Shown here: one piece after another, positions 1 to 64,000 of the stretch
How positions within the stretch are numbered: position 1 is the stretch's first letter
Layout: the number at the start of each line of letters is the position of its first letter
Origin: Solemya velum gill symbiont
GTDB taxonomy: Bacteria; Pseudomonadota; Gammaproteobacteria; Chromatiales; Chromatiaceae
Assembly (NCBI RefSeq): GCF_000787395.1
Contig: NZ_JRAA01000003.1
Span: 62,001-126,000 of the forward strand
Direction of reading: 5' to 3'
Length of the DNA stretch: 64,000 bases
Notes under the pieces: generated by a model
Databases searched by the model: none
Told to the model about the DNA's origin: nothing
What the model saw: the letters and a program-made list of their open reading frames with translations, nothing else
Position numbers and translations under genes: made by a program

Positions 1-503
1 CCAAACTAGAAATACTCCACTTTCCCGACGAGAGATTACGACAACACGCAAAGCTTGTTGTCGAGGTAAATGATGTTATTCGTCAGCTCGTCAGCGATAT
101 GTTCGAGACCATGTACGAAGCACCAGGCATTGGTCTGGCAGCAGTTCAGGTCAACGTGCGCAAGCGTGTCATCGTCATTGATATAACCGAGGACCATTCC
201 CAGCCGCTGGTCTTCATCAACCCCGAAATTATTGAGAGAGAGGGTGAGGAAACCATGGATGAAGGGTGTCTTTCTGTACCCGGATATTATGAAGAGGTGA
301 CCCGTGCTGAAGAGATTCGGGTACGCGCTCTGAACCAGCATGGAGAATCTTTCGAAATGCATGCCGAGGGTTTGTTGGCTGTTTGTATCCAGCACGAGAT
401 TGATCATCTGGATGGAAAGCTTTTTGTTGACTACCTTTCGAGCCTGAAGCGTACGCGCATTCGTAAAAAACTCGAAAAACAGAGCCGGCAGGCAACCGCC
501 TGA
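1..503 (+). CDS. def: Peptide deformylase, 5'-truncated by window edge
   Basis: Removes the N-terminal formyl group from new proteins using a bound metal. The frame is open from base 3 (residues [13 protein letters not shown]) and only a few N-terminal residues lie outside the window. All three family motifs are visible: GIGLAA, EGCLS (metal-binding Cys) and HEIDH (two metal-binding His and the catalytic Glu). The internal ATG at 99 is not the true start because the upstream residues match the family N-terminus. It lies 13 bp before fmt; def-fmt pairing is the classical arrangement because the two enzymes remove and add the same formyl group. Length after completion would be about 170 residues, normal for the family. 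Confidence 0.97.
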
Positions 504-516
504 GGGCTAATCGAAC

Positions 517-1455
517 ATGACAAGGCCACTGCGGATTATTTTTGCAGGGACACCCGATTTTTCGGTGCCTCCACTGCAGGCACTGCTCGATTCACCGCAC
601 CAGGTCATTGCCGTATTGACCCAGCCGGACAGACCTGCTGGGCGTGGACGCAAACTCAGCCCGAGTCCTGTCAAGCAGCTTGCAGTTGAGCAGGGTGTAG
701 AGGTGTTACAGCCTTTGACACTCAGGGATGAGGCGATTCAAGCGCAAATTGCCGAGCTTGATGCGGACCTGATGGTTGTTGTTGCATATGGTCTGATTCT
801 TCCCGGCGAGGTGTTGGAAATGCCACGTCTCGGCTGTCTCAATATACATGCTTCCCTGTTGCCAAGGTGGCGTGGAGCAGCCCCAATTCAGCGTGCCATT
901 CTTGCTGGTGATGATGAAACCGGTGTTGCCATCATGCAGATGGAGGCGGGATTGGATACCGGTCCGGTATGGCACCTTCGGCGTATAGCAATTGGAGAGA
1001 AAGAGACTGGTGGTGAGCTTCATGACAGGCTATCTGAACTTGGTGCAACAGCCCTGATGGAGACCCTGCCGATGCTTGAATCGGGAGAAGCATCTCCTGT
1101 TGTCCAACCGGACGACGGTGTGGTCTATGCCGACAAGCTCAGTAAAGAAGAAGGAGAGATCGACTGGGCGATGCCGGCACAAGTGATCAGCCGCAAGGTG
1201 CGGGCATTTAATCCATGGCCGGTTGCGTGGACAGGTTATAACGGCAACAAGCTGCGTGTCTGGCAAGGCCATGAAAGAGAGTGCGATGCTGAAGGTGTGG
1301 CTGGTGAAGTGATTGCGGCTGACAAGAACGGGATTGTCGTGCAATGCGGCAGTGGGCAGCTGGTGATCGAGAGCCTGCAGTTGCCGGGTAAACGCGCCAT
1401 GTCGGCAGCCGATTTTCTCAATGCGCATAACATCCTGGGCGCACGTTTCGAATGA
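517..1455 (+). CDS. fmt: Methionyl-tRNA formyltransferase
   Basis: Formylates initiator Met-tRNA with 10-formyl-tetrahydrofolate. The 312-residue length is typical. The N-terminal formyltransferase domain carries the catalytic Asn-x-His and the SLLPRWRGAAPIQ motif around residues 109-124, followed by a conserved GLDTGP segment near residue 145. The last third is the C-terminal tRNA-binding domain. The gene follows def by 13 bp and precedes rsmB by 7 bp, so the three are almost certainly one transcript serving translation. Confidence 0.97.
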   Translation: MTRPLRIIFAGTPDFSVPPLQALLDSPHQVIAVLTQPDRPAGRGRKLSPSPVKQLAVEQGVEVLQPLTLRDEAIQAQIAELDADLMVVVAYGLILPGEVLEMPRLGCLNIHASLLPRWRGAAPIQRAILAGDDETGVAIMQMEAGLDTGPVWHLRRIAIGEKETGGELHDRLSELGATALMETLPMLESGEASPVVQPDDGVVYADKLSKEEGEIDWAMPAQVISRKVRAFNPWPVAWTGYNGNKLRVWQGHERECDAEGVAGEVIAADKNGIVVQCGSGQLVIESLQLPGKRAMSAADFLNAHNILGARFE

Positions 1456-1462
1456 GGTTCAA

Positions 1463-2761
1463 ATGAAACAGGGCGCACGTTCAGTTGCTGCCCGCGTGAT
1501 CCAGGATGTTGCCAACGGACGCGCACTGGATTCCGCGCTTGATGATCGAAGCAGTGATGTCAGTGACAATGAACGCGCACTGGTGGCGGAAATGGCCTAC
1601 GGTGTGTGCCGTTGGAATCTGCAGCTGGATGCGATGCTCGACCAGTTGCTCGACAAGCGACTGAAGAGCAGCAAGCAGTTGGTTGAGCAATTACTCAAGG
1701 TCGGCCTCTACCAGCTTTTTCACATGCGTATTCCTGCTCATGCTGCCGTCGATGAAACCGTCAAGGCATCTGTGCAGCTGAAACAGAAGTGGGCAACCCG
1801 TCTGGTCAATGCCATCCTCAGACGGGCACAACGTGAACAGCAGGAGCTTCTTCAGAAGTTGGAAGCTGATTCTGTGATTGCGTCCGGGCTCCCCGAATGG
1901 CTCTATGGCAGTTTGTCAGAACAGTATCCTGAACAAGTGCAGGAAATTGGCACGGCACTTCTGCAACGCCCGCCGATGACCCTGCGGATCAATTCCAGGC
2001 TGACCACGGTCACGGACTATGCTGAATCTCTTGTCCGGGCAGGAATGACCAGCAGGCCTGTGGAGCATGTTCCGCAAGCGCTGGTTCTGGATCAGCCGGT
2101 CAGCGTCGATAAGCTGCCCGGCTTCGATAAAGGGCTGGTTTCAGTGCAGGATGCAGGTGCCCAGTTGGCGGCGCTCTTTCTCGAGCCACAACCGGGCGAT
2201 ACAGTTCTTGACGCCTGTGCAGCACCAGGCGGCAAGAGTTGCCACCTGCTTGAACTTCAACCTGAATGCTCCCTGACGGCGGTCGACGTGGAGCAGAAGC
2301 GCTTGCAGCTGATACATGACAACTTGCAGCGTCTGGGTCTTGAAGCAGATGTATTGCAACTCGACATGTCGGAACCCGGCGATCAGCTATCGGATGCGGG
2401 ATTCGACAGGATTCTGCTTGATGTGCCCTGTTCGGCAACTGGCGTCATGCGCCGTCATCCGGATATACGCCTGTTACGCCGCAAGTCTGACATTGCCCCG
2501 CTGATCATGTTGCAGGCAAATATACTTCGTCACGCCTGGAGCCTGTTACGCTCTGGCGGCAGATTGCTGTATGCCACGTGTTCATTACTCCCCGGGGAAA
2601 ATTGGCAGCAGGTCTCTGCTTTCATTGATGACACGCCGGATGCCGCGATGGTGCAGCTGTCGCATCCGGCCGGCATCGAGTGTTCGCACGGAATACAGAT
2701 ACTGCCGGGCAGCTCAGGCATGGATGGTTTCTATTACGCACTAATGGAGAAGCACGGGTGA
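1463..2761 (+). CDS. rsmB: 16S rRNA (cytosine-967-C5)-methyltransferase RsmB
   Basis: Methylates C967 of 16S rRNA using S-adenosylmethionine. The N-terminal third is a NusB-like RNA-binding region. The Rossmann methyltransferase domain shows the SAM motif DACAAPGGKS near residue 249, the Pro-Cys motif DVPCSATG near 321, and the second catalytic Cys in YATCS near 369. I chose the ATG at 1463 because GAGG sits a few bases upstream. An in-frame ATG at 1421 would overlap fmt by 35 bp and adds unconserved residues. The stop overlaps the start of the next gene (TGATG), suggesting translational coupling. Confidence 0.95.
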   Translation: MKQGARSVAARVIQDVANGRALDSALDDRSSDVSDNERALVAEMAYGVCRWNLQLDAMLDQLLDKRLKSSKQLVEQLLKVGLYQLFHMRIPAHAAVDETVKASVQLKQKWATRLVNAILRRAQREQQELLQKLEADSVIASGLPEWLYGSLSEQYPEQVQEIGTALLQRPPMTLRINSRLTTVTDYAESLVRAGMTSRPVEHVPQALVLDQPVSVDKLPGFDKGLVSVQDAGAQLAALFLEPQPGDTVLDACAAPGGKSCHLLELQPECSLTAVDVEQKRLQLIHDNLQRLGLEADVLQLDMSEPGDQLSDAGFDRILLDVPCSATGVMRRHPDIRLLRRKSDIAPLIMLQANILRHAWSLLRSGGRLLYATCSLLPGENWQQVSAFIDDTPDAAMVQLSHPAGIECSHGIQILPGSSGMDGFYYALMEKHG

Positions 2762-3330
2762 TGCGTCTGCTGACACCGTTGCTTTGCCTGTTCATTGCAG
2801 GCTGTTTTAACGCAAGTGACAGCAAGGGGATTGAGATCACGGCTGTGCATAGCTGGAATCAGGGCGATGGAGGCTACTTAACTGATCTTGATATCAGTTA
2901 CACTCTCTCTGATGTTGTGATCGAGGCGCTCGACCAGGGGGTGCCGCTGGTGTTTATCATGAAGATCGATATTCGTGACAGGCAGGCATCCTGGTTTGAC
3001 AGGGGCAAACAGGTCAAGCGAATCTTCCGGGCCAGGTACAGGCCATTATCGAATATTTACGAGGTGGAAACCTTTGCCAGTTCCAGTGCTGGATCAACAA
3101 ACGGACTGGAGCGTTTTGTGACGAAACATGCCTTGTTTGGCTACCTGGGAAGAATACGCGAAATCCCGGTTGCCGGGAGCAGTGAATTGTTGCCAGGACA
3201 TGACTATGTCATTGCTGCAAATATCAATCTGGATATAGAGAGTCTGCCATTGCCGATGCGCCCAAGGGCCTACCTGTCATCGCAGTGGCAACAGCAGAGT
3301 GGATGGAGTGAATGGTCGCTGAATCAATAA
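2761..3330 (+). CDS. DUF4390 family lipoprotein-like protein
   Basis: A 189-residue protein beginning MRLLTPLLCLFIAGCF. This is a short lipoprotein-type signal with a lipobox-like IAGC, so membrane anchoring in the periplasm is likely (inference). The body matches what I know of DUF4390, a beta-rich family found between rsmB and an ntrY-like kinase in gammaproteobacteria. The function is not established. The start overlaps the rsmB stop by one base, and the C-terminus overlaps the kinase gene by 19 bp. This suggests co-production with the sensor kinase and possibly a periplasmic accessory role, which is untested. Confidence 0.8.
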   Translation: MRLLTPLLCLFIAGCFNASDSKGIEITAVHSWNQGDGGYLTDLDISYTLSDVVIEALDQGVPLVFIMKIDIRDRQASWFDRGKQVKRIFRARYRPLSNIYEVETFASSSAGSTNGLERFVTKHALFGYLGRIREIPVAGSSELLPGHDYVIAANINLDIESLPLPMRPRAYLSSQWQQQSGWSEWSLNQ

Positions 3331-5513
3331 ACAGGCTCAAACTACGAGCTGCTTATGCCGGATTTTTGATGCTGGTATTGCTGGTGACCTTACACCTGAT
3401 GAGTAATGCAGTTCAAAATTCGGCGACACTCAGCAAACTCTATATTCCTCTGCTTATCGTTTCAGTCAGTGGGCTTTTCATCCTCCTTGGGCTCGTATTT
3501 CTGAACCTCTACAGGCTTTTCAGGTCTTACCGAAACGGGGTGCCGGGAGCACGCATGACCGTGCGTATGGTCAGCTTTTTTACAACCCTTTCGCTAATCC
3601 CGGTGCTGGTAGTTTTCTACTATTCAATGCAGTTTTTGCGCCAGGGTATTGATAGCTGGTTTGATATTGAAATTGAAACCATAATGAGTGATGCACTGAC
3701 TCTCGGCAAGGCATCGCTTAATCTTGAAAAGAGCCGTCTGCTGAACCAGACACGTGCTATCAGCCGGGAGCTGGTCGCTGTTGCGGACGGTAAGTTACTT
3801 GGCCAGATTGGCCGCTTGCACGGACTCAGTGGAGCGACCGAGTTGACCCTCATGGACGAAAATGGCCTGGTGATTCTGTCACGCAACCAGGATCCCAGTG
3901 TCGTGGTTGCAGATACCCCGGGGACCTCGATACTCCAGCAAGTCAGGGAGAGTGGTTCGTTTGTCGGAATTATTCCCTATGGCATCGATGAGCAGTTGCA
4001 TTTACGTATCGTGGTTGCTGATCTTGCTGCAAAGAGGGTTGTGCAGGCACTCTTTCCCACCAGCGAACGTGTCACCCTGCTGAGTGAGAAAGTTGAAGAG
4101 TCCTACGAGGAGTACCTGCAACTTACCTACCTTCGCGAGCAGCTTCAATTCGGTTTTACGATAACACTTGTGCTGGTGTTGCTGTTCGCCGTGTTCGGTG
4201 CATTATGGGGAGCTATCTATTCGGCGCGCAGACTCCTGTCGCCCATAGTTAATCTCGCCGAGGCAACCGAGCAGGTTGCTGCAGGAGATTACAGCACGCG
4301 TCTTCCCCATGTATCACATTCAGATGAGCTCGGATTCCTGGTCTCATCGTTCAACCAGATGACGAGGCGCATCAGCCAGGCACGTGATGAGGCTGCCAAT
4401 AGCCAGCGCCAGGTTGAATCACAGCGCACATACCTGCAGACCTTGCTGGAGCATCTGACCACGGGTGTACTGACATTCGATTGTGACAGGAAGTTAAGGA
4501 CAGCAAACAGTGCTGCAAGCACTATTCTTGATGTGCAGATGGAGCGGTGCCTGGAAATGACGCTTGACGAGATTGCGGCAGGCGAAACCAGGCTGGCAGC
4601 TTTTTTCAGCGCTGTTTACGGTGCTGGCCTCGAGCGCGAACACCAGGTGGTTATTGATACCGGCACTGGTTACAAGACACTACGCTGGCAAGTCACACCG
4701 CTCGCGAGTGAGTGTGGTGATGATGGCGGGATCGTATTGATGTTTGATGACGTGACCGATTTGATCCAGGCCCAGCGGGATGCGGCATGGAGCGAGGTGG
4801 CGCGACGACTGGCTCATGAGATCAAGAATCCGCTGACACCCATACAGCTTTCAGCAGAGCGCATCAGGCGCAAGTATATGCCACTGCTTGAAGAGGAGCA
4901 GAAGGATGTGCTCGACCGGGCAACTCACACGATTGTGCAACAGGTTGATGCCATGAAACAGATGGTGAATGCTTTCTCCGACTATGCAAAGCCTTCGAAT
5001 ATTGATATGCAGGCCAGGCCACTGGAGTTTGACAATCTGTTACGCGAGGTGGTGACGCTTTACAGTTCGAGTCCAACTTGCCGTGTGACTGCGGACTATG
5101 GGGCTGGAAGTGCATTAATGCATGCAGATCCGGTCAAGATGAGGCAGGTTTTCCATAACCTTCTGAAAAATGCCCAGGAAGCTGTCGCAGGTCTGGATGA
5201 CGGCTGTGTAGAGATCAATAGTGCTACTGTTGATGGGGACGGGTATCATTACATCGAATTGATGGTGACAGATAACGGCAGCGGTTTTGATGCTGACCTG
5301 ATGGAAAGGATTTTTGATCCCTATGTAACAACCAAGGAGGGTGGCACCGGGCTCGGTCTGGCAATCGTAAAAAAGATTGTTGAGGAGCATAATGGTGGCA
5401 TCTGGCTGGTGAACAGACGCAAGCAGGGTGCGCGGGCAATTGTGCGACTACCCGTGTGGCAGGAAGGTGATGTCTACGATGCAGTTCCGGCACCTGACCA
5501 CAGCGTCGTGTAA
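3312..5513 (+). CDS. NtrY-like membrane sensor histidine kinase
   Basis: A 733-residue sensor kinase. Several hydrophobic helices occupy about residues 12-110, followed by a periplasmic sensing region and another membrane helix near 275-305. A HAMP linker follows (about 306-360), then a PAS-like region (about 370-480). The kinase core has the H-box RRLAHEIKNPLTPIQ near residue 500, the N-box LLKNAQEA near 615, and G-boxes DNGSGFD and GGTGLGLAIV near 653 and 676. It probably phosphorylates the regulator encoded 30 bp downstream. The architecture is that of NtrY; whether the signal is nitrogen, redox or envelope stress cannot be read from sequence. Confidence 0.93.
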   Translation: MVAESINRLKLRAAYAGFLMLVLLVTLHLMSNAVQNSATLSKLYIPLLIVSVSGLFILLGLVFLNLYRLFRSYRNGVPGARMTVRMVSFFTTLSLIPVLVVFYYSMQFLRQGIDSWFDIEIETIMSDALTLGKASLNLEKSRLLNQTRAISRELVAVADGKLLGQIGRLHGLSGATELTLMDENGLVILSRNQDPSVVVADTPGTSILQQVRESGSFVGIIPYGIDEQLHLRIVVADLAAKRVVQALFPTSERVTLLSEKVEESYEEYLQLTYLREQLQFGFTITLVLVLLFAVFGALWGAIYSARRLLSPIVNLAEATEQVAAGDYSTRLPHVSHSDELGFLVSSFNQMTRRISQARDEAANSQRQVESQRTYLQTLLEHLTTGVLTFDCDRKLRTANSAASTILDVQMERCLEMTLDEIAAGETRLAAFFSAVYGAGLEREHQVVIDTGTGYKTLRWQVTPLASECGDDGGIVLMFDDVTDLIQAQRDAAWSEVARRLAHEIKNPLTPIQLSAERIRRKYMPLLEEEQKDVLDRATHTIVQQVDAMKQMVNAFSDYAKPSNIDMQARPLEFDNLLREVVTLYSSSPTCRVTADYGAGSALMHADPVKMRQVFHNLLKNAQEAVAGLDDGCVEINSATVDGDGYHYIELMVTDNGSGFDADLMERIFDPYVTTKEGGTGLGLAIVKKIVEEHNGGIWLVNRRKQGARAIVRLPVWQEGDVYDAVPAPDHSVV

Positions 5514-5543
5514 TAAATCGATAGAACCAATTGGTAATAACAA

Positions 5544-6914
5544 ATGAAGAGTTCCTACATTCTGGTCGTAGATGATGAACCGGATATTCGCGAAACGGTT
5601 AAGGATATCCTTGAGGATGAAGGCTACCTTGTAGCAACAGCAAAAAACGCCGATGAAGCACGCCACCACTTCAGGGAGCATCTTCCTGATGCAGTGCTGC
5701 TTGATATCTGGATGCCGGATACAGATGGAATAACACTCCTCAAGGAGTGGTCGGATATGAGCGGTGGCAAGTTGCCGAGCCCGGTTGTGATGATGTCCGG
5801 ACACGGCACCGTGGAGACGGCTGTCGAAGCGACGCGTCTTGGTGCTTACGACTTTCTTGAGAAGCCCCTGGGTATTGCCAAGTTGTTGCTGACGCTTGAG
5901 CGCGCACTGCAGAGCAGCCGCCTGCAGTTGCAGGCGAATGACTCTCTGCATGCACAGCCATTTATAGAACCCACTGGCAGCAGCCAGGCGATTACGCGCC
6001 TCAGGGAGCAGGTGAAACGAATTGCACAGCATGACAGCTGGGTATTGATGAGTGGCGAGGCCGGTAGCGGGCGAGAGACTTTTGCCCGCTACATTCATGC
6101 CAATTGTGCCCGTTCCGACAGGCCCTTTGTACATGTCGCTGTCTCATCGATTGAAGCTGGTAATGCGGCCCTCGAACTATTTGGACGTGAAGAAGATCAG
6201 AAGATTGATTACGGTCGACTCGAACAGGCCAGGGGCGGAACCCTTTTTCTGGATGAGGTTGCGGATATGGATGCTGATGTCCAGAAGCGTCTGGTTGGCG
6301 CGCTTGACACGGGGTCTTTCCTGCGTGTAGGCGGTAGTGAGCCGGTACACCTGGATGTGCGTATCATTGCCGCGACTCAGAAAAATCTTGAGGATGAGGT
6401 CAACGAGGGGCGTTTTCGTGAGGACCTCTTTTTCCAGCTCAACGTTGTGCCTGTTGTTATTCCGCCGCTGCGTGAACATGAGGATGATGTCATCGAGCTG
6501 CTGAACTTCTATGTTGATCACTATTCATCACGTGAACGGCTGCCCTATCGTCGTTTCGACACTGCTGCACAAAACTACCTGCGCCAGTACCAGTGGCCGG
6601 GGAATGTACGTGAATTGAAAAACCTGGTGCAGCGTCTGTTGATAGCTGGTGGCGATGAGGAGATCGAGGTCAGTGAGGTTGAGAGTGCGATTGGCATGTT
6701 GTCATCCAGCGGACAACACACTGGCATCTCGATCAGTTTCGATCAGCCATTGCGTGAAGCACGCGAGGATTTTGAGCGGGCCTATTTCAATTACCAGATG
6801 GGTAAGCATGACCGGAATGTAACGCAGATGGCGGAGGAGGCTGGTATCGAGAGAACGCATCTCTATCGCAAACTGAAAACTCTCGACATTGATGTGAAGG
6901 CCAAGCGTAAATGA
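5544..6914 (+). CDS. NtrX-like response regulator (atypical AAA+ domain)
   Basis: A 456-residue regulator with a receiver domain (phospho-acceptor Asp near residue 52 in LLDIWMPD, conserved Lys in EKP), a central AAA+ domain and a C-terminal Fis-type helix-turn-helix (about 415-456). The AAA+ domain departs from sigma-54 activators. The Walker A reads GEAGSGRE, with Arg in place of Lys. The segment after ELFG, where GAFTGA normally lies, reads REEDQKIDYGRLEQA and has no such loop. Walker B (TLFLDEVADM) and GNVRELKN are kept. It therefore probably does not remodel sigma-54 polymerase and may act as an ordinary DNA-binding regulator (inference). It overlaps trkA by 4 bp (ATGA). Confidence 0.92.
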   Translation: MKSSYILVVDDEPDIRETVKDILEDEGYLVATAKNADEARHHFREHLPDAVLLDIWMPDTDGITLLKEWSDMSGGKLPSPVVMMSGHGTVETAVEATRLGAYDFLEKPLGIAKLLLTLERALQSSRLQLQANDSLHAQPFIEPTGSSQAITRLREQVKRIAQHDSWVLMSGEAGSGRETFARYIHANCARSDRPFVHVAVSSIEAGNAALELFGREEDQKIDYGRLEQARGGTLFLDEVADMDADVQKRLVGALDTGSFLRVGGSEPVHLDVRIIAATQKNLEDEVNEGRFREDLFFQLNVVPVVIPPLREHEDDVIELLNFYVDHYSSRERLPYRRFDTAAQNYLRQYQWPGNVRELKNLVQRLLIAGGDEEIEVSEVESAIGMLSSSGQHTGISISFDQPLREAREDFERAYFNYQMGKHDRNVTQMAEEAGIERTHLYRKLKTLDIDVKAKRK

Positions 6915-8287
6915 AGATTGTCATTCTGGGAGCAGGGCAGGTTGGCAAGTCAGTGGCTGCAACCCTTGCCAGCGAGCACAATGACATAACTGTTGTCGAC
7001 CAGGATACAAAACGACTTGAGTCTTTGCAGGGACGCTACGATCTGCGTACTGTTCACGGGTATGCTTCATATCCCGATATCCTCGCACAAAGCGGCATCG
7101 AGGACGCCGACATGCTGATCGCAGTGACCCAGAGTGATGAAATCAACATGACTGCCTGTCAGATTGCCTGGAACCAGTTCAGGACGCCGAGGAAAATCGC
7201 TCGTGTACGTGCTCCCGAGTACCTGGCCAACCCGGAGTTGTTTGGCAGTGATGCAATTCCGATCGATGTTCTGATCTCTCCGGAGCAGCTGGTAACAGAC
7301 TCGATAATCAGCCTGATTCAGAATCCGGGCGCATTGCAGGTGGTGGATTTTGCGAAGGGCAGGGCACGCATGGTGGGTGTCAAGGCGTATCATGGCGGAC
7401 CGCTTGTGGGGCATGAGTTACGTGAATTGAATGAGCACCTTCCCGGTGTCCATGAGGCGCGGGTTGCAGCGATATACCGTGATGATCGCTCCTTTTCGCC
7501 GAATGGAAGCACTGTCATTGAGGCAGATGATGAGCTCTTTTTTATCGCCGCCTCGGAAAATATCAAGGCCGTAGTGGGTGAACTGAGACGAACCGAGAAA
7601 GCGGTGCGTCGTCTGATCATTGCCGGCGGCGGCAATATCGGTCGTCGACTCGCGATCGCACTTCAAAAGGACTACAACGTCAAGCTGATTGAACGCGACC
7701 AAAATCGTGCCCGTATGGTTGCAGAGGAGTTGACCGATACAATTGTTCTGTCAGGAGATATCTCGGATGAGGAGCTTCTCCTGGAAGAGAATATCGAGAA
7801 CACGGATGCTTTTGTCGCCGTGACCAATGATGAGGAGGCCAACGTACTTTCATCGATGCTGGCTAAACAGCTTGGTGCGCGCAAGGTGATGGCGTTGATC
7901 AATCGCGCATCCTATGTTGACCTTGTGCAGAGCGGTCCGATTGATATTGCTATTTCCCCTCAGCAGGCGACTATCGGCTCACTGCTGACCTATATCCGCC
8001 GTGGTGATGTTGCCGTGGTGCATGCGCTGCGTCATGGTGCTGCAGAGGCGATAGAGGCTGTTGCTCATGGCGACAAGAACTCATCGAAAGTGGTCGGGCG
8101 ACAAGTTGATGAGATCAAGCTGCCAGAGGGTGCGAATATCGGTGCAATCGTGCGTGGAGATGATGTACTGATGGCGCACCACGATACGGTCATCGAGGCG
8201 AATGACCATGTCATCATCTTCCTCATGGACAAGGGCCAGGTAAAAGAGGTTGAACGCCTTTTCCAGGTTGGCATCGGTTTTATCTGA
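6911..8287 (+). CDS. trkA: Trk system potassium uptake regulatory protein TrkA
   Basis: Peripheral NAD-binding subunit gating the TrkH potassium channel. The 458-residue length fits the classical duplicated form with two RCK-N plus RCK-C halves. The first nucleotide-binding motif is GAGQVG at residues 7-12, and the second is AGGGNIGRRLA near residue 238. The start codon overlaps the ntrX-like stop, and the stop shares one base with trkH, so potassium uptake is translationally coupled to the two-component system in this layout. Confidence 0.97.
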   Translation: MKIVILGAGQVGKSVAATLASEHNDITVVDQDTKRLESLQGRYDLRTVHGYASYPDILAQSGIEDADMLIAVTQSDEINMTACQIAWNQFRTPRKIARVRAPEYLANPELFGSDAIPIDVLISPEQLVTDSIISLIQNPGALQVVDFAKGRARMVGVKAYHGGPLVGHELRELNEHLPGVHEARVAAIYRDDRSFSPNGSTVIEADDELFFIAASENIKAVVGELRRTEKAVRRLIIAGGGNIGRRLAIALQKDYNVKLIERDQNRARMVAEELTDTIVLSGDISDEELLLEENIENTDAFVAVTNDEEANVLSSMLAKQLGARKVMALINRASYVDLVQSGPIDIAISPQQATIGSLLTYIRRGDVAVVHALRHGAAEAIEAVAHGDKNSSKVVGRQVDEIKLPEGANIGAIVRGDDVLMAHHDTVIEANDHVIIFLMDKGQVKEVERLFQVGIGFI

Positions 8288-9735
8288 TGAGGTTCAGTAG
8301 TATTCAGCGCATTCTCGGTATACTGATGATGATCTTCAGTTTTACCCTGTTGCCGCCGGTGTTGGTTTCCCTGATATACCAGGATCATGCTGCAGAGGGC
8401 TTTCTTATCGCCTTTTTTGTCACTGTAACTATTGGTCTGCTGGCCTGGTTGCCGGTGCGGAATATCCGCCACGAACTGCGTCTTCAGGACGGATTTGTCA
8501 TCGTGGCCCTCTTCTGGGGCGTACTTAGTCTGATTGGTTCGTTGCCTTTCATGCTCTCGGAACAGCCGCACATGTCACTGACGGATTCTTTCTTTGAGTC
8601 CATCTCGGGACTGACCACGACCGGCGCAACTGTCATAACCAACCTCGACGAAATGCCGAAAGCGATTCTTTTCTACCGCCAGCAGCTGCAGTGGTTGGGG
8701 GGCATGGGAATCATCGTACTTGCTGTTGCCGTCCTGCCGATGCTGCGTATTGGTGGTATGCAGTTGTACAAGGCCGAGACCCCGGGCCCGATGAAGGATA
8801 CCAAGCTGACACCACGCATTACCGAGACGGCCAAGGCGCTTTGGATTATCTATCTTTCCTTGACAATCGTCTGTGCTCTGGCTTACTGGCTTGCGGGAAT
8901 GACGCTGTTCGATGCTATCGGTCATGCCTTTTCCACTATCGCTATTGGTGGATTTTCAACTCATGATGCAAGTATGGGCTTTTTCGAAAACCCGCTCATT
9001 CACCTGATTGCCATCGTCTTTATGTTCATTGCCGGGATTAACTTTGCACTTCATTTCATGGCATACAGGGGCAAGACGCTGCGTGACTACTGGCATGACA
9101 GTGAGTTCAGGTTTTACTCGGGTATCCTGCTTTTTGCGAGTATCGCGGTAGTTGCCTTTCTCTATTTTTCCGGCATTTACAACGGCAGGGAGTCGGTCAT
9201 AAAGGGAGTATTTCAGCTGGTCTCCTTTGCCACGACATCGGGATTTACCACGGCAGACTTCAACCAGTGGCCGGGTTTTGTTGCAATTCTCCTGCTGTTT
9301 ACAAGTTTTATTGGTGCATGTGCCGGTTCAACCGGTGGCGGCATCAAGGTTATTCGAGTGTTACTACTCATCAAGCAGGGTGCCCGCGAAGTAAAACGTT
9401 TGATACACCCCTCTGCGCAAATCCCTGTGCGTGTTGGCGACAAGGTGATTTCTCCAAGGGTCATCGACGCCGTGTGGGGTTTTTTTGCTCTCTATGTTGC
9501 AAGCTACACTGTCATGTATCTTGCTCTCGCAGCCACCGGGCTGGATTTAATGACGGCTTTCTCAGCAGTTGCTGCAGCAATGAACAACCTGGGTCCCGGA
9601 TTGGGAAGCGTGTCGAGCAATTATGCTGCCATCAATGATCCTGCAAAGTGGATTCTCTGCTTTGGCATGCTGCTTGGGCGTCTCGAAATATTCACCTTAC
9701 TTGTACTGCTGAGTCCTGGTTTCTGGCGACGGTAA
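8287..9735 (+). CDS. trkH: Trk potassium uptake membrane subunit TrkH
   Basis: Potassium-translocating inner-membrane subunit, 482 residues with many hydrophobic helices. Selectivity-filter-like segments are visible, for example SISGLTTTGATVI, FSTIAIGGFSTHDAS, SFATTSGFTTAD and MNNLGPGLGSVSSNY. These correspond to the four pore loops of the Trk/Ktr/HKT family. It works with TrkA, whose gene overlaps by one base. It is the last gene of the left-hand block; about 115 bp separates it from the next open frame. Confidence 0.97.
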   Translation: MRFSSIQRILGILMMIFSFTLLPPVLVSLIYQDHAAEGFLIAFFVTVTIGLLAWLPVRNIRHELRLQDGFVIVALFWGVLSLIGSLPFMLSEQPHMSLTDSFFESISGLTTTGATVITNLDEMPKAILFYRQQLQWLGGMGIIVLAVAVLPMLRIGGMQLYKAETPGPMKDTKLTPRITETAKALWIIYLSLTIVCALAYWLAGMTLFDAIGHAFSTIAIGGFSTHDASMGFFENPLIHLIAIVFMFIAGINFALHFMAYRGKTLRDYWHDSEFRFYSGILLFASIAVVAFLYFSGIYNGRESVIKGVFQLVSFATTSGFTTADFNQWPGFVAILLLFTSFIGACAGSTGGGIKVIRVLLLIKQGAREVKRLIHPSAQIPVRVGDKVISPRVIDAVWGFFALYVASYTVMYLALAATGLDLMTAFSAVAAAMNNLGPGLGSVSSNYAAINDPAKWILCFGMLLGRLEIFTLLVLLSPGFWRR

Positions 9736-9760
9736 ACAGGGAATTATTCTAATATACGCC

Positions 9761-9788
9761 TTGCAATTGCATTGGTATTTGCTAAGAT
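9761..9788 (+). promoter_or_regulatory. Candidate sigma-70 promoter
   Basis: TTGCAA (9761-9766) and TAAGAT (9783-9788) are separated by 16 bp in the gap between trkH and the next gene. Both hexamers differ from consensus, so this is only a candidate for driving the exported-protein genes that follow. Confidence 0.35.
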
Positions 9789-9851
9789 ACTGATATAGGC
9801 CATGGTTTATCCTGCTTCTCCGGCTATACTTTTTCTGAAGAGTGATAACTC

Positions 9852-10286
9852 ATGATCTGTTCGAACAGCAGTGGCAGTGTTGCTATCTACTACCTGCTGG
9901 GGATGTTGTTGGTTTGGGAATTGACGTTTGCCGCTGACCCGGTCGATAGTGAATGTGATCTGACGCTACCATCACAACTCGAGTTGTACAGCGATATACA
10001 TGCAGGCCAGTTGATTAATTTACAACCGGAATATGCGCCGGAAGCAAGATCAATGAGTTCTGCACAGAAGTTCAGGGAAGTGCTTGCAGGATTGGGCTAC
10101 ATTTTAACCGGTGATATTGACAGACTCGATCACCTGAGCAGTCCACCTGATCAGCCGTGCGATGTGCATTCTGATATTGGCTATGATTCGGAACTGAATG
10201 ACAGCTTGCTGTTCAAGGCACAAAAGAGAGAAGGCGAAAAGACGAGGTGGTATCTTTTCGAAAGTAATATTGATGAGTGGCACTGA
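9852..10286 (+). CDS. Hypothetical exported protein
   Basis: A 144-residue protein I do not recognise. Residues about 11-28 form a hydrophobic signal-like segment (YYLLGMLLVWELTFA) followed by AADPVD, a plausible signal-peptidase site, so the mature protein is probably periplasmic. The mature part is acidic, has two cysteines (in SECDL and QPCDV) that could form a disulfide, and ends in an aromatic-charged tail. GAAGAG lies about 10 bases before the ATG. It sits 82 bp before a probable sulfur globule protein in the same direction; shared function is possible but not shown. Confidence 0.6.
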   Translation: MICSNSSGSVAIYYLLGMLLVWELTFAADPVDSECDLTLPSQLELYSDIHAGQLINLQPEYAPEARSMSSAQKFREVLAGLGYILTGDIDRLDHLSSPPDQPCDVHSDIGYDSELNDSLLFKAQKREGEKTRWYLFESNIDEWH

Positions 10287-10367
10287 ACCTGGTCGATTCA
10301 ACGGCAGGAAGGTTACAGAAAGAAAGCGTGATTGTTTTAATTTATTTGTAAATAGTGGGAGAACCTT

Positions 10368-10712
10368 ATGAACAAAAATATTTTACTGGCGGTTTTGACC
10401 GCAGCAATGCTGGCATTCAGTACGTCTGCATCAGCATTCTTCTGGGATGATGACGACTGGGATGATCCATGGGACGATAACGATTGGCCAGAATTCACTC
10501 CAATGTACTGGATGGAAGAGTTTGCCGACGAAATGGATGATGACGATGACGACTACTATCGTTACGGTCCTCGTCCATACTATGGTGGTGGTTATGCACC
10601 GCGTCCTTATCCACCACGTGGCTATGGATACGGCTACCCACAGCAGCCACAGCCGTACCAGTACCCTCAGCAGGCTCCGGTACCGCAGGCTCCGGCAGCA
10701 CCTCAGCAGTAA
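10368..10712 (+). CDS. Probable sulfur globule protein (acidic, Tyr/Pro/Gly-rich)
   Basis: A 114-residue protein with a clear Sec signal peptide (MNKNILLAVLTAAMLAFSTSASA). An Asp/Trp-rich block follows (FFWDDDDWDDPWDDNDWP), then FTPMYWMEEFADEMD with six Asp in a row. The tail consists of Tyr-Gly-Pro and Gln-Pro-Ala repeats ending in APAAPQQ. Low complexity, a signal peptide, aromatic-Gly/Pro repeats and a Met-Trp-Met core resemble the sulfur globule envelope proteins of purple sulfur bacteria and other sulfur oxidisers, which coat periplasmic sulfur deposits. It is more acidic and proline-rich than the classical ones. GGGAG precedes the start. A rho-independent terminator follows. Assignment rests on composition and context. 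Confidence 0.62.
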   Translation: MNKNILLAVLTAAMLAFSTSASAFFWDDDDWDDPWDDNDWPEFTPMYWMEEFADEMDDDDDDYYRYGPRPYYGGGYAPRPYPPRGYGYGYPQQPQPYQYPQQAPVPQAPAAPQQ

Positions 10713-10733
10713 TTGCTGACAGAGCTGAATGAG

Positions 10734-10757
10734 AAAGGCGCCAATCGGCGCCTTTTT
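10734..10757 (+). terminator. Rho-independent terminator after sulfur globule-like gene
   Basis: AAAGGCGCC (10734-10742) and GGCGCCTTT (10747-10755) form a perfect 9 bp stem with a 4-base loop. A T5 run is shared with the stem end. It lies between two convergent genes and orients with the upstream + strand gene. Confidence 0.88.
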
Positions 10758-10781
10758 CTTTGATTGCCTGCTTTGATCAAT

Positions 10782-11123
10782 CTAGCAGGAGTGGCAATAC
10801 TCCATAGGCAAACCGGCAATTCTGCATGCATGTTTGCATCCCCCCTTGGGGAAAAGTTCCTGTAGTTTTTTTCCGTTACATTTCCCATATTCGACCAATT
10901 TATGGCCGACTTCCCTGACCATGGTTTTAGGTGAAGGCGGGATTTCAAATTCCTGGTAATATTCGCGCATAAAACGAATTGCGGTCCAGTGGCAGTCTGA
11001 TAATTCAATTCCATCTTCATCAGCCATTGCCCGAGCTACATCCTCATCCCAGTCTTCAAAATTTTGCAGCAATCCCTTGGCGTTCAGTGGTATCTCCCTA
11101 CCGTTTATTGCGAGTGCGTGCAT
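10782..11123 (-). CDS. DsrC/TusE-family sulfur-carrier-like protein with atypical Cys tail
   Basis: A 113-residue member of the DsrC/TusE/DsvC family. The fold-typical segments DGIELSDCHWTAIRFMREYY, KLQELFPKG and HACRIAGLP align with known DsrC/TusE proteins. These small proteins carry sulfur as persulfide or trisulfide on C-terminal cysteines. Canonical DsrC has Cys, ten residues, then the penultimate Cys. Here Cys100 aligns with the inner Cys, but the outer position is His111, flanked by Cys110 and Cys113 (EYCHSC at the very end). Cys44, Cys82 and Cys96 are extra. GGAGGA precedes the start. It faces the sulfur globule-like gene across a terminator. A paralogue role distinct from the main DsrC is likely. 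Confidence 0.85.
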   Translation of the reverse strand: MHALAINGREIPLNAKGLLQNFEDWDEDVARAMADEDGIELSDCHWTAIRFMREYYQEFEIPPSPKTMVREVGHKLVEYGKCNGKKLQELFPKGGCKHACRIAGLPMEYCHSC

Positions 11124-11479
11124 ATTTAATTCCTCCTATAGTGGTTTTTGTGATCATTCTTGTTGTCAATTCTTGTGATTGGTGCAAAAAGAACCCTTAT
11201 TAAATGTAAGGTTAGATGGTGTGGGCGCTTCTACAAGGCATTGAAACGGAAGAATGCAACATGATTGATATATATCAGTTTTCAATAGGTGGATTGATTG
11301 TGTGGGATCCATTTCTACTGCATCGCGATTGATGCTGAAGGCAAGGGATACCCGTCGCACTTGTAGGGACTGGTAAGTGACATGGTGCTGGATGATGTTG
11401 CTGATCTGCCACTGAAAATATCGGATATCTACACAAAGCTTGCGAGTTGAGCGTGGTAACATTCAATTCATTCAAACTG
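11124..11479. other. Intergenic region without a recognised gene
   Basis: About 350 bp between the divergently oriented dsrC-like and waaA genes. I see the strong GGAGGA ribosome site for the dsrC-like gene near 11131-11136. Short open stretches near 11330-11450 read GIPVALVGTGK in one frame and then SDMVLDDVADLPLKISDIY in the next. These could be a decayed 3' gene end, but I cannot identify a parent. Promoters for both flanking genes must lie here, yet no pair of hexamers is convincing. Confidence 0.4.
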
Positions 11480-12772
11480 ATGCCCGATTGGCTGCTTACT
11501 GCTGTGCGATACCTCTATACATTCCTGGTCTATATGTTGATGCCGGTCATTCTGGTTCGCCTGTGGTTGCGCGGGCGCAGAAATCCGGCATACCGGGAGC
11601 GCCTTGGTGAGCGTTTTGGCTACCTTCCGGATGATGTACCGCAAGGGTGCTTGTGGATTCACGCTGTCTCAGTGGGTGAGTCGCAGGCGACCCAGCCGAT
11701 GGTGCAGTGGCTTATGGAAGCGCACCCCGGCATGCCCGTGGTGATGACAACCACAACACCAACCGGTGGACAGCGGGTTACCCAGCTCTACGGCGATCGT
11801 ATACGCCATCTCTATTTTCCCTATGATTCACCGGCAATCATGAAGCGCTATTTCGAAGCCCTGAAACCGGTTGCGGTTATTATCATGGAGACCGAGGTGT
11901 GGCCCAACATGCTGCACTATTGCCGTCAAAACAGCGTCCCGGTTGCCCTCGCGAATGCACGCCTGTCGGAAAAGTCGGCTCAGGGTTACCATAAGTTTTC
12001 CTTTATCACTGCTGCAGCATTTCGCTGTTTTGATCTTGTTATTGCGCAAGCCGGCGCGGATGCTCAACGCCTGCTCGATTCGGGCGTGCGGCAAGAGGTT
12101 ATGCATGTCTGCGGCAGTATCAAGTTCGAGGTCAAGGTGCCACAGAGTGTGCGTGAGCAGGGTGAGTTGCTGCGTGCTGCACTGGGTGCGGACAGGCCGG
12201 TATGGATAGCCGCGAGTACCCATGAGAATGAGGAGGCAGTTGTTCTCGATGCACACAGGCGAGTGCTTGAGCGCTATCCTGATGCCTTGTTGATCATCGT
12301 GCCACGACACCCGGAGCGATTCGACACGGTGGCCGGATTGATCGAGTCCAGCGGACTCAGTTGCGTGCGCAGGACGGGTGTACACCTGCCTGTAACGGAT
12401 GTGGCAGTCTATCTCGGAGACGTGATGGGTGAATTACCGATTTTTTATGGTGCTGCAGATGTCGCTTTTGTGGGCGGCAGCATCGCACCGATTGGCGGGC
12501 ACAATATCCTCGAGCCTGCAGCACTGGGCGTTGTCGTTGTTTTTGGCCCGCATATGCAGAACTTTCTCGAAATCAGCAGGATGATGCTCGAAGCCGGTGC
12601 TGCGCTGCAGACCAGTGAGGAGCAACTCGCAGAGGTTGTGCTGGCACTACTGGGTGACCCGGTACAGCGTGAAGAGATTGGTCAGCATGGCCAGGAAGTC
12701 GTCGAATCAAACCAGGGGGCACTCGAGTGTACCCGTCAGGCGATTGAGCATCTGCTGGAGATGCGTTCATGA
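11480..12772 (+). CDS. waaA: 3-deoxy-D-manno-octulosonic acid (Kdo) transferase
   Basis: Transfers Kdo onto lipid A precursors in lipopolysaccharide core synthesis. About 430 residues, normal for the family. The N-terminus has a hydrophobic anchor (WLLTAVRYLYTFLVYMLMPVIL) followed by the acceptor-side region RERLGERFG, the IHAVSVGE segment and METEVWPN. The second Rossmann half contains GGSIAPIGGHNILEPAALG, typical of this GT30 family. I chose the ATG at 11480; an in-frame TTG at 11447 would add 11 residues. The stop overlaps the next gene by 4 bp, coupling two envelope-lipid enzymes. Confidence 0.94.
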   Translation: MPDWLLTAVRYLYTFLVYMLMPVILVRLWLRGRRNPAYRERLGERFGYLPDDVPQGCLWIHAVSVGESQATQPMVQWLMEAHPGMPVVMTTTTPTGGQRVTQLYGDRIRHLYFPYDSPAIMKRYFEALKPVAVIIMETEVWPNMLHYCRQNSVPVALANARLSEKSAQGYHKFSFITAAAFRCFDLVIAQAGADAQRLLDSGVRQEVMHVCGSIKFEVKVPQSVREQGELLRAALGADRPVWIAASTHENEEAVVLDAHRRVLERYPDALLIIVPRHPERFDTVAGLIESSGLSCVRRTGVHLPVTDVAVYLGDVMGELPIFYGAADVAFVGGSIAPIGGHNILEPAALGVVVVFGPHMQNFLEISRMMLEAGAALQTSEEQLAEVVLALLGDPVQREEIGQHGQEVVESNQGALECTRQAIEHLLEMRS

Positions 12773-13419
12773 TGCAGGATTTAAAATTCTGGTTCTATCC
12801 CATCCTCTACAAGTGGGTCGTGATGTTGCTGATGGCGACTTATCGTGTCGAATATATAGGCCGTGAGCAGGTTGACAGGCTGAAGTCCAATGCAGAGGGA
12901 TGGATCTATTCCAGCTGGCACGAGAACGTCGTGGTGAGCCAGTGGGCCGAGCGAAATCAGGGTCTTGTCATGATGTCGAGTGACAGCAAGGATGGCGAGT
13001 TCAGTGCCCGCGTCATGGTGCGTATGGGAAATTTCCCGGTTCGTGGATCATCCTCACACGGCGGCATGAAAGCAGCCAGGGCGGTGATTCAGGCATTGAA
13101 GTCGGGCTCAAGTGCCGGGATGACACCGGATGGCCCGCGTGGTCCGGCACGCAAAGCGAAGCCCGGCATGCTTTTTATCAGTGCAGTATCGAACTGTCCG
13201 ATTATTCCATATCATGTTGTTTCTGATCGCTACTGGAGCCTGACCTCGTGGGACAAGCAGCGCATTCCGAAACCTTTCAGCCGGGTGATTATCTGTATCG
13301 GAGAGCCATTGCGGATTGACAAGCAGAGGTTCAAACAGGACGAAGCAGGCCTGATTGTTGAAGTAGAAGAGGCGATGCAGCAAAATGTGGAGAGGGCGGA
13401 AGAGGCTATTTCCGCCTGA
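12769..13419 (+). CDS. DUF374-family lysophospholipid acyltransferase-like protein
   Basis: A 216-residue protein of the DUF374 acyltransferase-like family. Visible motifs are the SWHEN segment, the SSDSKDGE region, VRGSSSHGG and TPDGPRGPARKAKPG, the last being diagnostic. An N-terminal hydrophobic stretch (about residues 5-24) suggests association with the inner membrane. It overlaps waaA by 4 bp (ATGA), which argues for a role in lipid A or phospholipid acylation, but the acyl donor and acceptor are unknown. The gene is followed by a convergent methyltransferase gene 41 bp away. Confidence 0.85.
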   Translation: MMQDLKFWFYPILYKWVVMLLMATYRVEYIGREQVDRLKSNAEGWIYSSWHENVVVSQWAERNQGLVMMSSDSKDGEFSARVMVRMGNFPVRGSSSHGGMKAARAVIQALKSGSSAGMTPDGPRGPARKAKPGMLFISAVSNCPIIPYHVVSDRYWSLTSWDKQRIPKPFSRVIICIGEPLRIDKQRFKQDEAGLIVEVEEAMQQNVERAEEAISA

Positions 13420-13460
13420 ATTGAACCTGGCCTTGTGCCTTGTGGCTCTTTTGCTTCGGC

Positions 13461-14108
13461 TCAGAAGCTGAATTCACTCACTTCAGGTGCATTTGTCAGT
13501 GGTTTGAGGGCTGTTTCCAGAAGAGCCTTGCGCTTGAAGGAGTTATCTCCGACTGCGGTGACCAGTTCAGCCGTAGCTGAGGATCCCTTACCGACAACCT
13601 GGAACAGGCGTCCATCATCAGCAAGGTGCTGTTCAAAGAAATCGGTTCTTTGCGGCAGGCTGCCGGTGACGACGATAATGTCAAAAATCTCTATTTCATC
13701 GAGGTCAAATGCATCGCCGGTAATGATTTTGGCTTCAAAATCGAGAGCTGCCAGCTTTTCCGCAGCTGAATCAGCGAGATCGGCATGCTGCTCAATGCTT
13801 GTCACGTCACCGCTCAGCCAGGCAAGACATGCGGTGAGATAACCACTGCCAGTACCGACTTCCAGAACCCTCTCACCAGGATGAATATCGAGAGACTGCA
13901 ATACGTGCGCTTCGATTTTGGGTGCCATCATGCTCTCGCCATGGCCCAGGGGGACCTCAATATCGGCGAAAGAGAGCTCCTTGTAGTCACTGGGCACAAA
14001 AAACTCGCGAGGAATCTGTTGCAACAGGGTGAGCACATCGTCGCTGACGACATTCCATGGACGGATCTGGCACTCAATCATGTTGTGGCGTGCTTCTTCA
14101 CTCTGCAT
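13461..14108 (-). CDS. Protein-L-isoaspartate O-methyltransferase family protein
   Basis: A 215-residue Pcm-like SAM-dependent methyltransferase. MIECQIRPWNV near the N-terminus and the SAM motif VLEVGTGSGYLTACLA around residues 80-95 are typical of the Pcm-like proteins often found beside tolC in proteobacteria. It differs from classical Pcm in the substrate region: PLGHGESMMAP replaces the usual IGYGQTISQP. Enzymatic repair of isoaspartate is therefore not assured. No tolC is next to it here; it is flanked by a TRAP transporter cluster on the same strand and DUF374 convergently. Confidence 0.88.
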   Translation of the reverse strand: MQSEEARHNMIECQIRPWNVVSDDVLTLLQQIPREFFVPSDYKELSFADIEVPLGHGESMMAPKIEAHVLQSLDIHPGERVLEVGTGSGYLTACLAWLSGDVTSIEQHADLADSAAEKLAALDFEAKIITGDAFDLDEIEIFDIIVVTGSLPQRTDFFEQHLADDGRLFQVVGKGSSATAELVTAVGDNSFKRKALLETALKPLTNAPEVSEFSF

Positions 14109-14259
14109 TTCTGACTCCGGTTACAGGCTTTTTAAGGGCTCTCAGATCGGCAAGGTCATAAATCATGACTTGATCAGAGATTCCTTAATATTCTCTTACG
14201 ATGTGAAGACTACGCTTAACAGCCGATCGAGGTCAACCAGTGAAAAATTTATGGCGACT

Positions 14260-15635
14260 TCAAGCGAGTCCATACCAGCCTGGAAAAACCAGGATTGAAA
14301 CGAGCACAGCTACCTGTATCAGTATGAAAGGCACCACGCCACGGTAGATATCCGTGGTTGTGACCCCTGGCGGTGCGACTCCCTTGAGATAGAAGAGGCT
14401 GAATCCGAAGGGTGGTGTCAGGAAGGAGCTTTGCAGGTTCATGGCGATGAGGATGGCAAACCACAGGGGGGGCGATACCCAGGGCTTCTGCGGCAGGCGC
14501 GAGAATGGGAACGATGATGAAGCTGATTTCGACAAAGTCGATGAAAAAACCGAGTAGCAGGATGGTCAGCATCGACAATGCGAGGAACCCGATTTCATCA
14601 CCTGGCAGGTCGAGAAGCGCATCCTCAACCAGTATGTCACCACCTGTGTAGCTGAACGCCATCGAGAAGGCAGTTGCACCGAGCAGGATGGCGAATACCA
14701 TGGCGGTGACCCGGACACTGTCGAGGGCCGCTTCATAGAGCAATTTCCAGCTGAAATGACGATAAATGACTGCCAGGAGGAGTGCGCCGACAGAACCGAG
14801 TGCCGACGACTCCGTCGGCGTGGCGATACCGGCAAAAATTGAGCCGAGCACGATCAGAATCAGTGCCAGTGGCGGCAGAACATGCAGTATGGCGCTGGTG
14901 TAGAGTTTTCGCCTGTCAGTGGTCTCTGTAGACAGGCTTGGTGCTGCCTGCGGATTGCGCCAGCTGGTATAGAGGATATAGAGAATATAGAGGCCGACGA
15001 GCACGACTCCCGGCGCAACCGCTGCCCTGAAGAGGTCTCCGACCGGAATGCCCATCACGTCACCGAGGATGATCAGGACGATCGATGGCGGGATAATCTG
15101 CCCGAGGGTGCCCGAGGGTGCCCGAAGCACAAATGGTGCCGCAGCCGAGGCGCTTGTCATAGCCGTGCTTGAGCATTACCGGCAGGGAGATCAGTCCCAT
15201 CGCAACGACCGAGGCGCCGACAATCCCGGTGGATGCGGCAAGCAGGGCGCCAACCAGGACTGTCGAGATTGCCAGTCCGCCACGTACTCGTCCGAAGAGT
15301 TCACCCATCGATTCGAGCAGTCGCTCTGCAAGGCGGGTTTTTTCCAACACAACGCCCATGAAAATAAATAGTGGCACTGCCATCAGTACGCTGTTTTCCA
15401 TGATGCTCTGGATCCGGTAGGGCATGAAGGCAAAGGTACTGGTTATGTCCGCAAAGATATCGGAAAAACCGGCGCCATCCTGCAGCATGTGCTGGATATC
15501 AGGGAGTTTTGCGATACAGACGAAGATCATTGCTACACCGCCAAAAGTGAATCCGACCGGAAAGCCGAATAGCAGGGCGAGCAGGGCAACGCCGAACATG
15601 ATGATGCCGATATATTCCATCATTTCAGGCGGCAC
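14260..15635 (-). pseudogene. dctM: TRAP transporter large permease (DctM), broken by two frameshifts
   Basis: Large membrane subunit of a tripartite ATP-independent periplasmic transporter. The reading frame is split into three parts. Part 1 runs from MPPEMMEYIGI to CASGTLG. Part 2 continues from QIIPPSIVLIILGDVMG to APAAEALGI. Part 3 runs from LWFAILIAMNLQSSF to FPGWYGLA, ending at 14260. The first break is a 10 bp tandem duplication (15101-15120). The second is one extra base in a G7 run (14466-14472; six would restore the frame). Rejoined, the protein would be about 455 residues, normal for DctM. It overlaps dctQ by 11 bp. Without this subunit the transporter should not work, unless the breaks are sequence errors. 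Confidence 0.9.
15101..15120. repeat. 10 bp perfect tandem duplication inside dctM
   Basis: cccgagggtg occurs twice back to back (15101-15110 and 15111-15120), followed by cccgaagcac. Removing one copy restores the conserved reading GTICASGTLGQIIPP of the large TRAP permease. The duplication is therefore the cause of the first frame break. Confidence 0.95.
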
Positions 15636-16152
15636 CCGTTTCGTCAGGAGGCATCATGTCGCGCAGAGTATTGAGCGAGCGCAGCAGCATGCCGACTCCG
15701 GCAACTGCCATACTCAGGCAGGCAAACGGGATGACGGCCTTGATCACCCAGCGGTATGGCAACCCACCCGGGTCACCGGAACGTTCGCCAAGTGACCAGG
15801 ATTCGAATGCGAAACTGCTGCCATACCAGGCAACCAGCAACACGAATGGCAGTAACAGAAAGATCACACCGCACAGGTCGATGAGTGCCTTGCGCCTTGC
15901 ACCGAGTCGGTCATAGATGATGTCGACACGCACGTGGGAGTCGGTCCGGATGGCGTAGGGAATGCCAAGCAGAAAAATGCTGGCATAGAGGTGCCACTCA
16001 AGCTCCTGCAGGCCGATCGAGACACTGTTGAAAAGATAGCGGGCGACGACGTCGTAGAAGACATTCAGTACTAACAGCAGAAACAGCAACGCCGCGATGC
16101 GTCCAAGCAGATCGCTAAATCGGTTGCACAAGCGTTCCAGTTTCTGCAGCAT
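15625..16152 (-). CDS. dctQ: TRAP transporter small permease (DctQ)
   Basis: A 175-residue membrane protein with four hydrophobic helices. RYLFNSVSIGLQELEWHLYASIFLLGIPYAIRTDSHVRVDI is the typical DctQ signature region, with the conserved Glu-Trp pair and the RVD motif (only part of it is needed to recognise the family). It is the small membrane subunit of the TRAP transporter, lying 8 bp after the binding-protein gene and overlapping the permease pseudogene. Its own frame is intact. Confidence 0.92.
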   Translation of the reverse strand: MLQKLERLCNRFSDLLGRIAALLFLLLVLNVFYDVVARYLFNSVSIGLQELEWHLYASIFLLGIPYAIRTDSHVRVDIIYDRLGARRKALIDLCGVIFLLLPFVLLVAWYGSSFAFESWSLGERSGDPGGLPYRWVIKAVIPFACLSMAVAGVGMLLRSLNTLRDMMPPDETGAA

Positions 16153-16160
16153 GCCAGTGA

Positions 16161-17234
16161 TCAGTCGTCCAGGCTGTTGAGATAGGCTTTGTCAGAGATA
16201 CTTGTCCATGCACGTGCTTTCTCAAGGTAGGTTGCCTGGGAGTCGATAATCTCTTTTGCCAGTGGATCCTTTGCTGCGCGTTCAGCTAACAATTCCATGT
16301 TTGCTTTTTGCATTGCATCGAGTACCTCGCCGGTGAAGCTTTTGACCTTGATGTCCGGGAACTCTGTACGAATCTTGCTCCAGCTTTCACTGTTTTCATG
16401 ATAAGACTGGGCGTACATGTCATAGGCAACAGAGCGCATTGCCACGCGTAATATCTCCTGCAAGTCGGACGGCAGTTTGTCCCATGATTTTTTATTTATC
16501 AGGAAGTGAAGTTCTGCAGCAGGCTCATGCCAGCCAGTGTAATAGTAGGGTGCGATCTTGTGGAATCCCATGCGCAGATCTAGCGCAGGGCCAACCCATT
16601 CAAGTGCATCGATGGTATTACGTTCCAGTGATGTATAGAGTTCACCTGCCGGAATGTTGGTCGGGCTTGCGCCAAGACGAGCAAAAACCTCGCCGGCAAA
16701 TCCTGGTATACGCATTTTAAGACCCTGCAGGTCATCAAGGGATTTAATCTCCTTACGGAACCACCCTCCCATCTGGTTACCGGTATTGCCGCCCGGGAAC
16801 GAGAGCATGCCATGCCTTGCATAGACCTTCTCCATCAGTTCCAGTCCACCGCCGTAATAGAACCAGCCATATTGCTCCGGTGTTGTCATACCAAACGGCA
16901 TGGTAGTGAAAAAGAGGGCGTTTGGATCCTTGCCTTTCCAGTAGTAGGAAGCGGAGTGTCCGATGTCATATTGACCGGCCTTGACCATATCGAAAATGCC
17001 GAGTGGTGCCTTGTGCTTGTTTTTAGAGTCGATGCGGATAATGAGTCGTCCATTCGACATCTTTTCGACGATGGCTGCGAGGTTCTTGGTCGTGTCACCC
17101 AGGATCGGGTAGTTTGGCGGCCAGGTCTCGGCGAGCTTGAGACGGTAGACTTTTTCGGCCGCTACAAGCGGTAAAGAGACGGCAAGCAACAGGCAGCCAA
17201 GTATCATGCTCAGCCTTGAAGAGATCGGGCGCAT
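16161..17234 (-). CDS. dctP: TRAP transporter periplasmic substrate-binding protein (TakP-like)
   Basis: A 357-residue periplasmic binding protein with an N-terminal Sec signal (MILGCLLLAVSLPLVAA within the first 26 residues). The segments GNTGNQMGGWFRKEI, LKMRIPGFAGEVFARLGA, ALEWVGPALD and WHEPAAELHFLINK match the TakP/2-oxoacid type of TRAP binding proteins, so a monocarboxylate such as an alpha-keto acid is a reasonable guess. The ligand is an inference from family. It is the first gene of the dctPQM set and is intact even though dctM is broken. Confidence 0.9.
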   Translation of the reverse strand: MRPISSRLSMILGCLLLAVSLPLVAAEKVYRLKLAETWPPNYPILGDTTKNLAAIVEKMSNGRLIIRIDSKNKHKAPLGIFDMVKAGQYDIGHSASYYWKGKDPNALFFTTMPFGMTTPEQYGWFYYGGGLELMEKVYARHGMLSFPGGNTGNQMGGWFRKEIKSLDDLQGLKMRIPGFAGEVFARLGASPTNIPAGELYTSLERNTIDALEWVGPALDLRMGFHKIAPYYYTGWHEPAAELHFLINKKSWDKLPSDLQEILRVAMRSVAYDMYAQSYHENSESWSKIRTEFPDIKVKSFTGEVLDAMQKANMELLAERAAKDPLAKEIIDSQATYLEKARAWTSISDKAYLNSLDD

Positions 17235-17294
17235 AAGGTTCCTCGAACTATTTTTTACTATTTTGGTCAGGCGATGAGAATAGCAAAGCCTGCT

Positions 17295-18500
17295 CTAGGC
17301 TGAAAGCCCGTCCGGTAGACGCCAGGAGATGAGCCAAGCTGCGAGAAGAAAGAGAAAGGAGAATAGCAGGCAGCCAATCAGGCCCCACAGTTGAAATGTG
17401 AGACCGGAAAGAATGGTGCCTGTTAGGCGGCCGCCGGCGTTTGCCATGTAATAAAAACCAACGTTGAGTGAGACCTTGTCGCGATCCGACCAGGCGACAA
17501 TCAAGTATGAGTGAAGGGCGGAGTTGATTGCAAACAGAATGCCGAACAGCACCAGGCCGATGACAACCACCGATACGCCATCGACGCCCTGAGTGAGCAG
17601 CAACGCCATTGCTGCAGGTATAAAGGAGAGCGCTAGTACCAGCCAGCGGGCAGTCGTACCATTGCTGTGAAAACGTTTCAGCAGGCGCGGAGAAGTAGCC
17701 TGGATAAATCCGTAACCGATCACCCAGAGTGCGAGAAATCCACCAACCTGCATATGCTCCCATCCGGCCACTGCAAGGTAGACGGGCAGGCCGACGACGA
17801 ACCACACGTCACGCGCGCCAAACAGGAAGAAGCGTGCTGCCGAGAGCCAGTTGATTGCCTCTGATTTCGACAGCAGCTGGCTGAATTTCGGCTTGCTTTT
17901 CATCTTGCCGATCTCGCGTGGCAACAGGACCCAAGTGATTGCCAGGGTGAGCAGCAGTCCGCCTGACATCATCAGCAGTGCGCCACTGAAACCGACCAGT
18001 TGCAGCAGTAACGCGCCAAGAAAGAAACCGGCGCCCTTGAGGGTGTTCTTCGAGCCGGTAAGCACGGCAACCCATTTGAACAGTTTGCCCTGGGCATCAT
18101 CCGGTAGCATCAACTTGACACTTGCCTTGGCACTCATCTTGTTGAGGTCCTTGGCAATACCTGAGAGTGCCTGCGCTGCCATCACGTAGGGGATCGTGAG
18201 CCAGCTTGCATCGACGGCCAGCATGCCGAGTGCGACGATCTGTAAAGCCATGCCGATATGCATGGTGGTATTGAGGCCAATGCGTGCGCCAAGCCATCCA
18301 CCAACCAGGTTGGTGACTATGCCGAAGAATTCGTAAAAGAGAAATAGCGAGGCAATAGCCAGTGGTGAATAACCAAGCTGGTGGAAATAGAGTACCACCA
18401 GCATACGTATAGCACCGTCAGTCAGTGTGAAGGCCCAATAGCCCCCTGTGACAGTCAGGTAGTCACGCAGACTGTGTTCAGCGACGCTTTGGCTTGTCAT
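17295..18500 (-). CDS. arsJ: Organoarsenical efflux MFS transporter ArsJ
   Basis: A major-facilitator membrane protein of about 400 residues with around twelve hydrophobic helices. The start MTSQS...[27 protein letters not shown], the [17 protein letters not shown] segment and the [18 protein letters not shown] segment are as I know them from ArsJ. ArsJ exports 1-arseno-3-phosphoglycerate made by an adjacent GAPDH from arsenate. The GAPDH gene overlaps its 5' end by 23 bp, so the pair is coupled. I chose the ATG at 18500 rather than the upstream in-frame start at 18524. Confidence 0.92.
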
Positions 18501-19515
18501 CTTTTGGGCTGATCGATTCTGCAACCATCTGCGTGATGTTCATCATGCGATTGACATAGCCCCATTCGTTGTCATACCAGGCAAGCAGTTTGACCTGTGT
18601 GCCATCGATAACCATGGTTGAGTCGGCATCGATAATCGATGAGCGCGGGTCGCCCTGGTAGTCGACAGAGACCAGTGGACGTTCCTCGTAGCCGAGAATG
18701 CCTTTCAGCTCGTTTGTTGCGGCATCCTCCATCAGTTGGTTGACCTCTTCTGCCGAGGTGGAGCGCTCCACTTCGAAAACACAATCCGTGATCGATGCAT
18801 TGGTCAGTGGTACACGTACCGCGATGCCATTGATTTTGCCTTCAAGGTCCGGGAATATCTGCGTGATTGCCTTGGCTGACCCGGTCGATGTCGGGATCAG
18901 TGACATGCCGCAGGCACGTGCACGGCGTAAACCCTTGTGGCCCTTGTCGACAATGGTCTGTGTATTGGTGATGTTGTGAATCGTCGTCATGCTGGCATGT
19001 GCGATACCAAGTTGCTCTTTCATCACCTTGACTACAGGCGCCAGGCAGTTGGTAGTGCATGAGGCAGCTGTAATAATGGAATCTGTTTCGACGTTGTAGG
19101 TGTCGTGATTGACGCCATAAACGATGTTACGCGCAGGTGCTGGACAGGGTGCGGAAACTATAACTTTTTTGATGCCCTGATCAAAGTATGGCTGCAGGCT
19201 CTCGACGGTTTTGTGTTTGCCTGTACAGTCAATAACGATGTCGACATCTTTCTTCTGCCAGTCGACATCCGCCGGATTGGCTTCCGAGGTAAAGCGTACC
19301 TTACGCCCATCAACCAGAAGTTTGTTCTCCCTGGAGGCGATATCGTGTTTCCAGTGGCCGTGCACTGAATCAAATTCCAGCAGGTGCGCGTGGCAGGCTG
19401 CATCGCCCTTGATCTCGTTAATGTGTACGAGGCGGTATTCATCGTGACGCCAGCCGGCACGAAATGCCAGTTTGCCCATGCGTCCGAATCCATTGATGGC
19501 AACTTTGACAGCCAT
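18478..19515 (-). CDS. ArsJ-associated glyceraldehyde-3-phosphate dehydrogenase
   Basis: A 345-residue GAPDH with the NAD-binding start [11 protein letters not shown] and the active-site motif SCTTNC (catalytic Cys near residue 155). It also has the phosphate-binding regions of the family. Its direct overlap with arsJ marks it as the arsenate-resistance type. With arsenate in place of phosphate it makes 1-arseno-3-phosphoglycerate, which ArsJ expels. A housekeeping glycolytic role cannot be excluded from sequence alone. No arsR or arsC is present nearby; the regulator upstream is MerR-type. Confidence 0.9.
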
Positions 19516-19635
19516 TGTTTCTCTCTCTTATTTCAGATCTTTATGTTAAGCCGCGAGAGTGTACTCCGCAATTGTTACAGGGAGATGACGGCTTTGCCGA
19601 TCGAAGTTATAGCCGAAATATATCACTGGATAAAC

Positions 19636-19660
19636 AAAAAATCCCCGCAATAGCGGGGAT
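19636..19660 (-). terminator. Rho-independent terminator of the merR gene
   Basis: ATCCCCGC (19641-19648) and GCGGGGAT (19653-19660) form a perfect 8 bp stem with loop AATA. On the minus strand it is followed by a T6 run (A-run at 19635-19640 on the plus strand). It lies 25 bp past the merR stop and should separate merR from the GAPDH-arsJ pair. Confidence 0.9.
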
Positions 19661-19685
19661 TGATGTTTGGCTGGTTGTAGATGCC

Positions 19686-20090
19686 TTATCCGATGCCGTC
19701 ATCCAGTTTATCGAATATGGTGCAGGAATCACTGCTGCCCGAGTTGTAGCTGCACTCTTCAATGAGACGTGAAAAGTTGTTCTGCATCGTGCCCAATTCC
19801 GATAGTTTTGTCTGGATGGCATTCAGCTTTGTCTTGGCGAACTGCAGAATATCGTCTGCTGTGTGGCTGGCTTCAGGGCGTTTCATCTGTAGCAGTTGCG
19901 AGATTTCAGAAAGGGTGAAGCCGACAGACTTGGCGTTCAGGATGAACCTGATGCGTCGGACATCTTCCTCGCTGTAGTTTCGGTATTTACCCGGCCCGCT
20001 ACGAGCAGGTGTCAGAAGTCCCTGGCGTTCCCAGAATCGCAGGGTCTCAACGGGTATGTTTGTCTCTTTTTCAAGTTGACCAATTCGCAT
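19686..20090 (-). CDS. MerR-family transcriptional regulator (ZntR/CueR-like)
   Basis: A 134-residue regulator with the MerR winged helix-turn-helix (MRIGQLEKETNIPVETLRFWERQGLL) at the N-terminus and a long dimerisation helix (about 80-115). The C-terminal loop EECSYNSGSSDSC has two cysteines nine residues apart, where ZntR, CueR and PbrR carry metal-binding cysteines. Many MerR-type metal sensors end like this. The metal is unknown; the residue corresponding to ZntR Cys79 is not Cys here (SHTADD). An AAGGAGAG ribosome site precedes the ATG at 20090. It is upstream of the GAPDH-arsJ pair but separated by a terminator, so any link to arsenic is speculative. Confidence 0.85.
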   Translation of the reverse strand: MRIGQLEKETNIPVETLRFWERQGLLTPARSGPGKYRNYSEEDVRRIRFILNAKSVGFTLSEISQLLQMKRPEASHTADDILQFAKTKLNAIQTKLSELGTMQNNFSRLIEECSYNSGSSDSCTIFDKLDDGIG

Positions 20091-20107
20091 AATTCTCTCC
20101 TTGTAAT

Positions 20108-20128
20108 AAATTGCAAATTGCAAATTGC
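20108..20128. repeat. Three perfect tandem AAATTGC repeats in the merR upstream region
   Basis: AAATTGC is repeated three times without a mismatch (20108-20114, 20115-20121, 20122-20128), 18 bp before the merR start. The position fits an operator or a slippage-prone spacer in the merR leader; neither is shown. Confidence 0.85.
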
Positions 20129-20254
20129 ATGCGAGCTGCAGAAAGCAGCCTGCGAGGAGCAACCCTTGCTCCATACCCACGAAGTATAGCCCGATTCTTG
20201 TGAAAAGGGCAATGCTTCTTAATCGGATCATTGCTATACTGAATTTCATTGAAA

Positions 20255-20335
20255 AGCCGGGGGTGTTTCTCCTTGTGGAGAGGCTGAGAGAGTCCCTTGG
20301 AACCTGATCCAGTTCATGCTGGCGTAGGGAAGGCT
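20255..20335 (+). promoter_or_regulatory. TPP riboswitch (THI box) of thiC
   Basis: The conserved thi-box elements are in order: a GGGGGTG segment after the AGCC half of P1, GGCTGAGAG (20282-20290), then CCCTTGGAACCTGATCC, CTGGCGTAGGGAA and the closing GGCT of P1 (20332-20335). A -10-like TATACT is at 20235-20240, so transcription would start about ten bases before the aptamer. The thiC ATG follows 52 bp later. No terminator with a T-run is visible in between, so control of translation start is more likely. Confidence 0.96.
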
Positions 20336-20384
20336 GACAGGCGCATAGCCCACTGTCTCCTTCACTATTCACACAGAGAGATAA

Positions 20385-22280
<1,896 letters not shown>

Positions 22281-22348
22281 GAAGCGGCATAGCGCACGCC
22301 CTGTGCGCTTGCCTCTTGATGGCGTTGTCATGCAATACGGATGGATCA

Positions 22349-23083
22349 ATGAATTCCAATAAGATTGCAGTAATCACCGGAGCGAGCAGGGGCATTGGAG
22401 CTGAGACGGCAAAGCTGTTTGCAAGGAATGGTTATGCTGTATGCATAAATTACCTCTCGAATGAACAGGCAGCTGAGAACATCAAGAGTGAAATTCTGAA
22501 AGATGGTGGTCGTTGCATAACAGTAAAAGCAGATGTTTCAGTTGCAAGTGAAGTCATCCATCTGTTTGAAACCGTTGACCAGGAGTTAGGTTGTCTTTCG
22601 GTACTGGTCAATAACGCAGCGATCCTGAAAAATCAATGCCGCCTGGAAGAGATTAGCGAAGAGAGATTTGATCTCGTTTTAAAGACCAATGTTATGAGCT
22701 GTTTTCTCTGTTGTAAGGAAGCAGTGAAACGAATGTCTACAAAATATAACGGGGCAGGCGGAACGATAGTCAATGTCTCTTCAGGCGCGGCAAGAAGCGG
22801 TTCACCGAATGAATATATTGATTATGCAGCCTCCAAGGGCGCTGTCGATACCTTGACGCGAGGTTTGTCCCTAGAGGTTGCTGCAGAAGGCATTCGAGTC
22901 AACGGTGTCCGGCCCGGTTTTATCTATACTGATATGCATGCATCGGGGGGTGAGCCAAACCGTGTCGACAGGCTGAAATCGAAAATACCGATGCAAAGAG
23001 GCGGTCAACCCACTGAGGTTGCCGAGGCAATCTACTGGCTGGCGTCTGATAGCTCTTCATATGCAACCGGTACCTTCTATTGA
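22349..23083 (+). CDS. SDR-family oxidoreductase, C-terminus frameshifted
   Basis: A 244-residue short-chain dehydrogenase/reductase close to the glucose/3-oxoacyl reductase type. The NAD(P) motif is TGASRGIG (residues 9-16), NNAA follows near residue 90, and the catalytic Ser with YAASK lies near residues 145-165. The frame ends ATGTFY, whereas the next frame continues IDLTGGL and stops at 23102. This is the usual SDR end, so one extra base near 23074-23080 removes about eight residues. The fold may survive. The ATG at 22349 was chosen since upstream residues are not conserved. Substrate unknown; first gene of the accessory block after thiC. Confidence 0.85.
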   Translation: MNSNKIAVITGASRGIGAETAKLFARNGYAVCINYLSNEQAAENIKSEILKDGGRCITVKADVSVASEVIHLFETVDQELGCLSVLVNNAAILKNQCRLEEISEERFDLVLKTNVMSCFLCCKEAVKRMSTKYNGAGGTIVNVSSGAARSGSPNEYIDYAASKGAVDTLTRGLSLEVAAEGIRVNGVRPGFIYTDMHASGGEPNRVDRLKSKIPMQRGGQPTEVAEAIYWLASDSSSYATGTFY

Positions 23084-23173
23084 TCTTACGGGTGGCCTGT
23101 AACAGATTATTAGCAGTGCTGACTGCTTGCTGGTTCAATACATTTACATTGCGTAACAGTTAAAGGTGTCGAA

Positions 23174-23521
23174 ATGTCCGAGAAAGACCTGGAGAGGTTG
23201 AAGCAGACAAGGCAATGGGCGCACAAGAAACTGACTGACAAGGGTTCGGCAACTTACCGGGCTTTTGTCGAGATGGAGTCTGCGGCGTTTAAAGATGGTG
23301 CCTTGTCGAAGAAAAATAAGGAATTAATCGCGATAGGAATATCGGTACGGATTGATTGTGAATCCTGCATGCAGTGGCATATCGAACAGGCTGCAGAAGC
23401 CGGGGCAGCATATGATGAAGTGCTGGAAGCTGTCGAGATTGGAATAGAAATGGGGGGAGGGCCTGCGACCGTATCTGCCCGTTTTGCCCTGCAGGTTATG
23501 GATGCCGTTTTTGGCGCATAA
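23174..23521 (+). CDS. Carboxymuconolactone decarboxylase/AhpD-like protein
   Basis: A 115-residue single-domain protein of the CMD/AhpD family. The hallmark is DCESCMQWHIEQAAEAGA near residues 57-74, a CxxC with a following His as in AhpD-type disulfide reductases. It may act in peroxide or thiol redox chemistry rather than as a true decarboxylase. An AAGG sequence lies about 8 bases before the start. It sits between the SDR and VOC genes in the same direction. Confidence 0.88.
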   Translation: MSEKDLERLKQTRQWAHKKLTDKGSATYRAFVEMESAAFKDGALSKKNKELIAIGISVRIDCESCMQWHIEQAAEAGAAYDEVLEAVEIGIEMGGGPATVSARFALQVMDAVFGA

Positions 23522-23566
23522 TCGATGCGCAATAATCACTTCAATAGTAAAAGAAGAGTCATTTCA

Positions 23567-23983
23567 ATGAAGCCTCGCATCAGCATGATTACACTGGGTG
23601 TGCGCGACCTTTCGGCATCAATCAAATTCTATGAAAATGGACTGGGTTTTCCCCGCATGGAATCCCCTCCGGAAGTTGCCTTTTTTACACTGAATGGCAC
23701 CTGGCTCGGTTTGTATGGCCGCGACGCATTGGCAGAGGATGCGACCGTCCCTGTAAAAGGTGACGGCTTTAATTCATTTACGCTTGCACATAACGTTGAG
23801 TCTGAGGCGCAGGTAGATGAGGTAGTCGCGCAAGCAGTGAAAGCTGGTGCAACCCTGGTGAAGAAACCCCAGGCTGTCTTTTGGGGTGGCTATAGTGGTT
23901 ATTTCGCTGATCCGGATGGCCATTTGTGGGAAGTGGCTTACAATCCGTACACATGGATTGGGCCAAAAGACGGGGCTAATTAA
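23567..23983 (+). CDS. VOC-family (glyoxalase-like) protein
   Basis: A 138-residue protein with the two beta-alpha-beta modules of the vicinal oxygen chelate fold: ITLGVRDLSASIKFYENGLGFP at the start and GYFADPDGHLWEVAYNP at the end, the latter with the conserved Glu metal ligand. Function within the superfamily (lyase, dioxygenase or resistance) cannot be told. The ATG at 23567 matches the usual N-terminus of the family; the in-frame ATG at 23525 adds a poor, unconserved extension. Confidence 0.87.
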   Translation: MKPRISMITLGVRDLSASIKFYENGLGFPRMESPPEVAFFTLNGTWLGLYGRDALAEDATVPVKGDGFNSFTLAHNVESEAQVDEVVAQAVKAGATLVKKPQAVFWGGYSGYFADPDGHLWEVAYNPYTWIGPKDGAN

Positions 23984-24118
23984 AGAGCCCGGCAAGTCAT
24001 AAGGGTACTCGGCAAGAATCTGTGCTACATCTTGATTATTCTTGTACAGAAAATTCGGAATGCCTTAACTTGATGCTTTCCCGGTTTTACTAGTTGAATG
24101 GGATATAAGGAAATAAAA

Positions 24119-24934
24119 ATGGCACGCTTGTTACGCTACAGCAGATCGAGTAATCACAGTCTGGATAAGAACGCCGAGCATCTCTTTTCCGCGCGTCACG
24201 CTTTGAATGTTTATGATGAAAATGCGGTATACAGTTTCATTCCCAAGAATGGCTGCTCATCCATGCGTGTGTCATTGGCGATAGCAAATGGCTGTATAAA
24301 GGACGCATCGGAGCACGACTGGATACATAAAAACAATGATACTTTCTCGTGTGGATTAAGGGATCTTGTAACCGCCAAGTACACGTTTGTTATTTTGCGT
24401 TGCCCTTTCTCCCGATTAGCCAGCGCCTATTTGGATAAAATGATTGGAGAGACATATGCGTCAAAAAGATACATTGAGTTACATCGCAGAGGAAAAGCGT
24501 GGAAGCAATTGAATGGTTTGGATAATGTCACTTTCGATTATTTTGTCAGAAGTCTGAGTGAACCAGATATTCTCAAGGGAAATATTCACTGGAGACCACA
24601 AAGTGATTTTCTTGTCTACGATGAGTATGACGATTACTTTTGCCTCGAAGATTTCCAGGTAGCAGTAGAGACGCTGAAGAATAAAATCAATCTATCCATT
24701 ATTGATGCTCGACCGCTTACCAGGCACGGTGTAAGTAATCAATATCATACGGAAGGAAGTGGCTTTTCTGTTCTCGCACCAGACAAGTTGCATGAGATGA
24801 AATTACAGGGCACCCTTCCGGCATACCGGGATTTTTACACCGAAGAGCTGGTAGAGATAGTAAGGTCTGTTTACAAACAAGACCTGGATTTATATAAAGA
24901 TATTTTCGGCGACACTGCGCTTATGTTTCAGTAG
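24119..24934 (+). CDS. Sulfotransferase-family protein
   Basis: About 271 residues. It shows the two PAPS-binding features of the sulfotransferase family 2 fold: a 5'-phosphosulfate loop-like FIPKNGCSSMR near residue 42, and a 3'-phosphate segment FVILRCPFSRLASAYLDK near residue 90. It would transfer a sulfuryl group from PAPS to a carbohydrate or small molecule; the acceptor is unknown. The ATG at 24119 is preceded by AAGGA at good distance; an upstream ATG at 24098 is also in frame. Base composition is more AT-rich than the flanking housekeeping genes, consistent with acquisition by transfer. Confidence 0.8.
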   Translation: MARLLRYSRSSNHSLDKNAEHLFSARHALNVYDENAVYSFIPKNGCSSMRVSLAIANGCIKDASEHDWIHKNNDTFSCGLRDLVTAKYTFVILRCPFSRLASAYLDKMIGETYASKRYIELHRRGKAWKQLNGLDNVTFDYFVRSLSEPDILKGNIHWRPQSDFLVYDEYDDYFCLEDFQVAVETLKNKINLSIIDARPLTRHGVSNQYHTEGSGFSVLAPDKLHEMKLQGTLPAYRDFYTEELVEIVRSVYKQDLDLYKDIFGDTALMFQ

Positions 24935-25042
24935 GGTATTTCTAGCCTGCCTTTACCATGTGCAGCAACCGTATTGCACAGGTGAGTCTTACGCATCATT
25001 GATGTCTTCAATATGCAAGTGTTCAACAACAGGAATTCAAAT

Positions 25043-25351
25043 ATGTCACAGTTTGATAATGTATCGATTGTACGGGAAGCGAATATTTATTTTGATGGAA
25101 AGGTTACCAGTCGTGTAGTGCTTTTCCAGGACGGAACCCGAAAAACACTTGGCATCATGCTTCCAGGCGAGTATGAATTCAGTACAGATGAAAAAGAGCT
25201 GATGGAAATCAGTTCAGGGATTCTTGAGGTCCTTTTGCCAGACGCTGAATGGAAAAGTATCAGGGGAGGGGAGAGCTTTGAGGTGCCGGCGGATTCAAAA
25301 TTCCACCTGAAGGTGGTGGAAGTTACTGATTACTGTTGCAGTTATCTGTAG
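25043..25351 (+). CDS. ppnP: Pyrimidine/purine nucleoside phosphorylase PpnP
   Basis: A 102-residue cupin-fold protein of the YaiE/DUF1255 family. It matches in order [64 protein letters not shown] and a C-terminal YCCSYL. The E. coli homologue cleaves several nucleosides with phosphate. The ATG at 25043 with AGGA upstream gives the usual start. Stand-alone gene in the accessory block. Confidence 0.9.
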
Positions 25352-25509
25352 TGATAAGAAGTACCAGAGATTCAGCTCGGTAAAGCATTGCTTCACATGG
25401 ATCGGTGTCATGGTGCGTACACCAGGTTGCAGTCATATTGGTCATGACAAGTTGATAGATGCATCAAGATTCATATGAGAAAGATTCGAAACCGGAAGGG
25501 GTGAAGTGA

Positions 25510-25869
25510 ATGTTATCCAGAAGCCAAATTATTGAATTGTTCGCATCAATTGATGAGAAAAACAGAGAGAAGTTTGTGATGTTTCTTACCCGGAATTGTT
25601 CATTCCGATTTGGGAATTTACCTGTTGTACATGGTGTGAATGCAATTAGCGAGTTTGTTGGCGGTTTTTTTGATTCTATAGCTTCACTAAATCATGAGCT
25701 CTCCGAAATTTGGCCGGTTCCGGGCGGCACGGTTTGTCACGGTACGGTTTCGTATGTCCGCCACGACAAGTCGGTTCTATCTGTCCCCTTCTCGACAGTA
25801 TTCAAAGTTGATGGCGACAAGATCAGCGAGTACCTGATTTTTGCTGATACATCAGAGTTATACTCATAG
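25510..25869 (+). CDS. NTF2-like/SnoaL-like small protein
   Basis: A 119-residue protein with the cone-shaped NTF2-like pattern: an N-terminal helix (QIIELFASIDEKNREKFVMFLT), then strands such as CSFRFGNLPVVHG and GTVCHGTVSYVRH, ending in KISEYLIFADTSELY. Such proteins bind or turn over small hydrophobic ligands; the role here is unknown. GGGGTGAAG precedes the start. Confidence 0.7.
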   Translation: MLSRSQIIELFASIDEKNREKFVMFLTRNCSFRFGNLPVVHGVNAISEFVGGFFDSIASLNHELSEIWPVPGGTVCHGTVSYVRHDKSVLSVPFSTVFKVDGDKISEYLIFADTSELYS

Positions 25870-25964
25870 TCCATTTTTCAGAAGCTGAATCGAATCTATC
25901 ACCTGGTTTAAGCATGTAGTAACAGCTAATCTTGTCTTCAGTTATTTAAAAAAACAGGAAGCAG

Positions 25965-26453
25965 ATGAAAGTAGAAGTCGTTAAGGCCGACTATTCGAAT
26001 CCCAGGCATCAAAGTGATATACCGATGTTGCTGGATGCTTATGCATCTGGTCCGATGGGAGGAGGTGTCTCACTTGATGGTGACGTTAAAGCGAGCCTTG
26101 TGCGTGAATTGTCCGGGCTTCCACATGCATTTTCTGTGATTGCGTATGTCGATGATTGCGCGGCAGGATTGATTAACTGCTTTGAGGCATTTTCCACCTT
26201 TGCCTGTAAGCCCCTGATCAATATTCATGACGTCATGGTTCTTGATGGATACAGGGGGCTTGGTATTAGCCAGGTCATGCTTGAGAAGGTCGAGGAGATC
26301 GCAATTTCGAAAGGTTGCTGCAAGCTGACGCTTGAGGTGTTGGCTAATAATACGACTGCCAAAGCTGCCTACAGGAAGTTTGGTTTTTGCGACTATGAGT
26401 TGGATCCGAAAACGGGCAGTGCGCTGTTCTGGCAGAAAAAACTCACTAGTTAG
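25965..26453 (+). CDS. GNAT-family N-acetyltransferase
   Basis: A 162-residue protein with the acetyl-CoA-binding motif A region VLDGYRGLGISQVMLEKVE near residues 92-110 (the R-G-x-G loop) and a motif B-like LEVLANNTTAKAAYRKFGF near 124-142. It acetylates an amine substrate that cannot be deduced. AGGAAG precedes the ATG. It is the last gene of the accessory block, converging on the FAH-family pseudogene 8 bp away. Confidence 0.86.
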   Translation: MKVEVVKADYSNPRHQSDIPMLLDAYASGPMGGGVSLDGDVKASLVRELSGLPHAFSVIAYVDDCAAGLINCFEAFSTFACKPLINIHDVMVLDGYRGLGISQVMLEKVEEIAISKGCCKLTLEVLANNTTAKAAYRKFGFCDYELDPKTGSALFWQKKLTS

Positions 26454-26461
26454 GTAAAGGT

Positions 26462-27231
26462 TTACCCGTCGTAGCGGTTTGAGAGTCTGCCAATACCATC
26501 AATGACAATTTCAACAGTCTCACCGGGTTGCATGATATCGGCACCGGTTGAAGTGCCGCAGGCAATCACATCACCTGGCAGCAGTTGGATTTCCTGTGAA
26601 ATCATGCTGACAATTTCACGTGGTTTGAAGATCATGTCGGAGACCGGATAGTTCTGTTTCTCTGTGCCATTCACAATGGCCTTGACGGTGAGTCCGTCCG
26701 CTTCGATATCTGTTTCGATCACGGGGCCAATCGGACCAAAGGTCGGGAAGCTCTTGGCGCGGCACCAGTGGGTGAAGCCGGACTCTTCGAAAAGAGTGGT
26801 CGGTGCAGTGACGTCATTCACGCAGGTATAGCCAAAGATGTGGTCATCAGCATCTGCAGAAGTGATCTGAAATGTTGGCTTGCCGATGACAATGCCCAGT
26901 TCGGCTTCGAACTTGAGGTCGTTGGTGTAACCAGTGGTCTGCTGATCGTGTCGTCATTCGCCGAAACGCAACTTGCCAGCTTGACGAAGAAGAGCGGTGA
27001 TTTCGGCATGAAGAGGTCATCGGCAACACGACGCTCATGGAAGTTGTTCCACAGGCCAAGAAATTGACGTGGTTCGACTGGGGATAGCAGTTTTGCATGG
27101 TCAAGTCTGACTGACTCACCATTCATCGTGTTGTTCTCGAAAGGTGATCCGGTACAGAGATTAATCGTGTCACCTTTGAGTTGGCCGTAGGTTGCTTTGC
27201 CCTCGTGTTCTATACGTACCCATTTAGTCAT
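26462..27231 (-). pseudogene. Fumarylacetoacetate hydrolase-family gene, one frameshift
   Basis: Rejoined, it encodes about 256 residues of the FAH superfamily. Part 1 reads MTKWVRIEHEGKATYGQLKG to FVKLASCVSANDDTI. After a break near 26930-26950 the next frame reads GYTNDLKFEAELGIVIGKP and runs on through DDHIFGYTCVNDVTAP and IACGTSTGAD to the end. The motif FEAELGIVIGK carries the metal-binding Glu residues, so the ancestor was probably a hydrolase or decarboxylase of acylpyruvate-like compounds. One missing base (or two extra) explains the break. It lies 16 bp after folE2 on the same strand. Confidence 0.85.
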
Positions 27232-27246
27232 GACTGTTTAATCCTT

Positions 27247-28107
27247 TCAGGAGGCTTCGCGCTTGTCATGTTCGATCATGGCGTAGGCAGAGTGATTGTG
27301 AATAGACTCGAAATTCTCGGCTTCAACCGTGTAGGCGCAGATGCGCTCATCCTCGTTGAGTCGCTGTGCAACATCACGCACCATGTCTTCAACAAACTTG
27401 GGATTGTCATAGGCACGTTCGGTTACAAACTTTTCGTCTGGACGCTTGAGCAAGCCATAGAGTTCGCTGGAGGCCTCTCTCTCGACCAGGTCAATCAGAT
27501 CCTCTATCCAGAAAAAATCTTCCGCGCAAACGGTGACGGTGACATGTGAACGCTGGTTGTGCGCACCGCGTTCTGAAATGCTCTTTGAGCAGGGACACAG
27601 GCTTGTTGCCGGAACCAGTACGCGAGTAGACATTTCCGGAATGCTGTCCCGAATTTCACCGATGAGTGTGACCTCATAATCCATCAGGCTCTCGACGCCG
27701 CTGACCGGCGCCTTCTTGTTGACGAAGAAGGGGAAGCTCATTTCAATATGGCCCACTTCCGACTCCAGCAGTTGCGCCATCTCGCTGAGCATGTCCTTGA
27801 ACGAGGCGACGGTAATTTCGCGTTCATGATTGTTGAGAATGCCGACAAAGCGCGACATGTGCGTGCCTTTGAAGTTGTGCGGCAGATAGACGGACATGTT
27901 GAAGTTGGCAACCGTGTGCTGCTCGTTACCACTGCGGTCTGCAACCTTGACCGGGTGGCGGATATCCTTGATACCAACCTTGTTGATAGCGATCTGGCGC
28001 GTGTCTGCGCTGCCCTGAACATCCTCGATGTCGGCTGCAGTTGTTGGTTTCGCGATGTCTGTGGCTGAGCTCATTTGTGCGTCTGCTGTTGGATTTGAGC
28101 CGGACAT
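27247..28107 (-). CDS. folE2: GTP cyclohydrolase FolE2 (type IB)
   Basis: A 286-residue enzyme making 7,8-dihydroneopterin triphosphate from GTP, the first step to folate and queuosine. The motif [10 protein letters not shown] with the metal-binding Cys, the EVTLIGE region and [17 protein letters not shown] are typical of FolE2. This type can use metals other than zinc and often backs up zinc-dependent FolE. An alternative start at 28074 would remove 11 unconserved residues. It follows ispA by 54 bp. Confidence 0.94.
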
Positions 28108-28161
28108 TCTACCGTTTTTTTATGTACTTGTGCCAGTTGGCGATACTATATGTGTCTATCG

Positions 28162-29055
28162 TCAGTGACTTCTGCTTGCTATGTAGACAGCAATCTCCCT
28201 TAACATGTCGGCTTTTGAGTCGAAAATCTTCAATGAGGCGATAGATTCTTCGATTAGTTCGTCCACGCGGTCGCGCGCACCTTGTAGTCCAAGCAGGTCG
28301 GGATAGGTGGTTTTCAGCTGCAGCGCATCCTTGCCCTGGGTTTTGCCAAGGGTAGAAGTGTCACTCACAACATCAAGAATGTCATCGACGATCTGGAAGG
28401 CGAGACCGATGCACTTGGCGAAATGATCGAGACGTTTATGCTCTTCTTTTTTGATTTTATCGGCACAAAGGGCACCAAACATGACGCTGGTACGGATAAG
28501 GGCGCCTGTTTTGTGAATATGGATGTTCTCCAGTTCTCCCAGTTGCAACTCTTTTCCGGTTGCCTCCAGGTCAAGAGCCTGGCCACCGGCCATGCCGAGT
28601 GAACCGGAGGAACGCGCAAGAAGCTCGATCATGCCGAGACGATTTGCCGGGGTGATGCCGTCTATGTTTGCCGCAAGCGCCCCGAAAGCCAAGGCCTGCA
28701 GTGCATCTCCTGCGAGAATCGCGGTAGCCTCATCAAATTTGACGTGACATGTGGGTTGTCCGCGACGCAAGTCGTCGTCATCCATGGCGGGCAGGTCATC
28801 GTGAATCAGGGAGTATGCATGTATCAATTCAAGTACAGCGGCTGGTGTATCGACAATCTCTGCAGGCCGGTCGAAGAGAGCGGCAGTTGCATAGGTCAGT
28901 ATGGGGCGAATGCGTTTGCCTCCGGCAAGTGCCGAGTAACGCATCGCCTGGTGCAGATGCACGGGGTTACGATCGTCCGCAGGGATCATCCGCGTCATGT
29001 GCTTCTCAACGCGCACCTGGCAACTGCTGATAAATGTTTGTAATTCAGGTGACAT
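28162..29055 (-). CDS. ispA: Geranyl/farnesyl diphosphate synthase
   Basis: A 297-residue short-chain polyprenyl synthase. The first Asp-rich motif DDLPAMDDDDLRRG is near residue 92 and the second DDILD near 227. The length and the DDxxxxD form of the first motif fit bacterial IspA, which builds farnesyl diphosphate from IPP and DMAPP. The start abuts the xseB stop directly, the common xseB-ispA order; the usual third partner dxs is absent here and folE2 follows instead. Confidence 0.95.
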   Translation of the reverse strand: MSPELQTFISSCQVRVEKHMTRMIPADDRNPVHLHQAMRYSALAGGKRIRPILTYATAALFDRPAEIVDTPAAVLELIHAYSLIHDDLPAMDDDDLRRGQPTCHVKFDEATAILAGDALQALAFGALAANIDGITPANRLGMIELLARSSGSLGMAGGQALDLEATGKELQLGELENIHIHKTGALIRTSVMFGALCADKIKKEEHKRLDHFAKCIGLAFQIVDDILDVVSDTSTLGKTQGKDALQLKTTYPDLLGLQGARDRVDELIEESIASLKIFDSKADMLREIAVYIASRSH

Positions 29056-29304
29056 CTAGTTACTCACGCTATCGGCTGATACCTGTTCAAGTTCTGCATC
29101 TTCACTGGCCTGCGAGAGCATCTCTATCTTCTGTTCGGCTTCACGCAGCGCAGTTTCACACTGGCGCGTCAGCGCAACACCCTTTTCAAATGTTTTCAGC
29201 GACTCCTCAAGTGTCAATTCGCCGCTCTCCATGGTCTCAACGAGCTTCTCGAGTTCGTTCAGAGCCTCTTCGAATCCGGTTGCTTGTGTTGTTTTTTTGG
29301 CCAA
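29056..29304 (-). CDS. xseB: Exodeoxyribonuclease VII small subunit
   Basis: An 82-residue mostly helical protein with the family core FEEALNELEKLVETMESGEL and LEESLKTFEKGVALTRQCE. It forms the small subunit of the single-strand nuclease ExoVII together with XseA, which is not in this window. Its position immediately before ispA is the standard arrangement. Confidence 0.95.
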   Translation of the reverse strand: MAKKTTQATGFEEALNELEKLVETMESGELTLEESLKTFEKGVALTRQCETALREAEQKIEMLSQASEDAELEQVSADSVSN

Positions 29305-29434
29305 GGGTAATTTCCTTCCTCAAAATTGTGCAAATAACCTAACGCAGAGTCGCCGGGAGGGCAATGCTGTCGCAGATGTTCTTTTCAAGGTATATTGTCG
29401 CATTATTGAAGATTCAATTGATGGGAATTATACG

Positions 29435-30028
29435 ATGTTCACAAGAGTGGTGATTTTGACAGTGGTAGCACTATTCCTGGCTGGAGAGGCGCAATCCCGG
29501 GATAGAACAGATCCCTACGAGCAGTTTCGTTCCGAAAATGAACGCTATGAGTTTGAATTCGACGAATCTCTTGTGGAGCAGTGGAAAGAGCAGGTTAAAG
29601 ATGTGCCAAAGCTCAATCTCAAGAAATTACGTGAACTGGATATCGATCATGGACCTGTCGGTGCTGCTGTCTACGTGGATGAAAGCAGCCTCACCGTCAA
29701 TGAAAAAGACCGCATGGTGCGTTACTGGATGGTGATGAAAACAGGCAGTGGTCGTTATGGCAGCATGAGCTACGAGGGGATTCGCTGCGGGACCGGGCAA
29801 TATAAAAACTATGCGTATACAAGTGCGCGCGATCCTGACAATATCAGGCCGATCAAGTCACCCAAGTGGCGTGAAATACGCCAGAATACGCGTGACCCCC
29901 GCCATGAGATGGCGCGTGACTACTTTTGTGCAGGTGTTATTCCGAGGACGCAGGCTGGCGTGATCAAGGCGGTCCGGGGCCATGTCGCACCATGGGAAGA
30001 TACTTCGGCCGACCTGCTCAAGCGCTAA
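29435..30028 (+). CDS. CNP1-like family exported protein
   Basis: About 197 residues with a Sec signal (MFTRVVILTVVALFLAGEAQS) followed by a CNP1-like domain. Conserved-looking segments are GPVGAAVYVDESSLTV, YWMVMKTGSGRYGSMSYEGIRCGTGQYK and MARDYFCAGVI. CNP1-like proteins are uncharacterised, originally noted as a neisserial cryptic protein. I chose the ATG at 29435 because it begins the signal peptide; the frame is open 68 codons further upstream but overlaps xseB. It lies 12 bp before parE. Confidence 0.82.
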   Translation: MFTRVVILTVVALFLAGEAQSRDRTDPYEQFRSENERYEFEFDESLVEQWKEQVKDVPKLNLKKLRELDIDHGPVGAAVYVDESSLTVNEKDRMVRYWMVMKTGSGRYGSMSYEGIRCGTGQYKNYAYTSARDPDNIRPIKSPKWREIRQNTRDPRHEMARDYFCAGVIPRTQAGVIKAVRGHVAPWEDTSADLLKR

Positions 30029-30040
30029 ACCAGGGAATTT

Positions 30041-31927
30041 ATGAGAGAGTACGATGCTTCAGCGATCGAGGTCCTCAGTGGCCTCGAGCCGGTGCGCAAG
30101 CGCCCCGGCATGTATACGGATACCACGCGCCCCAACCACCTTGCACAGGAAGTTATAGATAACAGCGTTGACGAGGCGATCGCCGGTTTTGCCAAGTCGA
30201 TCGATGTCATTCTCTACAAGGATGGCTCCCTGCAGGTCAGCGATGACGGGCGTGGCATGCCGGTGGATGTTCATCCGCAGCAAGGCATTCCCGGTGTCGA
30301 GGTAATCCTCACAAAGCTGCATGCCGGCGGCAAGTTTTCCAACAAGAGCTACCAGTTTTCAGGTGGTTTACACGGTGTCGGCGTCTCTGTTGTCAACGCA
30401 TTGTCTAAACACCTCGAGGTGTGGGTAAGGCGCGATGGCAAGGAGTACAACATTGCATTTGGCGGTGGTGTAAAGCGCAGTGATCTCGAGGAGATCGGCA
30501 GTGTCGGCAAGCGGAATACCGGCACCACGCTGAAATTCTGGCCGGATCCTTCCTATTTCGACAGTTCGAAATTCTCTGTCAGGCAACTTGAACACGTACT
30601 CAGAGCCAAGGCAGTTCTTTGCCCCGGATTGAATGTTTCCTTTCTCGATGAGAAGAGCGGGGAGAAAAAAGAGTGGTGCTACGACGATGGTTTGCGTGAT
30701 TACCTGGTAGACGAACTGCAGGGTGTGGAAACGCTGCCGCAGGAACCCTTTATCGGCACGATGAAAGGTGACAAAGAGGCTGCCGACTGGGCGGTGGTAT
30801 GGCTGCCGACAGGTGGCGATGCTGTTACCGAGAGCTACGTTAACCTGATCCCTACAGCCCAGGGCGGTACCCATGTGAATGGCTTGCGTAGCGGGCTCAC
30901 AGACGCGGTTCGGGAATTCTGTGAGTTTCGTAACCTGCTGCCGCGTGGTATTAAGCTGACGCCGGACGATGTCTGGAACCAGGTCAGTTATGTTCTTTCA
31001 GTCAAACTTGCCGACCCACAATTCTCGGGGCAGACCAAGGAGAGGCTCTCCTCACGTGAATGCGCTGCCTTTGTTTCCGGAATCGTCAAGGACAGTTTCA
31101 GCCTGTGGCTGAATCAGCATACCGAGGCTGGTGAGGCGATTGCCGAGTTGGCAGTTAACTCGGCGCAGGCACGTCAGCGAGCCGGTCGAAAAGTAGCGCG
31201 TAAAAAGGTCACACAGGGGCCGGCGCTGCCAGGAAAACTGGCCGATTGCTCATCAACAGACCCGCGCCAGACCGAGCTCTTCCTTGTTGAGGGTGACTCT
31301 GCCGGCGGTTCTGCCAAGCAGGCACGTGACAAGGAGTTCCAGGCAATCATGCCGTTGCGTGGAAAAATCCTCAATACCTGGGAGGTTGATCCCGCCGAGG
31401 TGCTGGCATCGCAGGAAGTTCACGATATCTCTGTCGCAATCGGCGTTGATCCTGGCAGCGAAGATCTCTCCAGGCTGCGCTTCGGTAAAATCTGTATCCT
31501 CGCCGATGCTGATTCTGACGGTATGCATATTGCCACTCTGCTTTGTGCCCTGTTCGTACGTCACTTTCCACGCCTGGTAAGCGAGGGGCACGTCTATGTT
31601 GCCATGCCGCCACTGTTTCGAATTGATGTTGGCAAGCAGGTTTTCTACGCACTCGACGAGTCTGAAAAGCAGGGCGTGCTCGACCGTATTGCTGCCGAGA
31701 AACTCAAGGGGAAAATCGCCATTCAGCGCTTCAAAGGGCTCGGCGAGATGAATCCGCTGCAACTACGCGAGACGACTATTCATCCGGATACGCGCCGACT
31801 TGTGCAGTTGACCCTGGAGGCTGATGACAATACCCACCAGATGCTCGACATGTTGTTGGCAAAAAAACGTGCTGCAGATCGCAAGAGTTGGCTCCAGGAG
31901 AAGGGTGACCTGGCGGATATTGCCTAG
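30041..31927 (+). CDS. parE: DNA topoisomerase IV subunit B
   Basis: A 628-residue GHKL-type ATPase subunit that, with ParC, decatenates daughter chromosomes. The ATP site shows VIDNSVDEA near residue 45, DDGRGMPV near 75 and GLHGVGVSVVNALS near 115. The TOPRIM domain has FLVEGDSAGGSAKQ near 415 and ILADADSDGMHI near 490. Length and the GLHGVG segment fit ParE rather than GyrB (which is about 800 residues). A perfect 13 bp hairpin follows the stop. Confidence 0.96.
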   Translation: MREYDASAIEVLSGLEPVRKRPGMYTDTTRPNHLAQEVIDNSVDEAIAGFAKSIDVILYKDGSLQVSDDGRGMPVDVHPQQGIPGVEVILTKLHAGGKFSNKSYQFSGGLHGVGVSVVNALSKHLEVWVRRDGKEYNIAFGGGVKRSDLEEIGSVGKRNTGTTLKFWPDPSYFDSSKFSVRQLEHVLRAKAVLCPGLNVSFLDEKSGEKKEWCYDDGLRDYLVDELQGVETLPQEPFIGTMKGDKEAADWAVVWLPTGGDAVTESYVNLIPTAQGGTHVNGLRSGLTDAVREFCEFRNLLPRGIKLTPDDVWNQVSYVLSVKLADPQFSGQTKERLSSRECAAFVSGIVKDSFSLWLNQHTEAGEAIAELAVNSAQARQRAGRKVARKKVTQGPALPGKLADCSSTDPRQTELFLVEGDSAGGSAKQARDKEFQAIMPLRGKILNTWEVDPAEVLASQEVHDISVAIGVDPGSEDLSRLRFGKICILADADSDGMHIATLLCALFVRHFPRLVSEGHVYVAMPPLFRIDVGKQVFYALDESEKQGVLDRIAAEKLKGKIAIQRFKGLGEMNPLQLRETTIHPDTRRLVQLTLEADDNTHQMLDMLLAKKRAADRKSWLQEKGDLADIA

Positions 31928-31943
31928 AAAAACCTGATCTTTT

Positions 31944-31973
31944 CCTTCTCTATCCCGCTAGGGATAGAGAAGG
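31944..31973 (+). terminator. Strong hairpin after parE, probable terminator
   Basis: CCTTCTCTATCCC (31944-31956) pairs perfectly with GGGATAGAGAAGG (31961-31973) around loop GCTA, 16 bp past the parE stop. The downstream strand is only moderately T-rich (ctattgattctttctttt), so termination strength is uncertain. Confidence 0.7.
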
Positions 31974-32065
31974 CTATTGATTCTTTCTTTTGGGGTATTA
32001 GTAGTGCCTATTACACCGGTTTGGTATAAACTGCGCTTATCGCAATAAAAGGGCAAGAGGGTTTT

Positions 32066-32974
32066 ATGGCCGATCGCAGGCTTCAGGTATTCCATACAGT
32101 AGCTCGGCTTCTCAGTTTTACCAAGGCAGCAGAGACCTTACACATGACTCAACCGGCCGTGACCTTCCAGGTCAGGCAGCTTGAGGAGTATTTCAATACA
32201 CGACTGTTTGACCGTACCCACAACAAGATCAGCCTTACCGAGGCTGGCGAGCGTGTGTATGGATTTGCCGAGCAGATTTTTGACCTCTATGGGCAAATGG
32301 AGAACGCGGTACGAGAAATGACCGGTGAGGTGAGTGGTGATCTCATCATTGGTGCGAGTACCACCATCGCCGAGTATATGCTTCCACCACTTCTGGGTGA
32401 CTTCAAAGAGCAGTATCCTGATGTCGACATTCATCTCAAGGTCGCCAATACAGACGGTATTGTGCACATGGTGGAGAGCAACGTCATTGATCTAGGTGTT
32501 GTCGAAGCGCCGGTAAGCAACAAGAACCTGGTTGTCGAGCACTGTCGCAACGACCAGCTGGTTGCCATCGTACCGCCCAAACATCCTCTCTCGGAGAAAA
32601 AAGATACCACGATCGAAGAGGTACTCGGCCATCCTTTTATCTGTCGTGAAGAGGGTTCGGGTACGCGGGAAGTGATTGCCGAGTTTCTCGAGGAACGCGA
32701 CAAGGATCATCACATCGAAATGACGGTGGGTATGGAGCTCGGTAGCCCTGAAGCGGTCAAGGGAGCAGTCGAAGCGGGTATGGGCGTTTCCATCGTGTCG
32801 CGCGCGACCATACAGAAAGAGCTCCAACTGGGCACCCTGGTTTCCATTCCTATCAAACCGATACTGGAACGCCCTTTCTCCTTCGTCCACAAGAAACAGA
32901 AGTTTCGCAAGCGCCTGATGGAGACACTGCTTGAATTTGCCGGCGACTACTGTGATGGCGAAGAGGAGAGCTAG
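32066..32974 (+). CDS. LysR-type transcriptional regulator (CysB/CysL-like)
   Basis: A 302-residue LysR regulator. The N-terminal helix-turn-helix is LLSFTKAAETLHMTQPAVTF. The effector domain begins IGASTTIAEYMLPPLL and includes REEGSGTREVI, a ligand-loop motif seen in CysL/CysB-like sulfur or selenium-linked regulators. The ligand is not proved. The stop shares a base with the next gene's GTG start (TAGTG). Regulators of this type are common in sulfur-oxidising bacteria. Confidence 0.88.
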   Translation: MADRRLQVFHTVARLLSFTKAAETLHMTQPAVTFQVRQLEEYFNTRLFDRTHNKISLTEAGERVYGFAEQIFDLYGQMENAVREMTGEVSGDLIIGASTTIAEYMLPPLLGDFKEQYPDVDIHLKVANTDGIVHMVESNVIDLGVVEAPVSNKNLVVEHCRNDQLVAIVPPKHPLSEKKDTTIEEVLGHPFICREEGSGTREVIAEFLEERDKDHHIEMTVGMELGSPEAVKGAVEAGMGVSIVSRATIQKELQLGTLVSIPIKPILERPFSFVHKKQKFRKRLMETLLEFAGDYCDGEEES

Positions 32975-33372
32975 TGTTTCCGGGGATGCCAGTTGCCGGG
33001 GCCGGCGCAGATGCCAGGCGCCTCGAAAAAATTCTCAAACAGCTGTCATCGGCGGACAGGGAATCCCTCTTTGCATTCGCTGAATTTCTGCTTGCACGTT
33101 CTACTGATGAAATACAGGATGCCCCGAAAGAGGAGCAGCAGCCGAAAGGAATTGAACGTCCCGTGGAGGAGTCTGTAATCGGTGCCGTCAAACGCCTCAG
33201 GGAGAACTACTTTATGGTTGACCCTGACACGCTCTTGCACGAAACTTCTGAAGTCATGCAGTCGCATATGCTGAAAGGACGTCCCGCAGCTGATGTGATT
33301 GACGATCTTGAGCAGCTGTTTGACTCGAAATACAAGGACTATACCGACTCCATGAAGGAAAATTCTGAATGA
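32974..33372 (+). CDS. Small conserved-looking protein of unknown function
   Basis: A 132-residue, charged, largely helical protein starting with GTG. The first half is ADARRLEKILKQLSSADRESLFAFAEFLLARS, the middle a flexible acidic stretch with EEQQPKGIERPVEES, then AVKRLRENYFMVDPDTLLHETSEVMQSHMLKGRPAADVIDDLEQLF. I do not recognise the family. Overlaps with the LysR gene before it (TAGTG) and the permease after it (ATGA) show that all three are co-translated. A role linked to the regulator or permease is only an inference. Confidence 0.75.
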   Translation: MFPGMPVAGAGADARRLEKILKQLSSADRESLFAFAEFLLARSTDEIQDAPKEEQQPKGIERPVEESVIGAVKRLRENYFMVDPDTLLHETSEVMQSHMLKGRPAADVIDDLEQLFDSKYKDYTDSMKENSE

Positions 33373-34433
33373 ACCTGATAACAGCTTGGTTTAAACGTAC
33401 CTTCTCAGATCCGCAGGTGATTGCATTAACACTTGCGCTGTTGGTAGGTTTTGCCGTTGTCTTCTTTTTTGGCGTCATGCTGGCCCCCGTGCTTGCAAGC
33501 TTGGTGATTGCCTACCTGCTGGAGGGGCTCGTGTCGCTGGGCGAGGGCTCTGGCATGCCGAGGCTGGTTGCAGTGGTTATCGTCTTCCTGCTGTTTATCA
33601 TGTTTGTCACCCTGATTATATTTGGCGTCATGCCGCTTGCGTTCCAACAGCTGACAGAACTGGTGCAACAGACACCGGCTATGCTGGCAGCCGGGCAAAA
33701 AAGCCTGATGCGCCTGCCGGAACTCTATCCGGACCTGGTTGACTCAAACCAGATCACTGATTTGATCAATGTTATCAAGGCAGAGATGGCGAGCTTTGCG
33801 CAACGTGTTCTGTCGCTTTCAGCCTCGTCGGTGGTTGGCCTTATCACCATCCTCGTCTATTTTATCCTGGTACCCCTGCTGGTCTTTTTCTTTCTCAAGG
33901 ACAAGAGTCTCATTATCAACTGGTTGCTACAGTTTTTCCCCAGCAATCGTGGCATTGTCGACCAGGTGTGGAAGGATGTTGATGTACAAATTGCAAACTA
34001 TGTGCGCGGCAAATTCTGGGAGATCACGATTGTCGGCGTGGTGAGCTATATCACTTTTACCTTCTTTGGTCTCAACTACGCACTGCTGCTGGCGGTGCTA
34101 GTCGGTCTGTCGGTTATCATTCCCTATATTGGCGCTGCTGTGGTGACGGTTCCTGTCCTTATCGTTGCCTGGTTCCAGTGGGGCTGGGGCGGTGAATTTA
34201 TCTACCTGACGATCGCTTATCTCATCATCCAGGCACTCGATGGCAACGCGCTTGTGCCCTTGCTCTTCTCCGAGGTCGTCAATCTGCATCCTGTCGCCAT
34301 CATCGTATCGATTCTGCTGTTTGGTGGACTGTGGGGTTTCTGGGGTGTGTTCTTTGCAATTCCACTCGGTACCCTTGTCAAGGCGGTACTCACAGCATGG
34401 CCAAAACGGCCTGACAGGGAAGCGGTGACATAG
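33369..34433 (+). CDS. AI-2E family (PerM-type) transporter
   Basis: A 354-residue membrane protein with around seven to eight hydrophobic helices and the family features ILVYFILVPLLVFFFLKDK near residue 165 and GNALVPLLFSEVVNLHPVAIIVSILLFGGLWGF near 290-320. Members include PerM, TqsA and putative permeases; the cargo is unknown. It overlaps the preceding small gene by 4 bp and is followed by a terminator. Confidence 0.9.
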   Translation: MNLITAWFKRTFSDPQVIALTLALLVGFAVVFFFGVMLAPVLASLVIAYLLEGLVSLGEGSGMPRLVAVVIVFLLFIMFVTLIIFGVMPLAFQQLTELVQQTPAMLAAGQKSLMRLPELYPDLVDSNQITDLINVIKAEMASFAQRVLSLSASSVVGLITILVYFILVPLLVFFFLKDKSLIINWLLQFFPSNRGIVDQVWKDVDVQIANYVRGKFWEITIVGVVSYITFTFFGLNYALLLAVLVGLSVIIPYIGAAVVTVPVLIVAWFQWGWGGEFIYLTIAYLIIQALDGNALVPLLFSEVVNLHPVAIIVSILLFGGLWGFWGVFFAIPLGTLVKAVLTAWPKRPDREAVT

Positions 34434-34484
34434 TCTTGATTATTTTGCTGACAGCACTGTTCCAATAGCTTGCTTCAGGTATTG

Positions 34485-34511
34485 AAAAGCCCCGCATTGC
34501 TGGGCTTTTTT
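34485..34511. terminator. Bidirectional rho-independent terminator
   Basis: AAAAGCCC (34485-34492) pairs with GGGCTTTT (34502-34509), followed by more T on the plus strand and preceded by A on the plus strand. It lies between the convergent AI-2E-type permease and PhoH genes and can serve both. Confidence 0.85.
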
Positions 34512-34534
34512 GTAGTACTGCTTGGAGCGGTCAG

Positions 34535-35941
34535 TTACAGATAATCGGAAGCGTATTCTGCCAGCCTTGAGCGTTCGCCACGCATCAGGGTGATGTGGCC
34601 TGCATGCTCCCAGTTCTTGAACTTGTCGACCACGTATGTGAGACCGGAGCTGGTTTCGGTCAGGTACGGCGTGTCGATCTGTGCGACGTTGCCGAGGCAG
34701 ACGATCTTGGTGCCTGGCCCCGCACGCGTGATGAGGGTCTTCATCTGTTTCGCGGTGAGGTTCTGCGCTTCGTCGATGATCAGGTACTTGTTGAGGAAAG
34801 TACGGCCCCGCATGAAGTTGATCGAGTGAATGCGGATACGTGAACGCAACAGGTCGTCAGTTGCTGCGCGTCCCCAGTCGCCACCGCCCTCGGTACGTGT
34901 GAGTACTTCGAGGTTGTCCATCAGTGCGCCCATCCAGGGTGTCATTTTCTCTTCTTCCGTGCCGGGCAGGAAGCCGATGTCATCACCGACAGGCACGGTG
35001 ACACGGGTCATGATGATTTCCGTGTAGCGATTTTCATCGAGAACCTGTGCGAGTCCCGCGGCAAGCGTAAGCAACGTTTTACCGGTACCGGCAACGCCTA
35101 GCAGGGAGACAAAATCCAGATCGGGATCCATCAGCATGTTCAGCGCAAAATTCTGCTCGCGGTTGCGTGACATGATGCCCCATACGCTGTGCTTGGAGGA
35201 GTGGTAGTCGTTGACGATTTCGATGATGGCGTCTTCGCCATCCTTCATGCGTACGATCGCCTCGAAACCACTGCCATCATCCATGTATAGACACTGGTTG
35301 ATATGCCATTGCTTGGCATCGGGGCCGCTGACACGGTAGTAGGTGTGTCCCTCTTCCTGCCAGGATTCGACATCCTTGCTGTGGGATTCCCAGAAGTCGT
35401 TCGGCAACTCCTGGTGTCCCTTGTAAAGCAGGTCGACATCGTCGAGCACCTGGTCGTTGCTGTAATCCTCGGCGCTGAGGCCTACCACGGCGGCCTTGAT
35501 GCGCAGGTTGATATCTTTCGAGACCAGGGTGACGGGCTGGTGTGGGTGAATCTCCTTGAGTGCCAGGGCCGTGCCGAGGATGTCATTGTCTGGGGTGTTA
35601 CCCGGCAGTGATTCTGGCAGTGACTGTGGCAAGTGTTCTGTCTGGAAATAGAGCCTTCCCTGCTGGGGTTCTTCATCTGACTCTTCAGAGATGCCTGACC
35701 AGGCCGGTAGTGCAAGTCCCTTGTCGATTCCTGCCTTGTCCATGTTGCTCATCAGGTCATCGAGAAAGCGACTTGCCTGGCGCACGTTGCGCGCGACTTC
35801 GGATGTGCCTTTTTTGGCCCGGTCGAGTTCCTCGAGAACAATCATCGGGATAAAGATGTCATGCTCCTTGAAGCGGAAGATTGACGTCGGGTCATGCATC
35901 AGCACGTTGGTGTCGAGTACAAAAAGTCGTTTGACAGGCAC
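34535..35941 (-). CDS. PIN-domain/PhoH-family ATPase
   Basis: A 468-residue fusion of an N-terminal PIN nuclease-like domain (FVLDTNVLMHDP at residues 7-18, with further acidic residues such as PDNDIL) and a C-terminal PhoH ATPase/helicase domain (Walker A VAGTGKT near 300, Walker B YLIIDEAQNLT near 390). This PhoH2/YlaK-like architecture suggests RNA cleavage linked to ATP-driven unwinding; the physiological role is not settled. It follows the peroxiredoxin gene by 28 bp. Confidence 0.93.
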   Translation of the reverse strand: MPVKRLFVLDTNVLMHDPTSIFRFKEHDIFIPMIVLEELDRAKKGTSEVARNVRQASRFLDDLMSNMDKAGIDKGLALPAWSGISEESDEEPQQGRLYFQTEHLPQSLPESLPGNTPDNDILGTALALKEIHPHQPVTLVSKDINLRIKAAVVGLSAEDYSNDQVLDDVDLLYKGHQELPNDFWESHSKDVESWQEEGHTYYRVSGPDAKQWHINQCLYMDDGSGFEAIVRMKDGEDAIIEIVNDYHSSKHSVWGIMSRNREQNFALNMLMDPDLDFVSLLGVAGTGKTLLTLAAGLAQVLDENRYTEIIMTRVTVPVGDDIGFLPGTEEEKMTPWMGALMDNLEVLTRTEGGGDWGRAATDDLLRSRIRIHSINFMRGRTFLNKYLIIDEAQNLTAKQMKTLITRAGPGTKIVCLGNVAQIDTPYLTETSSGLTYVVDKFKNWEHAGHITLMRGERSRLAEYASDYL

Positions 35942-35969
35942 GATACGGGCTCCGGAGTGGATTAGTGGA

Positions 35970-36452
35970 TTACTGCTTGTTCAGCTGCTTGACTACTTCG
36001 AGGACTTCATCGACGTGGCCTTTGACCTTGACGCCGCGCCACTCATGGTGGAGCTTTCCCTTCTTGTCGATAATAAAAGTGCTGCGTTCGATACCGCGCA
36101 CCTGTTTGCCGTACATGTTTTTCATTTTCATGACACCGAACAGGTTGCAGAGCGCTTCTTCTGTATCAGAGATCAGTTCAAACGGGAATTCCTGTTTGGT
36201 TTTGAATTTTTCCTGCGCCTTGAGGCTATCGCGTGATGCACCGAGAATGACGCATGACTGGCGCCGGAACTTGTTGATTGCCTCTTTGAAATCGAGGCCT
36301 TCCTGTGTGCATCCCGGTGTACTGGCCTTGGGATAGAAGTAAATGACGATGTTTTTCCCTGCGTAATCGGAGAGGTGGGTTTCCTTGTCTCCTGTCAGCA
36401 GAAGTTTGATATCTGGTACTTTTTTGTTGAGTGCGACCTGCTGATCTGCCAT
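35970..36452 (-). CDS. bcp: Thioredoxin-dependent peroxiredoxin (Bcp/PrxQ type)
   Basis: About 160 residues. The peroxidatic motif YPKASTPGCTQEGLDF is near residues 40-55. The classical resolving Cys five residues later is replaced (Gly-Leu region), so the protein may work as a 1-Cys type or use one of the other cysteines (SCVILG, ALCNLF). It reduces peroxides in the cytoplasm. ATG at 36452 is taken as start; an in-frame TTG at 36458 is better spaced from AGGA and could be used. Confidence 0.92.
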   Translation of the reverse strand: MADQQVALNKKVPDIKLLLTGDKETHLSDYAGKNIVIYFYPKASTPGCTQEGLDFKEAINKFRRQSCVILGASRDSLKAQEKFKTKQEFPFELISDTEEALCNLFGVMKMKNMYGKQVRGIERSTFIIDKKGKLHHEWRGVKVKGHVDEVLEVVKQLNKQ

Positions 36453-36474
36453 GCGCAATTTCTTCCTGTTTTAT

Positions 36475-37014
36475 TTAGTGGGTGACGGGTTCCAGTACAG
36501 CATCCAGGTTGAGTGAGTCACAGTACTCCATAAACTCGGTACGCAGTGCCGGAATCTGTACTTGCGACGGGATGCCTATGAGCAGGTTAACGGCGAACAT
36601 GGGTGTTCCCGTGTGTGCTGCGGAATAGCTGCTGGTACTTAGATCCTGGATATTGATTTGTCGCTGGGCGAAAAAATCTGATAGCTTGTGCACGATGCCA
36701 GGGTGGTCGAGGGCAACGACGTTAACGGCGTAGGGCACCAGCATGTCTGCAGACTGTCTTGACTCGGTACGCTTGCACTGAGCCTGGAGCCCAAGAGATT
36801 CCGCGATTGCGGGAAGCGCCTGCTCCAGTTTCGAGAGCTGGTTCCATGCGCCCTTGATCAGCATCTGTATGGCAAATTCGCCACCAAGAACCGTCATACG
36901 ACTATCTGTAATATTCAGGTCGAGCTTGGCGATCCGATCAGTCAGTTGTTCACCGATACCAGGGCGGTCACTGCCGATGGCGGAGATGACAAGTTGCTGT
37001 TGTTTATCTTGCAT
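36475..37014 (-). CDS. GcvR-like ACT-domain regulatory protein
   Basis: A 179-residue protein with two ACT-like halves: LVISAIGSDRPGIGEQLTDRIAKL at the N-terminus and VVALDHPGIVHKLSDFFAQRQINIQDLSTSSY near residue 97. This is the layout of the glycine cleavage system repressor GcvR, which works by protein contact and ligand binding rather than DNA binding. It precedes the peroxiredoxin by 22 bp, the common gcvR-bcp order. Confidence 0.9.
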   Translation of the reverse strand: MQDKQQQLVISAIGSDRPGIGEQLTDRIAKLDLNITDSRMTVLGGEFAIQMLIKGAWNQLSKLEQALPAIAESLGLQAQCKRTESRQSADMLVPYAVNVVALDHPGIVHKLSDFFAQRQINIQDLSTSSYSAAHTGTPMFAVNLLIGIPSQVQIPALRTEFMEYCDSLNLDAVLEPVTH

Positions 37015-37123
37015 GTGAGCCCTGTCTGCTGCATTTGTAAATCAAAGTGTATCCTTTATGGATCACTCAAAAAAGCCTGTTTTGCCGCTTTTATCTCTTT
37101 TCTGCAATTACCGCAGAAATACC

Positions 37124-38203
37124 CTAGAGTTCGACTTCGCGAAGCTGTTTTGCCGCATCTTCTGGACTGATGGTCGAGACAAACAGTCCGGAGCCGAGCT
37201 CAAAGCCCGTCGGGATGCTGGTTCTTGGGCAGATTTCGAGGTGCCAGTGATAGCTGTTTTGACAGTCGTCGTAGTCCTTGCCATGCGGGATCGAGTGCAT
37301 GAAGAAGTTGTACTGCGCACCACCGATAACATGATCTAGACGCTGCATGGTACGTTTCAGCATGCCAGCAAACTCCTCCAGCTCTTCTTCATTCGCATCC
37401 ATGAAATCTGCTTCATGATGTAGTGGCAGGATATGAACTTCCCATTCAAAGCGGCTGGCAAATGGCTTGATGGCAATAAAACGCTTGCCCTTCTCGATAA
37501 CATACTGACCAACATCGATTTTTCTGCGTATCTCGCCTGACTCGCGATCGTAGATGGTCGCCTCGTAGGTCAGCGCCTCGTCAATCAGAGAGCAGAAAAC
37601 GCACTGGTTATGCTTGTTGTAATAGTTGCGGCTGTTGGTGACCTCGTCCTCAACATTCTGCGGAACCACCGGCATGGCGATGATCTGGCTGTGGGTGTGC
37701 GGGATGCTTGCGCCAGCCGCAGGACCGAAATTCTTGAATACCAGCACGTACTTGAGGCGCGGATCAGAGGTGTAAAGCTCTTTCATGCGCTGGTGATAGA
37801 GAATGAATAGCTGCTGCAGATGCGCCACATCCATTTCGTGCATTGCGATGCCGTGAGCGGGATTATCGATGACAACCTCGTGACGACCATAGCCGTCAAT
37901 CACCTGCTGCAGACCGAGGGTCAGACTGGTCTGCTCCCTGTCGTCACCAAGCACGGGATAGAGATTGGGGACGATACGCATCTGCCACTCTTCATCATTT
38001 GGCCATGATTTTATTGTCGGCGGAGTTTTCTCCTCATTACCCTTGCAAAAGGGGCAGGTCTCGACATGTTTGCGGTTGTCGCGCTCAATTTTCTCTTCAG
38101 CTTTGCGCGGACGCATGCCGCGTGCTGTCGAAACAAGTACTGACTCGGTCGGTACGATCGGATTGATGCGGATTTCACGTGTCGGTGTGTCGTCGCTGCT
38201 CAT
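37124..38203 (-). CDS. galT: Galactose-1-phosphate uridylyltransferase-family protein
   Basis: A 359-residue HIT-superfamily nucleotidyltransferase. Two zinc-type CxxC pairs are present (ETCPFCKGNE and NQCVFCSL), with PHTHSQI and the active-site-like SYHWHLEI. The family includes GalT and related phosphorylases of sugar-nucleotides; the exact substrate is uncertain without other galactose genes nearby. GGAG precedes the ATG at 38203, which is preferred over an upstream extension to 38275. It lies 116 bp after msbA. Confidence 0.85.
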   Translation of the reverse strand: MSSDDTPTREIRINPIVPTESVLVSTARGMRPRKAEEKIERDNRKHVETCPFCKGNEEKTPPTIKSWPNDEEWQMRIVPNLYPVLGDDREQTSLTLGLQQVIDGYGRHEVVIDNPAHGIAMHEMDVAHLQQLFILYHQRMKELYTSDPRLKYVLVFKNFGPAAGASIPHTHSQIIAMPVVPQNVEDEVTNSRNYYNKHNQCVFCSLIDEALTYEATIYDRESGEIRRKIDVGQYVIEKGKRFIAIKPFASRFEWEVHILPLHHEADFMDANEEELEEFAGMLKRTMQRLDHVIGGAQYNFFMHSIPHGKDYDDCQNSYHWHLEICPRTSIPTGFELGSGLFVSTISPEDAAKQLREVEL

Positions 38204-38319
38204 TTTTACTCCACATTGCTGATTATTACTCTTGATGATGGAGTTGTCGTCGATTCGGGGGGCAGGTACAAGCAAAATGCTTATATGGCGATATAACCTG
38301 AGCCATCAGGAGGTGGTGG

Positions 38320-40074
38320 CTATGCCTTATCTGTGTATTCCAGTTTGCCGTAAAGATTGGCATAACGGCCGTTTAGGGCAAGTAGCTCGGAGTGATTACC
38401 CTGTTCCAGCAGGCGACCCTGCTCCAGAAGCAGTATGCGATCAGCGTTTTCAACAGTGGAAAGCCTGTGTGCAATGATGATCGTGGTGCGGCCCTGGCGC
38501 AGGGTGTCGATCGCATCTTTCACCAGTGACTCTGAGCGTGAATCCAGGGCAGATGTGGCTTCATCCAGAATCAGCAGCGGGGCATTTTTCAGCAATGCAC
38601 GTGCAATCGCTATCCGCTGGCGTTGGCCACCGGAAAGCTGGATGCCATTTTCACCAACAAGGGTATCGAGTTGATGCGGCATCTCCTTGATGAACTCCCA
38701 GGCATGTGCAGCCTTTGCAGCGGCAATGATCTGTGCCTCGTCAAAGTCGGTGTCTTGGCCATAGGCGATGTTTGCACGGATGGTGTCGTTAAACAGCACC
38801 ACGTCCTGGCTGACGTAGGAGATCTGCTTGCGCAGGTTAGCCAGGCTCAGGTCACGCAGATCGTGTCCGTCGAGCGTGATGTGCCCACTGGCTGGATCGT
38901 AGAAACGCGGTAGCAGACTGGCAATGGTCGATTTACCGCTACCCGACTGGCCGACCAGTGCAATCGTCTCTCCGGCTGCTGCAGTAAAGCTGATCTGGTG
39001 CAATGCAGGGGCTTTGTCGCTGCTGTAACTGAAACAGACGTTTTCAAGTTTCAGAACCCCTTCAGGTTGGTCGAGGCTCTTTTTTCCGGAATTTTTTTCT
39101 ATCTCTTCATCGAGTAGCTGGAAAATCGATTCTGCTGCGGCCAAGCCACGCTGAAGTGGCTGCATTGCAGATGCAAGGCGCTTGATTGGTGAGATCATCA
39201 GGCCAAGAGCGGCAAAGAACGAGATCAGGTGACCAGCAGTCAGTCCCTGGTCGATTGCCTGCAGGGTTCCCAGGTAGACGATTGAGCACAACACAACGGA
39301 GGAGATCAGTTCTACAACGGCGACATTAGCGGCACCGGCAAGCAAAACTTTTTGTGAATAGAGACGCACCCGGTTGGCAATTTTAAAGAAACGCGTGCTC
39401 TCGTATTCTTTTCCACCAAATACCTTGACTACCTTGTGACCACGCATGCTCTCTTCGAGTACATGGGTCATGTCTCCGATGCTGTTCTGATGTGCGTGGC
39501 TGAAGCTGCGCATGCGGCGCGAAAAAATCTGGGCAACGATCACGACTGGTGGAAAGGCGATAAGAATGATGATCGTCAACTGCCAGTTAAGGTACAGGGC
39601 GACAGCCAGCAGGCCTAGTGTTGTCACGGTATCGCGAACAAGAATTGTCAGGGTGCGCGTTGCTGCAGATGTCACCTGGTTGACGTTGAAGGTCAACTTG
39701 GAAAGAGTGTTACCTGTCGCATTGTTATCGTAATAACGTGTTGGCAGGTCTAGCAGGTGGGCAAACATCTGTTTGCGAATATCGAGTACGATCTTTCCGG
39801 ATACCCAGCCCATCGCACCGGTAGAGATGACGTGTGCAGTACCTCGAACCAGGAACAGCAGAACCAGTAATATCAGTGTCTGCTGGAGGCTGTCGAGATC
39901 TTTTTCGATGAAGCCGCCGTCGAACAGGGGTTTCAGCAGTGCAGGTACTGCCGCATCGGAAAGCCCCAGGATTACCATGAAAATGATCGATACAATTAAT
40001 GCAGTCAGGTAAGGGCGTACATAACGTAGCAGCCTCATGTATACCTGGCGCGAATCGGCGGTCGGTTTGCTCAT
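38320..40074 (-). CDS. msbA: Lipid A/phospholipid flippase MsbA
   Basis: A 584-residue half-transporter with an N-terminal six-helix ABC exporter domain and a C-terminal ATPase. The Walker A is VGQSGSGKST near residue 378, the signature QLSGGQRQRIAIARAL near 480, and Walker B PLLILDEATSALD near 500. It flips the lipid A core across the inner membrane. The gene follows an LpxL-type acyltransferase by 23 bp, so lipid A completion and export are encoded together. Confidence 0.95.
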   Translation of the reverse strand: MSKPTADSRQVYMRLLRYVRPYLTALIVSIIFMVILGLSDAAVPALLKPLFDGGFIEKDLDSLQQTLILLVLLFLVRGTAHVISTGAMGWVSGKIVLDIRKQMFAHLLDLPTRYYDNNATGNTLSKLTFNVNQVTSAATRTLTILVRDTVTTLGLLAVALYLNWQLTIIILIAFPPVVIVAQIFSRRMRSFSHAHQNSIGDMTHVLEESMRGHKVVKVFGGKEYESTRFFKIANRVRLYSQKVLLAGAANVAVVELISSVVLCSIVYLGTLQAIDQGLTAGHLISFFAALGLMISPIKRLASAMQPLQRGLAAAESIFQLLDEEIEKNSGKKSLDQPEGVLKLENVCFSYSSDKAPALHQISFTAAAGETIALVGQSGSGKSTIASLLPRFYDPASGHITLDGHDLRDLSLANLRKQISYVSQDVVLFNDTIRANIAYGQDTDFDEAQIIAAAKAAHAWEFIKEMPHQLDTLVGENGIQLSGGQRQRIAIARALLKNAPLLILDEATSALDSRSESLVKDAIDTLRQGRTTIIIAHRLSTVENADRILLLEQGRLLEQGNHSELLALNGRYANLYGKLEYTDKA

Positions 40075-40097
40075 ATTCTCTGTTGGTCCGTACCGGT

Positions 40098-41003
40098 TTA
40101 GCTGTAATAATCGGATTTGCCGTCCGATTGTCGTTTGAAACGACGATGAAACCAGAAATACTCTTCAGGCCGTTTCCTGACCCATGACTCGAACAGCTGG
40201 TTAATTCGTGTTGCATCAATTGTTTCATCATCGCCAGGAAAGTCGTCCAGCGCAGCGAAGAGTTGCAGATCATACCCTGTTCCATCATTGCGGCGAAGTG
40301 GCAGAAAAGGGACAACAGCGGCACCAGTCATTTTTGTCAGGCGGGCTGTTGCTGTACTACTCAGTGTTTCGATACCAAAGAAAGGGGCGAAAACAGCATT
40401 ATTTCGGCTCGGACTCTGGTCGGGTGCATACCAGATGGTCTTGCCATTGCGCAGGCTGCGGATCATTCTCTTGATATCATTTTTACTGATTGCTCCCTCT
40501 GTATGACGCGTACGATTCTTTTGCATCAGGTATTCGACAGCGGGGTTGTCACTGGGACGGTATAGTGCCTCAAAGGGCACCTTCATTGCCAGCAGGCGCC
40601 CACCGATCTCAAGAGAACTGAAGTGTGCCGATAGCAGGATGACGCCTTTGCCGGCGGCGCGTGCCTTCTCGAGATGTTCCAGGCCAGTGTAATTGACCAG
40701 TTTTGAGAGATCTTCACTCTTTCCCCACCAAGCCAACGCTACTTCGAGGAAACCCTTGCCCGCTGATTCGATATGCTGACGCGCCAGCGCTTCACGCTCT
40801 GTTATATCGAGTTCAGGAAAGCAGAGCTCGAGGTTTTTCTTCAATACAAGGCGTCGTTTTTCAGACAGCAGCAACCATGTCAGGTGCCCGATCAAGCCTC
40901 CCGCACGCATCATGAGCGGGTAAGGAAGCAGGATCAACAGCCTGAAAATACCAAGACCGGTCCAGGTCGGCCAGGTTTTCGGGTGCAGGTGGGATGGAAT
41001 CAT
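40098..41003 (-). CDS. Lipid A late acyltransferase (LpxL/LpxM type)
   Basis: A 301-residue inner-membrane enzyme. An N-terminal hydrophobic anchor is followed by the HxxxxE catalytic motif in LLSAHFSSLEIGGR (near residue 130) and the LYRPSDNP, WYAPDQS and RRPEEYFWFHRRFK motifs. It adds a secondary acyl chain to Kdo2-lipid IVA. LpxL, LpxM and LpxP are not separable here. It sits immediately upstream of msbA. Confidence 0.92.
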   Translation of the reverse strand: MIPSHLHPKTWPTWTGLGIFRLLILLPYPLMMRAGGLIGHLTWLLLSEKRRLVLKKNLELCFPELDITEREALARQHIESAGKGFLEVALAWWGKSEDLSKLVNYTGLEHLEKARAAGKGVILLSAHFSSLEIGGRLLAMKVPFEALYRPSDNPAVEYLMQKNRTRHTEGAISKNDIKRMIRSLRNGKTIWYAPDQSPSRNNAVFAPFFGIETLSSTATARLTKMTGAAVVPFLPLRRNDGTGYDLQLFAALDDFPGDDETIDATRINQLFESWVRKRPEEYFWFHRRFKRQSDGKSDYYS

Positions 41004-41051
41004 TGCATGTCTGTTTTCATCAAGTGTGCGCCAGTTTACAATAGCACGCGA

Positions 41052-41090
41052 TATTTTGCCCTGAAAGCTCCCTATTTTGTCCTGAAAGCT
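41052..41090. repeat. 18 bp direct repeat pair, 21 bp period
   Basis: TATTTTGCCCTGAAAGCT (41052-41069) and TATTTTGTCCTGAAAGCT (41073-41090) differ at a single base and are spaced exactly 21 bp, two helical turns. They lie between the divergent lpxL-type gene (49 bp from its start) and trpE, an operator-like arrangement for which I know no matching factor. Confidence 0.85.
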
Positions 41091-41277
41091 ACTGTCTGCT
41101 TGATTCCGTGCGGAATTTTGATATTGTGATGCGAGGAATTTTCCGCAACCGTTCTGATAAAGTACAGCTATGACTCATCTCTCACGCATCAGGGTGAATG
41201 AAACAGGAAAACGATGGTGAAGCTTCACCAGTCGTACCTGATCCTGTTTTGAAAATACCTTTTGTGTGGAGTGCACT

Positions 41278-42774
41278 ATGAAACCCGAAACCTTTACTGC
41301 CCTTGCCGGGCAGGGCTACAACCGAATTCCCGTCGCACGAGAAGTGCTTGCAGATCTTGATACGCCTCTGAGTGTTTATCTCAAGCTGGCGAACAAGCCT
41401 TATAGCTATCTGTTCGAATCTGTTCATGGCGGTGAGAAATGGGGGCGATACTCGATTATCGGCCTGCCTTGCCGGGAACGTATCGAGGTGCGTGATCACG
41501 AGATAACGCGTTTTGACGGGGACACCGTACTCAAGAGTGAAACACACCCTGATCCACTCGAATGGATCAGTGATTTCCAGGCCGGTTTCAAGGCAGCAGA
41601 GATTGATGGTCTACCGCGTTTTGCCGGTGGACTGGTTGGTTACTTCGGTTATGACACTGTGCGTTATATCGAACCGCGGTTGGCACAGTGCCCGAACCCG
41701 GATCATTTAAACAGCCCTGATATCCTGCTGATGATCTCTGACGAGTTGGTGGTCTTCGATAATCTCAGTGGCCGCATGTTTATTATCGTGCACGTCGATC
41801 CGATGCAGGGTGGCACACTCGAGGAGGCTAACCGGCGTATTGATGGACTGGTAGCTGCCATGCAGCAGGGCGCACCACGCAAGCAGCATGAGACACCGCG
41901 TAAGGTCAGTGAGAGTGATTTCGAGTCCGGCTTCACGGAGGAGGGTTTCAAGAGTGCGGTTGAGCGCATCAAGGAGTACATTCTTGATGGTGACTGCATG
42001 CAGGTTGTTATCTCCCAGCGACTCTCAATTCCTTTTACTGCTGAACCGCTTGATCTCTATCGGGCGTTGCGTGGTCTCAATCCGTCACCCTACATGTACC
42101 ATCTCGACCTGGACGATTTTCACGTTGTCGGTTCATCACCGGAGATTCTCACCCGTCTTGAGGATGGAGTCGTTACCGTCAGGCCGATTGCCGGTACGCG
42201 CCGACGTGGTTACACAGAAGAAGAGGATCGCGCACTTGAGGATGAGTTGCTGGCCGATCCAAAAGAGTTGGCCGAACACCTGATGCTGATTGACCTCGGA
42301 CGCAATGATGCGGGCCGTGTCGCAGAGATTGGCAGTGTGGAACTGACAGAGAAGATGGTGGTTGAACGCTATTCACACGTCATGCATATTGTCTCAAACG
42401 TTATCGGCAGACTGAAACCAGACATGAGTGCCATGGATGTGATTCGTGCGACTTTCCCTGCCGGGACCGTTTCCGGTGCACCGAAAATCCGTGCAATGGA
42501 GATCATTGATGAACTCGAGCCGGTCAAGCGCGGTGTCTATTCCGGTGCTGTCGGCTACCTCGCATGGAATGGCAATATGGATACTGCGATTGCAATCAGA
42601 ACCGCGGTCATCAAGGATAAGACGCTGCATATTCAGGCGGGCGCAGGTGTTGTGGCTGACTCGCTCCCCGAGCTTGAGTGGCAGGAGACCATGAACAAAG
42701 GTCGTGCAGTTTTTCGTGCCGTCGAGATGGCTGAAGCCGGTCTTGACCGCATCGGGCAAGAGGGAGAAGAGTAA
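41278..42774 (+). CDS. trpE: Anthranilate synthase component I
   Basis: A 498-residue chorismate-using enzyme that makes anthranilate with TrpG. The C-terminal catalytic half includes [47 protein letters not shown] and [15 protein letters not shown], all expected. The stop shares one base with the trpG start. GGAG lies 7 bases before the ATG. A 27-codon frame ends in an ATGA overlap with this start (see findings). It opens the trpEGDC cluster; trpF, trpB and trpA are elsewhere. Confidence 0.97.
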
Positions 42775-43355
42775 TGTTAATGATGATAGATAATTACGAC
42801 TCCTTCACCTTTAACCTGGTGCAATACTTTGGTGAGTTGGGAGCTGATGTGCACGTTCATCGAAACGATGAAATAACACTCGATGAGATAGCTGCCTTCA
42901 AACCCGCACATCTCGTCATCTCTCCGGGCCCTTGTACCCCGAACGAGGCAGGTATCTCGGTCGAGGCGATCAAGCGTTTTGCCGGCGAGATACCGATTCT
43001 CGGTGTTTGTCTTGGCCACCAGTCGATTGGTCAGGCATACGGTGGAAAGATCATTCGTGCGCAGAATGTCATGCATGGCAAGACCTCACCAATCTATCAT
43101 GCAGATACAGGTGTTTTCAGTGGTTTGCAGAATCCGTTCGAGGCAACCCGTTATCACTCACTGGTGATCGAGAAGGAGAGCCTGCCCGATTGCCTTGAGA
43201 TGACAGCCTGGACCCAGACCAGCGACGGCAAGGTCGACGAAATCATGGGCGTGCGTCATAAAGAACTGCCAATACAGGGTGTGCAATTTCATCCTGAATC
43301 GATCCTGACGCGCCACGGACACGATATGCTGCAAAATTTTCTTGAGCAAAAGTAG
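42774..43355 (+). CDS. trpG: Anthranilate synthase component II (glutamine amidotransferase)
   Basis: A 193-residue class I amidotransferase. The catalytic Cys is in [15 protein letters not shown] near residue 80, and the His-Glu pair in FHPESILT near residue 172. It delivers ammonia to TrpE and may double as PabA for folate. It is translationally coupled to trpE and lies 34 bp before trpD. Confidence 0.96.
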
Positions 43356-43389
43356 GCCATTCGGGTTTTGACCCCGGGAGTAAAAACTT

Positions 43390-44412
43390 ATGTCAATACA
43401 GAATGCAATTAACCAGGTCATCAGCCATACGGATCTCTCCAGCGAGGAGATGGTCGAGGTGATGCACACCATCATGACCGGCGGAGCAACCCCGGCACAG
43501 ATCGGTGCCTTCCTCGTTGGCTTGCGCATGAAAGGCGAGACAGTCACCGAGATTGCTGCTGCAGCGACTGTTATGCGTGAGTTGGCACAGAGAGTCGATA
43601 TTGAAGCGAAGAATCTTGTTGATACCTGTGGCACCGGTGGTGACTCCTCAGGTACTTTTAACATCTCGACAGCCGGTGCTTTTGTTGCTGCAGCTGCAGG
43701 TGCACGTGTTGCCAAGCATGGCAATCGTTCAATCTCCTCAAAGTCCGGTAGTGCAGATGTGCTTGAAGCGGCCGGCGTCAGACTTGATCTGAATCCGGAG
43801 CAGGTACGTCGCTGTCTTGACGAGGTGGGTATCGGCTTTATGTTTGCACCGGCACATCACAGCGCGATGAAGCATGCGATCGGCCCGCGACGCGAACTTG
43901 GTGCGCGTACGGTTTTCAATGTCCTCGGTCCCCTGACCAACCCTGCCGGTGCCCCCAACCAGGTGCTGGGTGTGTTCAGCAAGGATTTACTTGAGCCAAT
44001 GGCTGAAGTTCTGCACAAACTTGGCAGTCGACATGTATTGGTCGTGCATGCACGTGATGGTCTCGATGAGATCAGTATCGCCGCTGAAACTGATGTGGCC
44101 GAACTCAAGGATGGCCAGGTCAGGCATTTTTCTGTCTCGCCTGAGATGTTCGGGCTGAAGCGTAATTCACTTGATACACTCAAAGCTGAAGATGCACAGC
44201 AGAGCCTCGCGATTATTCGCAGTGTGCTTGAAGATACTGCAGGGCCTGCGAGAGATATTGTCTGCATCAATGCAGGTGCAGCTATCTATGCTGCAGGTAT
44301 CGCATCTTCGTTGGAGGACGGTGTTGAACGCGCGGACAAGGCGATCAGTAGTGGTGACGCGCACAAGAAACTGGATCAGCTTATTGTCCTGACACAGAGC
44401 CTTGAGAGCTGA
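43390..44412 (+). CDS. trpD: Anthranilate phosphoribosyltransferase
   Basis: A 340-residue enzyme joining anthranilate and PRPP. The PRPP-binding motif [17 protein letters not shown] is near residues 78-94, followed by [19 protein letters not shown]. Later segments [22 protein letters not shown] and [10 protein letters not shown] are typical. It lies 5 bp before trpC. Confidence 0.97.
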
Positions 44413-44417
44413 TTTCG

Positions 44418-45215
44418 ATGCAAGATACACCTGATATCCTGAAAAAAATCGTTGCGCGTAAACTCGAGGAGATTGCCGAGCGCATTGCGGTAGTCGATCT
44501 GGATGCGATTATCGCAAAAGCGAAAGAGGCTGAAGTGCCACGTGGCTTTAGCAGGGCGATCGAGGAGAAAATTAACGCTGGCAAGGCTGGAGTGATAGCC
44601 GAGATCAAGAAGGCATCACCGTCGAAAGGTGTTTTGCGTGAGGATTTTGATCCGGCTGAAATCGCCCGCAGTTATGAATGGGGTGGTGCTGCCTGTCTTT
44701 CTATCCTCACTGACAAGGATTTTTTCCAAGGTGCTGAAGAGTATCTTGTCGAGGCGAGTGCGGCCTGTTCACTGCCTGTGATCCGCAAGGATTTTATTAT
44801 CGATCCCTACCAGGTCTACGAAGCGCGCGCGATCGGTGCAGATTGTATTCTTCTGATTGCCGCCTGTCTTGAAGATGCGCAGATGCGCAATCTCAACACG
44901 CTTGCGCACCAGTTGGGTATGGATGTACTCATCGAGGTGCATGATGCTGAAGAGCTTGAGCGCGCATTGCCACTGAACAACCGCCTCATCGGTATCAATA
45001 ATCGCAACCTGCGAACTTTTGATGTCTCCCTGCAGACAACCATCGATCTGCTTGAGATGATTCCGGATGATCGTATCGTGGTGACCGAGAGTGGTATTCA
45101 CAGCAGGGAAGATGTCAAACTGATGCGTGACAACAGCATCAATGCATTTCTTGTCGGCGAGGCCTTCATGCGTACGCCTAATCCGGGCAAAACCCTGGCC
45201 GAGCTCTTCTCCTGA
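44418..45215 (+). CDS. trpC: Indole-3-glycerol phosphate synthase
   Basis: A 265-residue TIM barrel closing the indole ring. [20 protein letters not shown] with the catalytic Lys, [36 protein letters not shown] and VTESGI follow in the expected order. It is a stand-alone TrpC, not fused to TrpF. The last gene of the trp cluster, convergent with fetB. Confidence 0.97.
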
Positions 45216-45240
45216 TATCAGGCGGAATCCGGATAAAACC

Positions 45241-46044
45241 TCATTTGGATGTTGTCAGTCGGTCGAGGCGCAGTCGATGACGATCATCGAAGAGTCTCTC
45301 TGATCCCAGCCAGATGGCTGCAAGGCTGCCGAGCCCGGTGCCGCCGGCAATCAGGTACATAATCAGCAGCTGGTACTTCGCCGCTTCCAGCGGTTCGACA
45401 CCGGCAAGTATCTGTCCTGTCATCATACCCGGCAAGCTGACAAGCCCCGCGGCTGCCATGGTATTGATGATAGGGATCATGCCTGAGCGCAGGGCATCAC
45501 GACGTATTGTACGGATCGCCTCTATTCCACGTCGACCAAGAATCAACTGGGCCTCGATCAGTTCACGTTTTTCCCACGCACTACGGGTCAGGTTATCGAG
45601 GCCAACGGCTATGCCTGTCATGGTGTTGCCGAGCAGCATACCAAGTAACGGAATTGCATATTGTGGCTGGTACCAGGGGGTTGGCTGGATCACGATCAGC
45701 AACGCGATCAGGGTGACACTGAATGACGAGATCGACATCGCAGTGGCGCCAATGCCGTAGCCCCACCAGCCGCTGAAACGCCGGCGTTGACGCGATAGTA
45801 CCTCGTATCCCGCAACGCCGAGCATAATGCTGCCAAGCAGTAATACCATCCAGAACGCCTGTTCTGCAAAGATGATTTTCAGCACATAGCCGAGCAGGAT
45901 CAACTGTACCGCGCTGCGCAGTGCAGCGATAAGAAACTGGCGGCCAACGCCAAGATGCAGGCGCCAGGAGAGAAATGCCATCAGCAGAATCAATGCCGAG
46001 GTGATGGCCAGGTCAAATGGAGTCAGGATAATCAGGCTTATCAT
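45241..46044 (-). CDS. fetB: FetB-type iron export ABC permease (UPF0014)
   Basis: A 267-residue membrane protein with about seven hydrophobic helices. Family segments are PLLGMLLGNTMTGIAVGLDNL, RRGIEAIRTIRRDALRSGMIPIINTMAAAGLVSLPGMMTGQILAG and AKYQLLIMYLIAGGTGLG. E. coli FetAB helps export iron and resist peroxide; metal specificity is inferred. The gene overlaps fetA by 4 bp. Confidence 0.9.
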   Translation of the reverse strand: MISLIILTPFDLAITSALILLMAFLSWRLHLGVGRQFLIAALRSAVQLILLGYVLKIIFAEQAFWMVLLLGSIMLGVAGYEVLSRQRRRFSGWWGYGIGATAMSISSFSVTLIALLIVIQPTPWYQPQYAIPLLGMLLGNTMTGIAVGLDNLTRSAWEKRELIEAQLILGRRGIEAIRTIRRDALRSGMIPIINTMAAAGLVSLPGMMTGQILAGVEPLEAAKYQLLIMYLIAGGTGLGSLAAIWLGSERLFDDRHRLRLDRLTTSK

Positions 46045-46658
46045 TTCTCCTCCTGCAGGCTTGCTGCGAGAAGGATTTCTCCATTTCTGATTTCGAAATG
46101 ACGATCACCAACACGCTGCTGTTGTGACTTGTCGTGCGTAACCCAGATAACGGGTGTTGCATGCGTCTGCTGATATTCACTGATCAGTTTTTCGACAACC
46201 AGGGTGTGCTGGGCATCGAGGTTGGCTGTCGGTTCATCGAGAAGCAGTGCGCGAGGTTGATTGGCGAGCAGCCTGATTATTGCAAGGCGCTGTTTTTCCC
46301 CGGAAGAGAGGTGTGATACCGGTGATTCAAACAGGGCGGCATCCAGTCCCAGCGAGGAGAGCTCGACAGGTGAGCTTAATGGGAAATGTTCACCGACGTG
46401 ATCTTCCCACCAGTGACTGACTGCAGGCAGGTATCCGGCCAAGCGTCGCCATTCAAAGGCGGGTGTCAGCGAGCGTTGTGTGTCATTGATCCAGGCATCG
46501 CCGGAGGTATCCGGATCGAGATCGATGATTGCACGCAGCAAGCGGCTCTTACCGCTACCCGAAGGGCCGCTGAGAGTGATTGTTTCCGAGCTGGCAAGTG
46601 CCATGCTCCATGGCGACTGTAAACCGCTTGAAATTTCTTCGAGTCGAAGTTCAGGCAT
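46041..46658 (-). CDS. fetA: FetA-type ABC transporter ATPase
   Basis: About 205 residues. Walker A is LSGPSGSGKSRLLR near residue 33, the signature HLSSGEKQRLAIIRLL near 118, and Walker B ALLLDEPTANLD near 140. The short size and immediate coupling to a UPF0014 permease identify it as the FetA partner. The ATG at 46658 matches the family; the frame is open further upstream but overlaps trmB more deeply. Confidence 0.9.
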   Translation of the reverse strand: MPELRLEEISSGLQSPWSMALASSETITLSGPSGSGKSRLLRAIIDLDPDTSGDAWINDTQRSLTPAFEWRRLAGYLPAVSHWWEDHVGEHFPLSSPVELSSLGLDAALFESPVSHLSSGEKQRLAIIRLLANQPRALLLDEPTANLDAQHTLVVEKLISEYQQTHATPVIWVTHDKSQQQRVGDRHFEIRNGEILLAASLQEEK

Positions 46659-47346
46659 GCTTGCGGTTAAAAACCAGGTCCCAGACACCATGGCCAAGTC
46701 GCTGGCCACGCTGTTCAAACTTGGTCAGCGGACGTTCATCAGGGCGCGCAGAGAATTTACCTTCACCGGCACTGTTGCTGAAATCGGGCGATGCTGACAG
46801 CACCTCCATCATCTGCTCGGAATAGTTTTCCCAGTCGGTTGCGGCGTGAAAAAAACCATCGGGTCTGATTACGCGTGCCAATTCCGAGACGAATTCCGGT
46901 TTGAGAATACGACGCTTGTGATGGCGTTTCTTGTGCCAGGGATCGGGAAAAAAGAGCATCACACCCTGCAGGCATGCATCAGGCATGGTGTGCATCACCT
47001 CGACAGCATCATGCTTGATCAGGCGCAGGTTGGTGAGGCCGAGTTCATCGATCCTGAGAAGCAGGTGGCCAACACCTGGGCCATGTACCTCGACACCGAG
47101 ATAATTGATTTGCGGGTGATGTTGCGCATAGTGGGCGAGTGACTCGCCATTGCCAAAACCGATCTCCATTACCACCGGATTGTCGTTGCCGAAAATCTGT
47201 TGTGGGATGAAAGGCTGTGCGGGATTGAAGTCGATTCCCCATTGCGGCCACAAGGTATCGAAGGCGTGCTGCTGACCTGTGGTCAGGCGTCCCTCGCGTA
47301 GCACGTAGCTGCGAATGGCCCTGTGATGTTTTTGCTCTTCAGACAT
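46651..47346 (-). CDS. trmB: tRNA (guanine-46-N7)-methyltransferase
   Basis: A 231-residue SAM-dependent enzyme modifying G46 in the tRNA variable loop. The SAM motif VMEIGFGNGESL lies near residues 55-66, GVEVHGPGVGHLL near 80, and the hallmark MLFFPDPWHKKRHHKRRI near 130-147. It overlaps fetA by 8 bp. Confidence 0.96.
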   Translation of the reverse strand: MSEEQKHHRAIRSYVLREGRLTTGQQHAFDTLWPQWGIDFNPAQPFIPQQIFGNDNPVVMEIGFGNGESLAHYAQHHPQINYLGVEVHGPGVGHLLLRIDELGLTNLRLIKHDAVEVMHTMPDACLQGVMLFFPDPWHKKRHHKRRILKPEFVSELARVIRPDGFFHAATDWENYSEQMMEVLSASPDFSNSAGEGKFSARPDERPLTKFEQRGQRLGHGVWDLVFNRKHA

Positions 47347-47372
47347 GGGCGCATGATAGACCTAAAACGGTC

Positions 47373-47705
47373 TTATTGCACAGGTCTGTAAAGCTGGCGA
47401 AAGCGCGCCACGCTGAAACCGTCCATGCGTTGTCCGTCTACAAAGATCAACGGTACACCTCGTGCCCTGTAACGCCTGAATCCCTCCATTCCCTCACGTG
47501 TTTTCTCCACGTCATACTCGGTAAACGGGATTTGATGGCTGTTGAAGTAGTTTCTTGCCCTTTTACAAATACCGCACCAGCTGGCGCTGTAAAAAATAAC
47601 CTCTGGTTGTTTTATTGTTCCTCCGGCTGTCGGAGTGGGTGTGACTTGTGCACTCACTGCTGTGGTCAGCAGCAGGAGCAAGGTGGCGACGATCATTTTT
47701 GACAT
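47373..47705 (-). CDS. Exported glutaredoxin-like protein
   Basis: A 110-residue thioredoxin-fold protein with a Sec signal peptide (MIVATLLLLLTTAVSA), so it is probably periplasmic. The redox motif is CGIC in VIFYSASWCGICKRARNYF, followed by the cis-Pro region RGVPLIFVDGQRMDGFS, as in glutaredoxin/GlrX-like proteins. Its 5' end overlaps the preceding unknown gene by 13 bp. Partners are unknown. Confidence 0.87.
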   Translation of the reverse strand: MSKMIVATLLLLLTTAVSAQVTPTPTAGGTIKQPEVIFYSASWCGICKRARNYFNSHQIPFTEYDVEKTREGMEGFRRYRARGVPLIFVDGQRMDGFSVARFRQLYRPVQ

Positions 47706-48088
47706 GAGATGATCTCCTCCAGTGTTTTCTCAAATTCAGTCGGATTAATTGGTAACTTCAGCACAGTATAGAGTGGATGGATCTCCTTCAGCCTGGGGGC
47801 TTGATCGATTTCCGACTTGTCGGCAAACAGAATCACCCTGGTCTCCTTTTGATGTCGCTGCAGAGCGATAAGCAGAACATCGAGATTGCTGATATTGACA
47901 CCTGCATAGTTGTTCCCATAGCCGTAGATAAATTCGGCGACAAGAATATCCGGTGGCGCTTTTTTGACCAGTTTGAGCGCTTTGCGGATAGAAGTTGCAA
48001 TCTCCTGCTCAATGCCCAGGCGTTGATACATCGCCGTGAAATTGGGATGGCGGGGCGATTCTATAACCGAGAGCAGCTGGCAGGGCAT
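47693..48088 (-). CDS. Unknown protein with receiver-like alternating strands and helices
   Basis: About 131 residues that I cannot name. The pattern resembles a response-regulator receiver fold: LLSVIESPRHP, then PPDILVAEFIYGYGNNYAGVNISNLDVLLIAL, then TRVILFADKSEI and YTVLKLPINPTEFEKTLEEII. The acceptor Asp position (DILVAEF) has Glu, so normal phosphorylation is doubtful. ATG at 48088 is preferred; a GTG at 48118 is also in frame. Overlap with the glutaredoxin gene suggests joint expression. Confidence 0.65.
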   Translation of the reverse strand: MPCQLLSVIESPRHPNFTAMYQRLGIEQEIATSIRKALKLVKKAPPDILVAEFIYGYGNNYAGVNISNLDVLLIALQRHQKETRVILFADKSEIDQAPRLKEIHPLYTVLKLPINPTEFEKTLEEIISCQK

Positions 48089-48108
48089 TGTCTTGTCCGT
48101 CTGTTCTA

Positions 48109-49047
48109 TTACTCCCACTCCAGTTCGGAGTAGACCTGCTGGGCATTTCGACCATTCAGGGTCTCGTGGTTTTCCAGGTAACTGTACGCACTCAGGTCAA
48201 CTTCACTGATGGCATCCATGGTGCCGCCGTTCTCCATGAATTCAGACACCGCGGTACGCACGTATTCGAGGTATCCACGAGTCTCTTTTGTGGCGCGCTC
48301 AAGCGTTGTGACCGGGCCATGTCCGGGCACGATGTGCTTTGGTTCGAGTGCGGCGAGTGCATCGAACACCTCGAGCCAACTGCTGCTGGTCGACATCGAT
48401 CCCACTCCCAGCATGCGCTGTACGTAGATGATATCTCCACTGAAGACGACCTGTTGTGATGGTACCCAGATGAAGGCATCACCCGGTGTGTGTGCAGCGC
48501 CTGCGTGGTAGATCTCGATTTTCTCCCCGCCCAGTTCCAGTGTCATCTGCTCATCAAAGGTTTCATCGGCGTAGACTGTCTCGGTGCCTTCGATACCCTC
48601 GTCACCAACCAGGATACCTAGTCCGATGAGCTGATCTGTCGAGCGCGCATTCTGATCTTCAACCGCTGCGCTGCTGGCGATCAGGCGGGCGCCGAGTGCC
48701 TTGAAGTAGCTGTTGCCCATCCAGCGGTGATCCTGTCCGCCGCTGTTGATGACGATCTTGACCGGTTTGTCGGTGATGCTCTTGATACTGTGGTGGAGCA
48801 TTTCTGCTCCCTTGTACGTGCCGCCGGAATCGATCAGGATGGCACCTTCGTCGGTGAGGATGAGGCCGAAATTGGCGTTGTTGCCAAGATTCTCTTTATC
48901 CCTGTTAGTTGTCGGCCCGATGATCGCATAAATGTTATCGGTGACTTTCACTGTCTGCAGTTTCAGCTCCAGAGGTTCTTCGGCCCATGACAGGGATGTC
49001 GTTGCGAGGGCAACGATGGCGGAGAGAAAAAGGCTGCGTAGTTTCAT
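48109..49047 (-). CDS. Metallo-beta-lactamase-fold protein with altered metal motif
   Basis: A 312-residue exported protein (signal SLFLSAIVALATTSLSWA). Later motifs are normal: HAGAAHTPGD, FSGDIIY and VPGHGPV. The first metal motif, normally HxHxDH, reads NSGGQDHRWMGN (residues 101-112), keeping only Asp106-His107. A two-metal site is thus unlikely in the usual form; one-metal binding or a changed reaction is possible. It resembles the periplasmic MBL-fold proteins found in sulfur and methylotroph oxidation clusters, but no such cluster is adjacent. Confidence 0.85.
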   Translation of the reverse strand: MKLRSLFLSAIVALATTSLSWAEEPLELKLQTVKVTDNIYAIIGPTTNRDKENLGNNANFGLILTDEGAILIDSGGTYKGAEMLHHSIKSITDKPVKIVINSGGQDHRWMGNSYFKALGARLIASSAAVEDQNARSTDQLIGLGILVGDEGIEGTETVYADETFDEQMTLELGGEKIEIYHAGAAHTPGDAFIWVPSQQVVFSGDIIYVQRMLGVGSMSTSSSWLEVFDALAALEPKHIVPGHGPVTTLERATKETRGYLEYVRTAVSEFMENGGTMDAISEVDLSAYSYLENHETLNGRNAQQVYSELEWE

Positions 49048-49050
49048 AAT

Positions 49051-49356
49051 TTATTCCTTTGCGGCAAGTGTACCCGGTTCGCTGTCCGGCATCAGTTCGT
49101 GGAGCTGGATAGTTCCATCGATTAGTTCCAGTTTCTCTTTTCTGCTCAGTTGCTTGACCCTGTATTCCAGCTTGAGCGCGAGGCCATGCTCACCAACGTG
49201 ACTGGACCATGCCAGTTCAAACGGGCCACGCCCGCGCAGGTATTTTGCGCCCTTGTTGTTCTTGTGTTTATCGAGGCGATTGTCGATGTCGGTGGTGATG
49301 CCTGTGTAGAGGCTGTTGTCACCACATCGAATCAGATAGAGAAACCAGTCAGACAT
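49051..49356 (-). CDS. GIY-YIG nuclease-superfamily protein
   Basis: A 101-residue single-domain protein of the UPF0213/YhbQ kind. The GIY-YIG core is WFLYLIRCGDNSLYTGITTDI at the N-terminus, with the catalytic Arg in NRLDKHKNNKGAKYLRGR and a Glu in EYRVKQLSR near residue 63. Cellular role unknown. It lies between the MBL-fold gene (3 bp) and the divergent slyX. Confidence 0.9.
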   Translation of the reverse strand: MSDWFLYLIRCGDNSLYTGITTDIDNRLDKHKNNKGAKYLRGRGPFELAWSSHVGEHGLALKLEYRVKQLSRKEKLELIDGTIQLHELMPDSEPGTLAAKE

Positions 49357-49405
49357 TCGGTATCATAATATGTTTATACGAGTCGGTCACGCAGGGATAA
49401 CAGGT

Positions 49406-49618
49406 ATGCAAAGTGTTGAGGAGAGAATGGAGCAGCTGGAGACGCAGGTTGCTTTTAACGAAGCAGAGATCAATACCCTGAGCACAAGGCTGATCGAGCA
49501 GCAGGGACTGATCGATATGCTGTTGTCGAGACAGAAGCAGTTGATAGAGCAGGTGGAGTCACTTGCGGAAAAGAGCGATACAGCAGGCGCAGGGGTTGAG
49601 CTTCCACCGCATTACTGA
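49406..49618 (+). CDS. slyX: SlyX family protein
   Basis: A 70-residue coiled-coil protein: ERMEQLETQVAFNEAEINTLSTRLIEQQ followed by a polar tail ending in the family signature PPHY. Function unknown in all organisms. The ATG at 49406 is used since MQSVEERMEQLE is the family start. Convergent with the SH3 gene, 12 bp away. Confidence 0.92.
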   Translation: MQSVEERMEQLETQVAFNEAEINTLSTRLIEQQGLIDMLLSRQKQLIEQVESLAEKSDTAGAGVELPPHY

Positions 49619-49630
49619 TCCTTCAATCTG

Positions 49631-50582
49631 TTACTTTATCTCGTCGAGTGGCAGGCAGGCGTAGTCTGGTGCCTGCAGGCTGCCGGCAAGAGCGATTTCG
49701 AGAGCAGAACTCTGAATGTTGCTTCCCTGCCTTGCCGTGATGGTTTTGAGGTAGATATCGTCGCACTTGTTGCCATAGTAGTGCAGATCGATTTCATACG
49801 GCTCCTCATCTGACAACGCTTCCTGGTTGTGTGTTTCGGAAGCAACGAGAAGTCTTCCCCCCATGCGCATAAAACGTGCAACAGTTGAATCGATACTCTG
49901 TGAAATATCCGGTTCTACACCGCTGGCATGTCTCAATACCACGCGGCAGGAGGTGACTTTTTCCTGTTCACCGAAATAGTCGGCGATTACTTGCCCATTG
50001 GCGCTGTTTGTCGTGATACGAACCAGCGGGATGGAGCCCGAATTCACTTTTTCGGCTATCGCGGTCTGGTAGGAGGCAAACATGATATGTGCAGCCGAAA
50101 CAAATTTTCCTGCTGCCTGCTTCTCTTCCAGTAGTGCTTTGGTGCACAGGTTTTTGGTTATTTCAACCAGGTAGTCAGGAGTGGAGAGGGCGGCCAGGTT
50201 TGTCCTGGTTTTATTGATTGTATCCGGAGGTGTTTCTGCATCAAGAGTCGCCCTGATTGCTGCAATCTCTTCGAGGGTTGGCAAGCCGTTGTCTTTTGCC
50301 TTGCATGCCGAACTCTCTTTCATCTTTTCGAGATAGCGGTCATACACGTAGGCACTGCCATCCTCGAAATCGATTTTGCACCAGCCTTTTGAACAGCTTT
50401 CAGCCCTGATGCACTTGGTGTCGGCAGCAAGTACACCTGCCTTCTCTGCACTGGTACTCGCTGTTTTGCGGGACATTGAGGGTGTCGGTGAGCGCAATTC
50501 CCGTGACACGGTAATAGGCTTCAGCCATAACCGTGGAAGTGGTTAGCAGCAGAATTGTCAGAATGAGTGTGAGGCTTCTCAT
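49631..50582 (-). pseudogene. Exported SH3-domain protein, frameshifted in the SH3 region
   Basis: The first frame begins MRSLTLILTILLLTTSTVMA (signal peptide) and AYYRVTGIALTDTLNV, the start of a bacterial SH3 domain. One extra C in GTCCCGC (GGG at 50470-50472 on the plus strand) then shifts it. The next frame continues RKTASTSAEKAGVLAADTKCI, CSKGWCKIDFEDG to the end, giving about 316 residues rejoined. The remainder contains LCTKALLEEKQAAGKFVSAAH and an unrecognised C-terminal domain with four cysteines. It was probably a periplasmic sensing or binding protein; function unknown. Confidence 0.85.
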
Positions 50583-50616
50583 TGCTTTGTGTGGCTTATT
50601 GATAATCAGTCTCTAT

Positions 50617-50755
50617 CGCCGTTCCGGCAAGATATGTCATAGTGCCGACAAGAGGTGTTGTCGGGGAAACGGCGCTCAGTGTAAACAATTCCGTCTGTTG
50701 GTGAAAGTCCCGCAACCTGCGGGGATCGCAACATCCTTGTTGCTAACTGCAGGTT
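50617..50755. other. Structured intergenic segment with several perfect stems
   Basis: Between the EF-hand and SH3 genes: CGCCGTT (50617-50623) pairs with AACGGCG (50668-50674) around CCGACAA/TTGTCGG (50645-50651/50658-50664). CCCGCA (50709-50714) pairs with TGCGGG (50718-50723). GCAACA (50728-50733) pairs with TGTTGC (50738-50743). AACCTGC (50714-50720) can instead pair with GCAGGTT (50749-50755), excluding the CCCGCA stem. No known RNA family recognised, no T-run. Confidence 0.45.
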
Positions 50756-50759
50756 CTGG

Positions 50760-51305
50760 CTATTTAGCGTGTCGTTCAGCCTTGTGCTGTGCAAATTCCT
50801 CGGGGCTGATCATGCCATCCTTGTTGGTATCGATATCCTCGAATGCAGGCGGTTGCATGTGCCTGCCTTTGCCCTTGTGATGCTTGCAGTAGGGATGACG
50901 TCCGGAGCCCTGTCCCATCATTGGGCCGCGCATCGCACGCCTGCTCTCGCGCATGGCACGTCTCTCCTCACGCATGGCCTCGTGCATGGCGCGTCTTTTC
51001 GCACGGTGTGCTTCCATTGCGGCTTTCATTTCATCAGAACTGAGTTCTCCATCGGAGTCGGTGTCCATGTCAGCGAACATCGGTGCTTGCCCCATATTTT
51101 TCATACGACGGCCCATGCTCACCATCTTTTCAATGCGAGCTGCACGGCCGGTGTCGAACTCTTCTTCCGAGATGGTTCCACTCTTATCTGTGTCGAACTT
51201 TTCTATCATGTTCATTTTCTCGCCCATGGGGCCCTTGCACGCAAATGTTGCGCCGGAGGCCACGATTGCCGAGGTGACAAGAAGGGTAATCAGGCTTTTT
51301 TTCAT
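50760..51305 (-). CDS. Exported EF-hand calcium-binding protein
   Basis: A 181-residue protein with a signal peptide (MKKSLITLLVTSAIVASGATFA). Three canonical EF-hand loops follow: DTDKSGTISEEE (38-49), DTDSDGELSSDE (81-92) and DTNKDGMISPEE (159-170), with Asp/Glu at the coordinating positions. Between loops 2 and 3 lies a highly basic, Arg/Met-rich stretch with RRAM repeats (residues 101-130) and a Gly/His/Lys region with one Cys. It probably binds calcium in the periplasm. GGAG precedes the ATG at 51305; an upstream frame to 51341 is not needed. Confidence 0.88.
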   Translation of the reverse strand: MKKSLITLLVTSAIVASGATFACKGPMGEKMNMIEKFDTDKSGTISEEEFDTGRAARIEKMVSMGRRMKNMGQAPMFADMDTDSDGELSSDEMKAAMEAHRAKRRAMHEAMREERRAMRESRRAMRGPMMGQGSGRHPYCKHHKGKGRHMQPPAFEDIDTNKDGMISPEEFAQHKAERHAK

Positions 51306-51444
51306 CTTTTTCTCCTGGATAGATGTAAAAGGGTTCAGCAATTTTGAGTGTTCGCTGGCTCAACAGTTCAATTCAAACTGAACTGGTGAGATTGCGGGAA
51401 GATAATGCGGAACAGGTGGACTGTTTTCGTTTGAGTATGAGCGG

Positions 51445-51480
51445 AAAAAAATGACGGGGCCCCGGGTGACTCCGGCCCCG
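51445..51480 (-). terminator. Rho-independent terminator after zinc-ribbon/nrdB
   Basis: CGGGGCC (51455-51461) pairs with GGCCCCG (51474-51480), and on the minus strand a T7 run follows (A-run 51445-51451). It lies 15 bp past the stop of the zinc-ribbon gene and probably ends the nrdA-nrdB-zinc-ribbon transcript. Confidence 0.85.
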
Positions 51481-51495
51481 CCCAATCCCCACGGC

Positions 51496-51684
51496 CTACC
51501 TGTAAACGCGCGACTTACCGGTGGTCATCAGTGACTGATGCATCGATCGACTGGTAATCATCCGGAGTCTTGTTACCATCTGCCTTTGCCCGCAAACCGG
51601 GCACTGGTAGCGAACCTGTTCCGTGTTGTGTTCCTGGATAGATTCCGCAATCAGCATGGCGTTGTGGCAATGTGTACAGTGCAT
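51496..51684 (-). CDS. Small zinc-ribbon protein
   Basis: A 62-residue protein with two CxxC pairs, CTHCHNAM at the start and YQCPVCGQRQ near residue 27, spaced as in a single zinc ribbon. A basic tail rich in Arg, Met and Ser follows. GGGAGAGC lies 5 to 8 bases before the ATG, a good ribosome site, and a terminator follows the stop, so it is probably real. Located 50 bp after nrdB; a link to ribonucleotide reductase is only positional. Confidence 0.7.
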   Translation of the reverse strand: MHCTHCHNAMLIAESIQEHNTEQVRYQCPVCGQRQMVTRLRMITSRSMHQSLMTTGKSRVYR

Positions 51685-51734
51685 AACTGCTCTCCCGTTA
51701 TCCGGGCAGGGTTATCCCCGGCCCGCGTGGTGTA

Positions 51735-52928
51735 TTAATCCCAGTTCAGAGCGCCACCGGTCTGGTACTCGGTAACACGTGTCTCGAAGAAATTTTTCTC
51801 CTTGCGCATATTCGCCTGTTCGTCGAGCCACGGCAGGGTGTTCTCTGCGCCCGGAAAGGGTTCGTCGAGTTGCAGTGAGCGTGCACGGCGGTTGGCGATA
51901 AAACGGAACTGGGCGATATGATCTTCAGACGAGTAGCCGAGGATCGGATCAGGCAGCAGGTAGTTTGCATAGCCCTGCTCGCACGCTTCCGCCTCTTCCC
52001 ACATCTCCCTGATGGCGTTTTTATCCAGTGTCAGATTCTCTTCCTTGATGATGGTCTTGGCGACACGGATACCGAACGAGGCATGCATCACCTCGTCACG
52101 CATGATGTACTGCAGCTGTTCGGCAGTGCCCTTCATCAGGCCACGGCGCTGCAGTGCAAATATCGGGCTGAAGCCGTTGTAGAACCAGCAGCCTTCGAAG
52201 ATACCTGCAAAAAAGATGTACGCCATGACGAAGTTATGTAGCTCATCGGGATCACGCAGATCGATGTCGGCGCGCAGCACAGAATCGAGGCGACGGTTGG
52301 CGACCTGGATCTTGGCATTGATTTCCGGCACGACGCGATAGCGGTTGTAGATCTCGCCCTGGTCGAGCCCGATGGTCTCGATACAGTGCTGGTAGGTCCA
52401 GGTATGCAGTGACTCTTCATAGACCTGGCGTGCCTGGTAGATCTGCAGTTCGGGGGCGGTCATCTTCTCCATTACCGCGAGGCCGATGTTGCGCATCGCG
52501 AGAATGTCGGAGGTGGTCAGGTAGGAGAGCACGTTCTCGAAAACATGGCGCTCCTCGAGCGTCAGCTTGTGATGGTAATCGTGCACATCCTGCGCCATGT
52601 TGATGTCGAGTGGCGTCCAGTGGTTCTTGTTGGCGTTGAGAAAGTAGTCCCAGGCCCATGGGTACTTGAAGGGTGCCAGCTGGTTGACGTCACCTTCACC
52701 ATTGATGACGCGCTTGTCTTCCGCACGCACCGGTTTTTGCCCGAGGGCGATATTGGCGCTCGGGTCGAGTGTGTCTGTCGCACTGGCCTTCGGCTTTCCC
52801 GCTGGTTTGGCAGTTTCTGCTGCAGAGCCAACTGCAGCCTCCGGTTTGTTATCAACAGCAGGCGCTGTTTTTTGTGTTTCGGTAACTACCGGCTTTTGCG
52901 TCGAGAGTGGATCATCCCAGTTAAGCAT
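51735..52928 (-). CDS. nrdB: Ribonucleoside-diphosphate reductase subunit beta
   Basis: Di-iron tyrosyl-radical subunit, about 397 residues. The iron-ligand helices are visible (EESLHTWTYQHCIETIGL and DEVMHASFGIRVAKTI), and the C-terminus ends in the usual acidic-aromatic pattern EYQTGGALNWD, which docks into NrdA. The first roughly 65 residues form an Ala/Lys/Pro/Glu-rich linker preceded by MLNWDDP, unlike short-form NrdB. It lies 15-18 bp after nrdA. Confidence 0.96.
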   Translation of the reverse strand: MLNWDDPLSTQKPVVTETQKTAPAVDNKPEAAVGSAAETAKPAGKPKASATDTLDPSANIALGQKPVRAEDKRVINGEGDVNQLAPFKYPWAWDYFLNANKNHWTPLDINMAQDVHDYHHKLTLEERHVFENVLSYLTTSDILAMRNIGLAVMEKMTAPELQIYQARQVYEESLHTWTYQHCIETIGLDQGEIYNRYRVVPEINAKIQVANRRLDSVLRADIDLRDPDELHNFVMAYIFFAGIFEGCWFYNGFSPIFALQRRGLMKGTAEQLQYIMRDEVMHASFGIRVAKTIIKEENLTLDKNAIREMWEEAEACEQGYANYLLPDPILGYSSEDHIAQFRFIANRRARSLQLDEPFPGAENTLPWLDEQANMRKEKNFFETRVTEYQTGGALNWD

Positions 52929-52946
52929 CATCTATCCCCTTTATTG

Positions 52947-55805
52947 TTATTGGCAGGCTTCACAATCTGGATCGAGAATCGAACACACTTTCGGCGCTTC
53001 CTGTGGGCTCGCCTGGGTTTCGCCATCCCTGCCTGCATCCGAGGTCTTCTCGACACCGGTGGCGCCCATGGAACGCAGGTAGTAGGTGGTTTTCAAGCCA
53101 CGAACCCATGCCAGCTTGTAGAGGTTGTCGAGCTTTTTGCCGGACGGTTCCGCCATGTAGAGATTGAGGCTCTGTGCCTGGTCAATCCACTTCTGGCGAC
53201 GTGAACCCGCCTCGATCAGCCAGCGTGCATCCATTTCGAAAGCCGTGGCATAGAGGGCCTTGACGTCATCCGGAATGCGGTCAATCTCCTGGGTTGAGCC
53301 ATCGTAGTACTTGAGGTCGTTAACCATTACTTCATCCCACAAACCAAGCTCCTTGAGATCCTTGACCATGTAGGGATTGATAACGGTGAACTCACCAGAG
53401 AGGTTCGATTTAACGAACAGGTTCTGGTAGGTCGGCTCGATCGACTGGCTGACACCGCAGATGTTTGAAATGGTCGCGGTCGGTGCGATCGCCATGGTGT
53501 TGGAGTTGCGCATGCCGACACGCTTGACCTGCTCACGTAGGCTGTCCCAGTCCAGCGTGGTGCCTTCATCCACCTGCAGGTACTGTTCGCCACGGTGCTT
53601 TTTCATTGCGATCAGTGAATCATACGGCAGTATGCCCTGGCTCCACAGTGAGCCTTCAAAGCTGTTGTACTTGCCGCGCTCTGCAGCAAGATCACTGGAT
53701 GCCTTGATGGCATAGTAGGAGACAGCTTCCATCGAGGTGTCTGCGAACTGGACTGCATCATCCGACGAGTAGGGGATACGCATTTTGTAGAGTGCATCCT
53801 GGAATCCCATGATGCCCATACCGACAGGACGATGACGCAGGTTTGAGTTGCGTGCCTGCGGAACCGAGTAGTAGTTGTACTCGATGACGTTGTCTAGCAT
53901 GCGCATCGCGGTGGTGATGGTTTTCTCCAGCTTTGCCATGTCGAGACCTGTATCAGTGGTGTGCTGGGTCAGGTTGACGGAACCCAGGTTGCACACGGCA
54001 ATTTCCTGGTCATTGGTGTGCAGCGTGATCTCTGTGCAGAGATTTGAGCTGTGCACCATGCCTGCATGCTGGTTGGTATAACGCAGGTTGCACGGGTCCT
54101 TGAAAGTGACCCATGGATGGCCTGTCTCGAACAGCATGCCGAGCATCTTGCGCCACAGGTCATTGGCCTTGAGAGTGCGCGAGATCTTGATCTCGCCATT
54201 CGCTGCTTTCTCTTCGTAAGCGGTGTAGGCCTGTTCGAATTCGAGACCGGTAAGGTCATGCAGATCGGGCGTTTCATTCGGGGAGAAGAGTGTCCAGTCG
54301 CCATCTTCGGCAACACGCTTCATGAAAAGATCAGGAATCCAGTTGGCAGTGTTCATGTCGTGCGTACGGCGACGTTCGTCACCGGTATTTTTACGCAGCT
54401 CGAGGAAGTCCTCGATATCGATGTGCCAGGTCTCCAGGTAGGCACATACGGCGCCTTTGCGCTTGCCGCCCTGGTTAACTGCGACGGCAGTGTCGTTGGC
54501 TACCTTGAGAAAGGGCACAACGCCCTGGGATTTGCCATTAGTGCCCTTGATATGGGAACCAAGACCACGTACGCGGCTCCAGTCGTTGCCGAGTCCGCCG
54601 GCAAATTTCGACAGCAGGGCGTTGTCCTTGATCGAGCCGTAGATTCCATCGAGATGGTCTGGAACCGTTGTCAGGTAGCAGCTGGAGAGCTGTGGACGCA
54701 GGGTGCCGGAGTTGAACAGTGTTGGCGTCGAACTCATGAAATCGAAGCTGGAAAGCAGTCTGTAGAATTCTATTGCACGCTCTTCACGGTCAATTTCGTT
54801 GATCGCAAGCCCCATCGCAACACGCATAAAGAATGCCTGTGGCAATTCAAAACGTGTGCCGTCTTCGTCATGGATGAAGTAGCGGTCGAAGAGCGTCTGC
54901 AGGCCGAGATAAGTGAACTGCAGGTCGCGGGTCGCATCCAGTGCGGCGGTAATTTTTTCCAGGTCATACTGGTTCAGACGCGGATCGATCAGCTCAAGCT
55001 CAATAGCCTTGTTGAGATAGCTTTTGAAATAGTCGCCGTAGACATCCGCCATCTCTTCCTGGGTTGCGATGGCCGTGTTCATCTCGAGGAAGCCAAGTGC
55101 TTCACGGCGCATGTTGTCGAGCAGCAGGCGTGCGGCGACCTTGGAGTAATTCGGTTCACTTTCGATCAAGGTGCGTGCGGTCATGACCAGGGTTGTTCCA
55201 ACGTCTTTTTCCTTTACACCATCGAAAAGGTTGCGACAGGTTCCGTCGATGATTTTCTGGCTGTCAACATCCTCAAGGCCCTTGCATGCCTCGTTGACCA
55301 GCGCTGTCAGCCGGACATGGTCGATCGGTGCCTTGGTGCCGTCCGCGAGCGTCACATCAACGATGTGTTTATCATCGATGAGGCCTTCTTCACTATCATC
55401 CTCTGCACGTTTTTTCTTCTGCTCTTCACGATAGAGGACGTAGGCGCGTGCGACCTTGTGTTCGCCGCTGCGCATCAATGCCAGTTCGACCTGATCCTGG
55501 ATATCTTCGATATGCAGGGTATCGCTGTCACTGCGACGGGTCAGGACTTCGACGACCTGGTCAGTCAGTTCTGCAACTGTCTGGTGGATACGCGAAGAAG
55601 TTGCCGCATTGCCGCCTTCGACGGCAAGGAATGCCTTGGTCATTGCAACAGTGATTTTTGACGGGTCGAAACTGGTCTGTTTTCTGTTACGTCGAATGAC
55701 GTAGAGTCCGTTATCTTGTGAAATCTGTTCTGGTTCTGCTAAATCTGCGACTGGCGCGGTTGCAGTCGTCTTGGAAGCCGTGTCGGCTGACATGGTCGAT
55801 GCCAT
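52947..55805 (-). CDS. nrdA: Ribonucleoside-diphosphate reductase subunit alpha
   Basis: Class I catalytic subunit of 952 residues, longer than E. coli NrdA (761). The N-terminus has an ATP cone (YVIRRNRKQTSFDPSKI to ARAYVLYRE) and a second cone-like region (DVTLADGTKAPIDHVRL onward), as in Pseudomonas-type NrdA. Active-site segments include SSCYLTTVPDHLDGIY, NLCTEITLHT and APTATISNICGVSQ. The C-terminal cysteine motif is near the end (DPDCEACQ). A strong candidate promoter with two NrdR-like boxes lies 200-250 bp upstream. Confidence 0.96.
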   Translation of the reverse strand: MASTMSADTASKTTATAPVADLAEPEQISQDNGLYVIRRNRKQTSFDPSKITVAMTKAFLAVEGGNAATSSRIHQTVAELTDQVVEVLTRRSDSDTLHIEDIQDQVELALMRSGEHKVARAYVLYREEQKKKRAEDDSEEGLIDDKHIVDVTLADGTKAPIDHVRLTALVNEACKGLEDVDSQKIIDGTCRNLFDGVKEKDVGTTLVMTARTLIESEPNYSKVAARLLLDNMRREALGFLEMNTAIATQEEMADVYGDYFKSYLNKAIELELIDPRLNQYDLEKITAALDATRDLQFTYLGLQTLFDRYFIHDEDGTRFELPQAFFMRVAMGLAINEIDREERAIEFYRLLSSFDFMSSTPTLFNSGTLRPQLSSCYLTTVPDHLDGIYGSIKDNALLSKFAGGLGNDWSRVRGLGSHIKGTNGKSQGVVPFLKVANDTAVAVNQGGKRKGAVCAYLETWHIDIEDFLELRKNTGDERRRTHDMNTANWIPDLFMKRVAEDGDWTLFSPNETPDLHDLTGLEFEQAYTAYEEKAANGEIKISRTLKANDLWRKMLGMLFETGHPWVTFKDPCNLRYTNQHAGMVHSSNLCTEITLHTNDQEIAVCNLGSVNLTQHTTDTGLDMAKLEKTITTAMRMLDNVIEYNYYSVPQARNSNLRHRPVGMGIMGFQDALYKMRIPYSSDDAVQFADTSMEAVSYYAIKASSDLAAERGKYNSFEGSLWSQGILPYDSLIAMKKHRGEQYLQVDEGTTLDWDSLREQVKRVGMRNSNTMAIAPTATISNICGVSQSIEPTYQNLFVKSNLSGEFTVINPYMVKDLKELGLWDEVMVNDLKYYDGSTQEIDRIPDDVKALYATAFEMDARWLIEAGSRRQKWIDQAQSLNLYMAEPSGKKLDNLYKLAWVRGLKTTYYLRSMGATGVEKTSDAGRDGETQASPQEAPKVCSILDPDCEACQ

Positions 55806-56005
55806 TATTTCTCTCTCCAGTCAGGAAAAGTTGTCTGTTTTGTTATCCAGTGGTCAATCTTGTGCGAACCGCTATTGTGCGGTTTTCGATCTCGAGCTGA
55901 TCAGGCGCCTTTATTGTCCTGTGCCGCTTGCCGGTGAAGGATTTGCAGCATCTTGTGGATCCCTGTGGAAAGCTTGGCGTCTGGGCGATCAGTGGAATGC
56001 ACTAA

Positions 56006-56053
56006 AAACAATATATACGCATTTTCCTGAGTGTCAACCACAACATCTTGTGT
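56006..56053 (-). promoter_or_regulatory. Two NrdR-box-like sites overlapping the nrdA promoter
   Basis: On the minus strand TTGACA (56037-56032) and TATATT (56015-56010) with a 16 bp spacer make a near-ideal sigma-70 promoter. Two 16 bp sites resembling the NrdR consensus, AAACAATATATACGCA (56006-56021) and CCACAACATCTTGTGT (56038-56053), lie on the -10 and next to the -35. Their starts are 32 bp apart, three helical turns. The rest of the 421 bp between nrdA and hemJ (55806-56226) has no gene I recognise. Confidence 0.72.
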
Positions 56054-56226
56054 TTGGGTGGTGATTTACTGGTGAGTGAGGTGTGGAAAGCTTGTGGATA
56101 AACTGGTGCAGAAAAGGCGCAAAAGCGCGTGGTTGCGCGCTTGTCGCTGTGCATGAACTGAAGCGCCTGAGCGGGGGATAAAAAGGAAAAAATATTTTTC
56201 CTTTAGTTCACTGAAACGAGAGGGAA

Positions 56227-56649
56227 TCAGAAAGGTTTTAGACCAGCCAGCAGAACGATAGCGAGCAGGAAAATGACCGGGATTTCATTAAACCAGCGGT
56301 ACCAGGTATGGCTGCGACTGTTGTTGTCTTCGGCAAATTGCTTGACGATTTGTCCACACCAGAAGTGATAACCGACCAGGCCTGCTATCAAGACCAGCTT
56401 GAGGTGCAACCATCCCATGGATGAATAGGCAGCCCAGGCATAATCAACCAGCATCCAGATACCAAAGGCGATATTGAGAATCATCCAGGGTGTGATGAAT
56501 TTGTAGAGTTTGCGTTCCATCAGCTTGAACTGCTCGCTGGTGGCCCGATCTTCGATCATGGCGTGATTGACAAAAATACGTGGCAGGTAAAAAAGCCCTG
56601 CAAACCAGGCGACCATGAAAAAGAGATGGAAAGATTTAAGCCACAACAT
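56227..56649 (-). CDS. hemJ: HemJ-type protoporphyrinogen oxidase
   Basis: A 140-residue membrane protein of four hydrophobic helices (former UPF0093). Conserved His residues lie in LKSFHLFFMVAWFAGLFYLPRIFV at the start and in WLHLKLVLIAGLVGYHFWC near residue 85. It oxidises protoporphyrinogen IX in haem synthesis in bacteria lacking HemG or HemY. Same strand as nrdA but 421 bp upstream, so it is separately expressed. Confidence 0.93.
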   Translation of the reverse strand: MLWLKSFHLFFMVAWFAGLFYLPRIFVNHAMIEDRATSEQFKLMERKLYKFITPWMILNIAFGIWMLVDYAWAAYSSMGWLHLKLVLIAGLVGYHFWCGQIVKQFAEDNNSRSHTWYRWFNEIPVIFLLAIVLLAGLKPF

Positions 56650-56762
56650 GGGTCATTTATTCAGAGTAGTTTGGAACTGGCTGAAAGTATCGGCGTAAAT
56701 GGGCGTTGAGTAAAGTGGAGGGAGATAATTTTAAATCTCCTTTCAAATATGACTGATCCCGG

Positions 56763-57443
56763 TCAGGGTTCATCTGCACTTTTTGACTCAAGTCGCCTGG
56801 CGATCTCCTCGTTGCCGGGTGCTGATTCAGGTTCAGGAGCCTCCTTGTTTTTGAACCAGCCACGGATTTTGGCAGCTATACGCTTGATCGCACGCCAGAT
56901 TTTCGGCAACAGCCAGATTGCCAGCAGTATGAACAGAATCAGTGCGGCAATAAACAGCACGGGGTAATTAAGCGCTGTCCAGAGTCCACCAACCACGGCG
57001 ATATCTTCGGTCACCGAGGCGGTCCAGTTGGTAACGGGTTCAGGTGACGTATTGATAACCAGGCGCGAACCGGCCTTGGTGAAGTGGCTGGTTGCGGCAA
57101 CGCTGCCGCCAAGCAGCAGGGCGCCGAACTCGGCAGCCTGGTTCATATCGAGACCACCGGCCGCACCTGCGGCAATCATTGCACCTGCCGGGATACGGAT
57201 GAAAGTGTGTATCGCATCCCAGCCGCTATCGACGCCTGGTGTCTTGTCTGCAACGAATTCGACGAAATACATCAGTGCGGCAATGCCCATGACAAGCGGA
57301 TCCTGCAGCACCTCGAGGGCAGGTGGCAGCGTCGTATAGCCGGTCGAGCCCATGTATCCCAGTACAAGAACTGCGGCGTAGAGGTTAATGCCGGAGGCCC
57401 AGGCAGCGCCGAGCATCAGCGCTATGGCGTCAATGATTTCCAT
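56763..57443 (-). CDS. DUF4126 family membrane protein
   Basis: A 226-residue protein. It starts ALMLGAAWASGINLYAAVLVLGYMG and contains PLVMGIAALMYFVEFVADKTPGVDSGWDAIHTFIRIPAGAMIAAGA, the core of DUF4126. A membrane region near 150-175 is followed by a basic cytoplasmic tail with KRIAAKIRGWFKNK and a Glu/Pro-rich end. Function is unknown. Confidence 0.86.
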   Translation of the reverse strand: MEIIDAIALMLGAAWASGINLYAAVLVLGYMGSTGYTTLPPALEVLQDPLVMGIAALMYFVEFVADKTPGVDSGWDAIHTFIRIPAGAMIAAGAAGGLDMNQAAEFGALLLGGSVAATSHFTKAGSRLVINTSPEPVTNWTASVTEDIAVVGGLWTALNYPVLFIAALILFILLAIWLLPKIWRAIKRIAAKIRGWFKNKEAPEPESAPGNEEIARRLESKSADEP

Positions 57444-57643
57444 GTGATTTTCTCTTCGGGTATCACTTTATCTGACTTCTATATGCGATGGTGAGTTCAT
57501 CATGCAATCAGTTTGCAGCCGACTGAGGCAAGTTACAAGTTCTGCTGCGAAGTGGGAGGATGTTGTATGAATCCTTTTACCAATGCTTTTCAGGCGGTTT
57601 GGTGTATTATTAGCCGCTTGCAGGTAAGTACAAGACAGGAAAC

Positions 57644-58669
57644 ATGATCAAGATAGGTATAGTTGGTGGTACAGGTTACACAGGCGTTGAGTTGTTGCGC
57701 TTGTTGGCCATGCATCCGCAGGCGGATTTGCAGGTCATTACTTCAAGAGGTGAGGCTGGCCGCCCCGTGGCTGATCTATTTCCCAGCCTGCGCGGGCATA
57801 TCGATCTCGCGTTCAGTGAGCCGGATGATGATGCCCTGAAGGCATGCGACCTGGTTTTTTTCGCCACTCCAAACGGTACGGCGATGAAGTCAGCACCAGT
57901 CCTGCTTGCAGCCAATACCCGTGTCATTGACCTGGCAGCCGATTTTCGTATTAGCGATCAGGCAGTGTGGGAACAGTGGTACGGCATGACGCATGCATCT
58001 CCCGAACTACTGCCAGATGCAGTTTATGGTTTACCGGAGATTAATCGTGAGTCGATTCGTGGTGCCATGCTGGTTGCCAATCCCGGCTGTTATCCAACTG
58101 CTACCATCCTTGGCTATCTGCCTCTTGCACAGAAAGGGCTGATTGAAGGCCCGTTGATTGCAGACTGCAAATCGGGCGTCAGTGGCGCCGGCCGTGGTGC
58201 CAATGTCGGCACCCTGATGGCGGAATGCGGTGAGAGCTTCAAGGCGTATGCGGTTGCTGGTCACCGTCATCTTCCCGAAATTCGGCAGGTACTCGGAAGC
58301 ATCATGGGTGGTGAGCCCGCCATGACGTTTACCCCCCATTTGCTGCCGATGATTCGCGGAATACATGCCACGCTCTACAGCCAGGTAACGTCAGATACTG
58401 ATCTTCAGGCGCTCTACGAGGATTTCTATGCGGACGAGCCTTTCGTCGACGTTCTGCCCTATGGCTGTCATCCGGAGACGCGCAGTGTGAGAGGTGTAAA
58501 TCGCTGCCAGATTGCGGTTCATCGTCCACAGGGTGGTGATACAGTGGTTGCGCTCTCGGTGATAGATAACCTGGTCAAGGGTGCTGCCGGTCAGGCTGTG
58601 CATAATATGAACCTGATGTTCGGACTGGATGAGAGCATGGGGCTTGACCATGTTGCGCTGGCACCCTGA
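57644..58669 (+). CDS. argC: N-acetyl-gamma-glutamyl-phosphate reductase
   Basis: A 341-residue NADPH-dependent enzyme of arginine synthesis. [18 protein letters not shown] is the nucleotide motif at residues 3-20. The catalytic Cys is in [10 protein letters not shown] near residue 148, and the conserved His in [10 protein letters not shown] near residue 205. Type 1 (long) form. The stop overlaps the next gene by one base. Confidence 0.97.
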
Positions 58670-59424
58670 TGGAAAAACCGGTTAAGAAAAAGGCAAGACG
58701 GGTATCCATGCCGAGTGCCAACATGATCTCGAAAATTGCTATTTCAGTCGCATTTGTCGCGATTGTGTGGCTTTTCTGGTCCATGGGTGAAGAGGTGAAT
58801 GTCGGCGGAAAGGATATTGTTATCCGTGACCGTGCGCAGGCCGTGGAAGTTGTTGGCGAACTGCAGAAAACTCTCGAACAGGTTATCAGGGAGCGTGACA
58901 CCTATCGTCAGCAGGTCATCATGATGGAGCGTTCGTTCCAGATTGATCGTGAAGTCGCAAAAACCTTGCGCGAGGAGCTCAAGGCGCTTCAGTCTGAACG
59001 GCATAAATGGAGAGAAGAGACGGCCCTGGTCAAAAAGTTGTTGAGCGACAATACGATTGATACTGCGCTGGACATCAAGTCAATTGAGGTTGTGCCCAGC
59101 GAGATTATTGGTGAATACCATTTCGAGATTGCTGTCAGCCGTCTTCCTGATTCCGACAAACCGGTCAAGGCCAAGCTGCACTACGAATTGATTGGAAATG
59201 AGTCCGGTCTCGAGAGGCGCTACCTGTCGAGCGATGTCGATCTCAAGGCAAAAGAGGGCTACCAGCTGGAATTTCGCACTCTTGAGCGGGTGCAGGGCCA
59301 TTTTATGCACCCCCCAGCATTTGAGTTGGAGAAGATCCGCTTTTTTATCGAGGGCAAGGGCGATAAAATACAGGGTGCTGAAAAGGATTTTGTGCCGACA
59401 GTGGCAGAGACTGCGATGAATTGA
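58669..59424 (+). CDS. DUF6776-like membrane-anchored coiled-coil protein
   Basis: A 251-residue protein with a basic N-terminus, one membrane helix (about residues 25-42), a coiled coil (about 60-125: EVVGELQKTLEQVIRERDTYRQQV and onward) and a beta-rich C-terminal domain. I associate it with DUF6776, which often follows argC and precedes erpA in gammaproteobacteria; function unknown. Start ATGG overlaps the argC stop by one base. Confidence 0.75.
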   Translation: MEKPVKKKARRVSMPSANMISKIAISVAFVAIVWLFWSMGEEVNVGGKDIVIRDRAQAVEVVGELQKTLEQVIRERDTYRQQVIMMERSFQIDREVAKTLREELKALQSERHKWREETALVKKLLSDNTIDTALDIKSIEVVPSEIIGEYHFEIAVSRLPDSDKPVKAKLHYELIGNESGLERRYLSSDVDLKAKEGYQLEFRTLERVQGHFMHPPAFELEKIRFFIEGKGDKIQGAEKDFVPTVAETAMN

Positions 59425-59471
59425 CGGCATTTGCGTCAATACCCGTAGAGTTAGAAAGCGATTTATAGAAA

Positions 59472-59504
59472 AATCTTGACTAAAATAGTAGGAAAAGCCA
59501 TATT
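59472..59504 (+). promoter_or_regulatory. IscR type-1-like site on the erpA promoter
   Basis: TTGACT (59476-59481) and CATATT (59499-59504), 17 bp apart, form a candidate promoter about 70 bp before erpA. The -35 lies within TTGACTAAAATAGTAGG (59476-59492), which follows the IscR type-1 pattern YYGACTRWWWYAGTCRR with one deviation (A for C). IscR represses Fe-S genes when clusters are plentiful, so cluster-sensitive control of erpA is likely. Confidence 0.68.
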
Positions 59505-59573
59505 GGCGCTATCGTATGCCCCGGTCTATTACCGGAAGCAGCTTTTCATACAATGATTTAAGGTGTAGTAACA

Positions 59574-59930
59574 ATGTCACAAGTGGAAGTACAGGCAGAA
59601 GAGGCTCCGCTCGAATTTACTTCGGCGGCGGCAAGCAAGGTGGCCCAGTTGATAGAGGAAGAGGGTAATGCCGAGCTGATGCTGCGCATCTATGTGCAGG
59701 GCGGCGGTTGTTCCGGTTTTCAGTACGGTTTTACTTTTGATGAGACCGTCAACGAAGGCGATACAGCAGTTGAAACAGATGGCGTCAAACTTCTGATTGA
59801 CCCGATGAGCCTGCAGTACCTGATGGGTGCCGAGGTTGATTACACCGAAGGGCTTCAGGGTGCACAGTTTGTTATCCGTAATCCGAATGCAACCACAACC
59901 TGTGGCTGCGGCTCCTCGTTTTCGACCTGA
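59574..59930 (+). CDS. erpA: Iron-sulfur cluster insertion protein ErpA
   Basis: A 118-residue A-type carrier passing Fe-S clusters to apo-proteins. The three cluster-binding cysteines are in [11 protein letters not shown] near residue 46 and TTCGCGSSF at the C-terminus. The N-terminal residues and overall length fit ErpA rather than IscA. It is followed by a terminator and preceded by an IscR-like site. Confidence 0.96.
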
Positions 59931-59957
59931 GCCGGACGCTTCGTCCCGAATAGAAAA

Positions 59958-59984
59958 ACGCCGGTTGTGACCGGCGTATTTTTT
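59958..59984. terminator. Rho-independent terminator after erpA
   Basis: ACGCCGGT (59958-59965) pairs with ACCGGCGT (59970-59977) around TGTG, followed by ATTTTTT and preceded by A5. It can stop transcription from both erpA and the convergent flavoprotein gene. Confidence 0.9.
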
Positions 59985-60003
59985 GTGGGGCCTTCGGGGG
60001 TCA

Positions 60004-61353
60004 CTAACTGTAGAACATATCCCTGAACATCCCTTCCGCCCACGCAAGACCGGCCTGTCCCGAGCGCTCACTCCATTTCTCCATTAGGTGAACACGGTCA
60101 AACGCAAAGCTTTTCTCATGTTCGTTGAACTTGTAAAACGCGATGATACTCATGGACTCTAGCGGGTCTGTTTTGACGCCGGAGAAGCACATGGTTTGCG
60201 GGCTGCGCCAGGCGATCTCCTCACCCCTGGCATGCGCGACAATCACCTCCGCGACATACTTGGCCTCGGAGTGGGCAGTGTTACCGCTCTTGGAAAACGG
60301 CTGCGAACGTGAATCCCCTGTGACATAGACGTGTTCATCATCCAGCAGGTGGTACTTGTAAGGATCGATAGCAGCCTCTTTCTGAGGTGATGCGGGGTCG
60401 GCAAGCCCGAAATTTTCCAGCACCCTGGAAGCCCTGATCGGCGGGTAGATCACGGCGTCGTCGAACTGGTAGTTATCAAATTCTGTTTCGATTTCATGAT
60501 CTTCGAGGAGAATGTCTGTTATGCCAGCACTGGATTCATACTCGATAATGTCCGCATAGTATTCCGAGAATGCGCGCCTGAAGCCTTCGCTCTTGATACG
60601 AATATCGTTATTGCCGTCGAGCAGGAGGATCTTTCCCTTGACCCCGCGCTGTTTCATCATGGCTGCTGCCATGCAAGCCCTCTCGTAGGGGGCCGCCATG
60701 CAACGATAGTTGCCGGTGGGAACAGTCATCAACAGTGTCCCGCCGTTGAAATTTTCAATCTTGTGCTTGATTGCCATGACTTCGGATGCGCTGTTGAAAC
60801 CAGCCGGGTAGTGCATGCGCAGTTGCTGTTCGACCTCGGGATCTTCAACCCCGATGCGTGCATAGTCATAGTCGATACCGGGTGCCATAACGAGGTAATC
60901 GTAAGCGATAGCACCCTCGGTGGTGTACAGTGTCTTGCCTGCCCGGTCGAGATCGATGGCCGTGGCGCTGATGAAGATATAGCCGTTGTTCTTCGCTGCA
61001 TCGACATAGCTATGCGTGAGGAATTCGAGGTTAACCTGGTTTGCAATCCATGCGTTGCTGATAGGGCAGGAGACAAACTGCTCTCTCTTGTCCAGTAACA
61101 CCACGTCAAAATCGCTGGCGAATTTCTTCAGGTATTTGGCCATGGTCAATCCCGACCAGCCTGCGCCAACGATCACCACGCGTGGTCCTTTTTTGGCTGG
61201 CAAGGAAGCAGGAGAAGAGAGATTGCTTCCGATAGCCGGTGCTTTAATAGCCTGGTCCATCTCGCTGGCATGGCTGCCAGGAGCAGCAACCGAGGCTGCA
61301 GCCAATGCGGCCGATGTTTGTAAAAATTTACGCCGGTTGATTTTTTGACTCAT
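60004..61353 (-). CDS. FccB-like flavoprotein (flavocytochrome c sulfide dehydrogenase type)
   Basis: A 449-residue exported flavoprotein. A Tat signal (NRRKFLQTSAALAAASVAAPGSHA) leads to the FAD motif VVIVGAGWSGLTMAKYL near residue 58. Typical FccB segments follow: REQFVSCPISNAWI, DYLVMAPGIDYDY, TGNYRCMAAPYERACMAAAMMK with the redox Cys, DEHVYVTGDSRSQPFSKSGNTAHSEAKY and TMCFSGVKTDPLESMSI. Such proteins oxidise sulfide in the periplasm and pass electrons to a cytochrome c, encoded 21 bp upstream. Paralogues (SoxF-like) exist, so the exact substrate is not certain. Confidence 0.87.
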   Translation of the reverse strand: MSQKINRRKFLQTSAALAAASVAAPGSHASEMDQAIKAPAIGSNLSSPASLPAKKGPRVVIVGAGWSGLTMAKYLKKFASDFDVVLLDKREQFVSCPISNAWIANQVNLEFLTHSYVDAAKNNGYIFISATAIDLDRAGKTLYTTEGAIAYDYLVMAPGIDYDYARIGVEDPEVEQQLRMHYPAGFNSASEVMAIKHKIENFNGGTLLMTVPTGNYRCMAAPYERACMAAAMMKQRGVKGKILLLDGNNDIRIKSEGFRRAFSEYYADIIEYESSAGITDILLEDHEIETEFDNYQFDDAVIYPPIRASRVLENFGLADPASPQKEAAIDPYKYHLLDDEHVYVTGDSRSQPFSKSGNTAHSEAKYVAEVIVAHARGEEIAWRSPQTMCFSGVKTDPLESMSIIAFYKFNEHEKSFAFDRVHLMEKWSERSGQAGLAWAEGMFRDMFYS

Positions 61354-61374
61354 GTTCCAATCTCACCCCTGCTA

Positions 61375-62067
61375 TCAATAGAAATCTGTGTTGCGCCAAT
61401 TGGCTGAAGGTGCCTTTTCCCCCTCGGGAACCTCGATCCAGGAAACATAATTGACAATCATCATCAGCTCTTCCGGGCTTAACTGGTCGACGCCCCCTTT
61501 CATTACAGGGTCAACGCTACGCAGCTCTTTCCTGATCAGGTCGATCTGACGCAGTACATAGGGGTAATGTTGCCCGTAAAGCTTTGGGGTTCTGGTTTTG
61601 TCATTCCCTCCTCCTTCAGCACCATGACAAGAAGCACAGTGTTTCTGGTAGAGTTGCTCTCCCTGCTTGTATTCATCGGAGAAATCACTGAAAGGCCCCT
61701 GCTTGTGCCGCGGATGCATTGGCATCCTGGTGATGTAGGTGACGACATCGACCAGTGACTGGTAACCGCCGATGGTGCGTTCCTGCACAAAGGGGTACAT
61801 GATGGAGTTCTCCCTGTGGCCATCACGAATATCGAGCAGCTGCTTGAGTAATACTTGCTGATGCTGCCCGGCAATCTGGGGATAAGCACCGTCGCTACTA
61901 CCCCAGCCTTCCGGTAAATGACATGACGCGCAGGTTTCATAGACATTCCGTCCATTATTCAGATCGGGAGTGAATGTCAGTTCGACAGTCATCGTCTCTT
62001 CAGCAATCAAGCCAGACGAGAACAGGGCGGTCGCTAACAGAACCGCACCCCTATGAAATAGCCACAT
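61375..62067 (-). CDS. Dihaem cytochrome c (FccA/c4-like)
   Basis: About 230 residues with a signal peptide (GAVLLATALFSSGLIA). Two haem c motifs, both CASCH, are near residues 45 and 145, in two similar halves. Each has a Met that may be a sixth ligand. Such two-domain c4-type cytochromes pair with FccB as the electron acceptor. The ATG at 62067 is preferred; the frame is open 15 codons further. It lies 21 bp before the flavoprotein gene and 102 bp after the sugar dehydrogenase gene. Confidence 0.86.
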   Translation of the reverse strand: MWLFHRGAVLLATALFSSGLIAEETMTVELTFTPDLNNGRNVYETCASCHLPEGWGSSDGAYPQIAGQHQQVLLKQLLDIRDGHRENSIMYPFVQERTIGGYQSLVDVVTYITRMPMHPRHKQGPFSDFSDEYKQGEQLYQKHCASCHGAEGGGNDKTRTPKLYGQHYPYVLRQIDLIRKELRSVDPVMKGGVDQLSPEELMMIVNYVSWIEVPEGEKAPSANWRNTDFY

Positions 62068-62169
62068 CTTGTTAATCCTCAATAAATCCGGGTGCACCCC
62101 GTCAGCATACAATTATTTTGTCTTCAGGTGTCGGAGTTGCCAGTGCTGAATCTGATGTTTTGCGCTCTT

Positions 62170-63312
62170 TTATTCGGGAGTCATACGATAGAGGCCTCCG
62201 TCGCCTGCATCGGTCAGGAACCAGATGGCACCCTCAGGCCCTTCGCGAACATCGCGAATACGGCCGTATGCACCTTTCAGTATTCTCTCTTCAGCCGTGA
62301 TGCTGTCGTTGTCGCGCTTGAGTCGGCTGATGAGTTGATACTTGAGTGCGCCAACAAAGATGTCTCCTTTCCACTCAGGCCAGAGCCTGCCTGAGTAGAT
62401 CATCATGCCTGACGGAGCAATCGAAGGGTCCCAGTAGTGGGCCGGCTGTTGCATGCCCGGCTTGTGTGTACCTTCGCCAATCTTCAGTCCGGTGTAGTGG
62501 GTGCCGTAGGAGATGATGGGCCAGCCGTAGTTTTTCCCTGCCTCGGGACGATTGATTTCGTCACCTCCTTTTGCGCCATGCTCTACGGTCCACAGGGCGC
62601 CGGTTTGCGGGTCTAGTGCTGCTCCCTGCGGATTGCGATGTCCATAGGACCAATTTTCTGCAGCGCCAGGCTTGTTGCTCCAGGGGTTATCACCAGGGGT
62701 TGTTCCGTCGCGTGCGATGCGAATCACCTTGCCGATATTGTTATTGATGTTCTGGGCCTTGTTTGCTTTACCGCGATCGCCCAGCGTGATCCACAAATTG
62801 CCATCCTCTGCTTCAACGATACGTGAGCCATAGTGATGACTGGTGCTTTCAGCCGGAGCCTGGCGGAAGATGACGCGTAGATTCTCGAGACGATCACCCT
62901 GTTCGTCAAGACGGGCGACAGCGACAGCAGTGCGGCTTTTTCCGTTGACCGGTTCGGAATAACTCAGGAATACTTCCCGGCTGGTGCTGAAATTGCGTGC
63001 TGCCACGACATCGAGCAGCCCCCCCTGACCGCGGGCATGTACACCGGGTACGCCCATGACCTTGATTCGGGCGCCATCGCTGAGGAGATGCCACAGGGTT
63101 CCACCCCTTTCAGTCACCAGTTTTGCGCCTCCGGGCAGAAAGGTGACAGCCCAAGGATGCGAAAAGGGACCTGCGATGCGTTCAACACGCACCTTTCCAG
63201 CGGAAGTCTGCTGGATATCGCCGTTCTGATTTGAAGTCGACTCAGCCGTGCAGGCAGATGCGAGTAAAACTGCCAGTGAGGTGGTCAAGGCAGTCGTAAT
63301 GGATTTTCTCAT
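62170..63312 (-). CDS. PQQ-dependent soluble sugar dehydrogenase-like lipoprotein
   Basis: A 380-residue six-bladed propeller protein. The N-terminus has a lipoprotein-like signal (SLAVLLASACTAEST). The propeller shows GPFSHPWAVTFLPGGAKLVTERGG, LDVVAARNFSTSREVFLSYSEP, NLWITLGDRG, WSYGHRNPQGAALDPQTGALWTVEHGAKGGDEIN and ALKYQLISRLKRD, as in YliI/Asd-type aldose dehydrogenases that use PQQ. The substrate is uncertain. PQQ synthesis genes are not in this window. Confidence 0.9.
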   Translation of the reverse strand: MRKSITTALTTSLAVLLASACTAESTSNQNGDIQQTSAGKVRVERIAGPFSHPWAVTFLPGGAKLVTERGGTLWHLLSDGARIKVMGVPGVHARGQGGLLDVVAARNFSTSREVFLSYSEPVNGKSRTAVAVARLDEQGDRLENLRVIFRQAPAESTSHHYGSRIVEAEDGNLWITLGDRGKANKAQNINNNIGKVIRIARDGTTPGDNPWSNKPGAAENWSYGHRNPQGAALDPQTGALWTVEHGAKGGDEINRPEAGKNYGWPIISYGTHYTGLKIGEGTHKPGMQQPAHYWDPSIAPSGMMIYSGRLWPEWKGDIFVGALKYQLISRLKRDNDSITAEERILKGAYGRIRDVREGPEGAIWFLTDAGDGGLYRMTPE

Positions 63313-63321
63313 GCGTTAGCC

Positions 63322-64000
63322 TCATACAGGGTAAATGCAACCCAGTGGAACGGACTTGCTGGCTCCGGTGACTTCGGTGAGGTTGCCGTTGAGTCCGTTG
63401 ACTGTTCGATGGGCGAGCCACGCGAAGGCGGCAGCCTCAACCCAGTCAGGATCGATTCCGAGTTCCGCTGTTGTGCCTGTTTTCAATTCCGGGAGCCTTG
63501 CCTGGAGACGCTGCATCAGTGTGTTGTTATGAGCACCTCCACCACACACAAGCAGGCGTTCTGCAGTGGGGGCATGTGCAGTGACTGCCTGCGTGATTGT
63601 GACAAGAGTGAGTTCCAGCAGGGTAGCCTGGATATCTTCAGGTGAGAGTTCCTTGACCAGGTCGTCGCCTCGTTGCTCCAGCCACGTGAGGTTAAACTCT
63701 TCGGTACCGGTGCTTTTCGGGGGTGCCTGGTTGAAGTATGGCTCGTCGGCCAGCATGGAGAGGAGTTTTTCTGACGGATTTCCACTTGCTGCCCAGTCGC
63801 CATTGTTATCGTAGGGTTCCATCCTGGTGCGAAAGATCCAGTCATCCATTAGCCTGTTGCCGGGTCCTGAATCGAATCCGGTCACGGGTATAGAGGCGTC
63901 CTTTGGCAGTATTGTCAGGTTGGCGATTCCGCCTATGTTGACGATAACACGCGTTTCATCAGGTGAGCTCAATACAGCCTTGTGGAATGCCGGTGCAAGA
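63322..64000 (-). CDS. anmK: Anhydro-N-acetylmuramic acid kinase, 5' end outside the window
   Basis: The frame is open to the right edge (residues LAPAFHKAVLSSPDETRV read from base 63999). It phosphorylates 1,6-anhydro-MurNAc in cell-wall recycling. Present here are VIVNIGGIANLT, GFDSGPGNRLMDDWI, LVCGGGAHNNTLMQRL and DWVEAAAFAWLAHRTV, all in order and typical of AnmK. About 225 of the usual 370 residues are visible. It precedes the sugar dehydrogenase gene by 9 bp. Confidence 0.95.
   Translation of the reverse strand, partial: LAPAFHKAVLSSPDETRVIVNIGGIANLTILPKDASIPVTGFDSGPGNRLMDDWIFRTRMEPYDNNGDWAASGNPSEKLLSMLADEPYFNQAPPKSTGTEEFNLTWLEQRGDDLVKELSPEDIQATLLELTLVTITQAVTAHAPTAERLLVCGGGAHNNTLMQRLQARLPELKTGTTAELGIDPDWVEAAAFAWLAHRTVNGLNGNLTEVTGASKSVPLGCIYPV

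Follow-up and report, generated by a model that had tools for sequence, protein, structure and literature searches.

The 64,000-nucleotide stretch of the Solemya velum gill symbiont genome analysed here (the window) encodes a DsrC-family protein whose C-terminal arm carries four cysteines, ending in a CHxC tail that is shared by one clade of relatives, present in many sulfur oxidisers. This tail exceeds chance, being present at 64 places in 63 of the 210 genomes of the order. Judged by its residues it fits neither DsrC nor TusE, though the protein lies inside a known family. The window protein belongs to a distinct and conserved gammaproteobacterial subfamily of DsrC paralogues close to canonical DsrC, the CHxC type. 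We tentatively propose that in this type the four thiolates form one metal or redox site and the protein serves as a sensor or regulator. The coordinates of the gene, its tail codons and its neighbours are collected in Table 1.

Table 1. Features of the window in and around the gene for the CHxC-tailed DsrC-family protein.
Feature	Position	Strand	Basis
Gene, DsrC-family protein with four-cysteine (CHxC) tail, 113 aa	10782..11123	-	ORF and PF04358, 110.6 bits
Tail codons, Cys96 to stop	10782..10838	-	Sequence reading
Cys96 codon	10836-10838	-	Sequence reading
Cys100 codon	10824-10826	-	Sequence reading
Cys110 codon	10794-10796	-	Sequence reading
His111 codon	10791-10793	-	Sequence reading
Cys113 codon	10785-10787	-	Sequence reading
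Stop codon TAG of the gene	10782-10784	-	Sequence reading
Shine-Dalgarno-like AGGAGG ahead of the ATG	11132..11137	-	Sequence reading
Convergent ORF, 114 aa, signal-peptide-like start, Asp-rich then Tyr/Gly/Pro-rich	10368..10712	+	Composition
Terminator-like hairpin separating the convergent gene pair	10731..10758	+	Hairpin search
ORF, 144 aa, secreted-looking, ahead of the Tyr/Gly/Pro-rich ORF	9852..10286	+	ORF list
Divergent KDO transferase (waaA)	11447..12772	+	PF04413, 208.4 bits

The window protein scores 110.6 bits on the Pfam DsrC model PF04358, where the cut-off is 24.9, and 103.8 bits on TIGR03342, where it is 53.5. These profile scores and the modelled fold place it in the DsrC/TusE/DsvC superfamily, in agreement with the original prediction. 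According to the ORF translation, the C-terminus reads FPKGGCKHACRIAGLPMEYCHSC. Cys82, Cys96, Cys100, Cys110, His111 and Cys113 all lie where that prediction had put them, and the protein has one further cysteine, Cys44, which it had left out. A structure model built from five sequences (mean pLDDT 83.3, pTM 0.77) adopts the DsrC fold, with Z scores of 13.7 to 1sau and 13.6 to 1yx3, and places helices at residues 96-102 and 107-111. The fold search returned eight DsrC-family chains from the PDB at Z 10.5-13.7, the next match scoring 4.4. A sequence search of the PDB at E ≤ 0.01 gave nine matches, eight of them DsrC-family proteins and the ninth a designed barrel at E 0.003.

The four tail cysteines are nearly fixed among the relatives, while His111 is common, not essential. 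The consensus tail is GGCxxACxxAGLPxxYCHxC. When the window protein is aligned with the DsrC of the dsr cluster in the same genome (L001), Cys100 coincides with the inner cysteine and His111 with the penultimate one. The tail statistics cover every one of the 64 places, no row being left out. Cys96, Ala99 and Cys100 are present in 64 of 64, Tyr or Phe at 109 in 63, Cys110 in 62, Cys113 in 63 and Cys82 in 60, and the tail has the same length throughout. Position 111 holds His at 58 places, Gln at three, Tyr at two and Ala at one; cysteine never occurs at this penultimate-type position (0/64). All four tail cysteines occur together at 61 of the 64 places, the deviants being G193 (Cys110 to Ala), G100 (Cys110 to Arg) and G162 (Cys113 to Pro). 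Two more distant proteins depart further. One (G055) ends YLCRSL and retains three tail cysteines; the other (L260, from G069) has Cys96 replaced, stops short of position 110 with the ending AGLPESF and retains Cys100 alone. A sister type ends CHCRG(V/L), with its cysteines at positions 96, 100, 108 and 110.

Our first search, a single-sequence scan of genome contigs, yielded four loci; the CHxC tail occurs in two, L037 and, in a Sedimenticola MAG, L039. A profile of 32 aligned members (A1), all of which match TIGR03342 and, at E ≤ 0.001, the TusE model NF008562, was then searched over the 210 genomes of the order. The 64 places, the window's own included, score at least 157 bits and span 19 of the 61 genera by hand count. 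Below them come G055 at 130 bits and G069 at 123 bits, and the other matches in the order at E ≤ 1e-32 score at most 120.8 bits, all of them aligned only to position 107. In the class (369 genomes), the only additions were G426, which scores 164 bits, and a copy interrupted by stops in G361; four further matches at E ≤ 1e-34 reach at most 122.7 bits and their alignment ends at position 107. Across the phylum (398 genomes, E ≤ 1e-34), the window's own gene was the sole match. The family of G426 (24 genomes), the second family of the class with such tails, contributes 15 places of the CHxC/CHC kind in 14 genomes. The ending is YCHSC at four of these and CHCRG(V/L), or something very close to it, at the other 11; four cysteines are kept in 9 of these 11 CHC-type tails.

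The original prediction had described the tail in a single protein, and had allowed that homologues with such a tail might be absent and the tail an isolated error. Such homologues exist, and the 64 places in the order mark a subfamily. Sequence error as the origin of the tail is rejected, the tail being conserved among relatives.

The copy in G361 (G361:C137:106-402, L217) lies outside both main families, carries a CHC-type tail (GGCELACKIAGLPDCHCRGV) and is interrupted by two stop codons within the match; it is either a damaged copy or contamination of the bin. No additional CHxC/CHC place was found in the family of G361 (23 genomes). Viral or plasmid spread of the CHxC gene was also considered and is rejected, as no viral, phage or plasmid carrier was found among the sequences searched. 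Against plasmids, the search gave 15 records, none reaching 60% identity; the matches with a named gene are tusE, one of them also with the neighbour yccX. The phage search returned two records, one annotated as TusE-like and one unannotated, neither matching beyond residue 106. Among viral contigs, the tail-pattern scan gave no match and the profile scan no relative among 15 stretches.

Collecting homologues and comparing their tails on a tree, as had been proposed, identified the CHxC tail as a conserved feature of one clade. In a tree of 110 sequences, made by a quick method from few columns, the Cys-rich (CHxC/CHC) proteins form one group with an SH-aLRT support of 83, or 98 when L260 is included, and this group branches in the region of the tree that also holds canonical DsrC (84). 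When the tail columns are removed, the Cys-rich group requires two changes instead of one. A single origin is still compatible with this result, so the grouping does not depend on the tail alone. The CHxC proteins are a single clade with GGCxxAC and a distal cysteine pair. Among the canonical tails inspected, whose endings are PTGC(V/I) or nearly so, no DsrC of the dsr-operon type had a CHxC ending; the rule by which 37 distinct sequences were classed as canonical itself demands the standard ending.

The host genome (G000, 2.7 Mb) contains seven DsrC-family genes (L001-L007), each with a different arm. L001 is the DsrC of the dsr cluster, whose gene order was read by eye; it lies on contig C1 and ends KQACRYAGLPKPTGCV / CRYAGLPKPTGCV. 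The window gene is on contig C4 and is not encoded by the dsr cluster, as the original prediction had stated. L005 is of the TusE type, ending PTGCV with Thr at the inner position. The remaining arms end ..LLLDL (L002), SFGSTL (L006) and RSYLS (L007), next to CHSC in the window protein and RKGGY in L004. L004 has no tail cysteines and is located at C1:725719-726015, 6.6 kb from dsrC (locus L042, C1:712500-732000), and an RKGGY-type paralogue stands within about 6-8 kb of dsrC in several relatives too. Across relatives, the tail types KGGY, WSTG, GEH, FGS, TusE and CHxC/CHC each form their own group, with support of 100 for KGGY, 98 for TusE, 96 for both FGS and GEH and 93 for WSTG. The C-terminal arm divides the extra DsrC-family copies into groups, much as though it served each paralogue as an address.

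We also inspected the genes around the CHxC loci. No operon common to all genera was found among these loci, the neighbours varying by genus. In the window, the gene had been described as facing a sulfur globule-like gene. A convergent, secreted-looking Tyr/Gly/Pro-rich ORF is indeed present, and it appears globule-protein-like in composition only. This ORF, a possible sulfur globule protein, gave no Pfam or NCBIfam match. The hairpin between the two genes is one of two found on both strands of 9700-11500, against a mean of 1.3 in shuffles. The secreted-looking ORF at 9852..10286 belongs to no Pfam or NCBIfam family. Further along, a TRAP-type transporter gene (14249-15635, minus strand) is apparently broken across several reading frames (15060-15635, 14249-15160 and 14260-14535; ORF list, by eye) and appears to be a pseudogene or to contain sequencing errors.

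The original prediction had also asked whether genomes with the same tail share the globule-like neighbour. In the genera g15 and g53, a different Tyr/Gly/Pro-rich family stands upstream of the CHxC gene: a secreted gene of this family, a DUF302-like gene (best Pfam score 19.8, cut-off 23) and the CHxC gene lie in line in 14 of 18 genomes (7/8 in g15 and 7/10 in g53), the two partner genes upstream on the same strand. In the four genomes of these genera that lack the line-up, the upstream flanks are at most 1.5 kb. The survey covered 62 of the 64 places. The line-up is missing at the 44 other places, where many flanks are only 1.5 kb; one of these places has a secreted gene 7.65 kb from the CHxC gene. 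A scan by composition detected Tyr/Gly/Pro-rich secreted ORFs in 12 of 65 CHxC/CHC loci and in none of 141 control loci (864 kb; some overlapping, many only about 3.3 kb long), and an earlier, stricter scan in 4 of 58 loci versus 0 of 77 others. Both scans are incompletely sensitive, as a gene at L153 was missed and then found by BLAST. At E ≤ 1e-20, the secreted family is present in 51 of the 63 CHxC genomes and in 23 of the 147 others, uncorrected for kinship; the 12 CHxC genomes without it include the window's. The ORF facing the window gene resembles this family weakly, with composition correction off. The secreted and DUF302-like pair lies clearly apart from the CHxC gene in G178, G200, G053 and G038, and in G183, where contig ends fall at both the pair and the CHxC gene, the two could be adjacent. 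The globule link of the CHxC gene is a real lead, not a result.

The secreted family itself (L158:7451-8565 and relatives; FGDMFNPGRWFGG ... WPSAPAFRPMDQY) is often paired with a DUF302-like gene at the loci inspected, and at E ≤ 1e-6 it has matches in 103 of the 210 genomes, the weak ones perhaps through composition only. We dropped the identification of the g15/g53 gene with SgpD: in G138, taken as A. vinosum, the match lies at 60 kb of C1, which by estimate misfits Alvin_2515, the locus tag given for SgpD in an excerpt of PMC10386293. At eight loci in six genera (L160, L161, L166, L173, L174, L184, L185 and L081), a member of a malate synthase G cluster stands one or two genes upstream of the CHxC gene on the same strand, the assignment being based on one cluster member compared with Pfam.

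With respect to function, we infer joint action of the cysteines, a metal or disulfide, and a sensing role. The CHxC arm has given up the penultimate, sulfur-carrying cysteine and holds C96-x3-C100 followed, ten residues on, by C110-H-x-C113 (C108-H-C110 in the sister type). Such a C-x3-C ... C-x2-C (or C-x-C) layout suggests a metal site or a disulfide switch. The four thiolates would work as a single site, either around a bound metal (zinc or iron-sulfur) or as a thiol/disulfide switch, which would fold the arm back and make it responsive to redox, sulfide or persulfide state. The arm may bind a metal or change shape with the sulfur or redox state of the cell, in place of ordinary sulfur carriage. 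The protein would work in trans, sensing or regulating how sulfur is stored and oxidised, and would not be a substrate carrier for DsrAB. In the host genome, the DsrC of the dsr cluster and a protein of the TusE type already occupy the carrier roles, so the simplest reading is that the CHxC clade has given such a role up. L260, which lost Cys96 together with both distal cysteines, fits joint action of the cysteines as a single case. The three of 64 places without Cys110 or Cys113, the three cysteines of G055 and the two of 11 CHC tails that are one short indicate that a fourth ligand is not absolute. The narrower proposal of a metallo- or redox-switch DsrC, a carrier arm turned into a four-thiolate sensor of the stored-sulfur state in particular, we regard as doubtful.

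A C-terminal thiol pair suits a sulfur carrier as well, and the closest rival to the four-thiolate switch is a persulfide carrier in a shifted register, to which we give a real but minority chance. Here Cys110 or Cys113 would take a persulfide from a DsrEFH/TusBCD-like donor and pass it to a partner other than DsrAB, with Cys96/Cys100 resolving it as a disulfide. The fold and family are unchanged from DsrC, the canonical inner Cys100 is retained at every place and the last residue is Cys in 63 of 64, and CxxC pairs can resolve persulfides by general thiol chemistry. Yet this reading leaves the constant Cys96 unexplained, and no donor or acceptor gene was recognised among the neighbours inspected, a non-exhaustive set of which ten were compared with Pfam. 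The cysteine that carries sulfur in A. vinosum DsrC, according to an excerpt of PMC3397948, is moreover missing in 64 of 64.

A third reading ties the cytoplasmic CHxC protein to secreted Tyr/Gly/Pro-rich proteins, those of sulfur globules or others, as a specialised partner that would control the synthesis or turnover of stored sulfur jointly with the nearby DUF302-like and Tyr/Gly/Pro-rich genes. We consider it unlikely. The three-gene line-up, the excess in the composition scan and the co-occurrence across genomes all speak for it; against these stand the confinement of the line-up to two genera (though many flanks elsewhere are short), the short control loci, the pairs found apart from the CHxC gene, and a co-occurrence that is uncorrected for kinship and fails in the window's own genome. 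That the gene is a decaying, functionless DsrC duplicate with a drifting tail is highly improbable: a few members are down one tail cysteine and the G361 relative has in-frame stops, but none of the 64 matched stretches contains a stop codon, Cys96 and Cys100 are constant across 19 genera and the tail length is fixed. The four-thiolate sensor or regulator is the reading we tentatively prefer. If the narrower, doubtful proposal of a metallo- or redox-switch DsrC is true, the DsrC fold would include a regulatory branch of its own, recognisable by the tail. The clade as a whole, with its rewired four-cysteine arm, is directly testable.

No description of a DsrC with a CHxC tail was found in searches of an open-access literature library. 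Sulfur oxidisers can possess several DsrC-family genes, the additional ones lacking an established role; A. vinosum, for example, has four besides dsrC (PMC3368242). Our searches found no CHxC protein in G138, taken as A. vinosum. On that identification, work on the best-studied species would not have brought the type to light, which may explain the missing description.

Compared with known systems, the window protein shares the fold of the dsr-operon DsrC proteins of A. vinosum (1yx3) and A. fulgidus (1sau), is 44% identical over 103 residues to the DsrC of its own genome, and keeps the inner Cys100 and the motif K.AC..AGLP. It differs from DsrC in lacking the penultimate cysteine, in having gained Cys96, Cys110 and Cys113, and in being encoded outside the dsr cluster. 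The Cys-x10-Cys-x C-terminus of DsrC proper is missing from the CHxC proteins, none of which has Cys at 111; in A. vinosum DsrC, only the penultimate Cys111 takes the persulfide, as an excerpt of PMC3397948 has it. Viral DsrC_1 and TusE-like proteins, as portrayed in excerpts of PMC4164917 and PMC8190135, resemble the CHxC type as DsrC-family members with a changed cysteine set, whereas the CHxC tail itself was not found in the viral and phage sequences searched. With TusE, the window protein shares the TIGR03342 family and a score of 85 bits on the TusE model NF008562, which falls far below the equivalog cut-off of 191. TusE keeps the penultimate cysteine and mostly lacks the inner one (PMC3397948, in excerpt), the reverse of the CHxC proteins, which have the inner cysteine in 64 of 64 and Cys at 111 in none. 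A separate TusE-type protein, L005, is present in the host genome. DsrC relatives with CysB only, that is, with the inner cysteine present and the penultimate one absent, were reportedly called 'RspA' by Venceslau et al. in 2014. The CHxC clade resembles this grouping in having the inner and lacking the penultimate cysteine, and differs from it by the gain of Cys96, Cys110 and Cys113.
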